From: Candidatus Rikenella faecigallinarum
GTDB lineage: Bacteria > Bacteroidota > Bacteroidia > Bacteroidales > Rikenellaceae
DNA: 41,210 nucleotides
Direction of reading: 5' to 3'
Assembly: GCA_019113395.1 (NCBI GenBank)
Contig: DXHL01000012.1
Span: 1-41,210, forward strand
The position numbers and the translations under genes were made by a program. The stretch's first letter is position 1, and the number at the start of each line of letters is the position of its first letter. Positions 1 through 41,210 of this stretch are shown in pieces. Under the pieces are notes generated by a model. It worked only from the letters and a program-made list of their open reading frames with translations, was not told the DNA's origin and ran no database searches.

Positions 1-1179
1 CCCCACCCCGACACACAGACACAGCACCACTCCAATCAAAATCCACATCCACGGCACCACAAAAACGCCCCCTGTCAGGAACGATATCACATTGCCACAC
101 AAGATACCCAGTATAATTCCCATCACGCCTCCCATTTGGCTGATAATGATTGACTCAAGCAGGAACTGCTGGCGAATCATACCGGGTTTGGCACCCAGAG
201 CCATGCGGGTTCCTATTTCGCGCGTCCGTTCGCTGACCGACACCAACATGATATTCATCAGCCCCACGGCAGCCCCCAGGAGCGTAATCAGTCCGACCAA
301 AGAGGCTACAAGAGTCACCGTGGCGAGATTTTCCTGAAGCATATTGACCAGCGAGTCACTCCGTTCGACGGCAAAATCCGACTTGTCGGATGCCCCGAGA
401 TGGCGAATGATACGAAACAATCCTTCGGCCTCACTCACAGCCAGTTCCAACAGCCTCGGGTCATCGGGAATTATCGAAATCACCGTACTGACCCGCATTT
501 GCGGGAAGGCTGCCCGAGCTGTCGTAATGGGAATTATCAAGCGCAAATCGTCATTGCGTCCCATCCCCATGGCACTCCCTTTCGGTTCGAGCACTCCGAC
601 CACCTCATACCGACCGCCGGCTATCTGAATGGTTTTTCCCAGCAAGTTTTCCGCCGTCGGGGACAAAATTTCCGCCACACCGTTGCCGATAATAACCACC
701 CGGCGCCCCGCATCGACCTCCTGACGCGAAAAGTTGCGTCCGGTGGCAATCTCCAGATTGCTGTTGCGCACCCCGTTTTCATCCATGCCCCACAGGCTCA
801 GATTCGGATTGCTTTTTTCGGAAAGGTATTGGGCCGTTACACCGTTACTGACACTCATGGTCAGGGCAACGGACGACGGAATGGAGAACCGGTCGCGCAG
901 TTCGCACGCTTCGTCGTAGGTAATGAAATTATCGTTTCGCGTGCGTCCCCATCCCATGCCTTGCAGACTCTGGCTTTGAATCGAAAAACCGCCCGCCCCC
1001 AGCGACGTGAAGGATTCGACAATGCTGGACTTGATGGATTCGATGGCCGTGACGATGCCCACCAGCGACATAATGCCAATGGCAATAATGGCCATGGTCA
1101 GCAGTGACCGCAGGCGGTTGCTGAGAACCGAAGCAAACGAGAGACGGATATTTTCACGGAAAAAAGTACCGAAATTCAT
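1..1179 (-). CDS. MacB/FtsX-family ABC transporter permease (3' end cut by window edge)
   Basis: Read on the minus strand, an open frame starts at ATG 1179 (MNFGTFFREN...) and runs 393 codons off the left edge, so the C-terminus is missing. It begins with a membrane segment containing NRLRSLLTMAIIAIGIMSLV, the usual start of MacB-like permeases. A long periplasmic (MacB_PCD-like) region follows. Near residues 300-330 comes the FtsX-type sequence LITLLGAAVGLMNIMLVSVS, then ERTREIGTRMALGAK, the cytoplasmic coupling motif typical of the family. A further hydrophobic stretch runs into the edge. Such permeases act in the inner membrane with a LolD/MacB-type ATPase, in export of peptides, lipids or drugs. 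The partner ATPase and the substrate cannot be told from this window. It is divergent from glmM, with about 73 bp between them. Confidence 0.9.
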   Translation of the reverse strand, partial: MNFGTFFRENIRLSFASVLSNRLRSLLTMAIIAIGIMSLVGIVTAIESIKSSIVESFTSLGAGGFSIQSQSLQGMGWGRTRNDNFITYDEACELRDRFSIPSSVALTMSVSNGVTAQYLSEKSNPNLSLWGMDENGVRNSNLEIATGRNFSRQEVDAGRRVVIIGNGVAEILSPTAENLLGKTIQIAGGRYEVVGVLEPKGSAMGMGRNDDLRLIIPITTARAAFPQMRVSTVISIIPDDPRLLELAVSEAEGLFRIIRHLGASDKSDFAVERSDSLVNMLQENLATVTLVASLVGLITLLGAAVGLMNIMLVSVSERTREIGTRMALGAKPGMIRQQFLLESIIISQMGGVMGIILGILCGNVISFLTGGVFVVPWMWILIGVVLCLCVGVG

Positions 1180-1252
1180 GGCGAGCGGGCTAAAACTGCG
1201 GCTAATTTAGTAACTTGCCAGCTAATTGAGAAATTAAAACCCACGAACGACC

Positions 1253-2641
1253 ATGACACTGATTAAATCCATTTCGGGCATTCGCGGCACCATCGGGGGA
1301 ACACCCGGCGATGCGCTGACCCCCATTGACCTGGTTAAATTCACAGCCTCGTACTGCCAGTGGCTCAAGGAGAACACCCCCAAGCGTGAACAGAAATTGC
1401 GCGTAGTGGTAGGGCGTGATGCCCGTCTGTCGGGAGAGATGGTAGCCGACATTGTCGAAGGGACGCTGATGGCCAGCGGAGTGGATGTGATTTCCATTGG
1501 GCTGGCTACAACTCCCACGACCGAAATGGCCGTCACGGGACACGGAGCCGACGGCGGGATTATCCTGACCGCCAGCCACAACCCCAAGCAGTGGAACGCC
1601 CTGAAACTGCTCAACCGGCACGGAGAGTTTCTGAATGCGGCCGAAGGGCAGCGTGTGCTGGAGATTGCAGAGCAAGAGGCCTACACATTCCCTGAAATCG
1701 ACGGCATCGGCTCGGTCGTATGCCGGGATTCGTATGACAGGCAGCACATCGAAGCGGTATTGGCTCTGCCGTTAGTGGATGCAGAGGCTGTGCGGAAAGC
1801 GCGGTTCAAAGTGGTGGTGGATGCCGTGAACTCGGTCGGAGGAGTGGTCATTCCCGCTCTGCTGAAGGCCATGGGGGTTGAAGTGGTGGAATTGAACTGC
1901 ACCCCCAACGGGCAGTTTGCCCACAACCCCGAGCCCATTCCGGAACACCTGACCGAGATTTCGGCCCGTGTGCCGGCCGAAAAGGCTGACCTCGGGATTG
2001 TCGTGGACCCCGACGTTGACCGACTGGCTCTGATTAACGAAGACGGTACGATGTTCGGCGAGGAGTACACGTTGGTGGCGGTGGCCGACTATGTGCTGTC
2101 GCAGACCCCCGGGAATACCGTTTCGAACCTCAGTTCGTCGCGGGCGCTGGCCGACATAGCGGCAAAACATGGTGGTTCATACGCTGCGGCTGCCGTGGGT
2201 GAAGTCAATGTGGTGGCCAAGATGCGGGAAACAAACGCCATTATCGGCGGTGAAGGGAACGGAGGCGTTATCTACCCTGCCCTGCACAGCGGACGGGATG
2301 CGCTGGTCGGAGTAGCCCTGCTACTCACCTATCTGGCACGTTGCGGCAAGAAACTCTCCGAACTCAAAGCCACCTATCCGGCCTACTACATCTCGAAAAA
2401 CCGCATTGACCTTACGCCCGGTACCGATGTGGATGCCATTCTGGCCCGCATGAAAGCGAAATATGCTTCGGAGAAGGTGAACGACATCGACGGCGTGAAA
2501 ATCGACTTCCCGACCGAGTGGATTCACCTGCGCAAGTCGAATACCGAGCCCATTATCCGCATCTACGCCGAAAGCCGCGACAAAGCATCGGCCGAAGCGT
2601 TGGCGGCACGCATCATGGAAGATATTCGGGGGCTGATGTAG
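1253..2641 (+). CDS. glmM: Phosphoglucosamine mutase / phosphohexomutase GlmM
   Basis: The 462-aa protein is an alpha-D-phosphohexomutase of full family length. Visible motifs are the phosphoserine loop TASHNP (residues 106-111, Ser108 as the phosphoserine), the Mg-binding loop DPDVDR (252-257), a sugar-binding GGEGNGG loop near 330-336, and the C-terminal phosphate-binding RKSNTEPIIRIYAE. The family interconverts hexose-6-P and hexose-1-P. In Bacteroidota this type is usually assigned as GlmM, making glucosamine-1-P for UDP-GlcNAc and peptidoglycan. A phosphomannomutase role cannot be excluded from sequence alone. The ATG at 1253 gives the standard N-terminus (SISGIRGTIGG). The gene is followed by a strong hairpin and is probably monocistronic. 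Confidence 0.9.
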   Translation: MTLIKSISGIRGTIGGTPGDALTPIDLVKFTASYCQWLKENTPKREQKLRVVVGRDARLSGEMVADIVEGTLMASGVDVISIGLATTPTTEMAVTGHGADGGIILTASHNPKQWNALKLLNRHGEFLNAAEGQRVLEIAEQEAYTFPEIDGIGSVVCRDSYDRQHIEAVLALPLVDAEAVRKARFKVVVDAVNSVGGVVIPALLKAMGVEVVELNCTPNGQFAHNPEPIPEHLTEISARVPAEKADLGIVVDPDVDRLALINEDGTMFGEEYTLVAVADYVLSQTPGNTVSNLSSSRALADIAAKHGGSYAAAAVGEVNVVAKMRETNAIIGGEGNGGVIYPALHSGRDALVGVALLLTYLARCGKKLSELKATYPAYYISKNRIDLTPGTDVDAILARMKAKYASEKVNDIDGVKIDFPTEWIHLRKSNTEPIIRIYAESRDKASAEALAARIMEDIRGLM

Positions 2642-2667
2642 GCCGTACGTACTTTCAAAACAACCCT

Positions 2668-2703
2668 CAGGGCAGGCGTTCATCATAAAGAACGCCTGCC
2701 CTG
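2668..2703 (+). terminator. Hairpin terminator after glmM
   Basis: A perfect 13-bp inverted repeat (arms 2668-2680 and 2691-2703, 10-nt loop) lies 27 bp after the glmM stop codon. It is followed by only a weak T-rich stretch, so termination strength is an inference. Confidence 0.65.
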
Positions 2704-2800
2704 TCTGTTGATTCCCCCTACTCCACTCTCCCCGCTTCCGCCCACGCATACGGCTTCCGCCCGATTGAACAACAACCGCACCGCGTCGCGAAAAAAATAT

Positions 2801-2808
2801 TATATTTG
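2801..2808 (+). promoter_or_regulatory. Putative rex promoter, -7 box TATATTTG
   Basis: TATATTTG is an exact match to the Bacteroidota sigma-ABfr -7 consensus TAnnTTTG. It lies 54 bp upstream of the preferred rex start codon (2863). No clear -33 TTG is seen at the usual 19-21 bp distance. Expected transcription start is about 2815. Confidence 0.6.
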
Positions 2809-2812
2809 CCTA

Positions 2813-2830
2813 TTGTTAATCGTATCACAC
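2813..2830 (+). promoter_or_regulatory. Candidate Rex operator (autoregulation)
   Basis: The 18 bp read TTGTTAA-TCGT-ATCACAC, close to the widely described Rex site TTGTGAA-n4-TTCACAA: one mismatch in the left half, two in the right. It lies directly after the predicted -7 box, over the expected start point, where a repressor would block transcription. Similarity to the site and its position are seen; binding is inferred. Confidence 0.45.
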
Positions 2831-2862
2831 TAACCAACCGACCGTATACTCCTCTGCGCCCC

Positions 2863-3504
2863 ATGACAACCGACGACGCAAACACAAGCCTCAAAAGGCT
2901 GCCTGAGAGAACCATCGAACGCCTGAGCGAATACCGCCGGATGCTGCTCGAATGCCTCAAACAGGGACGTACCCACATCTACTCCCACGAGTTGGCCTCG
3001 ATGCACGGCATTACGGCTGTTCAGGTGCGGCGCGACCTGATGCTCATCGGTTTCAGCAGCGACACCAAAAAAGGATACGATGTCGAGGTGCTGATAGAGT
3101 TTATCGGCACCATTCTCGACAGCCCTGACGGACTGAACGTGGGAATTATCGGGATGGGGAATCTGGCCCAGGCCGTCACCCACTACTTCAACGGGAAACG
3201 CTCCAAACTGCGGATTACGGCCGCTTTCGATATCGACCCGCAGAAGGTGGGACATACCGTGGCCGGAGTGCCGTGTTTCCACATGGAGAGCTTTGCCGAG
3301 GAGGCGCTCAAACACGACCTTCGGGTGGTGATACTCACCTCGCCGTCGTCCGTGGCACCGGAGATGGTCGAACCCATTACGCAGGCGGGGATACGCGGTG
3401 TACTGAACTTCACCTCCACGCCGCTGAACTTCCCCGAGGATGTGTACGTCGAGGACTACGACATCATTACGCTGCTGGAAAAGGTAGCCTATTTCTCCAA
3501 GTAG
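2863..3504 (+). CDS. rex: Redox-sensing transcriptional repressor Rex
   Basis: The 213-aa protein has an N-terminal winged helix (about residues 15-75, with the Rex signature ASMHGITAVQVRRDLMLIGFS) and a Rossmann domain starting at about residue 91, with GIIGMGNLAQA as the NAD(H)-binding glycine loop. Rex dimers bind operators when NADH is low and release them when NADH rises, controlling fermentation and respiration genes. The ATG at 2863 was preferred over the upstream TTG at 2806. The longer form adds 19 residues with no family match, and its start would precede the predicted transcription start. The HXXEE gene follows after 6 bp and the FAD-synthetase-like gene after a further 3 bp, so the three are probably co-transcribed. 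Confidence 0.92.
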   Translation: MTTDDANTSLKRLPERTIERLSEYRRMLLECLKQGRTHIYSHELASMHGITAVQVRRDLMLIGFSSDTKKGYDVEVLIEFIGTILDSPDGLNVGIIGMGNLAQAVTHYFNGKRSKLRITAAFDIDPQKVGHTVAGVPCFHMESFAEEALKHDLRVVILTSPSSVAPEMVEPITQAGIRGVLNFTSTPLNFPEDVYVEDYDIITLLEKVAYFSK

Positions 3505-3510
3505 CAGTCA

Positions 3511-4026
3511 ATGGCTTTCATACAACTGTGTCTATTCCCACTTTGGTTCATGTTCCACGAAATGGAAGAAATCATATTCTTCCGTCATTGGGTGAACAAA
3601 AACGGAGTGCGAATACAATCCCGTTATCCTCGAATATCCCGACCTCTGCTCCAATTTGGCAAGGTTGCCACTGCTACTTTCTCCATTGCGGTATTCGAAG
3701 AACTACTATTGGTGGGAATAGCCATATATGTCGCCATATTCCTACAAATACACTGCATATGGGTCATACTTATCGGAGCTTTTACCATTCATCTCTTATT
3801 TCACCTAATCGGAGCCATAATATTGGGTCGATACACTCCTGGCTCTTTTACAGCCCTCCTTTCTCTTCCATACTGTATATATGCAGTGATTCATTTCGGA
3901 AATCTGTTTACCCCCATCCAAATTCTTTTTTGGACCTTTGTAGGATTACTGTTTAGTGGAATTAATTTGTGGATAGCACAACGTATAGCGCTTCGCATTG
4001 ACCACTATTTTACCACAAAAGCCTGA
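3511..4026 (+). CDS. HXXEE-motif integral membrane protein
   Basis: A 171-aa, very hydrophobic protein with four to five predicted membrane segments. The motif HEMEE, near residue 16, marks the HXXEE family (PF13787), whose function is not known. The conserved His and Glu residues sit at the end of the first membrane helix, which could suggest metal binding or membrane-enzyme chemistry, but that is speculation. The gene is squeezed between rex (6 bp) and the FAD-synthetase-like gene (3 bp). Its base composition is visibly AT-richer than either neighbour, so it may be a later insertion into the run. Confidence 0.7.
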   Translation: MAFIQLCLFPLWFMFHEMEEIIFFRHWVNKNGVRIQSRYPRISRPLLQFGKVATATFSIAVFEELLLVGIAIYVAIFLQIHCIWVILIGAFTIHLLFHLIGAIILGRYTPGSFTALLSLPYCIYAVIHFGNLFTPIQILFWTFVGLLFSGINLWIAQRIALRIDHYFTTKA

Positions 4027-4029
4027 CCC

Positions 4030-4737
4030 ATGCAGATACACTACGGCTTCGACACCCTGCCCCCGCTGCGACGCACAGCCGTCGCCGTGGGCTCCTTCGA
4101 CGGCGTACACCGCGGGCACAGGCTCCTCATCCGACAACTCAACCACATCGCTCATCACGACCTCGCCCCTGACGGAGAATCGGTTGTCGTCACCTTCGAC
4201 CCCCATCCCCGTCAGGTGCTCAAGGGCAACAACCGACTGCTCAGCACCCTCCCCGAGAAACTCGAGCTGCTGGCCGAAACCGACGTGGACCATGTGGTCG
4301 TGGTCCACTTTACCCCCGAGTTCAGCCGCATCGACAGCGAGACCTTCACCCAACACTACCTCAAAGGGATGCTTCATGCCGAAACGGTGCTTTCGGGCGA
4401 AGGGCACCACTTCGGGCACAACCGCAGCGGCACGGCCGACCTGCTCGAACGGGACGGCATCCACACGGCCAATCTCGGACGATTCGAAAATATCAGTTCG
4501 ACAGCCATCCGAACCGCCATCGAGGCGGGCGACATGGCGACAGCGACCGAAATGCTCGGAGGACCCTACCTGATTCTCACGACTCCGCCGCACGATGCCA
4601 CCAAACTTCTTCCCCCCGACGGAGAGTATCGGGTCGAGTGCTCGGGTTGCGGCACGGTCATCGCCCGACTGCATATCGACAACCACCTGTTCCAATGCGA
4701 CAACCTGCCGGAGCGCATCCGCATCCTTGGAAAATAG
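4030..4737 (+). CDS. FAD-synthetase family protein lacking the riboflavin-kinase domain
   Basis: A 235-aa protein whose N-terminal ~180 residues match the nucleotidyltransferase half of RibF. It has the GSFDGVHRGH motif (residues 21-30) for ATP binding, the TFDPHPRQVL motif, and ISSTAIR near residue 155. Full bifunctional RibF proteins are about 300-310 aa and carry a C-terminal flavokinase barrel. Here only ~50 residues follow GGPYLI, and neither the PTFG-type kinase motif nor the barrel is visible. The tail has two Cys residues (CSGCG). It may make FAD from FMN, transfer nucleotides to another substrate, or be a paralogue beside a full ribF elsewhere. It is translationally close to the HXXEE gene. 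Confidence 0.78.
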   Translation: MQIHYGFDTLPPLRRTAVAVGSFDGVHRGHRLLIRQLNHIAHHDLAPDGESVVVTFDPHPRQVLKGNNRLLSTLPEKLELLAETDVDHVVVVHFTPEFSRIDSETFTQHYLKGMLHAETVLSGEGHHFGHNRSGTADLLERDGIHTANLGRFENISSTAIRTAIEAGDMATATEMLGGPYLILTTPPHDATKLLPPDGEYRVECSGCGTVIARLHIDNHLFQCDNLPERIRILGK

Positions 4738-4757
4738 CACCTTTTCGCCTATATTTG
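4727..4757 (+). promoter_or_regulatory. nagB promoter (TTG-N20-TATATTTG)
   Basis: TTG at 4727-4729 and TATATTTG at 4750-4757 are separated by 20 bp. This fits the Bacteroidota -33/-7 pattern exactly and overlaps the end of the preceding gene. It lies 67 bp upstream of the nagB start codon. Confidence 0.72.
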
Positions 4758-4824
4758 TCGAGATAGGGAGTCCCCTTCCTCATGCTCCCAACAACCTGAA
4801 CACGAAAACTACAATACAATAGCC

Positions 4825-5634
4825 ATGCGACTGATTATTGAACCCGACTACGCCCACATTTCGTGCTGGGCAGCCAACTACATCGCTCACAAAATCAACA
4901 CCTTCGCTCCCACGGCTGACAAGCCCTTCGTATTGGGACTCCCGACCGGTTCTACCCCGCTCGGCACCTACAAAGAGCTGATTGCCCTCCACAAAGCGGG
5001 TAAAGTGTCGTTTGCCCACGTCGTGACCTTCAACATGGACGAATACTGCGGCATTCCCAAAGACCACCCGCAAAGCTACTACACCTTCATGTGGACCAAC
5101 TTCTTCAACCACGTGGACATCAAACCCGAAAACGTCAATATCCTCAACGGCAATGCCGCTGACCCGACGGCCGAATGTGCAGCCTACGAAACCAAAATCA
5201 AAGCCCTGGGCGGTATTCAACTCTTTATGGGAGGCATCGGGCCCGACGGACATATCGCGTTCAATGAGCCGGCTTCGTCGCTCACCTCGCGCACCCGCAT
5301 GAAAACCCTCACCCTGGATACCATCATCGCCAACTCGCGCTTCTTTGACAACGACATCAACAAAGTGCCTAAGACCGCTCTGACGGTCGGCGTCGGGACG
5401 ATTATGGATGCCAAAGAGGTGCTGATACTGGTGAACGGACACGGCAAAGCCCGTGCCCTGCGCCACGGCGTGGAAGAGGGGGTTAATCACATGTGGACCA
5501 TCAGCGCCCTGCAACAACACCCCCACGGCATTATCGTCTGCGACGAAGATGCTACGGCGGAACTCAAAGTAGGAACCTACAAGTATTTCAAAGATATCGA
5601 AGGCAAGAACCTCGACCCAGCATCCCAGTTGTAG
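4825..5634 (+). CDS. nagB: Glucosamine-6-phosphate deaminase NagB
   Basis: The 269-aa protein has full NagB length. It converts glucosamine-6-phosphate to fructose-6-phosphate and ammonia, the entry of amino sugars into glycolysis. Visible are the phosphate loop LPTGSTP (residues 39-45), NMDEY with Asp72, and [11 protein letters not shown] carrying Asp141, His143 and Glu148. These positions match the catalytic residues of the E. coli enzyme. It has its own promoter upstream and a strong intrinsic terminator downstream, so it appears to be a single-gene unit. A host-mucin or peptidoglycan amino-sugar role would fit a gut Bacteroidota; that is inference. Confidence 0.95.
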
Positions 5635-5662
5635 GCGGTCGAGAAAGTGCCCCGTATTGTTC

Positions 5663-5701
5663 GATGCCTGTCCGAAATAATTTCGGGCAGGCATCTTTTT
5701 T
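5663..5701 (+). terminator. Rho-independent terminator after nagB
   Basis: A 14-bp stem with one G-U pair (arms GATGCCTGTCCGAA and TTCGGGCAGGCATC) closes a short AT loop and is followed by six T residues. It lies 28 bp after the nagB stop codon. Confidence 0.88.
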
Positions 5702-5704
5702 GCC

Positions 5705-5712
5705 TATTTTTG
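5705..5712 (+). promoter_or_regulatory. Putative -7 box for the HSDR_N/ABC-F pair
   Basis: TATTTTTG matches TAnnTTTG. It lies just after the nagB terminator and 8 bp before the ATG at 5721, so the leader would be nearly absent. No good -33 TTG is seen. Confidence 0.5.
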
Positions 5713-5720
5713 TACCACCC

Positions 5721-6179
5721 ATGAACGACGCAACCAAATACCCCACCCTCAACCTGCCTGCCGCCAACCTGCGAATACGCGAAAATGGTGCTCGGCCCGA
5801 GGTGTGGGACGCCCTGCGACGCAAATGGATTGCCCTGACCCCCGAGGAGTGGGTGCGGCAACACTTTATCGGATACCTCACTGCAGGCTGCGGCATCGAC
5901 CCATACCGTATCGTACAGGAACAGACCCTGCGCATTGACGGTTTCCCGTTTCGGGCCGATATCGTCGTCTACTCCCGGCAGGCTGAACCCCAGATGATAG
6001 TTGAATGTAAAGCCGCCACGGTCGAACTTTCCCAGGAGGTGTTCGACCAGGTGGCCTGCTACAACATGGCCCTCGGGGTGCCCTATCTGGTCATCACCAA
6101 CGGGCTGAAGCACTACTGCTGCGAAATCGACCGCACGACACGAACCTACCGTTTCATTCCCGAAATACCGACACTTTAG
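5721..6179 (+). CDS. Stand-alone HSDR_N-type (PD-(D/E)XK) nuclease-fold protein
   Basis: A 152-aa protein resembling the N-terminal domain of type I restriction R subunits (HSDR_N family), here on its own. It shows the fold's core catalytic pattern: Asp in FPFRADIVVY, then MIVECKA (E-x-K), with a Q in the next helix (VFDQVACYNMALGVPYLVITNG). No helicase, methylase or specificity gene is nearby, so it is not an R-M system here. Single-domain proteins of this kind are common in Bacteroidota; their job is not established. The ATG at 5721 was chosen because it follows the -7 box and gives the usual family N-terminus. The ABC-F gene begins 4 bp after its stop. Confidence 0.75.
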   Translation: MNDATKYPTLNLPAANLRIRENGARPEVWDALRRKWIALTPEEWVRQHFIGYLTAGCGIDPYRIVQEQTLRIDGFPFRADIVVYSRQAEPQMIVECKAATVELSQEVFDQVACYNMALGVPYLVITNGLKHYCCEIDRTTRTYRFIPEIPTL

Positions 6180-6183
6180 AAGC

Positions 6184-8064
6184 ATGGCTGTCATACACCT
6201 CCAAATCGAGTCTCTCACCAAATCGTTTGGCGAACGCGTCCTGTTCGAAAACATCACCTTCGGCATTGCAGAAGGTGAACGCATCGGACTGATTGCGGCC
6301 AACGACTCAGGGAAAAGCACCCTGATGAACATCATCGCCGGACGTATGGACTATGACAGCGGCGAGGTGGTCTTCCGCCGTGACCTGACGGTCGGCTACC
6401 TGGAACAAAACCCGCAATTCCCCGCAGGACTGAGTGTGCTCGAAGCCTGCTTCCACGGGCAAAACGAGGTCGTACAGACCATTGCCCGATACGAACAGGC
6501 TGTCGCGCACGGCGATGCCGCCGAAATGGACAGCCTGCTGACCCGCATGGAGGCACTCGGGGCCTGGGATTTCGAACAGCGAGCCAAGGAGATTCTCTCG
6601 CGGCTCCAAATCACCGACCTCGACCAAAAGGTTGAAACCCTCTCAGGTGGACAACTCAAACGGGTGGCGCTGGCCGCTGCCCTGATTGTGGAACCCGACC
6701 TGCTGCTGCTCGACGAACCGACCAACCACCTCGACCTCGAAATGACCGAGTGGCTCGAAGAGTACCTCGCCGGGCGACGCATGAGCCTGCTGATGGTGAC
6801 CCACGACCGCTATTTTCTGGACCGCGTCTGCAACGAGATTCTCGAAATCGACGACCAACGGATATACAGCTACAAGGGGAATTACAGCTACTACCTCGAG
6901 AAACGGCAGAAGCGGCTCGACGCGGCCGATGCATCGGTGGCACGAATGAAAAACCTCTACCGTAGGGAGCTGGAGTGGATACGGCGCACCCCGTCGGCCC
7001 GCTCCGGAAAAGCAAAATACCGCATCGATGCTTTTCAAGACATTAAGGAAAAGGCTCACGTCCGCCGCAATGAACAGACCGTACAACTCGATGTAAAACA
7101 GACCTACATCGGGAAAAAGATTTTCGAGGTATCGCACCTCTGCAAACGCTTCGGCGACCGCATTATCCTGAACGATTTCAGTTACCTCTTCTCACGCTAC
7201 GAAAAGATGGGCATCGTGGGGAACAACGGAACGGGAAAATCGACCTTTATCAAACTCCTTCTGGGGCTGGAACCGGCCGACAGCGGCACGATAGACATCG
7301 GGGAGACCGTTCGTTTCGGCTATTACAGCCAGCAGGGGCTGGAGTTCGACCCCGAGGCGCGGGTTATCGACATCATCACGGCCATTGCCGAGCACATTAC
7401 CCTCAGTGACGGCAAACAGATAAGCGCTTCGCAACTGCTGACCCGTTTTCTCTTCTCGCCTCAGGCACAGTACGACTATGTGGCCAAACTGAGCGGGGGC
7501 GAACGCCGACGGCTCTACCTGTGTACCATTCTGATGTCCAATCCGAACTTTCTGGTGCTGGACGAACCGACCAACGACCTCGACATTCAGACCCTCAACG
7601 TATTGGAAGAGTATCTGGCTGCCTTCTCGGGATGCCTGATTGTAGTGTCCCATGACCGTTACTTTATGGACAAGGTGGCCGACCACCTGTTGGTGTTCAA
7701 CGGGAGCGGGAATATCAAGGATTTTCCGGGCAACTACACCGACTATCGTCTGTGGCGCAAGGCACAAGAGGCGGAGGCGGCAGCCGCCCAGCGCGAGACC
7801 AAGCCTGCGGCTGCCACCGCCACCAAGCCCGAAAAGCCCAAGGAACGGGTGAAAGGGAAGCTGTCATTCAACGAAAAACGCGAGTTCGAACAGCTCGGAA
7901 CCGAGATTCCGCAACTCGAAGCCGAAAAAGCGGCTTTGGAAGTTGAGATGAGCAGCGGGACACTCTCCACCGACGAGCTCATTGCCAAATCGGAGCGCAT
8001 AGCGGCCCTTATCGAAGAGATTGACACCAAATCGATGCGTTGGCTGGAGCTCTCGGAATTGTAA
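6184..8064 (+). CDS. ABC-F family ATPase, Uup-like
   Basis: A 626-aa soluble protein with two ABC ATPase domains and no membrane segments. Domain 1 has a Walker A at residues 38-45 (AANDSGKS), signature LSGGQLKR and Walker B LLLLDEPTNHLDL. Domain 2 has Walker A GNNGTGKS (about 346-353), signature LSGGERRR and Walker B FLVLDEPTNDLDI. The DEPTN-H/D-LD form is typical of ABC-F factors that act on ribosomes or, for Uup, on DNA/ribosome processes. A charged linker lies between the domains. A ~100-residue C-terminal tail rich in Glu/Lys and predicted coiled coil supports Uup rather than EttA. In the first Walker A, Asp replaces the Gly usual in NGSGKST, but the essential G-K-S is intact. Confidence 0.9.
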   Translation: MAVIHLQIESLTKSFGERVLFENITFGIAEGERIGLIAANDSGKSTLMNIIAGRMDYDSGEVVFRRDLTVGYLEQNPQFPAGLSVLEACFHGQNEVVQTIARYEQAVAHGDAAEMDSLLTRMEALGAWDFEQRAKEILSRLQITDLDQKVETLSGGQLKRVALAAALIVEPDLLLLDEPTNHLDLEMTEWLEEYLAGRRMSLLMVTHDRYFLDRVCNEILEIDDQRIYSYKGNYSYYLEKRQKRLDAADASVARMKNLYRRELEWIRRTPSARSGKAKYRIDAFQDIKEKAHVRRNEQTVQLDVKQTYIGKKIFEVSHLCKRFGDRIILNDFSYLFSRYEKMGIVGNNGTGKSTFIKLLLGLEPADSGTIDIGETVRFGYYSQQGLEFDPEARVIDIITAIAEHITLSDGKQISASQLLTRFLFSPQAQYDYVAKLSGGERRRLYLCTILMSNPNFLVLDEPTNDLDIQTLNVLEEYLAAFSGCLIVVSHDRYFMDKVADHLLVFNGSGNIKDFPGNYTDYRLWRKAQEAEAAAAQRETKPAAATATKPEKPKERVKGKLSFNEKREFEQLGTEIPQLEAEKAALEVEMSSGTLSTDELIAKSERIAALIEEIDTKSMRWLELSEL

Positions 8065-8105
8065 CTACAAAGCAAGGGGGGCAAGCCCAGGGTCACCCGC
8101 AAAAC

Positions 8106-8138
8106 AGAGGGGCACGACAGTAACTGTCGCGTCCCTCT
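8106..8138. terminator. Bidirectional hairpin between the ABC-F gene and fhs
   Basis: A near-perfect 15-16 bp stem with a tiny loop (arms about 8106-8121 and 8123-8138; one mismatch and one wobble) lies between two convergent genes. The T run is weak, but its place suggests it ends both transcripts. Confidence 0.6.
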
Positions 8139-8161
8139 TCATTTCCAAAGGATGAGGCAGC

Positions 8162-9832
8162 CTAAAACAGCCCGCTGATGTTCCCCTCTTCGTCAATATC
8201 GATAGCCTCGGCCGCAGGGGTCTCCGGCAGACCCGGCATACGCATAATCTCGCCCGTAATCGGAATCAGGAAACCTGCACCGGCCGCAATCTCAATGTCG
8301 CGCACCGTAATCACAAAATCTTTCGGCCGACCCAACAACGCTGGGTTGTCCGACAACGACTTCTGAGTCTTCGCCATACAGATGGCCAGCCCGTCCAACC
8401 CGAGGTCGGCAATCCGTTTCAGGGCGTTTTTGGCCTTCGGCATATAATCCACCGCCTCTGCCCCGTAAATACTCTTGGCAATGGTTTCGACCTTTTTCAC
8501 GACAGGTTCGTCGAGCGGATAGAGGGGTCGGAAATCCGAACAGCACTTCTGGGTGGCCTCCACCACCAGCTGTGCCAACTCTTCGGCACCGCTGCCCCCG
8601 CCGCCCCATACATCGGCCACGGCGCACGCCACACCCCGCATCGTACAGTAATCCTTCACGAAATGCAACTCCTCGTCGCTGTCCGACACAAAACGGTTGA
8701 TGGCCACCACGGGCGTCAGGTTGAACAACCCGATGTTTTCGATGTGTTTCTGCAGGTTCACAATCCCGCGCTCGAGCGCCTCCACATTCGGCGTCTTCAG
8801 GTCGGCCAACGGTTGTCCGCCGTGGTATTTCAGGGCGCGAATCGTCGCCACCAGCACCACCGCATTGGGCGAAAGACCCGCTGCACGGCACTTGATATCG
8901 AGGAACTTTTCAGCCCCGAGGTCGAACCCGAAGCCCGCTTCCGTCACCGTATAATCGGTCAGCGAAAGTGACATTTCGGTCGCCAACACCGTGTTCGTCC
9001 CCTGCGCAATATTGGCGAACGGCCCCCCGTGCACCAGTGCGGGCGTACCCTCGATGGTCTGCACCAGGTTGGGTTTGATGGCATCCTTCAGCAGTGCCGC
9101 CATCGCCCCTTCGGCATGAAGGTCACGCGCATAGATGGGGCGTTTGTCGTAGGTAAAGCCCACAAAAATATTCCCCAGGCGACGTTTCAGGTCGGCCATG
9201 CTCGTCGCCAGACACAGAATGGCCATCACCTCCGAGGCTGCCGTAATATCGAACCCCGTCTCACGCGGCACCCCCGAAGCCGTACCGCCCAGCCCTACGA
9301 CAATATTACGCAACGAGCGGTCGTTCATATCCATCACCCGTTTCCACGAAATGGTACGCGGGTCGAGCCCCAGCGAACGGTTCTTGCTCTGAATATTGTT
9401 GTCAATCAGTGCGGCCAGCAGGTTGTGCGCCTTTTCGACCGCCGAAAAGTCGCCCGTAAAGTGCAGGTTGATATCCTCCATCGGGAGCACCTGCGACATT
9501 CCACCGCCCGTAGCGCCCCCCTTCAGCCCGAAAACCGGCCCCAGCGACGGTTCGCGAAGCACCACGCACGAGCGTTTCCCGATGCGGTTCAGTGCCTGCG
9601 AAAGGCCTATCGAGACGGTTGTCTTCCCCTCGCCGGCCGGCGTTGGCGAAATGGCCGATACCAGAATGAGTTTTGCGTCACGCCGCTTCTCGCGGTCGAT
9701 ATAGGTCAGCGGTACTTTGGCCTTGTACTTGCCGTACAACTCCAGGTCGTCCGGATTGATTCCCAACTGTTTGGCCACCTCCGTGACCGGTCGCATCCGC
9801 ACCGAGCGGGCAATTTCAATGTCTGTTTTCAT
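8162..9832 (-). CDS. fhs: Formate--tetrahydrofolate ligase
   Basis: The 556-aa protein matches the full length of formyl-THF synthetase, which makes 10-formyl-THF from formate, THF and ATP. Seen are the P-loop-like SPTPAGEGKTT (residues 62-72), LREPSLGPVFGLKGGATGGG for ATP/folate contacts, and ALVHGGPFANIAQGTN and TEAGFGFDLGAEKF, all signatures of the family. It supplies one-carbon units for purines and serine-glycine exchange from fermentative formate. ATG at 9832 gives the normal N-terminus. It is divergent from the glycosyltransferase gene and has its own -7 box. Confidence 0.96.
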   Translation of the reverse strand: MKTDIEIARSVRMRPVTEVAKQLGINPDDLELYGKYKAKVPLTYIDREKRRDAKLILVSAISPTPAGEGKTTVSIGLSQALNRIGKRSCVVLREPSLGPVFGLKGGATGGGMSQVLPMEDINLHFTGDFSAVEKAHNLLAALIDNNIQSKNRSLGLDPRTISWKRVMDMNDRSLRNIVVGLGGTASGVPRETGFDITAASEVMAILCLATSMADLKRRLGNIFVGFTYDKRPIYARDLHAEGAMAALLKDAIKPNLVQTIEGTPALVHGGPFANIAQGTNTVLATEMSLSLTDYTVTEAGFGFDLGAEKFLDIKCRAAGLSPNAVVLVATIRALKYHGGQPLADLKTPNVEALERGIVNLQKHIENIGLFNLTPVVAINRFVSDSDEELHFVKDYCTMRGVACAVADVWGGGGSGAEELAQLVVEATQKCCSDFRPLYPLDEPVVKKVETIAKSIYGAEAVDYMPKAKNALKRIADLGLDGLAICMAKTQKSLSDNPALLGRPKDFVITVRDIEIAAGAGFLIPITGEIMRMPGLPETPAAEAIDIDEEGNISGLF

Positions 9833-9879
9833 AGCCGTTGTAGGGTTTGGAAATGACGGTTTCGTCGTGTTTCAGTTAC

Positions 9880-9887
9880 CAAATATA
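9880..9887 (-). promoter_or_regulatory. fhs promoter -7 box TATATTTG
   Basis: On the minus strand TATATTTG (9887 to 9880) matches TAnnTTTG and lies 48 bp upstream of the fhs start. No clear -33 TTG is seen at the standard distance. Confidence 0.6.
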
Positions 9888-9935
9888 CAACCTTTTTCGT
9901 ACATTAGTGGTTCCAATACCGAACCGCGCTGCGAC

Positions 9936-11081
9936 ATGAAAATTCGTATCCTGGGCCCCGCCCATCCCTACCGAGGCGGCATCGCCAAATTCGACGAAGT
10001 GCTGGCCGACGTCTTCGGACGGCAGGGACACGACGTGAAAATCATCAACTTCACGCTTCAATACCCCTCGTTCCTCTTTCCGGGCCGTACCCAATACACC
10101 CGCATGGCACCGCCCCAGGGTCTGACCATCGAACGGCGTATCAACTCGGTCAATCCGCTGAACTGGCCCTCGGTGGGACGCGCCGTGGCTCGCGAGGAAC
10201 CCGACCTGGTGATTCCCCGTTTCTGGATGCCTTTTATGGGGCCGTCGCTCGGAACCATCGCCCGCAGCATCAAACGGCACCGTCCCCAAACCAAAGTGAT
10301 TGCTCTGGCTGACAATATCGTCCCGCACGAACATCGACCCGGAGACCGTCCCCTGACAGCCTATTTCCTGCGGCAGACCGACGCCGTGGTCTATATGTCG
10401 AACGAAGTGGGAACAGACCTCGACACATTCCGCTATCGCGGTCTGCGAGCCATGTCGCCCCACCCTACCTATGACACCTACGGAGCCCCCGTCACCAAAG
10501 CCGAGGCCTGCCGAGAACTGAACCTCGACCCCACCCTCGACTACGTCCTCTTTTTCGGTTTTATCCGCGACTACAAGGGGCTGGACCTGTTGCTGCAGGC
10601 ATGGGCCCAACTGAAGGCCGCCGGGAAAACCGCGGGACGCAAGTTGTTGGTGGCCGGAGAATACTACGGCAACCAGGAGAAATACGACACCCTTATCCAG
10701 TCGCTTGACCTGACCCACGACATTGTGGTACACGACCGCTACATCGACGAAAATCAGGTGCGGTACTATTTCGGCGCCTCGGACCTGGTCGTACAACCCT
10801 ACAAAAGCGCTACGCAAAGCGGTGTCACACAGGTGGCCTACCACTTCGGCGTGCCGATGGTGGTAACCCACGTGGGTGGGCTTCCAGAGATTGTGCCGGA
10901 TGGGCGCGTGGGCTATGTGGTCGATGTCGAACCGCAGGCCATTGCGGATGCCATCGACCGCTTTTACGCCGAACAGCAGGCAGAACCGTTCCGCAAAAAC
11001 ATCGAGACCGAACGACAACGCTTTACCTGGGAGGCACTGACCGCGACCTTCCTCGACCTCTACCACCAACTCGAAAAATAA
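9936..11081 (+). CDS. Glycosyltransferase, GT4-like
   Basis: A 381-aa protein of GT-B fold. The N-terminus GPAHPYRGGIAKFDEVLADVF is the acceptor-side glycine-rich loop. The C-terminal half has FFGFIRDYKGLDLLLQAWA, then YKSATQSGVTQVAYHFGVPMVVTHVGGLPE, the nucleotide-sugar-binding E-x7-E-like region of GT4/GT1 enzymes. It transfers a sugar from an activated donor, probably to a cell-envelope glycan; donor and acceptor cannot be read from sequence. The ATG at 9936 was preferred to earlier in-frame starts, which would run back into fhs. It leads a co-directional run with the S37 peptidase gene 11 bp downstream. Confidence 0.88.
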   Translation: MKIRILGPAHPYRGGIAKFDEVLADVFGRQGHDVKIINFTLQYPSFLFPGRTQYTRMAPPQGLTIERRINSVNPLNWPSVGRAVAREEPDLVIPRFWMPFMGPSLGTIARSIKRHRPQTKVIALADNIVPHEHRPGDRPLTAYFLRQTDAVVYMSNEVGTDLDTFRYRGLRAMSPHPTYDTYGAPVTKAEACRELNLDPTLDYVLFFGFIRDYKGLDLLLQAWAQLKAAGKTAGRKLLVAGEYYGNQEKYDTLIQSLDLTHDIVVHDRYIDENQVRYYFGASDLVVQPYKSATQSGVTQVAYHFGVPMVVTHVGGLPEIVPDGRVGYVVDVEPQAIADAIDRFYAEQQAEPFRKNIETERQRFTWEALTATFLDLYHQLEK

Positions 11082-11092
11082 TACACCACAAC

Positions 11093-12394
11093 ATGAATAT
11101 CAAATACCTCAGAATCAGCCTATTTTCTCTCGTTCTATTCGTTGCAGGCGTCAGCCTCGCGGCAGCCACGGAACTCTATGACAAACTGATAGCCCTCAAA
11201 GGAGTCATATCGGTCGAAGAGCTTGACAAAGGGTTCTACGAAGAGCGCTACGCCGTGATGTTCGAACAGCCCCTCGACCACAAAAATCCCTCCAAAGGCC
11301 ATTTCGAACAACGTTTTGTAGTGGCTCACGCCGGCTTCGACCGCCCGTCGCTTATCGTCACCGAAGGATACGGCGGGGCACGTGCCCTCAACCCGCGTTT
11401 TCGCGAAGAGCTCTCGGCACGCCTCAACACAAACCAAATCTTTGTCGAACACCGCTACTTCGGCGAATCGACCCCCAACCCGCGTAACTGGAACTACCTC
11501 AACGCCGAGAATGCCGCTGCCGACCTGCACGCTATCCGTCAGGCGCTGGACGAAATATACCCCGCCAAATGGATTGGCTCGGGGATTAGCAAAGGCGGTG
11601 AAAATGCCCTGATATACGGCATGTACTACCCCAAGGATGTCGATGTGACGGTAGCTTATGTGGGTCCCATCTGTTTTGGAGTGGAAGACGGACGCCACGA
11701 GCCCTTCCTCGAACAGGTCGGAACTCCCGAAGAGCGGGCAGCCATTCGTGAGTTCCAAACCGAAGTGCTCAAGCGCCGCAAAGAGCTGGTTCCCCTGTTC
11801 GACGAATACTGCAAGTCAAAAGGCTATCGCTTCCGTACCAACATCGACGAAATCTTTGACCTCTGCGTGCTGGAATATTCCTTCTCGATGTGGCAGTGGG
11901 GCACGCCCGTCAGCGTCATTCCCGCCTCGGACTCTCCCCATCAGGAGCTGCTGGACCACCTGATTGCCACCGTTTCGCCCGACTACTTCGCCATCAACGA
12001 CGAACCCACGTTCTTCGTACAGGCACAACGCGAACTCGGCTACTACGGCTATGACACCACTCCGTTCGAGGGGCTGCTCTCCATCAAATCGGCCAAAGGG
12101 TATCTGCCGCGGGTACTGCTGCCCGACGACGCACGGCGCATCCGCTTCAGCGACGGACTCTCGAAAAAAATTGTCGCCTACTACAAAACCCACGACCCGC
12201 GGCTCATCTGCATCTACGGGGAGAACGACCCGTGGAGCGCAGCGATGCTCGATTCTGCCCTTTTTGTCGGAAAACAGAACATGAAACTCTACGTCGAACC
12301 GGGCGGCAGCCATCGGGCACGTATCAACACCCAAAGCGAAGAGATACAGAACCAAATCTGGAAGACCCTCGAAGAGTGGCTCTTCGGCATCTAA
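11093..12394 (+). CDS. Secreted S37-family (PS-10) serine aminopeptidase
   Basis: A 433-aa protein starting with a cleavable-looking signal peptide (hydrophobic residues 7-24, ending near AAA). It has an alpha/beta-hydrolase layout: EGYGGARALNPRF near residue 91, EHRYFGESTPNP near 119, the nucleophile elbow GISKGG (Ser166), GENDPWSAAM near 385 for Asp, and GGSHRARI near 404 for His. This set fits the S37 tripeptidyl aminopeptidase family (PF05576); Bacteroidota members are often labelled S28. It probably removes peptides from the N-termini of exported oligopeptides in the periplasm. prmA follows after 25 bp. Confidence 0.85.
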   Translation: MNIKYLRISLFSLVLFVAGVSLAAATELYDKLIALKGVISVEELDKGFYEERYAVMFEQPLDHKNPSKGHFEQRFVVAHAGFDRPSLIVTEGYGGARALNPRFREELSARLNTNQIFVEHRYFGESTPNPRNWNYLNAENAAADLHAIRQALDEIYPAKWIGSGISKGGENALIYGMYYPKDVDVTVAYVGPICFGVEDGRHEPFLEQVGTPEERAAIREFQTEVLKRRKELVPLFDEYCKSKGYRFRTNIDEIFDLCVLEYSFSMWQWGTPVSVIPASDSPHQELLDHLIATVSPDYFAINDEPTFFVQAQRELGYYGYDTTPFEGLLSIKSAKGYLPRVLLPDDARRIRFSDGLSKKIVAYYKTHDPRLICIYGENDPWSAAMLDSALFVGKQNMKLYVEPGGSHRARINTQSEEIQNQIWKTLEEWLFGI

Positions 12395-12419
12395 CCTCCA
12401 CTCTACACACCACCACAGT

Positions 12420-13277
12420 ATGAACTACATCGAATACAACATCAACGTAGCCGGTTCGGACGAAGGCGAAATGGTTATTGCCGAGTTGGCCGACATGGGT
12501 TTCGAAAGTTTTTCGGACTACCTGCCCGACGGTTTCATGGCGGGTGCCGGGAGCGTCAAATGCTACATTGCTGCCGACACGGAGGCCGACAAGAACACTC
12601 ACACCCGCATCCAGAACTTTCTGTACGACGGAGGATACCCCTACGAACGTAACGAAATTGAACAACAGAACTGGAATGCCGAGTGGGAGTCGCACTTCGA
12701 ACCGATTGACATTCTGAACGGTCTGTGCTACATTCGCGCCCCGTTCCACGCTCCGCACGGAGCCCAATACGAGATTGTGATTATGCCCAAGATGTCGTTC
12801 GGGACGGGCCACCATGCCACAACCCACCTGATGGTGGAACAGATGCTGGCGTTGGACTTTGGCGGAGCATCGGTGCTCGACATGGGGAGCGGTACGGGTA
12901 TCCTGGCCATTTTGGCAGCCATGCGGGGTGCCGTGGTGGTCGATGCCGTGGACATTGACGAATGGGCCTATGAAAACTGCCTCGAAAACGTACAGACCAA
13001 CGAAGTACAGACCGTGGTGTGTCCGATCTTGGGCGATGTAAAGGCTATCGGGGGGAAGGTGTATGACTATATCCTGGCCAACATCAACCGCAACATCCTG
13101 ATGGCCGATATGTCCCGCTATGCCGAGTCGCTGCGACGCGGCGGGCTGCTGCTGGTGAGCGGCATTCTGGAGGCCGACGTGGATACGATTGTACGGACGG
13201 CTCGGGAGGCAGGCCTGCACCAGACCGCTACCAATACGCGCGAGGGGTGGGCACAGATTACGTTCCAAAAGGCATAA
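12420..13277 (+). CDS. prmA: Ribosomal protein L11 methyltransferase
   Basis: The 285-aa protein has an N-terminal ferredoxin-like substrate-recognition domain (residues 1-~60) and a class I SAM methyltransferase domain. Diagnostic are MSFGTGHHATTHLM (125-138) and motif I LDMGSGTGILAI (153-164), followed by VDAVDIDEWA and YDYILANINRNIL (the catalytic-site N-x-N pattern). PrmA trimethylates lysines of ribosomal protein L11. It follows the S37 gene closely and precedes the acetyltransferase by 19 bp. Confidence 0.93.
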   Translation: MNYIEYNINVAGSDEGEMVIAELADMGFESFSDYLPDGFMAGAGSVKCYIAADTEADKNTHTRIQNFLYDGGYPYERNEIEQQNWNAEWESHFEPIDILNGLCYIRAPFHAPHGAQYEIVIMPKMSFGTGHHATTHLMVEQMLALDFGGASVLDMGSGTGILAILAAMRGAVVVDAVDIDEWAYENCLENVQTNEVQTVVCPILGDVKAIGGKVYDYILANINRNILMADMSRYAESLRRGGLLLVSGILEADVDTIVRTAREAGLHQTATNTREGWAQITFQKA

Positions 13278-13296
13278 CCCGCACTCCGCTATTCCG

Positions 13297-13860
13297 ATGC
13301 TGCTACAAAACGACCTTATCCGGCTGCGGGCCATGGAGCCTGCGGATGCCGAGGCGATGTACCGCTGGGAAAACGACACCGCGCTGTGGAACCTCGGTGA
13401 GGCGACCCGCCCCTTTTCGCGGGCAGCCGTGGAGGAGTTTATCGCACAGGCATCACTGGATATCTATCAGGCTCGACAGTTGCGCCTGATGATTGAGCCG
13501 CAGGCCTCTACCCCAGCGACGTCTACGACAAGCGGAGCAAGTGCGGTGGGATGCATCGACCTCTTCTGTTTCGACCCGCTGCATCGGAGGGCTGGAGTGG
13601 GGATACTGGTGTACGAACCCGCCTGTCGGCGGAAGGGGTATGGCTTGGCGGCGCTGCAACTACTGACGAAATATGCCTTTCAGCACTTGGAAATGAGGCA
13701 GTTGTGGGCCGATATCCCGTTGTCGAACACCGCATCGATGCGGCTGTTCGACAAGGCGGGATTCACGGGCGAGGCTATCCGCCGAGCCTGGGTGCGTACC
13801 CCAACAGGAACGTATGAAGATGCCCGCTTTGTGCAATGCCTTAACACCCAAATCGGTTAA
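13297..13860 (+). CDS. GNAT-family N-acetyltransferase
   Basis: A 187-aa acetyltransferase. Residues 7-35 (LIRLRAMEPADAEAMYRWENDTALW) are the usual RimJ/SpeG-type start. The acetyl-CoA loop is ILVYEPACRRKGYGLAAL near 106-123, followed by the late motif NTASMRLFDKAGFTGEAIRR. A Ser/Thr/Ala-rich insert (ASTPATSTTSGAS) at about 69-81 looks like a loose loop. The substrate is not known; SpeG-like polyamine or ribosomal-protein acetylation are both possible. The ATG at 13297 was chosen because it lies after the prmA stop and gives the family N-terminus. Confidence 0.85.
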   Translation: MLLQNDLIRLRAMEPADAEAMYRWENDTALWNLGEATRPFSRAAVEEFIAQASLDIYQARQLRLMIEPQASTPATSTTSGASAVGCIDLFCFDPLHRRAGVGILVYEPACRRKGYGLAALQLLTKYAFQHLEMRQLWADIPLSNTASMRLFDKAGFTGEAIRRAWVRTPTGTYEDARFVQCLNTQIG

Positions 13861-13903
13861 ATTTTTACGAAAATTCGGTCAAAAATGACCTCTTTTACGC
13901 TCT

Positions 13904-14509
13904 ATGGACGCATCGAACGACCTGCTCCTGCGCATCGAACAGCTCGAGGCTGAAAATCGGAGGCTGCGCGAACGCGAAGCCGACAGCCTGCAAACCCTTC
14001 ACACCCTGATACGCAAACTGCCGGCTGCGGCAGTAGCGCTTGGGGCGGGAAGCGTCGTGCTGCGAGCAAACGAACCCTTTGTACGAACCGGAGGTTACCG
14101 CACCATGCAGTTGGCCGAAAGAACCCCTGCACTGACCGGGGTGGCGTTGCGGGAGGTGCTGCCCGAGGAGCTGTGCGCAAGAGCCGAAAATACGCAGGCT
14201 ACGGGCGAAGACATCGAACGGGAAGATGTCCTGTGGAACGGGACTCCCTATACCTTTTCCGTCTACAACATTCGCCGCGGCGAGCTGACCATCCTGTTGC
14301 TGCGGAATTTGGCTGCGCCCGACATTCGGGTCGAGGAACTCACCGCACGGCTCCAGGAGGCCGCCGACCGCAATATCCGCATGACCCAGCAAATCGCCTT
14401 TCTGCTGGGCGAGGAGGTCTCGGAGAGTGCGAAGAGTATCGGGTCAGTAATCCGTGCGCTGCAGGCAACGAACGGACATCCGCAAACGGAGGAGTATGAA
14501 GAGCGTTGA
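13904..14509 (+). CDS. Coiled-coil, PAS-like protein paired with a SpoIIE phosphatase
   Basis: A 201-aa cytoplasmic protein. Residues 6-35 are a heptad-like coiled coil (LLLRIEQLEAENRRLREREAD). The middle (about 40-140) has the size and pattern of a PAS-like sensor fold (VALGAGSVVLRANEPFVRTGG ... FSVYNIRRGELTILLLRNL), and a second coiled coil follows. No catalytic motif is seen. Its last 14 bp overlap the start of the SpoIIE phosphatase gene, so the two are very likely translated together. A role as sensor or partner that controls the phosphatase is inferred. In other anaerobes PAS and SpoIIE proteins occur beside Fe-only hydrogenase genes, but none is present here. Confidence 0.6.
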   Translation: MDASNDLLLRIEQLEAENRRLREREADSLQTLHTLIRKLPAAAVALGAGSVVLRANEPFVRTGGYRTMQLAERTPALTGVALREVLPEELCARAENTQATGEDIEREDVLWNGTPYTFSVYNIRRGELTILLLRNLAAPDIRVEELTARLQEAADRNIRMTQQIAFLLGEEVSESAKSIGSVIRALQATNGHPQTEEYEER

Positions 14510-15683
14510 TTTATATGTAGAGACCGTGTGCCAGCAGGCCTGTTGCGGAAACGAGGCGCCGTGCGGCGACCGTTTCCTGCAACAGCAATTCCCCGCCCAA
14601 GGCCACACGGTGGTGGTGCTCTCGGACGGAATGGGCCACGGCATCAAGGCCAACCTGCTCTCGACCCTGACCGCTTCGATATTCATGGGCATGGCCGGTG
14701 CTCCGCAATCCATCGAAACCACGGCTCGCACGGTGATGCAAACCCTTCCGGTGTGCAGCGTGCGGAAAATCAGCTACTCGACCTTTACGCTGGTCGATAT
14801 CGACCATCGGGCGGGTGTGGTTCACCTGATTGAATACGACAACCCACAGGCCTATGTTTTCCGTCGCGGGGTTCCGTTCCCCGTAACGCGTCAGGCACAC
14901 CCCTACACCCACCCGCAGACAGGACGGATGCAGACCTTCTATACCAGTTCGTTTCGGATGGAGTGCGGCGACCGTGTGGTGGTGGTGACGGACGGAGTGA
15001 CGCAAAGCGGGATAGGTCGTGAGGGTTTTGATGCCTTTGGGTGGGGTCGTGCAGCGGTGGGGGATTTCTTGGCGGGTCTGCTGGAGCGCGACGCGGAGAT
15101 AACGCCGCGGAGTATGGCGTCGGCAGTCGTTGAGCGAGCCGTGGCGAACGATGAGGGGATTCCGCGCGACGACATCAGTTGTGTGTCGATACAGATACGT
15201 CGCCCGTGGCGAGTGATGCTGTGTTCGTGTCCGCCGTCGTTGTCGAGCGATGTGAGCGCCCTGGCCGAGGAGCTGCGTGCTTTTGAGGGGCGCAAAATCG
15301 TGTGCGGTCATCGGTTGGCGGAGCAGATTGCCACGTCGTGGGGAGTTCCGCTGCGCCAGCAACTGACCTCGACCGACCCTGAACTGCCACCGCAGTGGGA
15401 GATTGAGGGGTTGGATTTGGTGAGCGAAGGCCTGCTGACCCTGAGCAAGGTCTTGGAGATACTGGAGCGCTATTCGGAGATTCCGACGGGTCGTGGAGCT
15501 GCGTACCATATCTGCGAGTTACTGTTGGGAGCCGACCGCATCGAGCTGGTGATAGGGATGCGTCGGAGCAACACGGCAGAGGCGGATACGGAGGCGTTGA
15601 TATTGCGTCGAAAGATATTGGGAGCTATTGCGCGGCGTTTGGAGGGTGGTTTTTCGAAGCAGGTAGAGGTACGTTATTTGTAG
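14496..15683 (+). CDS. SpoIIE-family (PP2C-type) serine phosphatase
   Basis: A 395-aa protein whose first ~230 residues form a SpoIIE/PP2C domain. Metal-binding acidic residues are seen in VLSDGMGHG (43-49), VVVVTDGVTQ near 163-170 and GIPRDDISCVSI near 223-234. The remaining ~160 residues are a separate domain of unknown job. Such phosphatases usually act on anti-anti-sigma or similar regulator proteins, but no STAS or anti-sigma kinase gene is close by. The start at ATG 14496 lies inside the end of the PAS-like gene (14-bp overlap) and gives a better N-terminus than upstream codons. GC content is high, and the gene ends before a GC-rich hairpin. Confidence 0.82.
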   Translation: MKSVDLYVETVCQQACCGNEAPCGDRFLQQQFPAQGHTVVVLSDGMGHGIKANLLSTLTASIFMGMAGAPQSIETTARTVMQTLPVCSVRKISYSTFTLVDIDHRAGVVHLIEYDNPQAYVFRRGVPFPVTRQAHPYTHPQTGRMQTFYTSSFRMECGDRVVVVTDGVTQSGIGREGFDAFGWGRAAVGDFLAGLLERDAEITPRSMASAVVERAVANDEGIPRDDISCVSIQIRRPWRVMLCSCPPSLSSDVSALAEELRAFEGRKIVCGHRLAEQIATSWGVPLRQQLTSTDPELPPQWEIEGLDLVSEGLLTLSKVLEILERYSEIPTGRGAAYHICELLLGADRIELVIGMRRSNTAEADTEALILRRKILGAIARRLEGGFSKQVEVRYL

Positions 15684-15708
15684 GGGGCAGGGGTAGCGAT
15701 AAAAAGGG

Positions 15709-15745
15709 GCGCCGCCGCGGCACGGGTGTTGTGCTGCGGCGGCGC
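15709..15745. terminator. GC-rich hairpin between the phosphatase gene and the fimbrial operon
   Basis: A 15-bp stem (arms 15709-15723 and 15731-15745, one G-U pair) with a 7-nt loop separates two convergent units. It lacks a strong T run (TGTTGTTGG follows), but placement and stability suggest a shared terminator. Confidence 0.6.
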
Positions 15746-15784
15746 TGTTGTTGGGGTTTCCCCCGCGTTGGTTTGTCTAACCTG

Positions 15785-18631
15785 TTATTCTATAGGTATG
15801 TAACCCGCCTCAGTAATTTCTGCCTGTGTCAAAGTGCGCATCAAGCGAATCGGTGCACCAAGAGAAGTACTTGCAATCGAGGGTGGCAAGCTATAGAAGC
15901 GGATGTGTTGACTAGCTACCATAGTTGCATTTAACTGAGTTGCATAGTAAGCATTTGAAGTAGTCATTGGAAAATAACAGCCCACATAGGTTCCTTTTCC
16001 CGCATTTAAATCCCAATATTGAGAGATAAAAAACAGTCTTCCTTTCGACATAACACCGTGAACAGCTAAACCAATATAGTACGTAATATTTGCTTGGGCA
16101 GCATTAAAAGAATATCCCCATTTTGCTTTATCTGCCGTTTTATACCATGGAGAGAACTCCGCTGCATCATCTGCATTGGTTCCTGTACCCACATCGGTAA
16201 ACATCTCATCAAGAGCTTCAGTGATTGTTTTAGAAGAATTATAAGTCTCAGTACCTTTCCATTGGGTATATGTAATTTCTGAGTAAGCTTTTCCCGTAAT
16301 GTGCATTTCAGGCTGAAAATGATAATTGCCAGCCGTCACAAACTTCCCATCTTGAATACGCGGGTCGGCTCCTACATTGCGGTCTGCAACCAATATATAG
16401 TCCCTTTTCTGTGCATCCTGTATAATTACATCATTGATAGTACAAGAAGTCTTCACGGTCACGGTAACATTGATACTTTGCGTCTCTCCCTCACCATTCG
16501 GTACTGCCGTAAAGGTCAGCGTCCCGCTAAAGGTCGGGTCGCCCGGCCCCGTACGGAAGACATTAATCCATATCGACTCCCCGTTCTTCAGCCCCGTAAT
16601 ACTATTGGCCACTGCACTATTACTCCCCCACTTCGCCTCTGTCTTCACAGCCGCCGGGTCTGTCTTGGTCAGGAAGAGGTCGTAATCCTTGGCAAACGAC
16701 GATTCCACCTTCCAGGTATAATTATCCGGGTCGGCCAACTGCACCGTAAACTTGCGCTGCGCCGAAACCCCATTGGGTCGCACATTCGGTTCCGGGTCAA
16801 AACCCTCAACCACCAAACCCTCCTGGTCCTGAGGCTCCGACGGGTTTATCGACAACAGGTAATCACTCTTCGGCTGCGTAATCTGAATCATTACAGGATT
16901 CACCGAACCATCCACCTGACCATCCGAGCCCAAACGCTGAACCTTGAGGGTAAACGCACGCTCGCCGGCCGTAATGTTCGTCGGAACATCTACCTCCAAC
17001 ACCCCACGATTGGCTCCCTTCAACGTCCACGTAACCCCGGCCGTCGCCGCCGTATTGTTCGGGTCCGTCACCGACCAACCCGACTTCAAACTCCCGGTCT
17101 CCACCTGAAACCGTAACGTCGCCCCACTCCCGGCTACCGTCTGCTCCACAGTGCCCGTCTGACCATCGACCATCAACGTAGCCATCTCGTCCTTCGACGA
17201 AAACTGCATCACCGATACCGTGGCCGTCAAAGGCTTCTGCGGATCCACCGTACCCCCGCTCGCCTTCACTATCAACCGTGCATTGCGCGAAAAATCCGTC
17301 GCATTGTCCTCCAACGTCGTCACGCTGAACTGACGGTCATCCACACGAGCATACCGAAACTTCGAAGACTCCTCACCTACCAACGTCGGGTCCCACTCCA
17401 CTGACCACGTCAACCCATCCTTCACCACTACCTTCACGGCCTCCGACAAATCCTTGTAACCGTCAAACGTTACCATCGCTCGCGATATCGTCAGATAATT
17501 CCCCTTGTCGTCAGTCACCGTGTTGCCGTCGTCATCCGTCCACGAATCATCCACCGTGTAATCCAACATCGGGGCCTCTTCATCATGAGCCCCCTGCTCG
17601 TCATCCGAACCCGGACCCTTCACCGAATTGATAATCGCCAAATAACGATAATTACGACGCAATATCTGACTCCGACCATTCTCGGCCATGTTGAACCGAT
17701 AATAGGTCAACTTCTTCTTCGGATTCTCCGGAGTATTGTCCGTCCCGTCCTGATAATAACCACGTATCATCAAATAGGTCGTCTGTGAATCGTTCTGCAC
17801 TACCACCGGCACTATGTTCGGGAATGCATATACTCCACCGTTCAACTCCTGTACGTTCTGTGTCGGAGCTGATACCGATATCCAACTCTGGTCACTCAAC
17901 CCATCCACTATCCCGCCCTTCGGTGCATCGTTGTGAAAATAATAACCCGCACTCCGGTAATTACACAACTTAACCGCATCGATTATCAAATTCTGAGCCG
18001 CCAAATGACGTAAATCCAACCGACATACACTTCGCGAAAAATGAGCCGAACCCGTGAACTCTACCCTCCCGTCACTCTGCTCCGTGAACTGAAAAGCTAT
18101 CTCGTGACCGTCACCGTCCACAAACTGACCCCACATCGGCAAACTCCCTGAATGAGTGCTCCCCGATGAATGGTCCATGTTACGCTCCGCATAAACCTGC
18201 TCGTACATCTCATCATAACTCATCGTCGATGACTGCTCCAAATAAGCATCAAACGACGCAAATCCAGATGGCACATGGTCATGGGAATTCCCCAAAACCA
18301 ACGTCTTGTAGGGAGTGTTCGGCGTCAATACCGCCGGTATCGGAAACGTGAAACTACTCGTCCCGCTCGTCACATTCGCATGCTGATAGGTCACATAACT
18401 TCCCTCCTCGGTGTAAAAAAGAATGTGTACATCCACCAACGTCCGCTCGTGACCCAATACGGGAGTCGAACGCGTCTCCATCAAACCATCTATCGTGTAC
18501 CCCACACGAACCGTCCCCGGAGCCGGAACATCCATCAGCTCCGAACCCGCTCGACGCTCACATCCCCATACCGACAATACCGCCACCAACCCGAATATCA
18601 GGCTCCGTATCTTACGTGTCTTCGTCATCAT
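15785..18631 (-). CDS. Large fimbrillin-family lipoprotein with variable C-terminal domain (likely tip adhesin)
   Basis: A 948-aa exported lipoprotein. The N-terminus has a lipobox ending VWGC (Cys at about residue 24). Residues ~35-330 look like a fimbrillin domain (VDVHILFYTEEGSY ... RNYRYLAIINSV). Ig/BACON-like repeats follow, for example LTATVSVMQFSSKD and MIQITQPKSDYLLSINP. The last ~215 residues begin INDVIIQDAQKRDYILVADRNVGAD and end with VGCYFPM ... GAPIRLMR, a FISUMP-like pattern (compare DRNLGA, GCYWSSS and PVRCV in related domains). It is the last gene of the operon, as tip or accessory subunits often are. The final ~650 bp are clearly AT-richer than the rest, suggesting the domain was exchanged. 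Confidence 0.78.
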   Translation of the reverse strand: MMTKTRKIRSLIFGLVAVLSVWGCERRAGSELMDVPAPGTVRVGYTIDGLMETRSTPVLGHERTLVDVHILFYTEEGSYVTYQHANVTSGTSSFTFPIPAVLTPNTPYKTLVLGNSHDHVPSGFASFDAYLEQSSTMSYDEMYEQVYAERNMDHSSGSTHSGSLPMWGQFVDGDGHEIAFQFTEQSDGRVEFTGSAHFSRSVCRLDLRHLAAQNLIIDAVKLCNYRSAGYYFHNDAPKGGIVDGLSDQSWISVSAPTQNVQELNGGVYAFPNIVPVVVQNDSQTTYLMIRGYYQDGTDNTPENPKKKLTYYRFNMAENGRSQILRRNYRYLAIINSVKGPGSDDEQGAHDEEAPMLDYTVDDSWTDDDGNTVTDDKGNYLTISRAMVTFDGYKDLSEAVKVVVKDGLTWSVEWDPTLVGEESSKFRYARVDDRQFSVTTLEDNATDFSRNARLIVKASGGTVDPQKPLTATVSVMQFSSKDEMATLMVDGQTGTVEQTVAGSGATLRFQVETGSLKSGWSVTDPNNTAATAGVTWTLKGANRGVLEVDVPTNITAGERAFTLKVQRLGSDGQVDGSVNPVMIQITQPKSDYLLSINPSEPQDQEGLVVEGFDPEPNVRPNGVSAQRKFTVQLADPDNYTWKVESSFAKDYDLFLTKTDPAAVKTEAKWGSNSAVANSITGLKNGESIWINVFRTGPGDPTFSGTLTFTAVPNGEGETQSINVTVTVKTSCTINDVIIQDAQKRDYILVADRNVGADPRIQDGKFVTAGNYHFQPEMHITGKAYSEITYTQWKGTETYNSSKTITEALDEMFTDVGTGTNADDAAEFSPWYKTADKAKWGYSFNAAQANITYYIGLAVHGVMSKGRLFFISQYWDLNAGKGTYVGCYFPMTTSNAYYATQLNATMVASQHIRFYSLPPSIASTSLGAPIRLMRTLTQAEITEAGYIPIE

Positions 18632-18662
18632 GTTTGCTGTTTTGGTTTATACTCTCGTCTGA

Positions 18663-20216
18663 TTAAAACTCGCCCGGAAACTCTCCGCCATCCTCCCACG
18701 GAATCTCCGAATAGGGATTCTGAACCAACGTCACTATCAACTCCAACCGAGCAATGTAAATGTGCAATACCTCCTCTCGAACCTCCTCGCCCTCAGGACA
18801 TGCCTGCAACGTGCGTATCACCAAATTACCACCCTGCTCCGTGGCATCCGGCGACGGATTGTCGGCAAGCTTCTTCACACTGAAATAGGTACCGGTCACC
18901 GTCTCCGCACTGCTTGCCTCGCTGCCACCTATCGACATCGTCCCCGACGAGGGAGCAATGTTGCTCAACAAACTCAACAACGCCTCCAAGCCGGCTCCAT
19001 CCGCAAACTCTATCCGCTTGCGATTGACAGATGCCCAGTTCGTCCCGTCAAAAACAATGTCCTGATTCTCGTCCTCCCACGGAATTATCGTGACATCTAT
19101 GTCGGCCGTCTGAGACTTATACGCATCCTCCGGGGTAGCCTCACCCGAACTCCGTACGGCCGTTATCGTCACATTGTAACTGTGATTGCGCAACACATCC
19201 ATCAGGCCACGAACACCATCACTGTCCGTCGTCGTGAAATCAATCCGATAGTAACTGGTCTTGCCGCCCTTATAGCTGCCGCCTACAACCAGTGCACAAC
19301 GGTTTTGATGATTCTTATCCCCAGGAACTGCCCCTGGCTCCAAATGCGTATCTGCTTCCGGCAGATATATCTCTGCCTCCGACCGATTGTCCGACACGCT
19401 GTACTTCCAGGGCGAGGCTATCGCTATCGAACCCGTACCCTCGGCTACGGACGGCTTGACCACAACCGTCGAAGAAACACTCCCAAAAGCATCCGTCGTC
19501 GGCATCAGCCAGCGACGCTCACTCGCCCGATACACATAGGCCTCGGTCAGCGTAAAATCGGTCGTTGCCGTATTGTAGAGCTGCACACGAGCCACATCCC
19601 GCAACAACGACACCGTCAAGGGTTGGGTCTGCGGTGTGGCCGGCACCAGCACCTCTGTCGTGCGTCCGTACATCGGAAATGCCTCTCCGTCGGACTGTAC
19701 GGGTGCAGAAACAGCCTCATAAAGAGCCTCCTGCAGTGCCGCATAATCCATCTTCCCAATCACACTGCGCAATCCGTCAATCGTAATCTCCGTTCCCTGG
19801 CCATTAAAATCCGTCGCCAGCGTACGACCCAACACATTCGCCAACACTACACACGAAAAGGTATCATTGGCATCATCGGCATCCACCACAAAACTAACCT
19901 GAAAACTGACTGCCGTACCGTCTCCCTCCGGGGTCAGACTGCGCCCCTGCGAAACAGCATACAATTTGGCCGTCGCTTGGGTCCCCTGGAAAAACAGCAC
20001 CACGGCATTATCCACACGCGATTCGTCGGTCGTAGCCTGAGAACGGGTCGCACCAAAAAATCCATTGGGCGTACGCAACCGCAACTCAACGGTAACCTCC
20101 TGTTCCGAATCGGCCGAAGGAAGCCCGTCGGACCACTTGTCGCGCACACACGAAAGGGGCAACAGCGCAAGTATCAACCACAAAAAGGGGATGAATAGTT
20201 TGATTGCTCTTTTCAT
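18663..20216 (-). CDS. Fimbrillin-family accessory lipoprotein
   Basis: A 517-aa lipoprotein with signal LLPLSC (Cys at about residue 23). The N-terminal part has the fimbrillin pattern VTVELRLRTPNGFFGATRSQ ... VDNAVVLFFQGTQ and a conserved LLRDVARVQLYN strand. A middle section includes YYRIDFTTTD and LRNHSYNVTITAV, typical of the end of Mfa/Fim fimbrillin domains. The tail resembles a BACON-like domain (VLHIYIARLELIVTLVQNP). Such proteins are usually incorporated at or near the fimbrial tip after lipoprotein cleavage by a gingipain-like protease. It lies 28 bp after the FimB/Mfa2-like gene and 31 bp before the large fimbrillin gene. Confidence 0.8.
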   Translation of the reverse strand: MKRAIKLFIPFLWLILALLPLSCVRDKWSDGLPSADSEQEVTVELRLRTPNGFFGATRSQATTDESRVDNAVVLFFQGTQATAKLYAVSQGRSLTPEGDGTAVSFQVSFVVDADDANDTFSCVVLANVLGRTLATDFNGQGTEITIDGLRSVIGKMDYAALQEALYEAVSAPVQSDGEAFPMYGRTTEVLVPATPQTQPLTVSLLRDVARVQLYNTATTDFTLTEAYVYRASERRWLMPTTDAFGSVSSTVVVKPSVAEGTGSIAIASPWKYSVSDNRSEAEIYLPEADTHLEPGAVPGDKNHQNRCALVVGGSYKGGKTSYYRIDFTTTDSDGVRGLMDVLRNHSYNVTITAVRSSGEATPEDAYKSQTADIDVTIIPWEDENQDIVFDGTNWASVNRKRIEFADGAGLEALLSLLSNIAPSSGTMSIGGSEASSAETVTGTYFSVKKLADNPSPDATEQGGNLVIRTLQACPEGEEVREEVLHIYIARLELIVTLVQNPYSEIPWEDGGEFPGEF

Positions 20217-20244
20217 AACTCATGTTTTTTCGGAATGGCCACCT

Positions 20245-21183
20245 TTAGCCCAGTCCACCATTCATGTCCACCACGTGCCAATCGTTCACATAAAGTTCCA
20301 CACGAACCGAACTGTCCGACGACGATGGTTTAACCTCCAGGCGTATGGTAAATTCGTCCTCCAGGTCGAGATTCGTACCGGGTTTTTGCAGGAGTAGTTC
20401 CGAGAGGCTCCCATCGAAGAGCGTCTGAGCGGTACCGTCGCTTTTGACCGGCGTGGACAACAGTTCGACCTTCAGCCACGAATCATCCTCAGGCCATAGC
20501 CCGAGCACCGTGTGGTCATACGACGCAACCCCATTGGTATAACCTGCCTCGGGCAGATAGGTGACCGGTTGCTGTGTGCGGATGGTATTGTCGAATGCGT
20601 AGTCGCCATTGGCGCTGCGGATGGAGCAGGCCACCTGCTCGCGTTGCGTTTCGGTCAAGCCGGTAATCTCTATCCGTACGTCATTGGAGTTTTTATGCAG
20701 GTCCATGACCACCTCGGGCAACAAATTCCCCGTCACTCGAACATCACGACATACCGCATGAAACAAATGTTCCTGCTGCTGAGATACCGTTTCACCATCC
20801 TGCTCACGGCGAATGGACATAAGTGCCTGCTCGAAAGACTGCATCGAGCTGAAACGATAGCGTTGCACTACGCCTCCCCAGGCCACTATGTCATACTCCC
20901 CGGGAGGAACCATCCATTCCAATCCGTTGTCAGGACTCAACATGTCAACGTCAGGGCTGAGTTGTGCAACCAACCGTCCGCTTGCCGCGTCATACAGGAA
21001 AAGGTCCAACTGGGTCACCTCGGCATCAAACAAGTCGGTTTGTTCGACATTATAGGTGTACGTAAACCGTAAAGGCAACGGATAGCGGCAGTCCGAACGG
21101 TCATCGCGAACGCATCCCACAAGAAGGATTGCCCCAGCCGTGAGGAGGAGCAATCCATTCAGGATGTTTCGTGCCGTTATCAT
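20245..21183 (-). CDS. FimB/Mfa2-family fimbrial anchor lipoprotein
   Basis: A 312-aa lipoprotein. After the signal comes LLVGCVRDDRSDCRYPLPLRFTYTYN, the highly typical start of FimB/Mfa2 proteins (Cys lipobox followed by R-D/S-D-C). Inside are VTQLDLFLYDAASGRLV and VPPGEYDIVAWGGV, also family hallmarks. It ends YVNDWHVVDMNGGLG. These proteins anchor fimbriae in the outer membrane and limit their length. The ATG at 21183 was chosen over an upstream GTG at 21192. It follows the major subunit gene by 24 bp. Confidence 0.92.
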   Translation of the reverse strand: MITARNILNGLLLLTAGAILLVGCVRDDRSDCRYPLPLRFTYTYNVEQTDLFDAEVTQLDLFLYDAASGRLVAQLSPDVDMLSPDNGLEWMVPPGEYDIVAWGGVVQRYRFSSMQSFEQALMSIRREQDGETVSQQQEHLFHAVCRDVRVTGNLLPEVVMDLHKNSNDVRIEITGLTETQREQVACSIRSANGDYAFDNTIRTQQPVTYLPEAGYTNGVASYDHTVLGLWPEDDSWLKVELLSTPVKSDGTAQTLFDGSLSELLLQKPGTNLDLEDEFTIRLEVKPSSSDSSVRVELYVNDWHVVDMNGGLG

Positions 21184-21207
21184 GACAAACACGTTTTTTT
21201 CAGAAAA

Positions 21208-22584
21208 TTAGCCCAGCGGCTCGTTCATATCCACATCGGTCCAGTCTTCCACCGTAATAGTCACTTTGAGCGAGGTTTCGGTTTCTACGGGGCGGTTATC
21301 ATCCGGGTCCACCAAATCGCCCGGGTTATTCCAACCGATGTTGTTGATTTCGGTAACGGTGACTTTGTAGAAGTTGTTACGCAATACGCTGTAGCGCTCC
21401 TTGGAGGTTGCCTTATTGATATCGCGCAGGTTCAGACGGTAGTAGCTGTACCCATTGGTATACTCCAGCACGGCGTATTTCGCTTTATCGGGGGCTGCAG
21501 AGAGGTCACCGCTTGCTAAAACAGCATCTGCCGTTGCTTTGTCTTTGTAGATACCATAGTACGATTCCAGGGTCTGATAATTTTGGTCCATCGCCTGGTC
21601 TGTCGAATACTTCACAATCGCATAGAAGGTACCCGTTAAGCCATCAAATGTACCGTCCTCGCTCGTCCACTTTGTCGGCGTAGCCTTGACACGCACCAAC
21701 ATACAGGTAGTGTTGTTCATCAGCGGAGTGGCGTGGACATTCTCAGCCGTATAGTGCGAATATTCAACTACAGTTTTTATCTCTGAACTATTATTCTGGT
21801 CAAAACCGTTTACACGTGCAGCAATCCATTTTGCATCATCATTGTATACATCATACCACTTCGTCACTTCACCGGCGGACTCTCTATCTCCCAGAGCCAC
21901 ATACATCTGCGTCTGCATCTGTGCCAACTGCGTGGAAGCATCCGTAAAATCTACGGCTACATTTTCCGGTTGGAAGTTTTCCGAGGTTTGCACATTGCTG
22001 AACAAAAGCTGGCTCTTGGCTGCGGCGCGCGTCACCGACAGAGAAACCACATTCGGGTCTTCCTGGTCTTTTTCCACCAATGAAGCAGACTTGGAGCCAA
22101 ACATCAGGAACTTCGAAGCCGTGGCAATCGGAACTGTAATATCATATGCGTCAGCCGCACCGACATTCACCGCTTCGTACGTCATCTGCTCGAATGCACT
22201 CAGAGACAACCCCGGGGTCAGCGGAGTTACCTTACTGCTATTGTTGGCAATCACATAAACCGTTTTCTGCCCCGTGGTCGTCTGAATCACGCCCGTCTCG
22301 TAACCGGAACCCGAGGTAACCGACACCGCCTGAGCTACCGTTTCCAAGACGCCGCTTTTGTCGAAAATCAAAATATCGACATCTGTAATCTCTTTCTCCC
22401 CTACCTGTGAAGCAGCACGTGTAGCCACCTTCGAACCGGGATTGCTCACAACCACCGAAATCGAAGCATAGGTCGGAATACCCTCCGGCACCTGCCCCTG
22501 CTGTCCGTAATTCGTCTCTTTGTTACATGCCGCCAAAAACGCGGTCGCCGCAGCCATTGTGACTGCAAAAAGTTTCAGTTTCAT
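21208..22584 (-). CDS. Major fimbrial subunit, Mfa1 family
   Basis: A 458-aa prefimbrillin lipoprotein. The signal ends AFLAAC (Cys at about residue 20). The body has ITDVDILIFDKSGVLETV, VYVIANNSS and LSVTRAAAKSQLLFSNV (the N-terminal fimbrillin domain with a possible protease site near TRAA). The C-terminal domain has YYRLNLRDINK ... YSVLRNNFYKVTVTEINNIGW, then VTITVEDWTDVDMNEPLG, the Mfa1-type C-terminal strand used for strand-exchange polymerisation. It probably forms the fimbrial shaft. The ATG at 22584 gives a standard lipoprotein signal; an upstream GTG at 22608 is less likely. It is the second gene of the operon. Confidence 0.9.
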   Translation of the reverse strand: MKLKLFAVTMAAATAFLAACNKETNYGQQGQVPEGIPTYASISVVVSNPGSKVATRAASQVGEKEITDVDILIFDKSGVLETVAQAVSVTSGSGYETGVIQTTTGQKTVYVIANNSSKVTPLTPGLSLSAFEQMTYEAVNVGAADAYDITVPIATASKFLMFGSKSASLVEKDQEDPNVVSLSVTRAAAKSQLLFSNVQTSENFQPENVAVDFTDASTQLAQMQTQMYVALGDRESAGEVTKWYDVYNDDAKWIAARVNGFDQNNSSEIKTVVEYSHYTAENVHATPLMNNTTCMLVRVKATPTKWTSEDGTFDGLTGTFYAIVKYSTDQAMDQNYQTLESYYGIYKDKATADAVLASGDLSAAPDKAKYAVLEYTNGYSYYRLNLRDINKATSKERYSVLRNNFYKVTVTEINNIGWNNPGDLVDPDDNRPVETETSLKVTITVEDWTDVDMNEPLG

Positions 22585-22619
22585 CTTGTCAAAGTTTTGG
22601 TTAGACACTAGGATTTGAT

Positions 22620-23912
22620 TTATTCTCTAATCGTGTAATCAATGCTGCACTCGATTCGACGCAGTTGCGGGAAAACCTCAACCATCAACCGCCGATACGG
22701 AACGCCTCCGGATAGCTCCATCAACATACGCTCACGCCCTTCATAAACCCCCACATTCCGAACGATATACTCGATATAGGTTCGTTCCGCCAGATTCGGA
22801 ACCTTGGACAAGGCCACCAACAAACCATCCCAATCCTCACCACGTCCCTCTACATGCAACAGTTCGCTCAACTGCGGATAACGCTGCATAAAGTAATCGG
22901 CAACCCCCTGCGCACGCTCATAAGAGAGTTTATTATTATAGGCGGCCGTTCCTTCAATGGAACAATACCCAATAATCCGAATGTCGTGAATGACTATCGT
23001 CGTATCGCGGCGCATCCGCTCGACAAATCGCGAGAGAGCGGCCAACTCGGCCTGGTTCTCGCTATTTTGTAGCGGCACCGAACTCCCCACACTATACTGG
23101 AGGTGCAATGTCAGTTTCTCGTTGCGCACGGCAGTAGGTTGAGAAACGGAACGCTCTATCGTATCCCGAACCACAATCGTATCCCGAATGTAGAGCGTAT
23201 CCCGCAACCCGCGCCGTACCGGACGAGAGATAAATCCAACCTCACCCCGTGCTATCCGACTCTGTTTACGCCGTTTGGCTCCGAAACGATAAATCAGGTT
23301 CAGGGCTATTTTCGTCGGACCGATATAATGTTTTACGCCGGACGACAACCGTTCGCCACAAACCACCGGACAAAAACGGTCATAGTGGGCATAGATGTAC
23401 CCAAACCCGATTTCCCCCTCCATACCCCACCGTTCCGAGAAATTCCACCGATAGCCGTAGGCCACACCGGCACCTACACCCCAACCCTCGTGCCGATAGC
23501 TGTTCGTCTCGGGAAAAGTCCGAAACGGCAGATACATCCGATTCAGATTATAGACTCCCCCCAAGGCATGAATACCAAAGAAATGACCCAGCTGGCGCTC
23601 TTTGGTCCAAATACGCAGCTCGGGTTGCACCATCCAATGTTTCCATTTGCGTCCGCCGGAGAAGGTCCACGGATTGTAGCTCCCCGAAATATCGAAACTC
23701 AGCCGCTTTCCCCAGCCATACTCCAACCCCAGCGCAATACTCGTTGTCGCATCGTAGAGCAGGTTGGTTTTCAGGTCAAACTCAGCAGCCGGAGCCTCTA
23801 CGGCAAGGCTGTCCGTCCTGGGTTTCGGCTTGTCCGCGGCCCAAATCGACGGGGACCACAACACCCCACACACTATCAATACACGGGTAAGATATCGTAC
23901 CATAGGCAGCAT
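22620..23912 (-). CDS. DUF3575 beta-barrel/OmpA-like protein, first gene of the fimbrial operon
   Basis: A 430-aa exported protein. The signal peptide (MVRYLTRVLIVCGVLWSPSIWA) is followed by FDLKTNLLYDATTSIALGLEYGWGKRLSFDISGSYNPW, the DUF3575 outer-membrane barrel pattern, to about residue 215. The C-terminal half resembles an OmpA-like peptidoglycan-binding domain: IRIIGYCSIEGTAAYNNKLSYERAQGVADYF. DUF3575-OmpA proteins commonly lead Bacteroidota fimbrial operons, but their exact role is not settled. ATG 23912 is used; ATG 23903 is equally possible. The gene starts only 32 bp from the left inversion site. In the orientation seen, no good promoter faces it: only TATCTGTG at about 23979-23986 (minus), one base off the -7 consensus and without a -33. 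Confidence 0.82.
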   Translation of the reverse strand: MLPMVRYLTRVLIVCGVLWSPSIWAADKPKPRTDSLAVEAPAAEFDLKTNLLYDATTSIALGLEYGWGKRLSFDISGSYNPWTFSGGRKWKHWMVQPELRIWTKERQLGHFFGIHALGGVYNLNRMYLPFRTFPETNSYRHEGWGVGAGVAYGYRWNFSERWGMEGEIGFGYIYAHYDRFCPVVCGERLSSGVKHYIGPTKIALNLIYRFGAKRRKQSRIARGEVGFISRPVRRGLRDTLYIRDTIVVRDTIERSVSQPTAVRNEKLTLHLQYSVGSSVPLQNSENQAELAALSRFVERMRRDTTIVIHDIRIIGYCSIEGTAAYNNKLSYERAQGVADYFMQRYPQLSELLHVEGRGEDWDGLLVALSKVPNLAERTYIEYIVRNVGVYEGRERMLMELSGGVPYRRLMVEVFPQLRRIECSIDYTIRE

Positions 23913-23943
23913 GTCTCTTGATTGCTATTGTCTCTGTCACTGT

Positions 23944-23964
23944 CCCTTTCATGTTACGAAAGGG
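23944..23964. repeat. Left inversion site (IRL) of the putative fimbrial switch
   Basis: The site consists of arm CCCTTTC (23944-23950), spacer ATGTTAC (23951-23957) and arm GAAAGGG (23958-23964). With three more complementary bases on each side (TGT/ACA) the local stem is 10 bp. The 21 bp are the exact reverse complement of 25065-25085. Inverted arms around a 7-bp asymmetric spacer are the standard shape of a tyrosine-recombinase crossover site. Confidence 0.8.
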
Positions 23965-24004
23965 ACATAACACCACAGATACGAACCTTAAAAACTGCCA
24001 CTTG

Positions 24005-24955
24005 ATGGAAACTCGACAGACCCTCCACTCCCCATTCGGGTTCCCCCATGCCGCCTCGCACGGCACGCCCAGAATAGAACTCTCCCATTTGGAAGAACAC
24101 ATTGCCTGTTCGCACTATTTGGGCCACCAGGAGGTGAAATTTCTGCATGTTCACCTGACACCCAATTCCCCGTATACCATCGGGAACAACGAGACCTGCA
24201 TGCTCTTGTTTCTGCTGTCCGGTTCATGCCGAATGGTATCATCCGAGCAAGAGAAAGTAGTAGAAATGGAGAGTCTGCAAATGACTTTTCTGACGGCCGG
24301 ACAACAGTCTACCATCATCAGCCGAACACCGAGCGAGTGCTTTATCCTGCGTTTTACGGAGTTTACCTTCTGCGAAATGCTGACCCTGCAAAACCTGACC
24401 CAACTCACTCCGGAAATGGGTACTGAAGGGAGCACCGTCCCCATTGCCCCGGCACTGCAAGCATTCCTGCAAAACATGCGTTTTTACATCGACAACCGCA
24501 TACACTGCACGCACCTGCAACAGATTAAACAGGATGAATGTTTTATTTTGCTGCGCATCTGTTACTCGAAACCAGTGTTGGCGCAACTCTTCGCTCCCCT
24601 CTTGTCCAACCACGATTTGAGCCTCCGCATGAAAATTCAACAGTATGCAGCACATGCACACACCCTCGGAGAGTTGGCATCGCGCTGTGCACTGACGGAA
24701 ATCACGCTCAAACGAAAGATTCAAAAATTCTTTGGTGTTTCGCCGTATCAATGGATGTTAAAACAACGCAATCGGCAAATTCTCTATGACCTGCGAAGCG
24801 GACATACCTTAAAGGAGACATGTTATACCTATAAGTTCTCCTCATTGGGTAACTTCACCGCCTACTGCAAACGACAATTCGGGTTTCCTCCCTCCAAAAT
24901 CATACAACTCACGCCTGAGGAATACACCAAACTCATCGAAAAAATCAGAAGGTGA
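24005..24955 (+). CDS. AraC-family transcriptional regulator, inside the putative invertible segment
   Basis: A 316-aa regulator. The N-terminal half (to about residue 200) looks like a cupin-type sensory region (NETCMLLFLLSGSCRMVSS ... MTFLTAGQQSTIIS). The C-terminal ~90 residues are a complete two-HTH AraC domain: HTLGELASRCALTEITLKRKIQKFFGVSPYQWML, then FSSLGNFTAYCKRQFGFPPSKI. Inducer is unknown. It is divergent from the fimbrial operon and most simply regulates it. The ATG at 24005 gives the expected N-terminus; upstream in-frame codons would run through the inversion site. No TAnnTTTG box is seen upstream of it in this orientation, so it may be silent here. Confidence 0.85.
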   Translation: METRQTLHSPFGFPHAASHGTPRIELSHLEEHIACSHYLGHQEVKFLHVHLTPNSPYTIGNNETCMLLFLLSGSCRMVSSEQEKVVEMESLQMTFLTAGQQSTIISRTPSECFILRFTEFTFCEMLTLQNLTQLTPEMGTEGSTVPIAPALQAFLQNMRFYIDNRIHCTHLQQIKQDECFILLRICYSKPVLAQLFAPLLSNHDLSLRMKIQQYAAHAHTLGELASRCALTEITLKRKIQKFFGVSPYQWMLKQRNRQILYDLRSGHTLKETCYTYKFSSLGNFTAYCKRQFGFPPSKIIQLTPEEYTKLIEKIRR

Positions 24956-24998
24956 ACTATTTTTAGAATTAATTGAGCTATTTTAATAAATCAGAGCG

Positions 24999-25029
24999 TT
25001 GTCCAAGCGGAACACGTGCGCTATCTTTG
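24999..25029 (+). promoter_or_regulatory. Inner promoter P1 of the switch (TTG-N20-TATCTTTG)
   Basis: TTG at 24999-25001 and TATCTTTG at 25022-25029 are 20 bp apart, a full match to the Bacteroidota -33/-7 pattern. It reads rightward into the hairpin at 25056-25094. After inversion it would read left into the fimbrial operon, with a leader of about 80 nt. Confidence 0.75.
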
Positions 25030-25055
25030 CATCGAAAAATAGCGACAAAAAATAA

Positions 25056-25094
25056 AAAAGGTTGCCCTTTCGTAACATGAAAGGGCAACCTTTT
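25056..25094. terminator. Bidirectional hairpin terminator built on the right inversion site
   Basis: Arms AAAAGGTTGCCCTTTC (25056-25071) and GAAAGGGCAACCTTTT (25079-25094) form a perfect 16-bp stem with a 7-nt loop. Rightward RNA ends in four U. Leftward RNA ends in CC followed by U6-A-U6, a strong intrinsic terminator. The outer bases of the stem are not shared with the left site, so inversion would reduce the stem to the 7-bp arms. Confidence 0.75.
25065..25085. repeat. Right inversion site (IRR) of the putative fimbrial switch
   Basis: Arm CCCTTTC (25065-25071), spacer GTAACAT (25072-25078) and arm GAAAGGG (25079-25085). It is the exact reverse complement of the left site at 23944-23964, so the spacers point in opposite directions. 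That geometry yields inversion, not deletion. It lies 218 bp upstream of the recombinase start codon. Confidence 0.8.
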
Positions 25095-25100
25095 GCAGGA

Positions 25101-25108
25101 CAAAGATA
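25101..25108 (-). promoter_or_regulatory. Outer promoter P2 facing the invertible segment (TATCTTTG)
   Basis: On the minus strand TATCTTTG (25108 to 25101) matches TAnnTTTG and is identical to the -7 box of P1. It lies just outside the right site and reads leftward into it. The only TTTG upstream is 26 bp away, longer than usual. In the present orientation it faces the 16-bp hairpin and the antisense strand of the AraC gene. After inversion it would read the AraC gene in sense with a leader of about 70 nt. Confidence 0.5.
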
Positions 25109-25261
25109 ACCGGTTTTTTCATTTATTGCTGCCACAAACCGGATTTCCCCTCATTATATCCTTATTATCAACCCCCTACAATCCTTCTCAACCAACTCTC
25201 CAACCCCGACCGGACAAACCGTCTCACAACTGACATAAATCAGACCTTCTGCCTCGATGCC

Positions 25262-25269
25262 TATTTTTG
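25262..25269 (+). promoter_or_regulatory. Putative recombinase promoter, -7 box TATTTTTG
   Basis: TATTTTTG matches TAnnTTTG and lies 34 bp upstream of the recombinase ATG. It is outside the invertible segment, so the recombinase would be expressed in both orientations. No clear -33 is seen. Confidence 0.5.
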
Positions 25270-25303
25270 TGGAAACACATCTCAACCACAAACAAACACC
25301 ATC

Positions 25304-26506
25304 ATGGCAACCATTCAAGTGATTCTCAAACGAAAATCGACGGCTCACCTATTAGCCATTCAAGTCAGGCATCGGGGGAAGAGCAAACTTTTGATATCCA
25401 AACACCAGGTACCCCCGGCCGCATTTTCGGAACAACGCATGCGCGTCCAAACGCTCACGGGGAGTTTGAATCGCAACGCTGCCGCTCGCATCAATGACAC
25501 CCTCGAACGAACCTGCGCCCTGCTCCAAGAACGTATTACGCTTTTGGAAGCCTGCGGATTACCCTTTTCGGTCGATGACCTCTGTGACGGCATCCATTTT
25601 CAAGGAGAGACATCCCCCACGGACCTCTTTTCTTTTTTCCGACTCCAAATAGCCCTCAAAGCGGCCAAACACAAATACGCCTCCAGCCAACTATACACCG
25701 CGGCCATGCATGCACTCCAACAGTACACCGGAGCGGCCAGATACGCTTTCTCGTCGCTCACACGGGAGTCTATCACAGGCTATATCGAATATCTCCGCCT
25801 GCGCAACCTTGCCCCGGGCACCATTTCGAAGTATCTGGCCATACTCCACACAATCTGCCTGCGAGCCGCGTGCCATGGAACAAAAATCAATCGGGAACAA
25901 CTCTTCTCCGGATTGCATCCCATGGTCGGGCGAACAGCCAAACGTGCTGTGGACAAATCCGTTCTATCCCGCATATTTCATCTGGACCTGTCCGACAAAC
26001 CGACACTGAAATATGCCTCGGACCTCTTTTTGTTCAGTTTTTTTGCTCAGGGGATGTCCCTGGTAGACATATTGCACCTGCGACATACCAACATTCAGCA
26101 CGGACAAATTCGCTACACGCGGGCCAAATGCGGAACCCGCATCTGCCTGGGCATTACCCCCCAGATGCAACAAATCATCGAACGGTATCAAGAAAACGGC
26201 AGCGAAGACAACTACATTTTTCCCACCTTACGTGGAGTGGCAAAGGGGTCCAACAAAGAGTACAAGGTTTACCGCGCCACCAACCGGGCTTTACGGAAAA
26301 TTTCGAATCTGCTGCATCTGGAAGTGCCGCTCACCACCTATGTGGCACGGCACACCTGGGCCACCAATGCCAAAAAATCCCATATTCCCATACCCATTAT
26401 TCAAGAAGCATTGGGACACACCTCCATCCGAACGACAGAGATTTATCTACAACAATTCGAGACACAGATTATTGACCGCATTAACGAGCGCATTACCCGT
26501 TTATAG
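25304..26506 (+). CDS. Tyrosine recombinase (putative fimbrial-switch invertase)
   Basis: A 400-aa site-specific recombinase of the Bacteroidota phage_integrase/SAM-like group. The N-terminal arm and SAM-like core-binding domain span about 1-205. In the catalytic domain Lys275 lies in the beta-hairpin RAKCGTRI, Arg349-His350 in YVARHTWAT, His372 in LGHTSIRTTEIYL, and the nucleophile is Tyr381. In many Bacteroidota relatives the first box reads RGM-S/A-F-x-D; here it is AQGMSLVD with Gln249 in place of Arg, while the classical Arg I position holds Ser252. It lies 218 bp from the right inversion site and in no visible prophage or conjugative element. This context suggests a resident invertase acting on 23944-25085 rather than an element integrase. 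Confidence 0.85.
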   Translation: MATIQVILKRKSTAHLLAIQVRHRGKSKLLISKHQVPPAAFSEQRMRVQTLTGSLNRNAAARINDTLERTCALLQERITLLEACGLPFSVDDLCDGIHFQGETSPTDLFSFFRLQIALKAAKHKYASSQLYTAAMHALQQYTGAARYAFSSLTRESITGYIEYLRLRNLAPGTISKYLAILHTICLRAACHGTKINREQLFSGLHPMVGRTAKRAVDKSVLSRIFHLDLSDKPTLKYASDLFLFSFFAQGMSLVDILHLRHTNIQHGQIRYTRAKCGTRICLGITPQMQQIIERYQENGSEDNYIFPTLRGVAKGSNKEYKVYRATNRALRKISNLLHLEVPLTTYVARHTWATNAKKSHIPIPIIQEALGHTSIRTTEIYLQQFETQIIDRINERITRL

Positions 26507-26540
26507 GGCGGCATGCAGGCGGAATGGGCTTCGAACTTGC

Positions 26541-26575
26541 AAAAAAAGAGGACACCAAGTCTCCACTTGATGTCC
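26541..26575 (-). terminator. Rho-independent terminator for pyk
   Basis: Read on the minus strand, GGACATCAAGT and ACTTGGTGTCC pair around a 4-nt loop (one mismatch) and are followed by T-C-T7. It lies about 80 bp after the pyk stop codon, between pyk and the convergent recombinase gene. Confidence 0.8.
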
Positions 26576-26652
26576 CGAACAACTTGATGGCACCTGTGAC
26601 TGGGATATATGGAAATTTTCCCGATACCCCCGCCACCGTATTCTGCATACCC

Positions 26653-28086
26653 CTACTCTATCATGGCTTTGTTGAGCAGATGGATGACTTTGCTAATCTC
26701 CATAAACGAAGCCCCTTTGGCCGCTCCGAACGAACCGCCGACCACAACCACCAAATCGTCGTTCGCCAGTTTGTGTTCCCGCTCCAGCATCACCAGCATC
26801 TGGTAGCTGAAACGGTCATGGGCAATGGCCGGTTCGGCGTACTCGGCATAGATCCCGTACGAAAGGGCCATTTCACGCATCACGTGTTTGCGGTAGCAGA
26901 GGGCATAGACCGGTTTTTCACCCCGGAACGCTGCCAAATAACGTCCCGTTCGCCCCGAAAGGGTATCGATAAGCACCGCCTTCACCGGCAGGTTCGTGCA
27001 GGCACGAACCGCCGAACGAGCCAACTGAGCCGTAATCTCGTTGTTAATGCGTACCATGTTCACATCGATAATCGGAGCCACCTCCTGTTCGATGGCCAGG
27101 GCGATTTTGGTCATGGCCTGAACAGCCTCCACCGGATACTTCCCGTTGGCCGTCTCGCCACTCAGCATAATGGCATCCACACGCTGGAAAATGGCATTGG
27201 CCACGTCGCTCACTTCGGCCCGCGTCGGACGGGGGTTGTTTATCATCGAATGCAGCATCTGCGTGGCGATAATCACCGGCTTCTTGCTCTCGATACACTT
27301 CTGCACCAGGTTCTTCTGCACAATGGGTATCTGCTCGGCATTCAACTCAACGCCCAAATCACCGCGTGCCACCATCACGGCATAGGTGTGGTCCAGTATC
27401 TCGTCGATGTTGTCCACACCCTCCTGGTTCTCGATTTTGGAAATCAGTTTAATCGTGCTGTGTTCCGCATCGAGAATCTTCTGAATGTCAATCAAGTCCT
27501 GTTTGTTGCGGACGAACGAGTGGGCAATGAAATCGAGATTCATGCGGATGGCCCAGTGGATATACTCCCGGTCCCGTTCCGTCAGTGCCGGCAGGTGCAG
27601 ATGCACGGCCGGAATATTCACGCTCTTATGTCCTTTGATGGTTCCGCTGTTTTTGACCCGAGCAATCAGTGCACCGTCCATTTTGTCGGTCACCTCGAGG
27701 GCGATATCCCCGTCGTCAATCAGCACAGCCACCCCGACCGGCACCTCGTCGAAAATGTCGCGGTCATTCAGAAAGATGCAGTCCCGCGACGAAAGCTGTT
27801 GATTGTCGTCCGTTCCGCGCAGGGTCAGCATATCACCCTCCTGCACGGCAATCCCTTCGTCGGCCATACGGGTTGTCCGAATCTCGGGCCCCTTGGTATC
27901 CACCAGGATGGCAATTTTTTCGGACACGGCTCGCGTGTTATTCACAATGTTCGTGGCCCCCTCGAACGAGGTGTGAGCCGAATTGATACGCACCACATTC
28001 ATTCCCGCTTCGTAGAGCGAGCGGATAAACTCCACATCGCAACGGCGGTCTGAGATGGTCGCCACAATTTTTGTTTTCTTTTCCAT
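26653..28086 (-). CDS. pyk: Pyruvate kinase
   Basis: The 477-aa protein matches bacterial pyruvate kinase, which makes pyruvate and ATP from phosphoenolpyruvate and ADP. Seen are KTKIVATISDRR at the N-terminus, NVVRINSAHTS, LVDTKGPEIRTT, the metal-site VMVARGDLGVEL, and ATQMLHSMINNPRPTRAEVSDVANAI. The second catalytic region has His in place of the usual Glu/Asp in ATQML-E-SM, a mild change. The C-terminal alpha/beta domain is present (LIDTLSGRTGRYLAAFRGEKPVYAL). It follows aroQ by 39 bp and is probably co-transcribed with it. Confidence 0.96.
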   Translation of the reverse strand: MEKKTKIVATISDRRCDVEFIRSLYEAGMNVVRINSAHTSFEGATNIVNNTRAVSEKIAILVDTKGPEIRTTRMADEGIAVQEGDMLTLRGTDDNQQLSSRDCIFLNDRDIFDEVPVGVAVLIDDGDIALEVTDKMDGALIARVKNSGTIKGHKSVNIPAVHLHLPALTERDREYIHWAIRMNLDFIAHSFVRNKQDLIDIQKILDAEHSTIKLISKIENQEGVDNIDEILDHTYAVMVARGDLGVELNAEQIPIVQKNLVQKCIESKKPVIIATQMLHSMINNPRPTRAEVSDVANAIFQRVDAIMLSGETANGKYPVEAVQAMTKIALAIEQEVAPIIDVNMVRINNEITAQLARSAVRACTNLPVKAVLIDTLSGRTGRYLAAFRGEKPVYALCYRKHVMREMALSYGIYAEYAEPAIAHDRFSYQMLVMLEREHKLANDDLVVVVGGSFGAAKGASFMEISKVIHLLNKAMIE

Positions 28087-28125
28087 TAGCTTATTTTATT
28101 CAGCAGAGGATTATCATCCAAAACG

Positions 28126-28554
28126 TTACAAGAAACTGTAGACAGCCAAACGATAGGACTGCATGCCGAAGCCTGCCACCGAGCCGGCGCATCGCGGAGC
28201 AATCATCGAGACGTGGCGGAACGATTCGCGTGCAGCAATGTTCGAAATATGCACCTCGACCGTCTTCAGGCCGCACGCAGCCACCGCCCCTATGGCATCG
28301 GCCAGCGCCACCGAGGTATGGGTATACCCCCCGGCATTGAGAATCACACCGTCATACCGGTTACGGGCATCGTGCAAGGCATCAATCAGCGCCCCTTCGT
28401 GGTTCGACTGGAAATAGTCCAATTCGGCACGGTCGCCAAATTCGGCTTTCAATTCAACCAGATAATCCTCGAAACTTTGCGTCCCGTAAACCTCCTTTTC
28501 GCGCACACCCAGCAGGTTCAGGTTCGGCCCATTGATAATCAACAGTTTTTTCAT
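28126..28554 (-). CDS. aroQ: Type II 3-dehydroquinate dehydratase
   Basis: The 142-aa protein is a type II dehydroquinase, third step of the shikimate pathway. It has the N-terminal INGPNLNLLGVREKEVYG with the catalytic Tyr, QSNHEGALID, ILNAGGYTHTSVAL and VEVHISNIAARESFRHVS with the catalytic His. Length and motifs are complete. It is divergent from the XerD-type gene, and pyk lies downstream. Confidence 0.96.
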   Translation of the reverse strand: MKKLLIINGPNLNLLGVREKEVYGTQSFEDYLVELKAEFGDRAELDYFQSNHEGALIDALHDARNRYDGVILNAGGYTHTSVALADAIGAVAACGLKTVEVHISNIAARESFRHVSMIAPRCAGSVAGFGMQSYRLAVYSFL

Positions 28555-28573
28555 ATTTTCTCCGATTGAGGTT

Positions 28574-28581
28574 CAAATTTA
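28574..28581 (-). promoter_or_regulatory. aroQ promoter -7 box TAAATTTG
   Basis: On the minus strand TAAATTTG (28581 to 28574) matches TAnnTTTG and lies 20 bp upstream of the aroQ ATG, giving a leader of about 13 nt. No clear -33 is seen. Confidence 0.55.
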
Positions 28582-28656
28582 GTGCAAATTTGGGTAATTT
28601 CGCTTTTCATGGTCTGTTATTTTTTCATGAAGACACCCCCCTCACCCTTACGGAAC

Positions 28657-29613
28657 ATGAGCGAGACTTCCATAAAAACAAGCTGGCAGCAAGCCCTGGA
28701 CGGCTATCGCGACTATCTGCTTTTCGAGCGGGGGCTGTCGGCCAACAGCATCGAAGCCTACCTGCACGATGCAGGACAACTGGCCGCCTATATGCTGGCT
28801 GCGGAGCTGTCCAAAGAGCCTGCCGCGGTCGATGCTAAAGATATCGAAGCCTTTATGGCTCATCTTTTCGACCTGGGGGTGGGGGATACGACTCAGGCCC
28901 GTATGCTGAGCGGAGTACGGAGTTTCTTCACCTACCTGCTCCACAACGACCGTATCGAAACGCTCCCAACCGAACTTATCGACTCCCCGAAAATCGCCCG
29001 CAAGCTGCCTGACACCCTCTCCTACGACGAGATTATGCGCATGATGGAGGGCATCGACCTGAGCGCACCGCTGGGACATAGAAACCGAGCCATTCTCGAA
29101 GTGCTGTACTGCTGCGGACTGCGGGTCAGCGAACTGATAAACCTGCGGCTGAGCGACATTTTCGCTGCCGAAGGGGTGGTACGCGTCACCGGCAAGGGCA
29201 ACAAGCAGCGTCTGGTGCCCATTGCCGAGACAGCTCTCCGGCAGGTTGAGCTATATCTCGAGCAGCGACGTTCGTGGAACGTCGCTGCCGACTCGGCCGA
29301 CATCCTCTTCCTGAACAAAAACGGGAGGCAACTGACCCGTGTGATGATTTTCACCATCATTCGCCGTTGTGCCGCGGCTGCCGGCATCACCAAAACCGTC
29401 AGTCCCCACACCCTGCGCCACTCTTTTGCCACCCACCTCTTGCAGGGAGGAGCAGACATCCGAGCCGTGCAGGAGTTGCTGGGCCACGAGTCGATTCTCA
29501 CGACCGAGATTTATACCCACCTCGAGATGGGCGACCTGCGCCAAGCGCTCGAAAAGCACCCTCTGGCGACTTTGGAGAACGAGGAAAACGAACCGTTGGA
29601 CACCACCCAATAA
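28657..29613 (+). CDS. xerD: Chromosomal tyrosine recombinase, XerD type
   Basis: A 318-aa recombinase from ATG 28657. The N-terminal core-binding domain (WQQALDGYRDYLLFERGLSANSIEAYLHDAG) is followed by a full catalytic set: Arg in CCGLRVSELINL, Lys in VTGKGNKQRLVP, HTLRHSFATHLLQGG, LGHESILTTEIYTH with the Tyr nucleophile. This complete R-K-H-R-H-Y set separates it from the divergent recombinase at 25304. Its role is chromosome-dimer resolution at dif with XerC. Two upstream in-frame ATGs (28582 and 28627) add residues with no family match, so 28657 was preferred; 28627 remains possible. Confidence 0.9.
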   Translation: MSETSIKTSWQQALDGYRDYLLFERGLSANSIEAYLHDAGQLAAYMLAAELSKEPAAVDAKDIEAFMAHLFDLGVGDTTQARMLSGVRSFFTYLLHNDRIETLPTELIDSPKIARKLPDTLSYDEIMRMMEGIDLSAPLGHRNRAILEVLYCCGLRVSELINLRLSDIFAAEGVVRVTGKGNKQRLVPIAETALRQVELYLEQRRSWNVAADSADILFLNKNGRQLTRVMIFTIIRRCAAAAGITKTVSPHTLRHSFATHLLQGGADIRAVQELLGHESILTTEIYTHLEMGDLRQALEKHPLATLENEENEPLDTTQ

Positions 29614-29675
29614 AATACTATCAACTTACTGATAATAAACATAAAACAATCCACAAAAAATCATTTGGCAATCGT

Positions 29676-29712
29676 AATCCCCCGTTCAGCCATTTTGAAC
29701 GGGGGATTTTTT
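29676..29712 (+). terminator. Rho-independent terminator between xerD and ilvD
   Basis: AATCCCCCGTTCA (29676-29688) pairs perfectly with TGAACGGGGGATT (29696-29708) around a 7-nt loop, followed by more T residues. It lies about 60 bp after the xerD stop and 35 bp before the ilvD start. It could also act as a leader attenuator if the ilv transcript begins upstream of it; no leader peptide with Ile/Val/Leu codons was seen. Confidence 0.85.
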
Positions 29713-29746
29713 ATCTTTTCATTTGTGTGACCAAGATTGCTACCAC

Positions 29747-31573
29747 ATGAAACCTCTTCGCAGCGACATAACCACCCGCGGCCGACGTATGGCTGGTGCA
29801 CGCAGCCTGTGGCGGGCCAACGGGATGAAAGACGAACAGTTCGGACAACCCATTATCGGAATTGCCAACTCCTTCACCCAATTCGTCCCGGGACACACCC
29901 ATCTGCATGAAATCGGACAGGAAATCAAACGCCTTATTGAAGCCGAAGGGTGCTACGCTGCAGAGTTCAACACCATCGCCATCGACGACGGCATCGCCAT
30001 GGGACACGGCGGGATGCTCTACTCACTCCCCTCGCGCGACCTGATTGCCGACTCGGTCGAATATATGTGCCAGGCGCACGGGGTCGATGCGCTGGTCTGC
30101 ATCTCGAACTGCGATAAAATTACCCCGGGGATGCTGATGGCCGCCATGCGGCTCAACATTCCGACGGTCTTTGTCAGCGGCGGACCCATGGAAGCCGGTA
30201 TGGTGGACGGAGAGGCGTATGACCTTATCGACGTCATGGTCAAAGGAGCAGACCCCAACATCCCGGACGAAAAACTGACCCGCATCGAACAGGGGGCCTG
30301 CCCTACCTGCGGTTCCTGCTCGGGGATGTTCACGGCCAACTCCATGAACTGCCTGACCGAGGCGCTCGGGCTGTCGCTGCCCGGCAACGGAACCATCGTC
30401 GCCACCCACGCCAATCGACGCAAGCTCTTTGAAGCGGCAGCCAAACGGATTGTCCACAATGCCCGCGAATACTACTTCAACGACAACGACAGCGTACTGC
30501 CTCGTGCTATCGCCACACGGCAGGCATTCCTCAATGCCATGAGCCTCGACATTGCCATGGGGGGCTCGACCAATACGGTGCTCCACCTGCTGGCTGTGGC
30601 ACAGGAGGCAGGCGTCGATTTCACCATGAAAGATATCGACACCCTGTCGCGTAAACTGCCCGTGCTCTGCAAAGTGGCTCCGAACCACTCCTCCTTCCAT
30701 ATTCAGGATGTCAATCGGGCCGGCGGTATCATGGCCATTCTCGGGATACTGCTCCGCGACGGTTTGATTGACGGTACCGTGGGACGGGTCGATGGACTGA
30801 CGCTCGAACAAGCTGTCGCCAAATACGATATTCACAACCTGGGGAACACGGCAACGGCAGAGGATACCGCCCGCTACCTCTCGGCTCCGGGCGGGGTCTA
30901 CAACATCACCCTCGGGTCGCAACAGAACCTCTACCCCGACTACGATACGGACCGTGCAACGGGATGTATTCGGGACACAGCGCACGCCTACATGAAAGAT
31001 GGCGGGCTGGCCGTCCTCTACGGAAATATCGCTGCGGACGGCTGCATTGTCAAGACAGCGGGTGTGGATGCCTCGATACTGGTGTTTGAAGGCACGGCCC
31101 GCGTCTTCGACTCGCAGGAACAGGCCAGCCAGGGCATCCTGAACGGCACGGTACAGGCAGGCGACGTAGTGGTCATCCGTTACGAAGGACCCAAAGGGGG
31201 ACCGGGCATGCAGGAGATGCTCTACCCCACCTCCTACCTCAAAACCGTCCACCTCGACAAAGCCTGCGCCCTGCTCACCGACGGACGTTTCTCGGGCGGC
31301 ACCTCAGGGCTTTCGATAGGACACTGCTCGCCTGAAGCGGCAGCCGGAGGCCTTATTGCCGCCGTCGAAGACGGCGACCCCATCCGCATCGACATCCCCA
31401 ACCGCTCGATAACGCTGGCCGTGGACGACACGGTGCTGGCCGAACGCATGGAACGCATACGCGCCAACGGCGGGTTCCGTCCCGCACGCGAACGAAACGT
31501 AAGCAAAGCCCTGCGCGCCTATGCCAACATGGTCTCATCGGCAGACAAAGGGGCAACCCGCATCGTGGAATAG
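29747..31573 (+). CDS. ilvD: Dihydroxy-acid dehydratase
   Basis: The 608-aa protein is IlvD, the Fe-S dehydratase that makes the 2-keto acids of valine and isoleucine. Cysteines for the cluster are seen in [12 protein letters not shown] and [21 protein letters not shown]. Family signatures are [16 protein letters not shown] [28 protein letters not shown] and [17 protein letters not shown] near the C-terminus. ATG 29747 gives the standard N-terminus ([17 protein letters not shown]). It is the first gene of ilvD-ilvB-ilvN-ilvC. The only promoter-like sequence upstream is an imperfect TATCTTTT just after the hairpin. Confidence 0.96.
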
Positions 31574-31622
31574 CCCTTCCCGACACTCCCAAACAGAACA
31601 CCCATACTCACCACGGACAACC

Positions 31623-33350
31623 ATGAGATATACCGATAAAGAAAACATCAGTGGCGCAGATGCCCTGCTCGCATCGTTGATAAACCAAGGCGTAGAGACC
31701 GTGTTCGGCTACCCGGGCGGCAGCATCACACCGGTCTACGACCGCCTGCAGGACTACCCCGAACTGCACCACCTGCTGACACGGCACGAACAGGGAGCCG
31801 TGCATGCCGCACAAGGCTACGCGCGCGTCTCCAACCAAACGGGCGTCTGCATGGCCACCTCGGGCCCCGGGGCCACAAACCTGTTGACCGGGATTGCCGA
31901 TGCCATGCTCGACTCGACCCCCGTGGTCTGCATTGCGGCACAGGTACCTGCCGCTGCCCTCGGAACCGATTTCTTTCAGGAAGCGGACATGATTAACATG
32001 ACCATCCCCATCACCAAATGGAACTACCAAATCACCCGCTTCGACGAAATCGTGCCGACCATTGCCAAAGCCTTCTATGTGGCACGCGCAGGACGTCCCG
32101 GCCCCGTCTACATCGAAATCACCAAAAACGCCCTGGTCGAACGCGGCGACTACCACTGGAAACCCTGCACGGGGATTCGAAGCTATAATGCCGTTCCGTC
32201 GGTCGAACCGCAAGCGGCTGCGGATGCCGTAGAGATGATTAATGCGGCCGAACGTCCCTTGATTATCGTCGGGAACGGCGTGAAAATCTCGGGAGCCGAA
32301 GCCGAAGTCCTTCAACTGGCCGAAGCCGGCAACATTCCGATAGCCTCGACCCTGATGGGACTCTCGAGCATCCCCAGCGACCACCCGCTCTACATCGGCA
32401 TGGTCGGGATGCACGGTAACGTGGCGGGCAACCGCATGACCCAGGAAGCCGACCTGCTGATAGCCGTCGGAATGCGCTTTAGCGACCGCGTGACGGGCGA
32501 CCTGAAGAGCTATGCTCCAAAGGCTCGGGTCATCCACATTGAAATCGACCCGGTCGAAATCAATAAAAACGTACGCACTGACCTGCCTATCGTGGCCGAT
32601 GCCCGCGAGGCGGTTCAAGCCATCCTGTCGGCCGGCACCATTACCCGCAAACCGCGTCCCGAATGGCTGGCCGAAGCGGCCCGCTATGCCAAAATCGAGT
32701 TGGACAAGGTTATCAACCGCCAGCTGCACCCCAATCGCGAAGAGCTCACCATGGGCGAAACGGTTGCCACCGTAGCCGCTCTCTCGAAAGGCGAAGCGGT
32801 TATCGTGACCGACGTCGGACAACACCAGATGATGGCCGCACGCTACTCCACCTACAAACACTCCCGCAGCCTTATCACCTCGGGAGGGCTGGGTACCATG
32901 GGCTATGGTCTGCCCGCAGCCATCGGTGCCAAAGTGGCTCTGAATGAATGCCCATCGACCGCCGACCGCGACGTGGTCGTTTTCCTGGGTGACGGCGGCT
33001 TCCAAATGACCATGCAGGAGCTCGGGACCATGATTCACTGGGGTATCTCGGTCAAAGTCGTTGTACTCAACAACTCCTTCCTCGGCATGGTGCGCCAGTG
33101 GCAGCAACTCTTCATGGAAAAACGTTACAACGCCACCGAACTGGTCAATCCCGACTTCGTCAAAATCGCAGAGGCCTACGACATTCCGGCTCGTCGCGTC
33201 ACCCGGCGCTTCGAACTGCAGGAGGCTGTCCAAACCATGCTCGACCACAAAGGCCCCTATTTCCTGGAGGTAATTGTCGGCCGCGAAGACAACGTCTTCC
33301 CGATGGTGCCCGGCGGCGCCTCGCTCGACGACCTGCTCTACTCCGAATAA
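31623..33350 (+). CDS. ilvB: Acetolactate synthase, large subunit
   Basis: The 575-aa ThDP-dependent enzyme makes acetolactate or acetohydroxybutyrate from pyruvate. Seen are GVETVFGYPGGSITPVYD with the catalytic Glu further on in TRHEQGAVHAAQGYAR, the FAD-region SGPGATNLLTGIADAM, and the ThDP-binding GDGGFQMTMQELGT ... NNSFLGMVRQWQ (GDG-x-NN pattern). ATG 31623 was preferred; upstream in-frame starts lie in the end of ilvD. It lies 49 bp after ilvD and 33 bp before ilvN. Confidence 0.96.
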   Translation: MRYTDKENISGADALLASLINQGVETVFGYPGGSITPVYDRLQDYPELHHLLTRHEQGAVHAAQGYARVSNQTGVCMATSGPGATNLLTGIADAMLDSTPVVCIAAQVPAAALGTDFFQEADMINMTIPITKWNYQITRFDEIVPTIAKAFYVARAGRPGPVYIEITKNALVERGDYHWKPCTGIRSYNAVPSVEPQAAADAVEMINAAERPLIIVGNGVKISGAEAEVLQLAEAGNIPIASTLMGLSSIPSDHPLYIGMVGMHGNVAGNRMTQEADLLIAVGMRFSDRVTGDLKSYAPKARVIHIEIDPVEINKNVRTDLPIVADAREAVQAILSAGTITRKPRPEWLAEAARYAKIELDKVINRQLHPNREELTMGETVATVAALSKGEAVIVTDVGQHQMMAARYSTYKHSRSLITSGGLGTMGYGLPAAIGAKVALNECPSTADRDVVVFLGDGGFQMTMQELGTMIHWGISVKVVVLNNSFLGMVRQWQQLFMEKRYNATELVNPDFVKIAEAYDIPARRVTRRFELQEAVQTMLDHKGPYFLEVIVGREDNVFPMVPGGASLDDLLYSE

Positions 33351-33383
33351 CCCCCCTCGTTTCACTCCGCACTGACACCAACT

Positions 33384-33944
33384 ATGGCACCCATTAAAGA
33401 TACGGACAACACTGTTCGCGAATATATCATCACCGTCTTCACCGAAAATCAGGTCGGTGTGCTGGGGCGTATCACCTCCCTCTTCACCCGCCGCAAAATC
33501 AATATCGAAAGCCTCAAGGTGAGCGAAACACCCGTCAAGGGGATAAGCATGTTCACCATCCACGCTTTCACAACCGAAGACACGGCCTGCCGTATCCTGA
33601 GCGGCATCGAACGCATCATCGAAGTGCTGCGGGCCGACAAATACCGCACCGACGAACTCACGGCCCAACAAATTGCGCTCTACAAAGTATCTCCCGAACT
33701 GTTCCTCAAAAACGGCGATGCCTGTCTCAAAGAGTACAGCGCACGGGTGATTGAAATCAATCCGGAGTATGTGGTGCTGGAGCGTACCGGCGCTAAAGAG
33801 GAAATCGAAGCCCTGCGCAAGTACCTCTCCGACAGTGGTATGCTGTTGCAGTTTACCCGTTCGGAAAACATTGTCCTGCACAACTCAACGGTCGAAACAG
33901 CCCTCAACGGTATTATCGACCGACAGGACTATTTGGGAGACTAA
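33384..33944 (+). CDS. ilvN: Acetolactate synthase, small regulatory subunit
   Basis: The 186-aa protein has an N-terminal ACT domain (EYIITVFTENQVGVLGRITSLFTRRKINIESLKVSETPVKG), which in this family binds valine for feedback control, and a C-terminal domain that activates the large subunit. Placement right after ilvB confirms the pairing. Length is typical of the longer IlvN/IlvH form. Confidence 0.93.
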   Translation: MAPIKDTDNTVREYIITVFTENQVGVLGRITSLFTRRKINIESLKVSETPVKGISMFTIHAFTTEDTACRILSGIERIIEVLRADKYRTDELTAQQIALYKVSPELFLKNGDACLKEYSARVIEINPEYVVLERTGAKEEIEALRKYLSDSGMLLQFTRSENIVLHNSTVETALNGIIDRQDYLGD

Positions 33945-34006
33945 GTCATCCTTCCCATAGACTTGAAACTAATTCACTCAAACCAATACAAAACCAACAC
34001 ACAACA

Positions 34007-35056
34007 ATGGCTAAAATCAATTTCGGCGGTGTGGAAGAAAACGTGATTACACGCGAAGAATTCCCGCTGAGCAAAGCTGCAGAAATCCTCAAAGACGAAA
34101 CCATTGCCGTTATCGGCTACGGCGTTCAGGGTCCGGGTCAGGCCATGAACCTGCGTGACAACGGCTTCAACGTTATCGTCGGCCAACGCAAAAACTCCAA
34201 AACATGGGACAAAGCAGTCGCTGATGGCTGGGTACCGGGCAAGACCCTCTTCGAAATCGAAGAAGCCTGCGAAAAAGGGACCATTATCCAATACCTGCTG
34301 TCGGATGCCGGACAAATCGCTCTTTGGCCGACCGTTAAAAAACACCTGACGGCAGGCAAAGCTCTCTACTTCTCGCACGGTTTCGGTATCACCTATAAAG
34401 AAAAAACGGGCATAATCCCTCCTGCGGATATTGACGTGATTCTGGTCGCTCCGAAGGGTTCGGGGACGTCGCTCCGTCGTATGTTCGTGGCCGGCCGCGG
34501 GCTGAACTCAAGCTACGCTGTCTTCCAGGATGCTACGGGACGTGCCAAAGACCGTGTACTGGCTCTCGGTATCGGCGTCGGTTCGGGTTACCTCTTCGAA
34601 ACCGATTTCAAACGCGAAGTATTCTCGGACCTGACCGGCGAACGCGGTACGCTGATGGGTGCCATCCAAGGGATTTTTGCGGCTCAATACCAAGTGCTTC
34701 GTGAACATGGCCATACGCCTTCGGAAGCCTTCAACGAAACCATCGAGGAGCTGACGCAATCGCTGATGCCGCTGGTGGCCGAAAACGGGATGGACTGGAT
34801 GTACGCCAACTGTTCGACCACGGCTCAACGGGGTGCTTTGGACTGGTGGAAACCGTTCCGCGATGCCACGCTGCCGGTGTTTGAAAAACTGTACAGCGAA
34901 GTGGCCAACGGTAACGAAGCGCAACGCTCCATCGACTGCAACTCGAAACCGGACTACCGCGAAGGGCTCGAAAAAGAGTTGAAAGAGCTTCGCGAAAGCG
35001 AGATGTGGCAGGCAGGTGCCGTGGTACGTCAACTGCGTCCGGAGAACAACAAATAG
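34007..35056 (+). CDS. ilvC: Ketol-acid reductoisomerase
   Basis: The 349-aa protein is KARI, second step of branched-chain amino-acid synthesis. The Rossmann loop is VIGYGVQGPGQAMNLRDNG, followed by VGQRKNSKTW. Arg and Ser in this loop fit NADPH use. The catalytic knotted domain has SDLTGERGTLMGAIQGIFAAQ and ENGMDWMYANCSTTAQRGALDWW. It closes the ilv operon and is followed by an intrinsic terminator. Confidence 0.96.
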   Translation: MAKINFGGVEENVITREEFPLSKAAEILKDETIAVIGYGVQGPGQAMNLRDNGFNVIVGQRKNSKTWDKAVADGWVPGKTLFEIEEACEKGTIIQYLLSDAGQIALWPTVKKHLTAGKALYFSHGFGITYKEKTGIIPPADIDVILVAPKGSGTSLRRMFVAGRGLNSSYAVFQDATGRAKDRVLALGIGVGSGYLFETDFKREVFSDLTGERGTLMGAIQGIFAAQYQVLREHGHTPSEAFNETIEELTQSLMPLVAENGMDWMYANCSTTAQRGALDWWKPFRDATLPVFEKLYSEVANGNEAQRSIDCNSKPDYREGLEKELKELRESEMWQAGAVVRQLRPENNK

Positions 35057-35086
35057 TTTTCGCACACTCGTTTCGGCAAAAAAGAG

Positions 35087-35120
35087 AGGGTTTCCCGTTG
35101 TCGGGAGACCCTTTTCTTTT
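35087..35120 (+). terminator. Rho-independent terminator after ilvC
   Basis: An 11-bp stem with one wobble (AGGGTTTCCCG / CGGGAGACCCT, 4-nt loop) is followed by TTT-C-TTTT. It lies 30 bp after the ilvC stop codon and ends just before the orphan cassette. Confidence 0.85.
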
Positions 35121-35137
35121 GTATCCGGTTTCAGTCG

Positions 35138-35793
35138 TGTACCAGTGGGGCCGGAAGGACGCTTTTCCGGGCGCAGCCGGCAGCACGATAACGGCAACTA
35201 CTATCGAAGAAAATAATGCACAAACCATTTTAATATATGACGCAACTGGGAATAAACTGACAGAAGGAACTACGGGAGTAAAATCGGTGGATATAAACAC
35301 CAGTGGGGTATTGAATGGGAATACGTCTCAGGTTTACACCATAAAGAACCCCTTGTCTTTTGTGTATAACCTAATTGGCCCATGGGACTGGTACACCAAC
35401 ACCGATGCCCATAATGATGCGTTGTGGGGTGATAACGCCAAGAAAAGTGCTTATGACCCCTGTCCAAACGACTGGCATATGCCGTCGAGAGGAACATGGA
35501 ATGATTTATCTTCAACAGCATTTCCTTATTATATTGGTGGAGAGCAAATTTCCTCTGGCGACATAACCACAACCAACGGGCGTTTATATAATGTAATGGC
35601 TTGGTTTCCTGCGACAGGTCATCGCTACCGTGTTAGTGGTGCTTTGACCAACGTTGGCAGCATCGGTTGCTACTGGTCTTCGTCAGTGAGTGGTACAAAT
35701 GCCATACGCTTGCGCTTTAACATGAGCGTTGTCAATCTCAACAGTCCCTACTACCGTGCTTACGGTTATCCCGTTCGTTGCGTGCAGGAGTAG
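35138..35793 (+). pseudogene. Orphan FISUMP-like C-terminal cassette A (no start codon of its own)
   Basis: From 35140 a frame reads YQWGRKDAFPGAAGSTI and runs to a stop at 35793 (ending YGYPVRCVQE). Inside are YTIKNPLSFVY, DWYTNTD, ALWGDNAKKSAYDPCPNDWHMPSRGTWNDL and GCYWSSSVSG, all typical of the FISUMP-like C-terminal domain found on Bacteroidota surface proteins and fimbrillins. The conserved YQWGRKD motif normally lies in the middle of such a domain, preceded by a DRNLGA-type part, which is missing here. The sequence starts directly after the ilvC terminator, with no promoter or plausible start codon. The frame is intact, and sequence after the first ~53 bp is clearly AT-richer than the neighbours. 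It is best read as a silent donor module or a 3' fragment. Confidence 0.7.
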
Positions 35794-36002
35794 CATGAGG
35801 GGGAAGGAAAGGAGCGGGATAAGGGGGGAGTAATCCGCAGGGATATCCGTGTAGGGGAAGAGGGGGAAGGCGCAGGGAGCAGCTCAGGCTCTCCCGGAGG
35901 GAAGAGAACGCAAAAAAAGATAACCCCCAAGCAAGGAAACCCTGAACCGAAAAGGGTGCCACTCGGCACTCGAACCGAACCGCCTCCAGTCTAAGCTCCC
36001 CC
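35794..36002. other. G-rich intergenic tract after cassette A
   Basis: No gene is seen. The plus strand has several G runs (35799-35803, 35816-35818, 35823-35828, 35854-35857, 35862-35866, 35875-35877), then an A7 run near 35912 and a small hairpin (GTGCC-ACTC-GGCAC). The G runs are too far apart for a standard quadruplex. Confidence 0.4.
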
Positions 36003-36620
36003 CTACTCCAGTTTATTTATTTTAACCGTCATGGCAGTACCACAGGTCGAAGCCGGCGGAGCTTGCTCGTCTAAGAGCAGGCCTCCGCTGGGGGCGGCTT
36101 CGGCCTGCACGACTTCTAACGAAGTCGCATTTTGTTGATAGATACAAGTCGGCTCGCCTTCCGAGCGGCACGCGAACCGAGCAGAATGTACCCTGTACCT
36201 CACAGGCTGCTACCGAAAACACAAAACATATTCCCCGCTGCCGGCGCAGTGTAAGGTAAGTACAAATCAACTGGAGTACCCGGCAGTACCCGCAGCCAGC
36301 GAAGGGGACGGCACCAGGCCTCCGCATATTCGTCGAGCAAACTCTCTGTCGGTGTGCCCGTGGCACCTGCGGGCTGACGGTTTCTAACGAAACCGTAGCG
36401 GCTCAGACTATTATTCCCGCCTCTTTCGGCGGCACCGCCTCCCCCGCAGGCTGCTGACTGACACAACTTCTGCGAAATCGCATTCGATTTAATAACACAA
36501 GTCGGTTCGAGCGACGAACGGGACCTCGGAGCGCAGCCGGAGGAGAATGGGGTAAACACAAGTCGATTCGAGTGCCCAGCGGCACCGGACGGAGCCAACC
36601 TTCCCCAACAAACCCCATCA
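36003..36620. repeat. Degenerate repeat region with small TAAC-loop hairpins
   Basis: No convincing gene is seen on either strand; short minus-strand frames are low-complexity and lack any family match. A motif like ACAAGTCGGCTCG recurs at about 36144, 36498 and 36556, with a weaker copy near 36261. Upstream of it stands a small hairpin: CGACTTC-TAAC-GAAGTCG at 36110-36127, ACGGTTTC-TAAC-GAAACCGT at 36377-36396, and a broken form at 36465-36479. The two intact stems differ in sequence but keep pairing and loop. The blocks 36110-36156 and 36464-36509 align along their length. Confidence 0.5.
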
Positions 36621-36750
36621 TTCTCCATTGCTTATCCATCTTGTGCCCCGTGGTATCAGTCAGAACCACCATACCGAAAATACCGACCTTAACTCGAACC
36701 AACACACAAACTCACACTCCTGTCTCTACTATAAAACAACTATAAAACAG

Positions 36751-36779
36751 AGAGCAGGCCTAATATCCAGACCCGCTCT
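36751..36779 (-). terminator. Weak hairpin terminator after era
   Basis: On the minus strand AGAGCGGG pairs with CCTGCTCT (one G-U) around a 13-nt loop, followed by CTGTTTTAT. It lies about 30 bp after the era stop codon. Confidence 0.45.
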
Positions 36780-36806
36780 TCGTAATACCCTGAATCCACA
36801 AACGGC

Positions 36807-37739
36807 CTAATCGTTATTGTACCCGAACTGCCGCAGTGCGCGTTCGCTGTTGCGCCAATCCTCGGCCACCTTCACAAAAATCTCCAAATAGACCTTTTTG
36901 TCAAGAAAAGCCTCCAGGTCCTTGCGAGCCTGCATCCCCACCCGTTTGAGCTTGGCTCCACCGTGGCCGATGATAATCCCCTTTTGCGACTGACGCGCCA
37001 CATAGATGACCGCCGAAATACGGTCCATCGAGGGCGTTTCCTGATAGGCCTCGATAGCCACTTCGGTCGAATACGGGATTTCCTTATCGTAATTCAACAG
37101 GATTTTTTCCCGTATGATTTCGCTGGCAAAAAAACGCAGGCTTTTATCCGTCAGCGTATCTTTCGGGTAGTAGGCCGGACCTTCGGGCAAGAGTGCCACA
37201 ATGCGGCGCATCACCGGCTCAACATTGAATCCCTCACGAGCTGAAACCGGAATAATCTCGGCCGAAGGAATTTCGCTGTGCCACCAGGCGACCAACTCTT
37301 CGAGTTTCTCGGGCGTGGTGAGGTCGATTTTATTGACAACCACAAGGACCGGCGTCCCGTTTTCCGCAGCCATGGCCTGCACTTTCGAAAGAAATTCATT
37401 GTTTTTGTCGGGTTGTTCAACCGTATCGGTCACATAGACCAGCACATCGGCATCGCCGAGCGCTCCGGTCGAAAAGTTAAGCATCGACTCCTGAAGTTTG
37501 TATTTGGGTTTGAGCACCCCGGGAGTATCGGAATAGACGATTTGAAAATCGGGACCGCTGACAATCCCCATAATACGGTGACGTGTCGTTTGAGCCTTGG
37601 CCGTGATGATGGAGAGGCGTTCGCCGACCAGCCGATTCATCAGGGTCGATTTCCCGACATTCGGATTCCCGATAATATTCACAAAGCCCGCCTTATGAGA
37701 CGTTTCGGCAGGCTGTACAGCGGATGAGTGGTCTGTCAT
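36807..37739 (-). CDS. era: GTPase Era
   Basis: A 310-aa GTPase required for 30S ribosome maturation. It has G1 GNPNVGKST (about residues 24-32), the switch AQTTRHRIMGI, G3 DTPGV, G4 NKIDL and G5 VSA. The C-terminal KH domain, which binds the 3' end of 16S rRNA, contains the signature KGIIIGHGGAKLKRVGMQARKDLE. ATG 37739 (MTDHSS) was preferred; ATG 37745 adds two residues. It lies about 56 bp after the M20 dipeptidase gene and may share its transcript. Confidence 0.96.
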   Translation of the reverse strand: MTDHSSAVQPAETSHKAGFVNIIGNPNVGKSTLMNRLVGERLSIITAKAQTTRHRIMGIVSGPDFQIVYSDTPGVLKPKYKLQESMLNFSTGALGDADVLVYVTDTVEQPDKNNEFLSKVQAMAAENGTPVLVVVNKIDLTTPEKLEELVAWWHSEIPSAEIIPVSAREGFNVEPVMRRIVALLPEGPAYYPKDTLTDKSLRFFASEIIREKILLNYDKEIPYSTEVAIEAYQETPSMDRISAVIYVARQSQKGIIIGHGGAKLKRVGMQARKDLEAFLDKKVYLEIFVKVAEDWRNSERALRQFGYNND

Positions 37740-37795
37740 AATCATTTTTTATACGCTCCAATAAAACATCTACCGGAGTTAGAGTGCGAACAAGA

Positions 37796-39172
37796 CTACC
37801 GGTGATTCTCAGCAAAATAGTGGTAAAACAACGGTATGGTTTCGATGCCTCGATAGAAGTTTTCAAGCGGATAGTTTTCGTTGGGTGAGTGGATGGCATC
37901 GGTGTCCAGCCCAAACCCCATCAGGATGGATTTAATACCCAGCGTCCGTTCGAAAGTACTGATAATCGGGATACTACCTCCACTATAAAACGGTACGGGA
38001 CGTTTGCCAAAGGTATCCTCCATGGCCCGGGCAGCCGCCTGATAAGCCGCCGAGTCGGTCGGAGCCACATAAGGATATCCCCCGTGCAGCGGCGTACAAC
38101 GTACCGTCACACCATACTGCGGAGCAATCCGTTCCATATGCTCGACAAACTGTCGGGTAATCTTATGGAAGTCCTGTCCAGCCACCAAACGCATCGACAC
38201 TTTGGCATGGGCCGTCGAAGGAATGATGGTTTTGGCACCCTCACCCGTGTATCCGCCCCAAATACCGCATACGTCCAGCGTCGGACGAATCCCCTTGCGT
38301 TCAAGGGTGGTGTATCCCTTTTCGCCGCGGGGCTCGCGGACACCGATAGCCGACACAAAAGCCTGTTCATCGAATGGTGCCGCATTGATTTCGGTTCGTT
38401 CGGCCGCGCTGAACTCCTGCACATCGTCATAGAAGCCCGGGATGGTAATCCGCCCGTCGGCATCGGTCAGCGACCCAATCATTTGGCAGAGTGCATTGAC
38501 CGGATTGACCACCGCCCCGCCATACAAGCCCGAGTGGAGGTCACGGTTCGGCCCCGTAGCTTCCACTTCGACGAACGCCAGACCGCGCAACCCGCACGTT
38601 ATCGACGGAGTATCCATCCCCAGCAGGGAGGTGTCCGACACCAAAATGACATCGGCTACCAACATATCCTTGTGTTCGGCACACCAGGTCGTCAGCGACC
38701 CCGACCCAATCTCCTCTTCGCCTTCGAACATGAATTTCACGTTGCAACGCAACTGCCCGGTAGCGATAAGCGCCTCGACCGCCTTCACGTGCATAAATGC
38801 CTGGCCCTTGTCGTCATCCGCGCCACGGCCCCATATTTTCCCGTCACGCACAACCGGTTCGAAGGGCTCGGTATTCCACAACTCCAGCGGGTCTACCGGC
38901 ATCACGTCGTAATGGCCGTACACCAGCACCGTAGGCGCCTGCGGCGAAATGATTTTCTCGCCATAGACAATGGGGTTTCCTGCCGTCGGAAAAATCTCGG
39001 CCAAGTCAGCACCGGCCTTCAACAACGCTCCCTGCAGCCACTCTGCACACCGTTGGATATCGGGCTGATGTTCCGACTGCGAACTGACAGAGGGAATACG
39101 CAAGTAATCAAACAACTCTTGCAAAAAACGGTCACGATGCTGCTCCAGATAGGCTGAGACAAGGGTATTCAT
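37796..39172 (-). CDS. M20-family dipeptidase/metallopeptidase
   Basis: A 458-aa zinc peptidase. The metal site is seen in VLVYGHYDVMPVDP (first His and Asp), IWGRGADDDKGQAF (bridging Asp), and MFEGEEEIGSGSL with the catalytic Glu pair; a late His lies in DAIHSPNENYPLENF. The dimerisation domain includes RDLHSGLYGGAVVNP. The protein lacks a signal peptide and probably cleaves dipeptides or acylated amino acids in the cytoplasm. ATG 39172 was preferred to an upstream start that adds 26 non-family residues and lies before the promoter. Confidence 0.92.
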   Translation of the reverse strand: MNTLVSAYLEQHRDRFLQELFDYLRIPSVSSQSEHQPDIQRCAEWLQGALLKAGADLAEIFPTAGNPIVYGEKIISPQAPTVLVYGHYDVMPVDPLELWNTEPFEPVVRDGKIWGRGADDDKGQAFMHVKAVEALIATGQLRCNVKFMFEGEEEIGSGSLTTWCAEHKDMLVADVILVSDTSLLGMDTPSITCGLRGLAFVEVEATGPNRDLHSGLYGGAVVNPVNALCQMIGSLTDADGRITIPGFYDDVQEFSAAERTEINAAPFDEQAFVSAIGVREPRGEKGYTTLERKGIRPTLDVCGIWGGYTGEGAKTIIPSTAHAKVSMRLVAGQDFHKITRQFVEHMERIAPQYGVTVRCTPLHGGYPYVAPTDSAAYQAAARAMEDTFGKRPVPFYSGGSIPIISTFERTLGIKSILMGFGLDTDAIHSPNENYPLENFYRGIETIPLFYHYFAENHR

Positions 39173-39204
39173 AGGTATGGACTTTGATTTTCGGTACTTA
39201 AAAT

Positions 39205-39212
39205 CAAAAGTA
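39205..39212 (-). promoter_or_regulatory. Promoter -7 box TACTTTTG for the dipeptidase gene
   Basis: On the minus strand TACTTTTG (39212 to 39205) matches TAnnTTTG, 33 bp upstream of the start codon. A TTG (39232-39230) lies 17 bp further up, slightly closer than usual. Confidence 0.6.
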
Positions 39213-39257
39213 CAAAAAAAATCCCACCCCAAAAACACCCTCTTTTTCACAGTTCAT

Positions 39258-39289
39258 TTGCCATAATCCTCAGGGATTTCCTATATTTG
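39258..39289 (+). promoter_or_regulatory. Promoter of the rubrerythrin-like gene (TTG-N21-TATATTTG)
   Basis: TTG at 39258-39260 and TATATTTG at 39282-39289 are 21 bp apart, a full match to the Bacteroidota promoter pattern. With the start codon at 39420 the leader would be about 125 nt, unusually long; a regulatory leader is possible, but no known riboswitch was recognised. Confidence 0.7.
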
Positions 39290-39419
39290 TACAACGAAAA
39301 GTTTATATTTTAACTCAAAAAAATATTCTCAAGCCACGGCTGAACTTTCGTCACTCGCAATGGATACCCTGCCCATTCGAGTTTTACATCCTATTAGCTG
39401 TCCAATAAAACGATTGAAT

Positions 39420-40055
39420 ATGCAACGCCTATCACTGTTTCATTGGATGATAGCTACCCTGCTGATTGCCCCGCTGCTCAGTAGCTGTTCACCTCGACCC
39501 CGCAAAACCATCGAAAACCTCGGCCATGCCTGCCAAAGCGAAGAGTGCGCCGCTCACCGCTATATCCGCTATGCCGAACAGGCGCAAAAAGAGGGACTCC
39601 GAAACGTGGCGAACCTGCTGGAAGCCCTCGCGAAATCGGAACATGTACAAGATGGCCAAATTCGTCACTTTCTGGAAATTTACGGCATACAGGAACCTGC
39701 AATGATTCCGGATACGGCATACCCGGTCGAAACCACCCTCGAAAACCTGCAGTTCTCGGTCAATGCCAAAACATACAAGGGTTCCACGGCCTATCCCATC
39801 TTCACCTCCACGGCAGCCGACGAACACGCCTATCCCGTTGAAGAGCTCTTTCGCCACATGGCACTCATAGCCCAACAACACGCCAAATACTGTCGCAAAG
39901 CGATGGACATCCTGACCCGCGAACATGACGATATCAATCTAGTCAACTCCTGGTCGGTTTGTCCGCAGTGCGGTTCTGTTTACATCACCGTATCGCTCGA
40001 TGAAAATTGTACCGTATGCGGACGCTCGGCGGCTACTTTTATCTTATTTCAGTAA
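39420..40055 (+). CDS. Rubrerythrin-like exported lipoprotein with zinc-ribbon tail
   Basis: A 211-aa protein. Residues 1-23 form a lipoprotein signal (hydrophobic core, then LLSSC, Cys23). Residues ~28-160 resemble a ferritin-like rubrerythrin bundle: TIENLGHACQSEECAAHRYIRYAEQAQKEG with Glu41/42, then AKSEHVQDGQ with Glu74 but Gln77 where the E-x-x-H motif expects His, and AQQHAKYC with His144 but Ala at the usual Glu. The tail has two Cys pairs (CPQCG 171-175 and CTVCG 187-191), a rubredoxin-like metal ribbon. Rubrerythrins are normally cytoplasmic peroxidases; an anchored form with partly lost ligands is odd. ATG 39420 was chosen over 39360 because it gives a clean signal. Confidence 0.75.
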   Translation: MQRLSLFHWMIATLLIAPLLSSCSPRPRKTIENLGHACQSEECAAHRYIRYAEQAQKEGLRNVANLLEALAKSEHVQDGQIRHFLEIYGIQEPAMIPDTAYPVETTLENLQFSVNAKTYKGSTAYPIFTSTAADEHAYPVEELFRHMALIAQQHAKYCRKAMDILTREHDDINLVNSWSVCPQCGSVYITVSLDENCTVCGRSAATFILFQ

Positions 40056-40172
40056 GCACTCCCGTTCTATGGACCCATAACAAGGACGGTCAGTTTGGGG
40101 TACGCGGTTGTATCATCTCTCTCAAAAATTATACCTATCTTTATCCGCATCAACACCAAACTGCCCATCCAT

Positions 40173-40916
40173 ATGAAACATCTTTGCTGCCAATGTTATG
40201 TGTTCGTGGTTGTATTATGCCTCAGTCTTTCATTTTCCTCTGCTCAAGACAAGGAAGCACTGGCCATTATCCAACGATACGAACACGCATCGGGTCTCGA
40301 CAAAATCTCCAACGAAGAGATGTCTTCATGGCACATCGAAGCCACAACCAATATGGAAGGGGTCAACATGGATATAGATATGTACTACCAGGACAGTACT
40401 CAGCTATACGCCAAAGTCCTCATGGGTGATTTAGAACTCATTATGACGATGAACGGCAGCCAGAATGCTACCTTTACCATGAACGGAGAAACCATCCCTC
40501 TCCCCAAAGAGATGGCTCAAGCCTTGCAGAAACAACTGATAACCCCCAATTCCTACCGTTGGAACGCCGACGACTATCTCTTTACGCTCGCCGATTCGAT
40601 GCAAGTCGGGAAACACATTTGTCCGGGAGTTCAAATCATTCCGAAAAAAACGGTCCCGTCCTTGGAAAATTCGGTTGTTTACTTTGACCCTCATAGCGGT
40701 ATGCCTGTTCTGTTAATAGCCACGATTACAGAAGATGGCACGACACATCAGGCCCGCTGCACCTACGAGGCTGTAAAACGTTACGGAGACATCAAACTCC
40801 CTTCTCGCTACGTGATGACTATCGACGATTCGGCACAACCGGTCATGGACATCACCATTCGGTCGTTCAAATTAGGTAGTTCAATGCCGGAATCATTGTT
40901 TGAGGGATTGAAGTAA
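40173..40916 (+). CDS. Secreted protein of unknown function, LolA-like shape
   Basis: A 247-aa protein with a signal peptide (MKHLCCQCYVFVVVLCLSLSFSSAQD; cleavage likely after SSA). The mature part begins KEALAIIQRYEHASGLDKISN, then has beta-rich stretches (IDMYYQDSTQLYAKVLMGDLELIMTMNGSQ; VVYFDPHSGMPVLLIATI; DIKLPSRYVMTIDD). The layout resembles LolA/LolB-type or outer-membrane lipoprotein-sorting folds found in many Bacteroidota exported proteins, but no family was firmly recognised. Upstream, TATCTTTA (40136-40143) is one base off a -7 box. The second orphan cassette begins 15 bp after its stop codon in another frame. Confidence 0.6.
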   Translation: MKHLCCQCYVFVVVLCLSLSFSSAQDKEALAIIQRYEHASGLDKISNEEMSSWHIEATTNMEGVNMDIDMYYQDSTQLYAKVLMGDLELIMTMNGSQNATFTMNGETIPLPKEMAQALQKQLITPNSYRWNADDYLFTLADSMQVGKHICPGVQIIPKKTVPSLENSVVYFDPHSGMPVLLIATITEDGTTHQARCTYEAVKRYGDIKLPSRYVMTIDDSAQPVMDITIRSFKLGSSMPESLFEGLK

Positions 40917-40930
40917 GGCTTTTGGTTTGT

Positions 40931-41210
40931 TGTACCAGTGGGGCCGCAAGGACTGTTTTCCGGGCGCCGACGGCAGCACGATACAAGAAGCCAACGGGCT
41001 GAATCCCAACGCAGAGTCCATTACCATATACGATTCCAACAATCAGTTTTTATCTGATGGTAGTTCTGGCATTACATACATTAAAATCACGCAGCCGGGA
41101 GTATTATCGGATAATATATCTCAAATCTATACTATTAAAAATCCCATGTCATATCTATGCAATTTAACACGTCCTTTCGACTGGTATACTGATAACGAGT
41201 CTTTTCTGAA
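40931..41210 (+). pseudogene. Orphan FISUMP-like C-terminal cassette B (cut by window edge)
   Basis: The frame from 40933 reads YQWGRKDCFPGADGSTI and continues open to the window end, through VLSDNISQIYTIKNPMSYL and RPFDWYTDNESF. It is clearly related to cassette A. The first 53 bp differ from cassette A at about five positions; after that the DNA diverges sharply while the protein stays related. The cassette frame has a stop at 40909-40911 and no ATG before YQWG. So it lacks its own start and any promoter, as in cassette A. Confidence 0.68.

Follow-up and report, generated by a model that had tools for sequence, protein, structure and literature searches.

A predicted invertible segment that would switch on an AraC-family regulator and a type V pilus operon together

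When an AraC-family regulator gene is found between two inverted copies of a 21-bp site, with a pilus operon on one side and a tyrosine recombinase gene on the other, the question arises as to what an inversion of the intervening DNA would control: the operon, the regulator, or both. We addressed this question for a stretch of 41,210 nucleotides (the window), whose relevant features are collected in Table 1, and for related loci (designated L). The reading we favor, with a probability of roughly 0.7, is that the segment is an invertible switch that carries araC together with an outward promoter motif, is flipped by the neighboring recombinase, and activates regulator and pilus operon at the same time.

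Table 1. Features of the window that bear on the proposed switch
Feature	Coordinates	Strand	Remarks
Operon gene 5: 948-aa protein	15785..18631	-	No Pfam or NCBIfam match
Operon gene 4: Fimbrillin_C protein, FimD-like	18663..20216	-	Tip assignment weak, under NCBIfam cut-off
Operon gene 3: Mfa2 anchor	20245..21192	-
Operon gene 2: Mfa1-family fimbrillin	21208..22608	-
Operon gene 1: DUF3575 / OmpA outer membrane protein	22620..23912	-
Left recombination site	23944..23964		21 bp, inverted copy of right site
Predicted invertible segment, sites included	23944..25085		1,142 bp; inversion predicted
AraC-family regulator gene, within segment	24005..24955	+	HTH_18
P_out, outward promoter motif (TTG, 20 nt, TATCTTTG)	24999..25029	+	Kept in 14 of 16 repeat-flanked loci
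Terminator-like hairpin at right site, assembled orientation	25056..25094	-	16-bp stem, then U-run
Right recombination site	25065..25085		21 bp
P_fix, -7 motif of putative fixed promoter outside segment, pointing in	25101..25108	-	Kept in 14 of 16 repeat-flanked loci
-7 motif 34 nt before recombinase start	25262..25269	+
Tyrosine recombinase gene, likely invertase	25304..26506	+

With respect to the genes, the five members of the operon are separated by gaps of 11–31 nt and combine a fimbrillin, an Mfa2 anchor and further fimbrillin-type genes, which is the composition of a type V pilus operon of the Bacteroidota and bears out the five-gene Mfa/Fim-type operon of a preliminary description of this DNA. 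The regulator scores 51.4 bits against HTH_18 in its C-terminal part (cut-off 33.6), as befits the AraC family. The recombinase gene, which begins 218 bp outside the right site as had also been described, has the expected domain match and encodes the catalytic residues K275, R349, H372 and Y381 expected of a tyrosine recombinase beside an inverton. Its Arg I region is unlike that of XerC/D-type enzymes and reads QGM, residue 249 being a Q where most rows of the alignment contain the R of an RGM motif. The same QGM is present in the recombinases of L086 and L068, and L069 contains QGI. The recombinase of L086 (G206:C45, the locus of the same family nearest to that of the window) is 65% identical to the window's enzyme and is encoded in the same layout. 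The neighboring tyrosine recombinase is the likely agent that would flip the segment.

The two sites are complementary at 21 of 21 positions and form the sole exact inverted pair of at least 15 nt at a distance of 50–3000 nt in the whole window, with about 2 × 10^-5 inverted pairs of 21 nt expected by chance for independent bases. Neither a third exact copy of the site nor an alternative junction was found in the window's own draft genome (2.07 Mb, 98.65% complete), where the search returned just these two sites. Both the identical, opposed sites and the asymmetric 7-nt spacer (ATGTTAC versus GTAACAT) had been recognized in the preliminary description; its 7-bp arms proved too short, as the palindromes extend to 10 bp at the left site and 16 bp at the right. 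The segment is accordingly enclosed, in the manner of an inverton, by inverted repeats with palindromic arms and an asymmetric spacer. Across the loci of the family, the arms measure 5–16 bp and the spacers mostly 5–7 nt; our site-calling script performed poorly at the right end of L075 and L091 and called no right site in L137. The sites vary in sequence from locus to locus, yet match inside each locus, and the segments of repeat-flanked loci range from 1,142 to 1,398 bp.

The extent to which this arrangement recurs was assessed with a profile built from nine AraC sequences and run on 268 genomes of the family, from which 80 regions were fetched among the matches listed. Inverted repeats with a score of at least 15 enclosed 16 of 79 AraC open reading frames (the window's included) and 4 of 473 control frames of 700–1300 nt taken from the same loci; at a score of at least 18, the counts were 14 of 79 and 2 of 473. 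In 37 further loci (two of them larger cuts of contigs fetched earlier), no repeat pair with a score of at least 14 was found. The order pilus operon, site, araC with P_out, site was observed, among the matches listed, in 14 loci from 12 genomes and six genera of one family, a sample whose members are not independent, as L063 and L064 are 94% identical in DNA sequence and L066 and L067 are 80% identical. Closely similar layouts are thus found in 11 related genomes besides the window's. A second profile, from 13 repeat-flanked AraCs, was run on the same 268 genomes and returned the 14 P_out-bearing loci as its best matches, each with at least 340 bits, a rank that is partly by construction because 13 of the 14 had built it; the next match, at 324 bits, lacks such repeats, and no unfetched match ranks near the 14. 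A tyrosine recombinase gene lies beyond one site in 14 of the 16 repeat-flanked loci and in 12 of the 14 with P_out, with only a fragment in L067 and a contig end where the gene would be expected in L075. The presence of a regulator inside the segment, which had been called unusual, is no one-off in this family.

Several of these loci merit separate description. L075 (G000:C8:139000-149653) holds, at 9407-10611, a second araC segment of the window's own genome that is bounded by different inverted repeats and adjoins a DUF3575 gene and a fimbrillin-like gene, with the contig ending 43 nt past the right site. L066 and L067 are two related switches with similar sites in one genome (G019); as L067 retains only a fragment of a recombinase, the enzyme of L066 might serve both. 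In L070, L071, L180 and L181, a recombinase gene and araC are adjacent in tandem and no repeats were detected, and in L146, from a Tannerellaceae MAG, the contig ends just past araC. A search beyond the family covered 17 loci, of which just one, L192 from another family of the order, has a repeat pair (score 20); its araC is divergent from a pilus-type gene 3.2 kb away. The araC segments of L192 (4719-6069), L068 and L069 lie between repeats with a related core, CACTT...AAGTG, and have no pilus genes directly beside them; they perhaps represent a second group of araC switches. Between the left site and the araC start, L065, L075 and L085 contain direct repeats, CTGAAAC-N4-CTGAAAC (11-nt period), which are possible AraC binding sites, and L065 and L085 have a TGTTTCAG motif further upstream of them. 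An AraC operator common to all loci was discarded as an idea, since these repeats, found in the three loci named, are absent from the window.

Next to the sites, two promoter motifs recur. We searched for TAnnTTTG, which PMC4747536 gives as the -7 motif of the Bacteroidota, on both strands within at most 100 nt of either side of both sites, with all loci turned so that araC reads rightwards. Motifs inside the right end and pointing out (the P_out class) occur in 14 of 16 loci, and motifs outside the right end and pointing in (the P_fix class) also in 14 of 16, compared to 0.61 and 0.91 expected from letter shuffles; the remaining six classes of position and strand yield 0, 1, 1, 1, 1 and 3 of 16 (0.55–1.21 expected). 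P_out is absent from L068 and L069, and P_fix is absent from L069 and from L075, where the contig stops 43 nt beyond the site. In the window, P_out consists of TTG at 24999-25001, 20 nt, and TATCTTTG at 25022-25029, pointing right, so that the previously claimed full -33/-7 promoter directed away from the operon is confirmed as a motif; P_fix is the second TAnnTTTG, on the minus strand immediately outside the right site. Together with the motif that precedes the recombinase gene, these are the only three occurrences between 21.7 and 28.5 kb of the window. At the level of motifs, the segment consequently contains a putative internal promoter that would face the operon after inversion, as in an inverton, and 14 of 16 loci have a putative fixed promoter outside that points into the region, as in the cwpV switch of Clostridioides difficile.

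The promoter motifs also speak to the transcription of araC itself. To the left of araC, within 100 nt, the -7 motif stands at background (1 of 16 loci outside the site and 1 of 16 inside), which indicates that no recognizable promoter reads araC in the assembled order. Because of the second conserved motif, which points inward from outside the segment, transcription of araC should likewise depend on the orientation. The earlier claim that no good promoter faces the operon holds insofar as no recognized motif is found nearby; it overlooked P_fix, which points operon-ward from about 1.2 kb off, behind the hairpin. A TTG at -33 spacing (18–23 nt) accompanies 4 of 14 P_out motifs, the window's among them, and is missing from the other 10; it accompanies 3 of 14 P_fix motifs, of which the window's is not one. 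Such scarcity would fit activator-dependent promoters, although on its own it does not count as evidence. In 15 loci that lack repeats, the -7 motif was found after araC in five (1.61 expected) and before it in five (1.62 expected), a pattern too weak for use as evidence.

A further element at the right site is a predicted terminator-like hairpin, which sits directly downstream of P_fix and is placed so as to stop transcription from it. Four terminator-like sites are listed between 23800 and 25400, where 1.5 would be expected, and this hairpin is the longest of them. Its predicted folding energy is -25.2 kcal/mol (z -6.85), and L086 has a stem at the same place (-21.4, z -7.24) whose outer part differs in sequence. 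Inverting the segment computationally weakens the minus-strand hairpin from -25.2 to -12.7 in the window, from -21.4 to -10.8 in L086 and from -21.1 to -11.5 in L131. Over 16 loci, this change showed no consistent trend. A terminator formed just in the OFF order, the cwpV-type behavior, is accordingly predicted for the window and L086 and is inconsistent in other loci; we dropped the idea that the site acts as a terminator as a general rule, as a hairpin with a U-run is clear in those two alone.

Which of the two orders is OFF can be judged from relatives. A pilus-type gene lies within 4 kb of araC in 37 of 131 AraC loci examined. In the absence of repeats, araC is upstream of and co-directional with that gene in 21 of 22 loci; in their presence, it is divergent in 15 of 15 (L192 included). 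Fisher's test on 21:0 against 0:15, with the one other locus left out, gives about 2 × 10^-10. The real weight of this value is lower, since the 21 include several orthologs from a single genus and the 15 include several close relatives. On a tree of 54 AraC sequences (a fragment among the 21 was omitted, and 17 rows fall outside any group), seven changes of the repeat state are required, of which supported branches force five. Repeats and divergent order are thus linked across several gains or losses. Inversion of the segment would re-establish the araC order of relatives without repeats, and this comparison supports the view, already considered probable in the preliminary description, that the window as assembled is OFF: araC points at the operon in nearly all of those relatives, and P_out faces away from it here.

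Direct signs of inversion were sought in the same material. The preliminary description had suggested comparing related assemblies for a flipped segment; no copy in the ON order occurs among the repeat-flanked family loci examined, with 14 of 14 in the OFF order. An OFF bias of this kind is compatible, by analogy, with a working inverton such as B. fragilis IVp-I, which according to the available part of PMC4747536 was ON in 1.03% of an inoculum. In L068 and L069, whose genomes belong to the same genus, the flanks are collinear and araC is reversed in one relative to the other, which lends weak support to inversion; the two AraC proteins share 45% identity and the two recombinases 51%, both loci lack P_out, and their annotated neighbors are helicase and radical-SAM genes rather than pili. 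Contig ends within 250 nt of the araC 3' end, considered as a sign of mixed orientation, occur in 6 of 79 loci (0.89 expected), of which L075 alone has repeats, and were set aside.

Taken together, these features suggest the following mechanism. In the assembled order, taken to be OFF, P_out points away from the operon and toward the recombinase, and P_fix points inward at the 3' end of araC, where it would meet the terminator-like hairpin of the right site. The two motifs face each other across that site, with transcription from P_fix either stopped or reading araC antisense. A flip would exchange the halves of both sites and split the hairpin, after which P_fix would read araC in the sense direction and P_out would face the pilus operon, such that a single recombination event would switch on regulator and pili. 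AraC, which we infer to be an activator of P_out, would then act on that promoter and render the ON state self-reinforcing. Weighing against this mechanism are the OFF order of all 14 loci, the divergence of L068 from L069, the confinement of a clear hairpin with a U-run to two loci, the missing -33 TTG of the window's P_fix, the Q in the recombinase's RGM motif and the non-independence of the loci.

Other readings of the locus have to be weighed against this one. If P_out alone mattered, araC would simply be carried along, with the same transcription in either orientation, and P_fix would be irrelevant to the switch. Promoter invertons with local recombinases are indeed the common kind in Bacteroidales, as the available portions of PMC12632263 and PMC4747536 indicate, and the window's P_out does possess a -33 TTG. 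We nonetheless consider this reading unlikely, as P_fix is as conserved as P_out and the -7 motif to the left of araC does not rise above background. The earlier interpretation of the locus as an invertible promoter switch remains sound in its inversion-ready segment, outward motif, local recombinase and OFF state, and is incomplete in that P_fix, the hairpin and the control of araC were missed.

It is also conceivable that the switch serves the recombinase, with P_out in the assembled order driving or repressing the recombinase gene and pilus control being secondary. P_out does point to the recombinase side, and the gene is on the same strand as P_out in the window, L086 and L135. This explanation appears improbable given that a full recombinase gene is present in 14 loci, in 10 of which it is convergent with P_out or, in L069, upstream in tandem; in L068, one more locus, it is convergent with no P_out present, and the window's recombinase gene has a -7 motif of its own. 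Finally, the repeats could be relics or mere hairpins beside a divergent order that is fixed. An inactive switch of this type would account for the uniform order of all 14 loci and for the fact that the extended palindromes of several sites exist just in the assembled order. It is hard to reconcile with sites that differ between loci and match within each, with an intact recombinase gene retained alongside, with asymmetric spacers, and with a strict link of repeats to divergent order across several gains or losses, and we regard it as very improbable.

The preferred reading, a joint switch of regulator and operon, can be extended beyond the window. The loci may constitute a recurrent class of self-latching inversion switch in which one flip joins a fixed promoter to the regulator and a mobile promoter to the pilus operon and dismantles a site-formed terminator, such that the regulator would be present only in ON cells and would hold the operon or the switch ON; the class would have been gained or lost several times among loci with araC upstream of the operon. 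On this broader proposal, we are evenly divided. The invertons of gut Bacteroidales in the literature, so far as the available portions of it go, mostly turn a promoter; what is predicted here is a transcription factor moved from silent to expressed simultaneously with its likely target. If true, the ON state of the pili would be sharp and heritable, and one flip could act on other loci via AraC. The prediction also offers a way to test how these commensals bet on adhesion and a simple rule for finding more such loci, namely an araC gene between inverted repeats with head-to-head -7 motifs across one site.

With regard to known systems, fimS of the Escherichia coli type 1 fimbriae shares with the present locus the combination of tyrosine recombinases and a fimbrial operon promoter, which there inverts within a 314-bp segment; unlike here, no regulator gene is known to lie inside, and the fimbriae are of the unrelated chaperone-usher type. 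The Hin segment of Salmonella inverts an outward promoter along with a gene, as proposed here, but that gene encodes the serine invertase rather than a regulator of the target. Weinacht, as cited in PMC12632263, reportedly described in 2004 that B. fragilis tyrosine recombinases invert DNA upstream of surface protein genes, and a phase-variable locus of this kind is said to have been tied to pili later; in their tyrosine recombinases and inverted DNA upstream of surface genes, these pilus and outer-surface loci resemble ours. In the open literature, including the available portions of PMC11892184, PMC12632263, PMC4747536, PMC13114119 and PMC2784873 and with most subscription papers and preprints beyond its scope, we found no account of an inverton that contains an araC gene, although the available part of PMC10939037 includes regulatory genes among its invertible regions. 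The parts are of known kinds, their combination was not found in the open literature, and it may have been reported elsewhere. Two further systems resemble the locus. In the B. fragilis promoter invertons, to the extent that PMC4747536 is available, a surface-structure operon likewise has an inverted-repeat promoter with a tyrosine recombinase next to it, and the -7 motif TAnnTTTG and a strong OFF bias are shared as well; unlike in our proposal, it is the promoter that turns, and neither 'AraC' nor 'transcriptional regulator' appears in the available text. The cwpV switch, as described in the available part of PMC2784873, likewise has a promoter outside the inverted region and an intrinsic terminator proposed to form in OFF only; unlike the segment described here, which contains araC and P_out, its inversion region holds no promoter or open reading frame. 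By analogy with both, we propose that the operon side would work like a classical promoter inverton and the araC side like cwpV.
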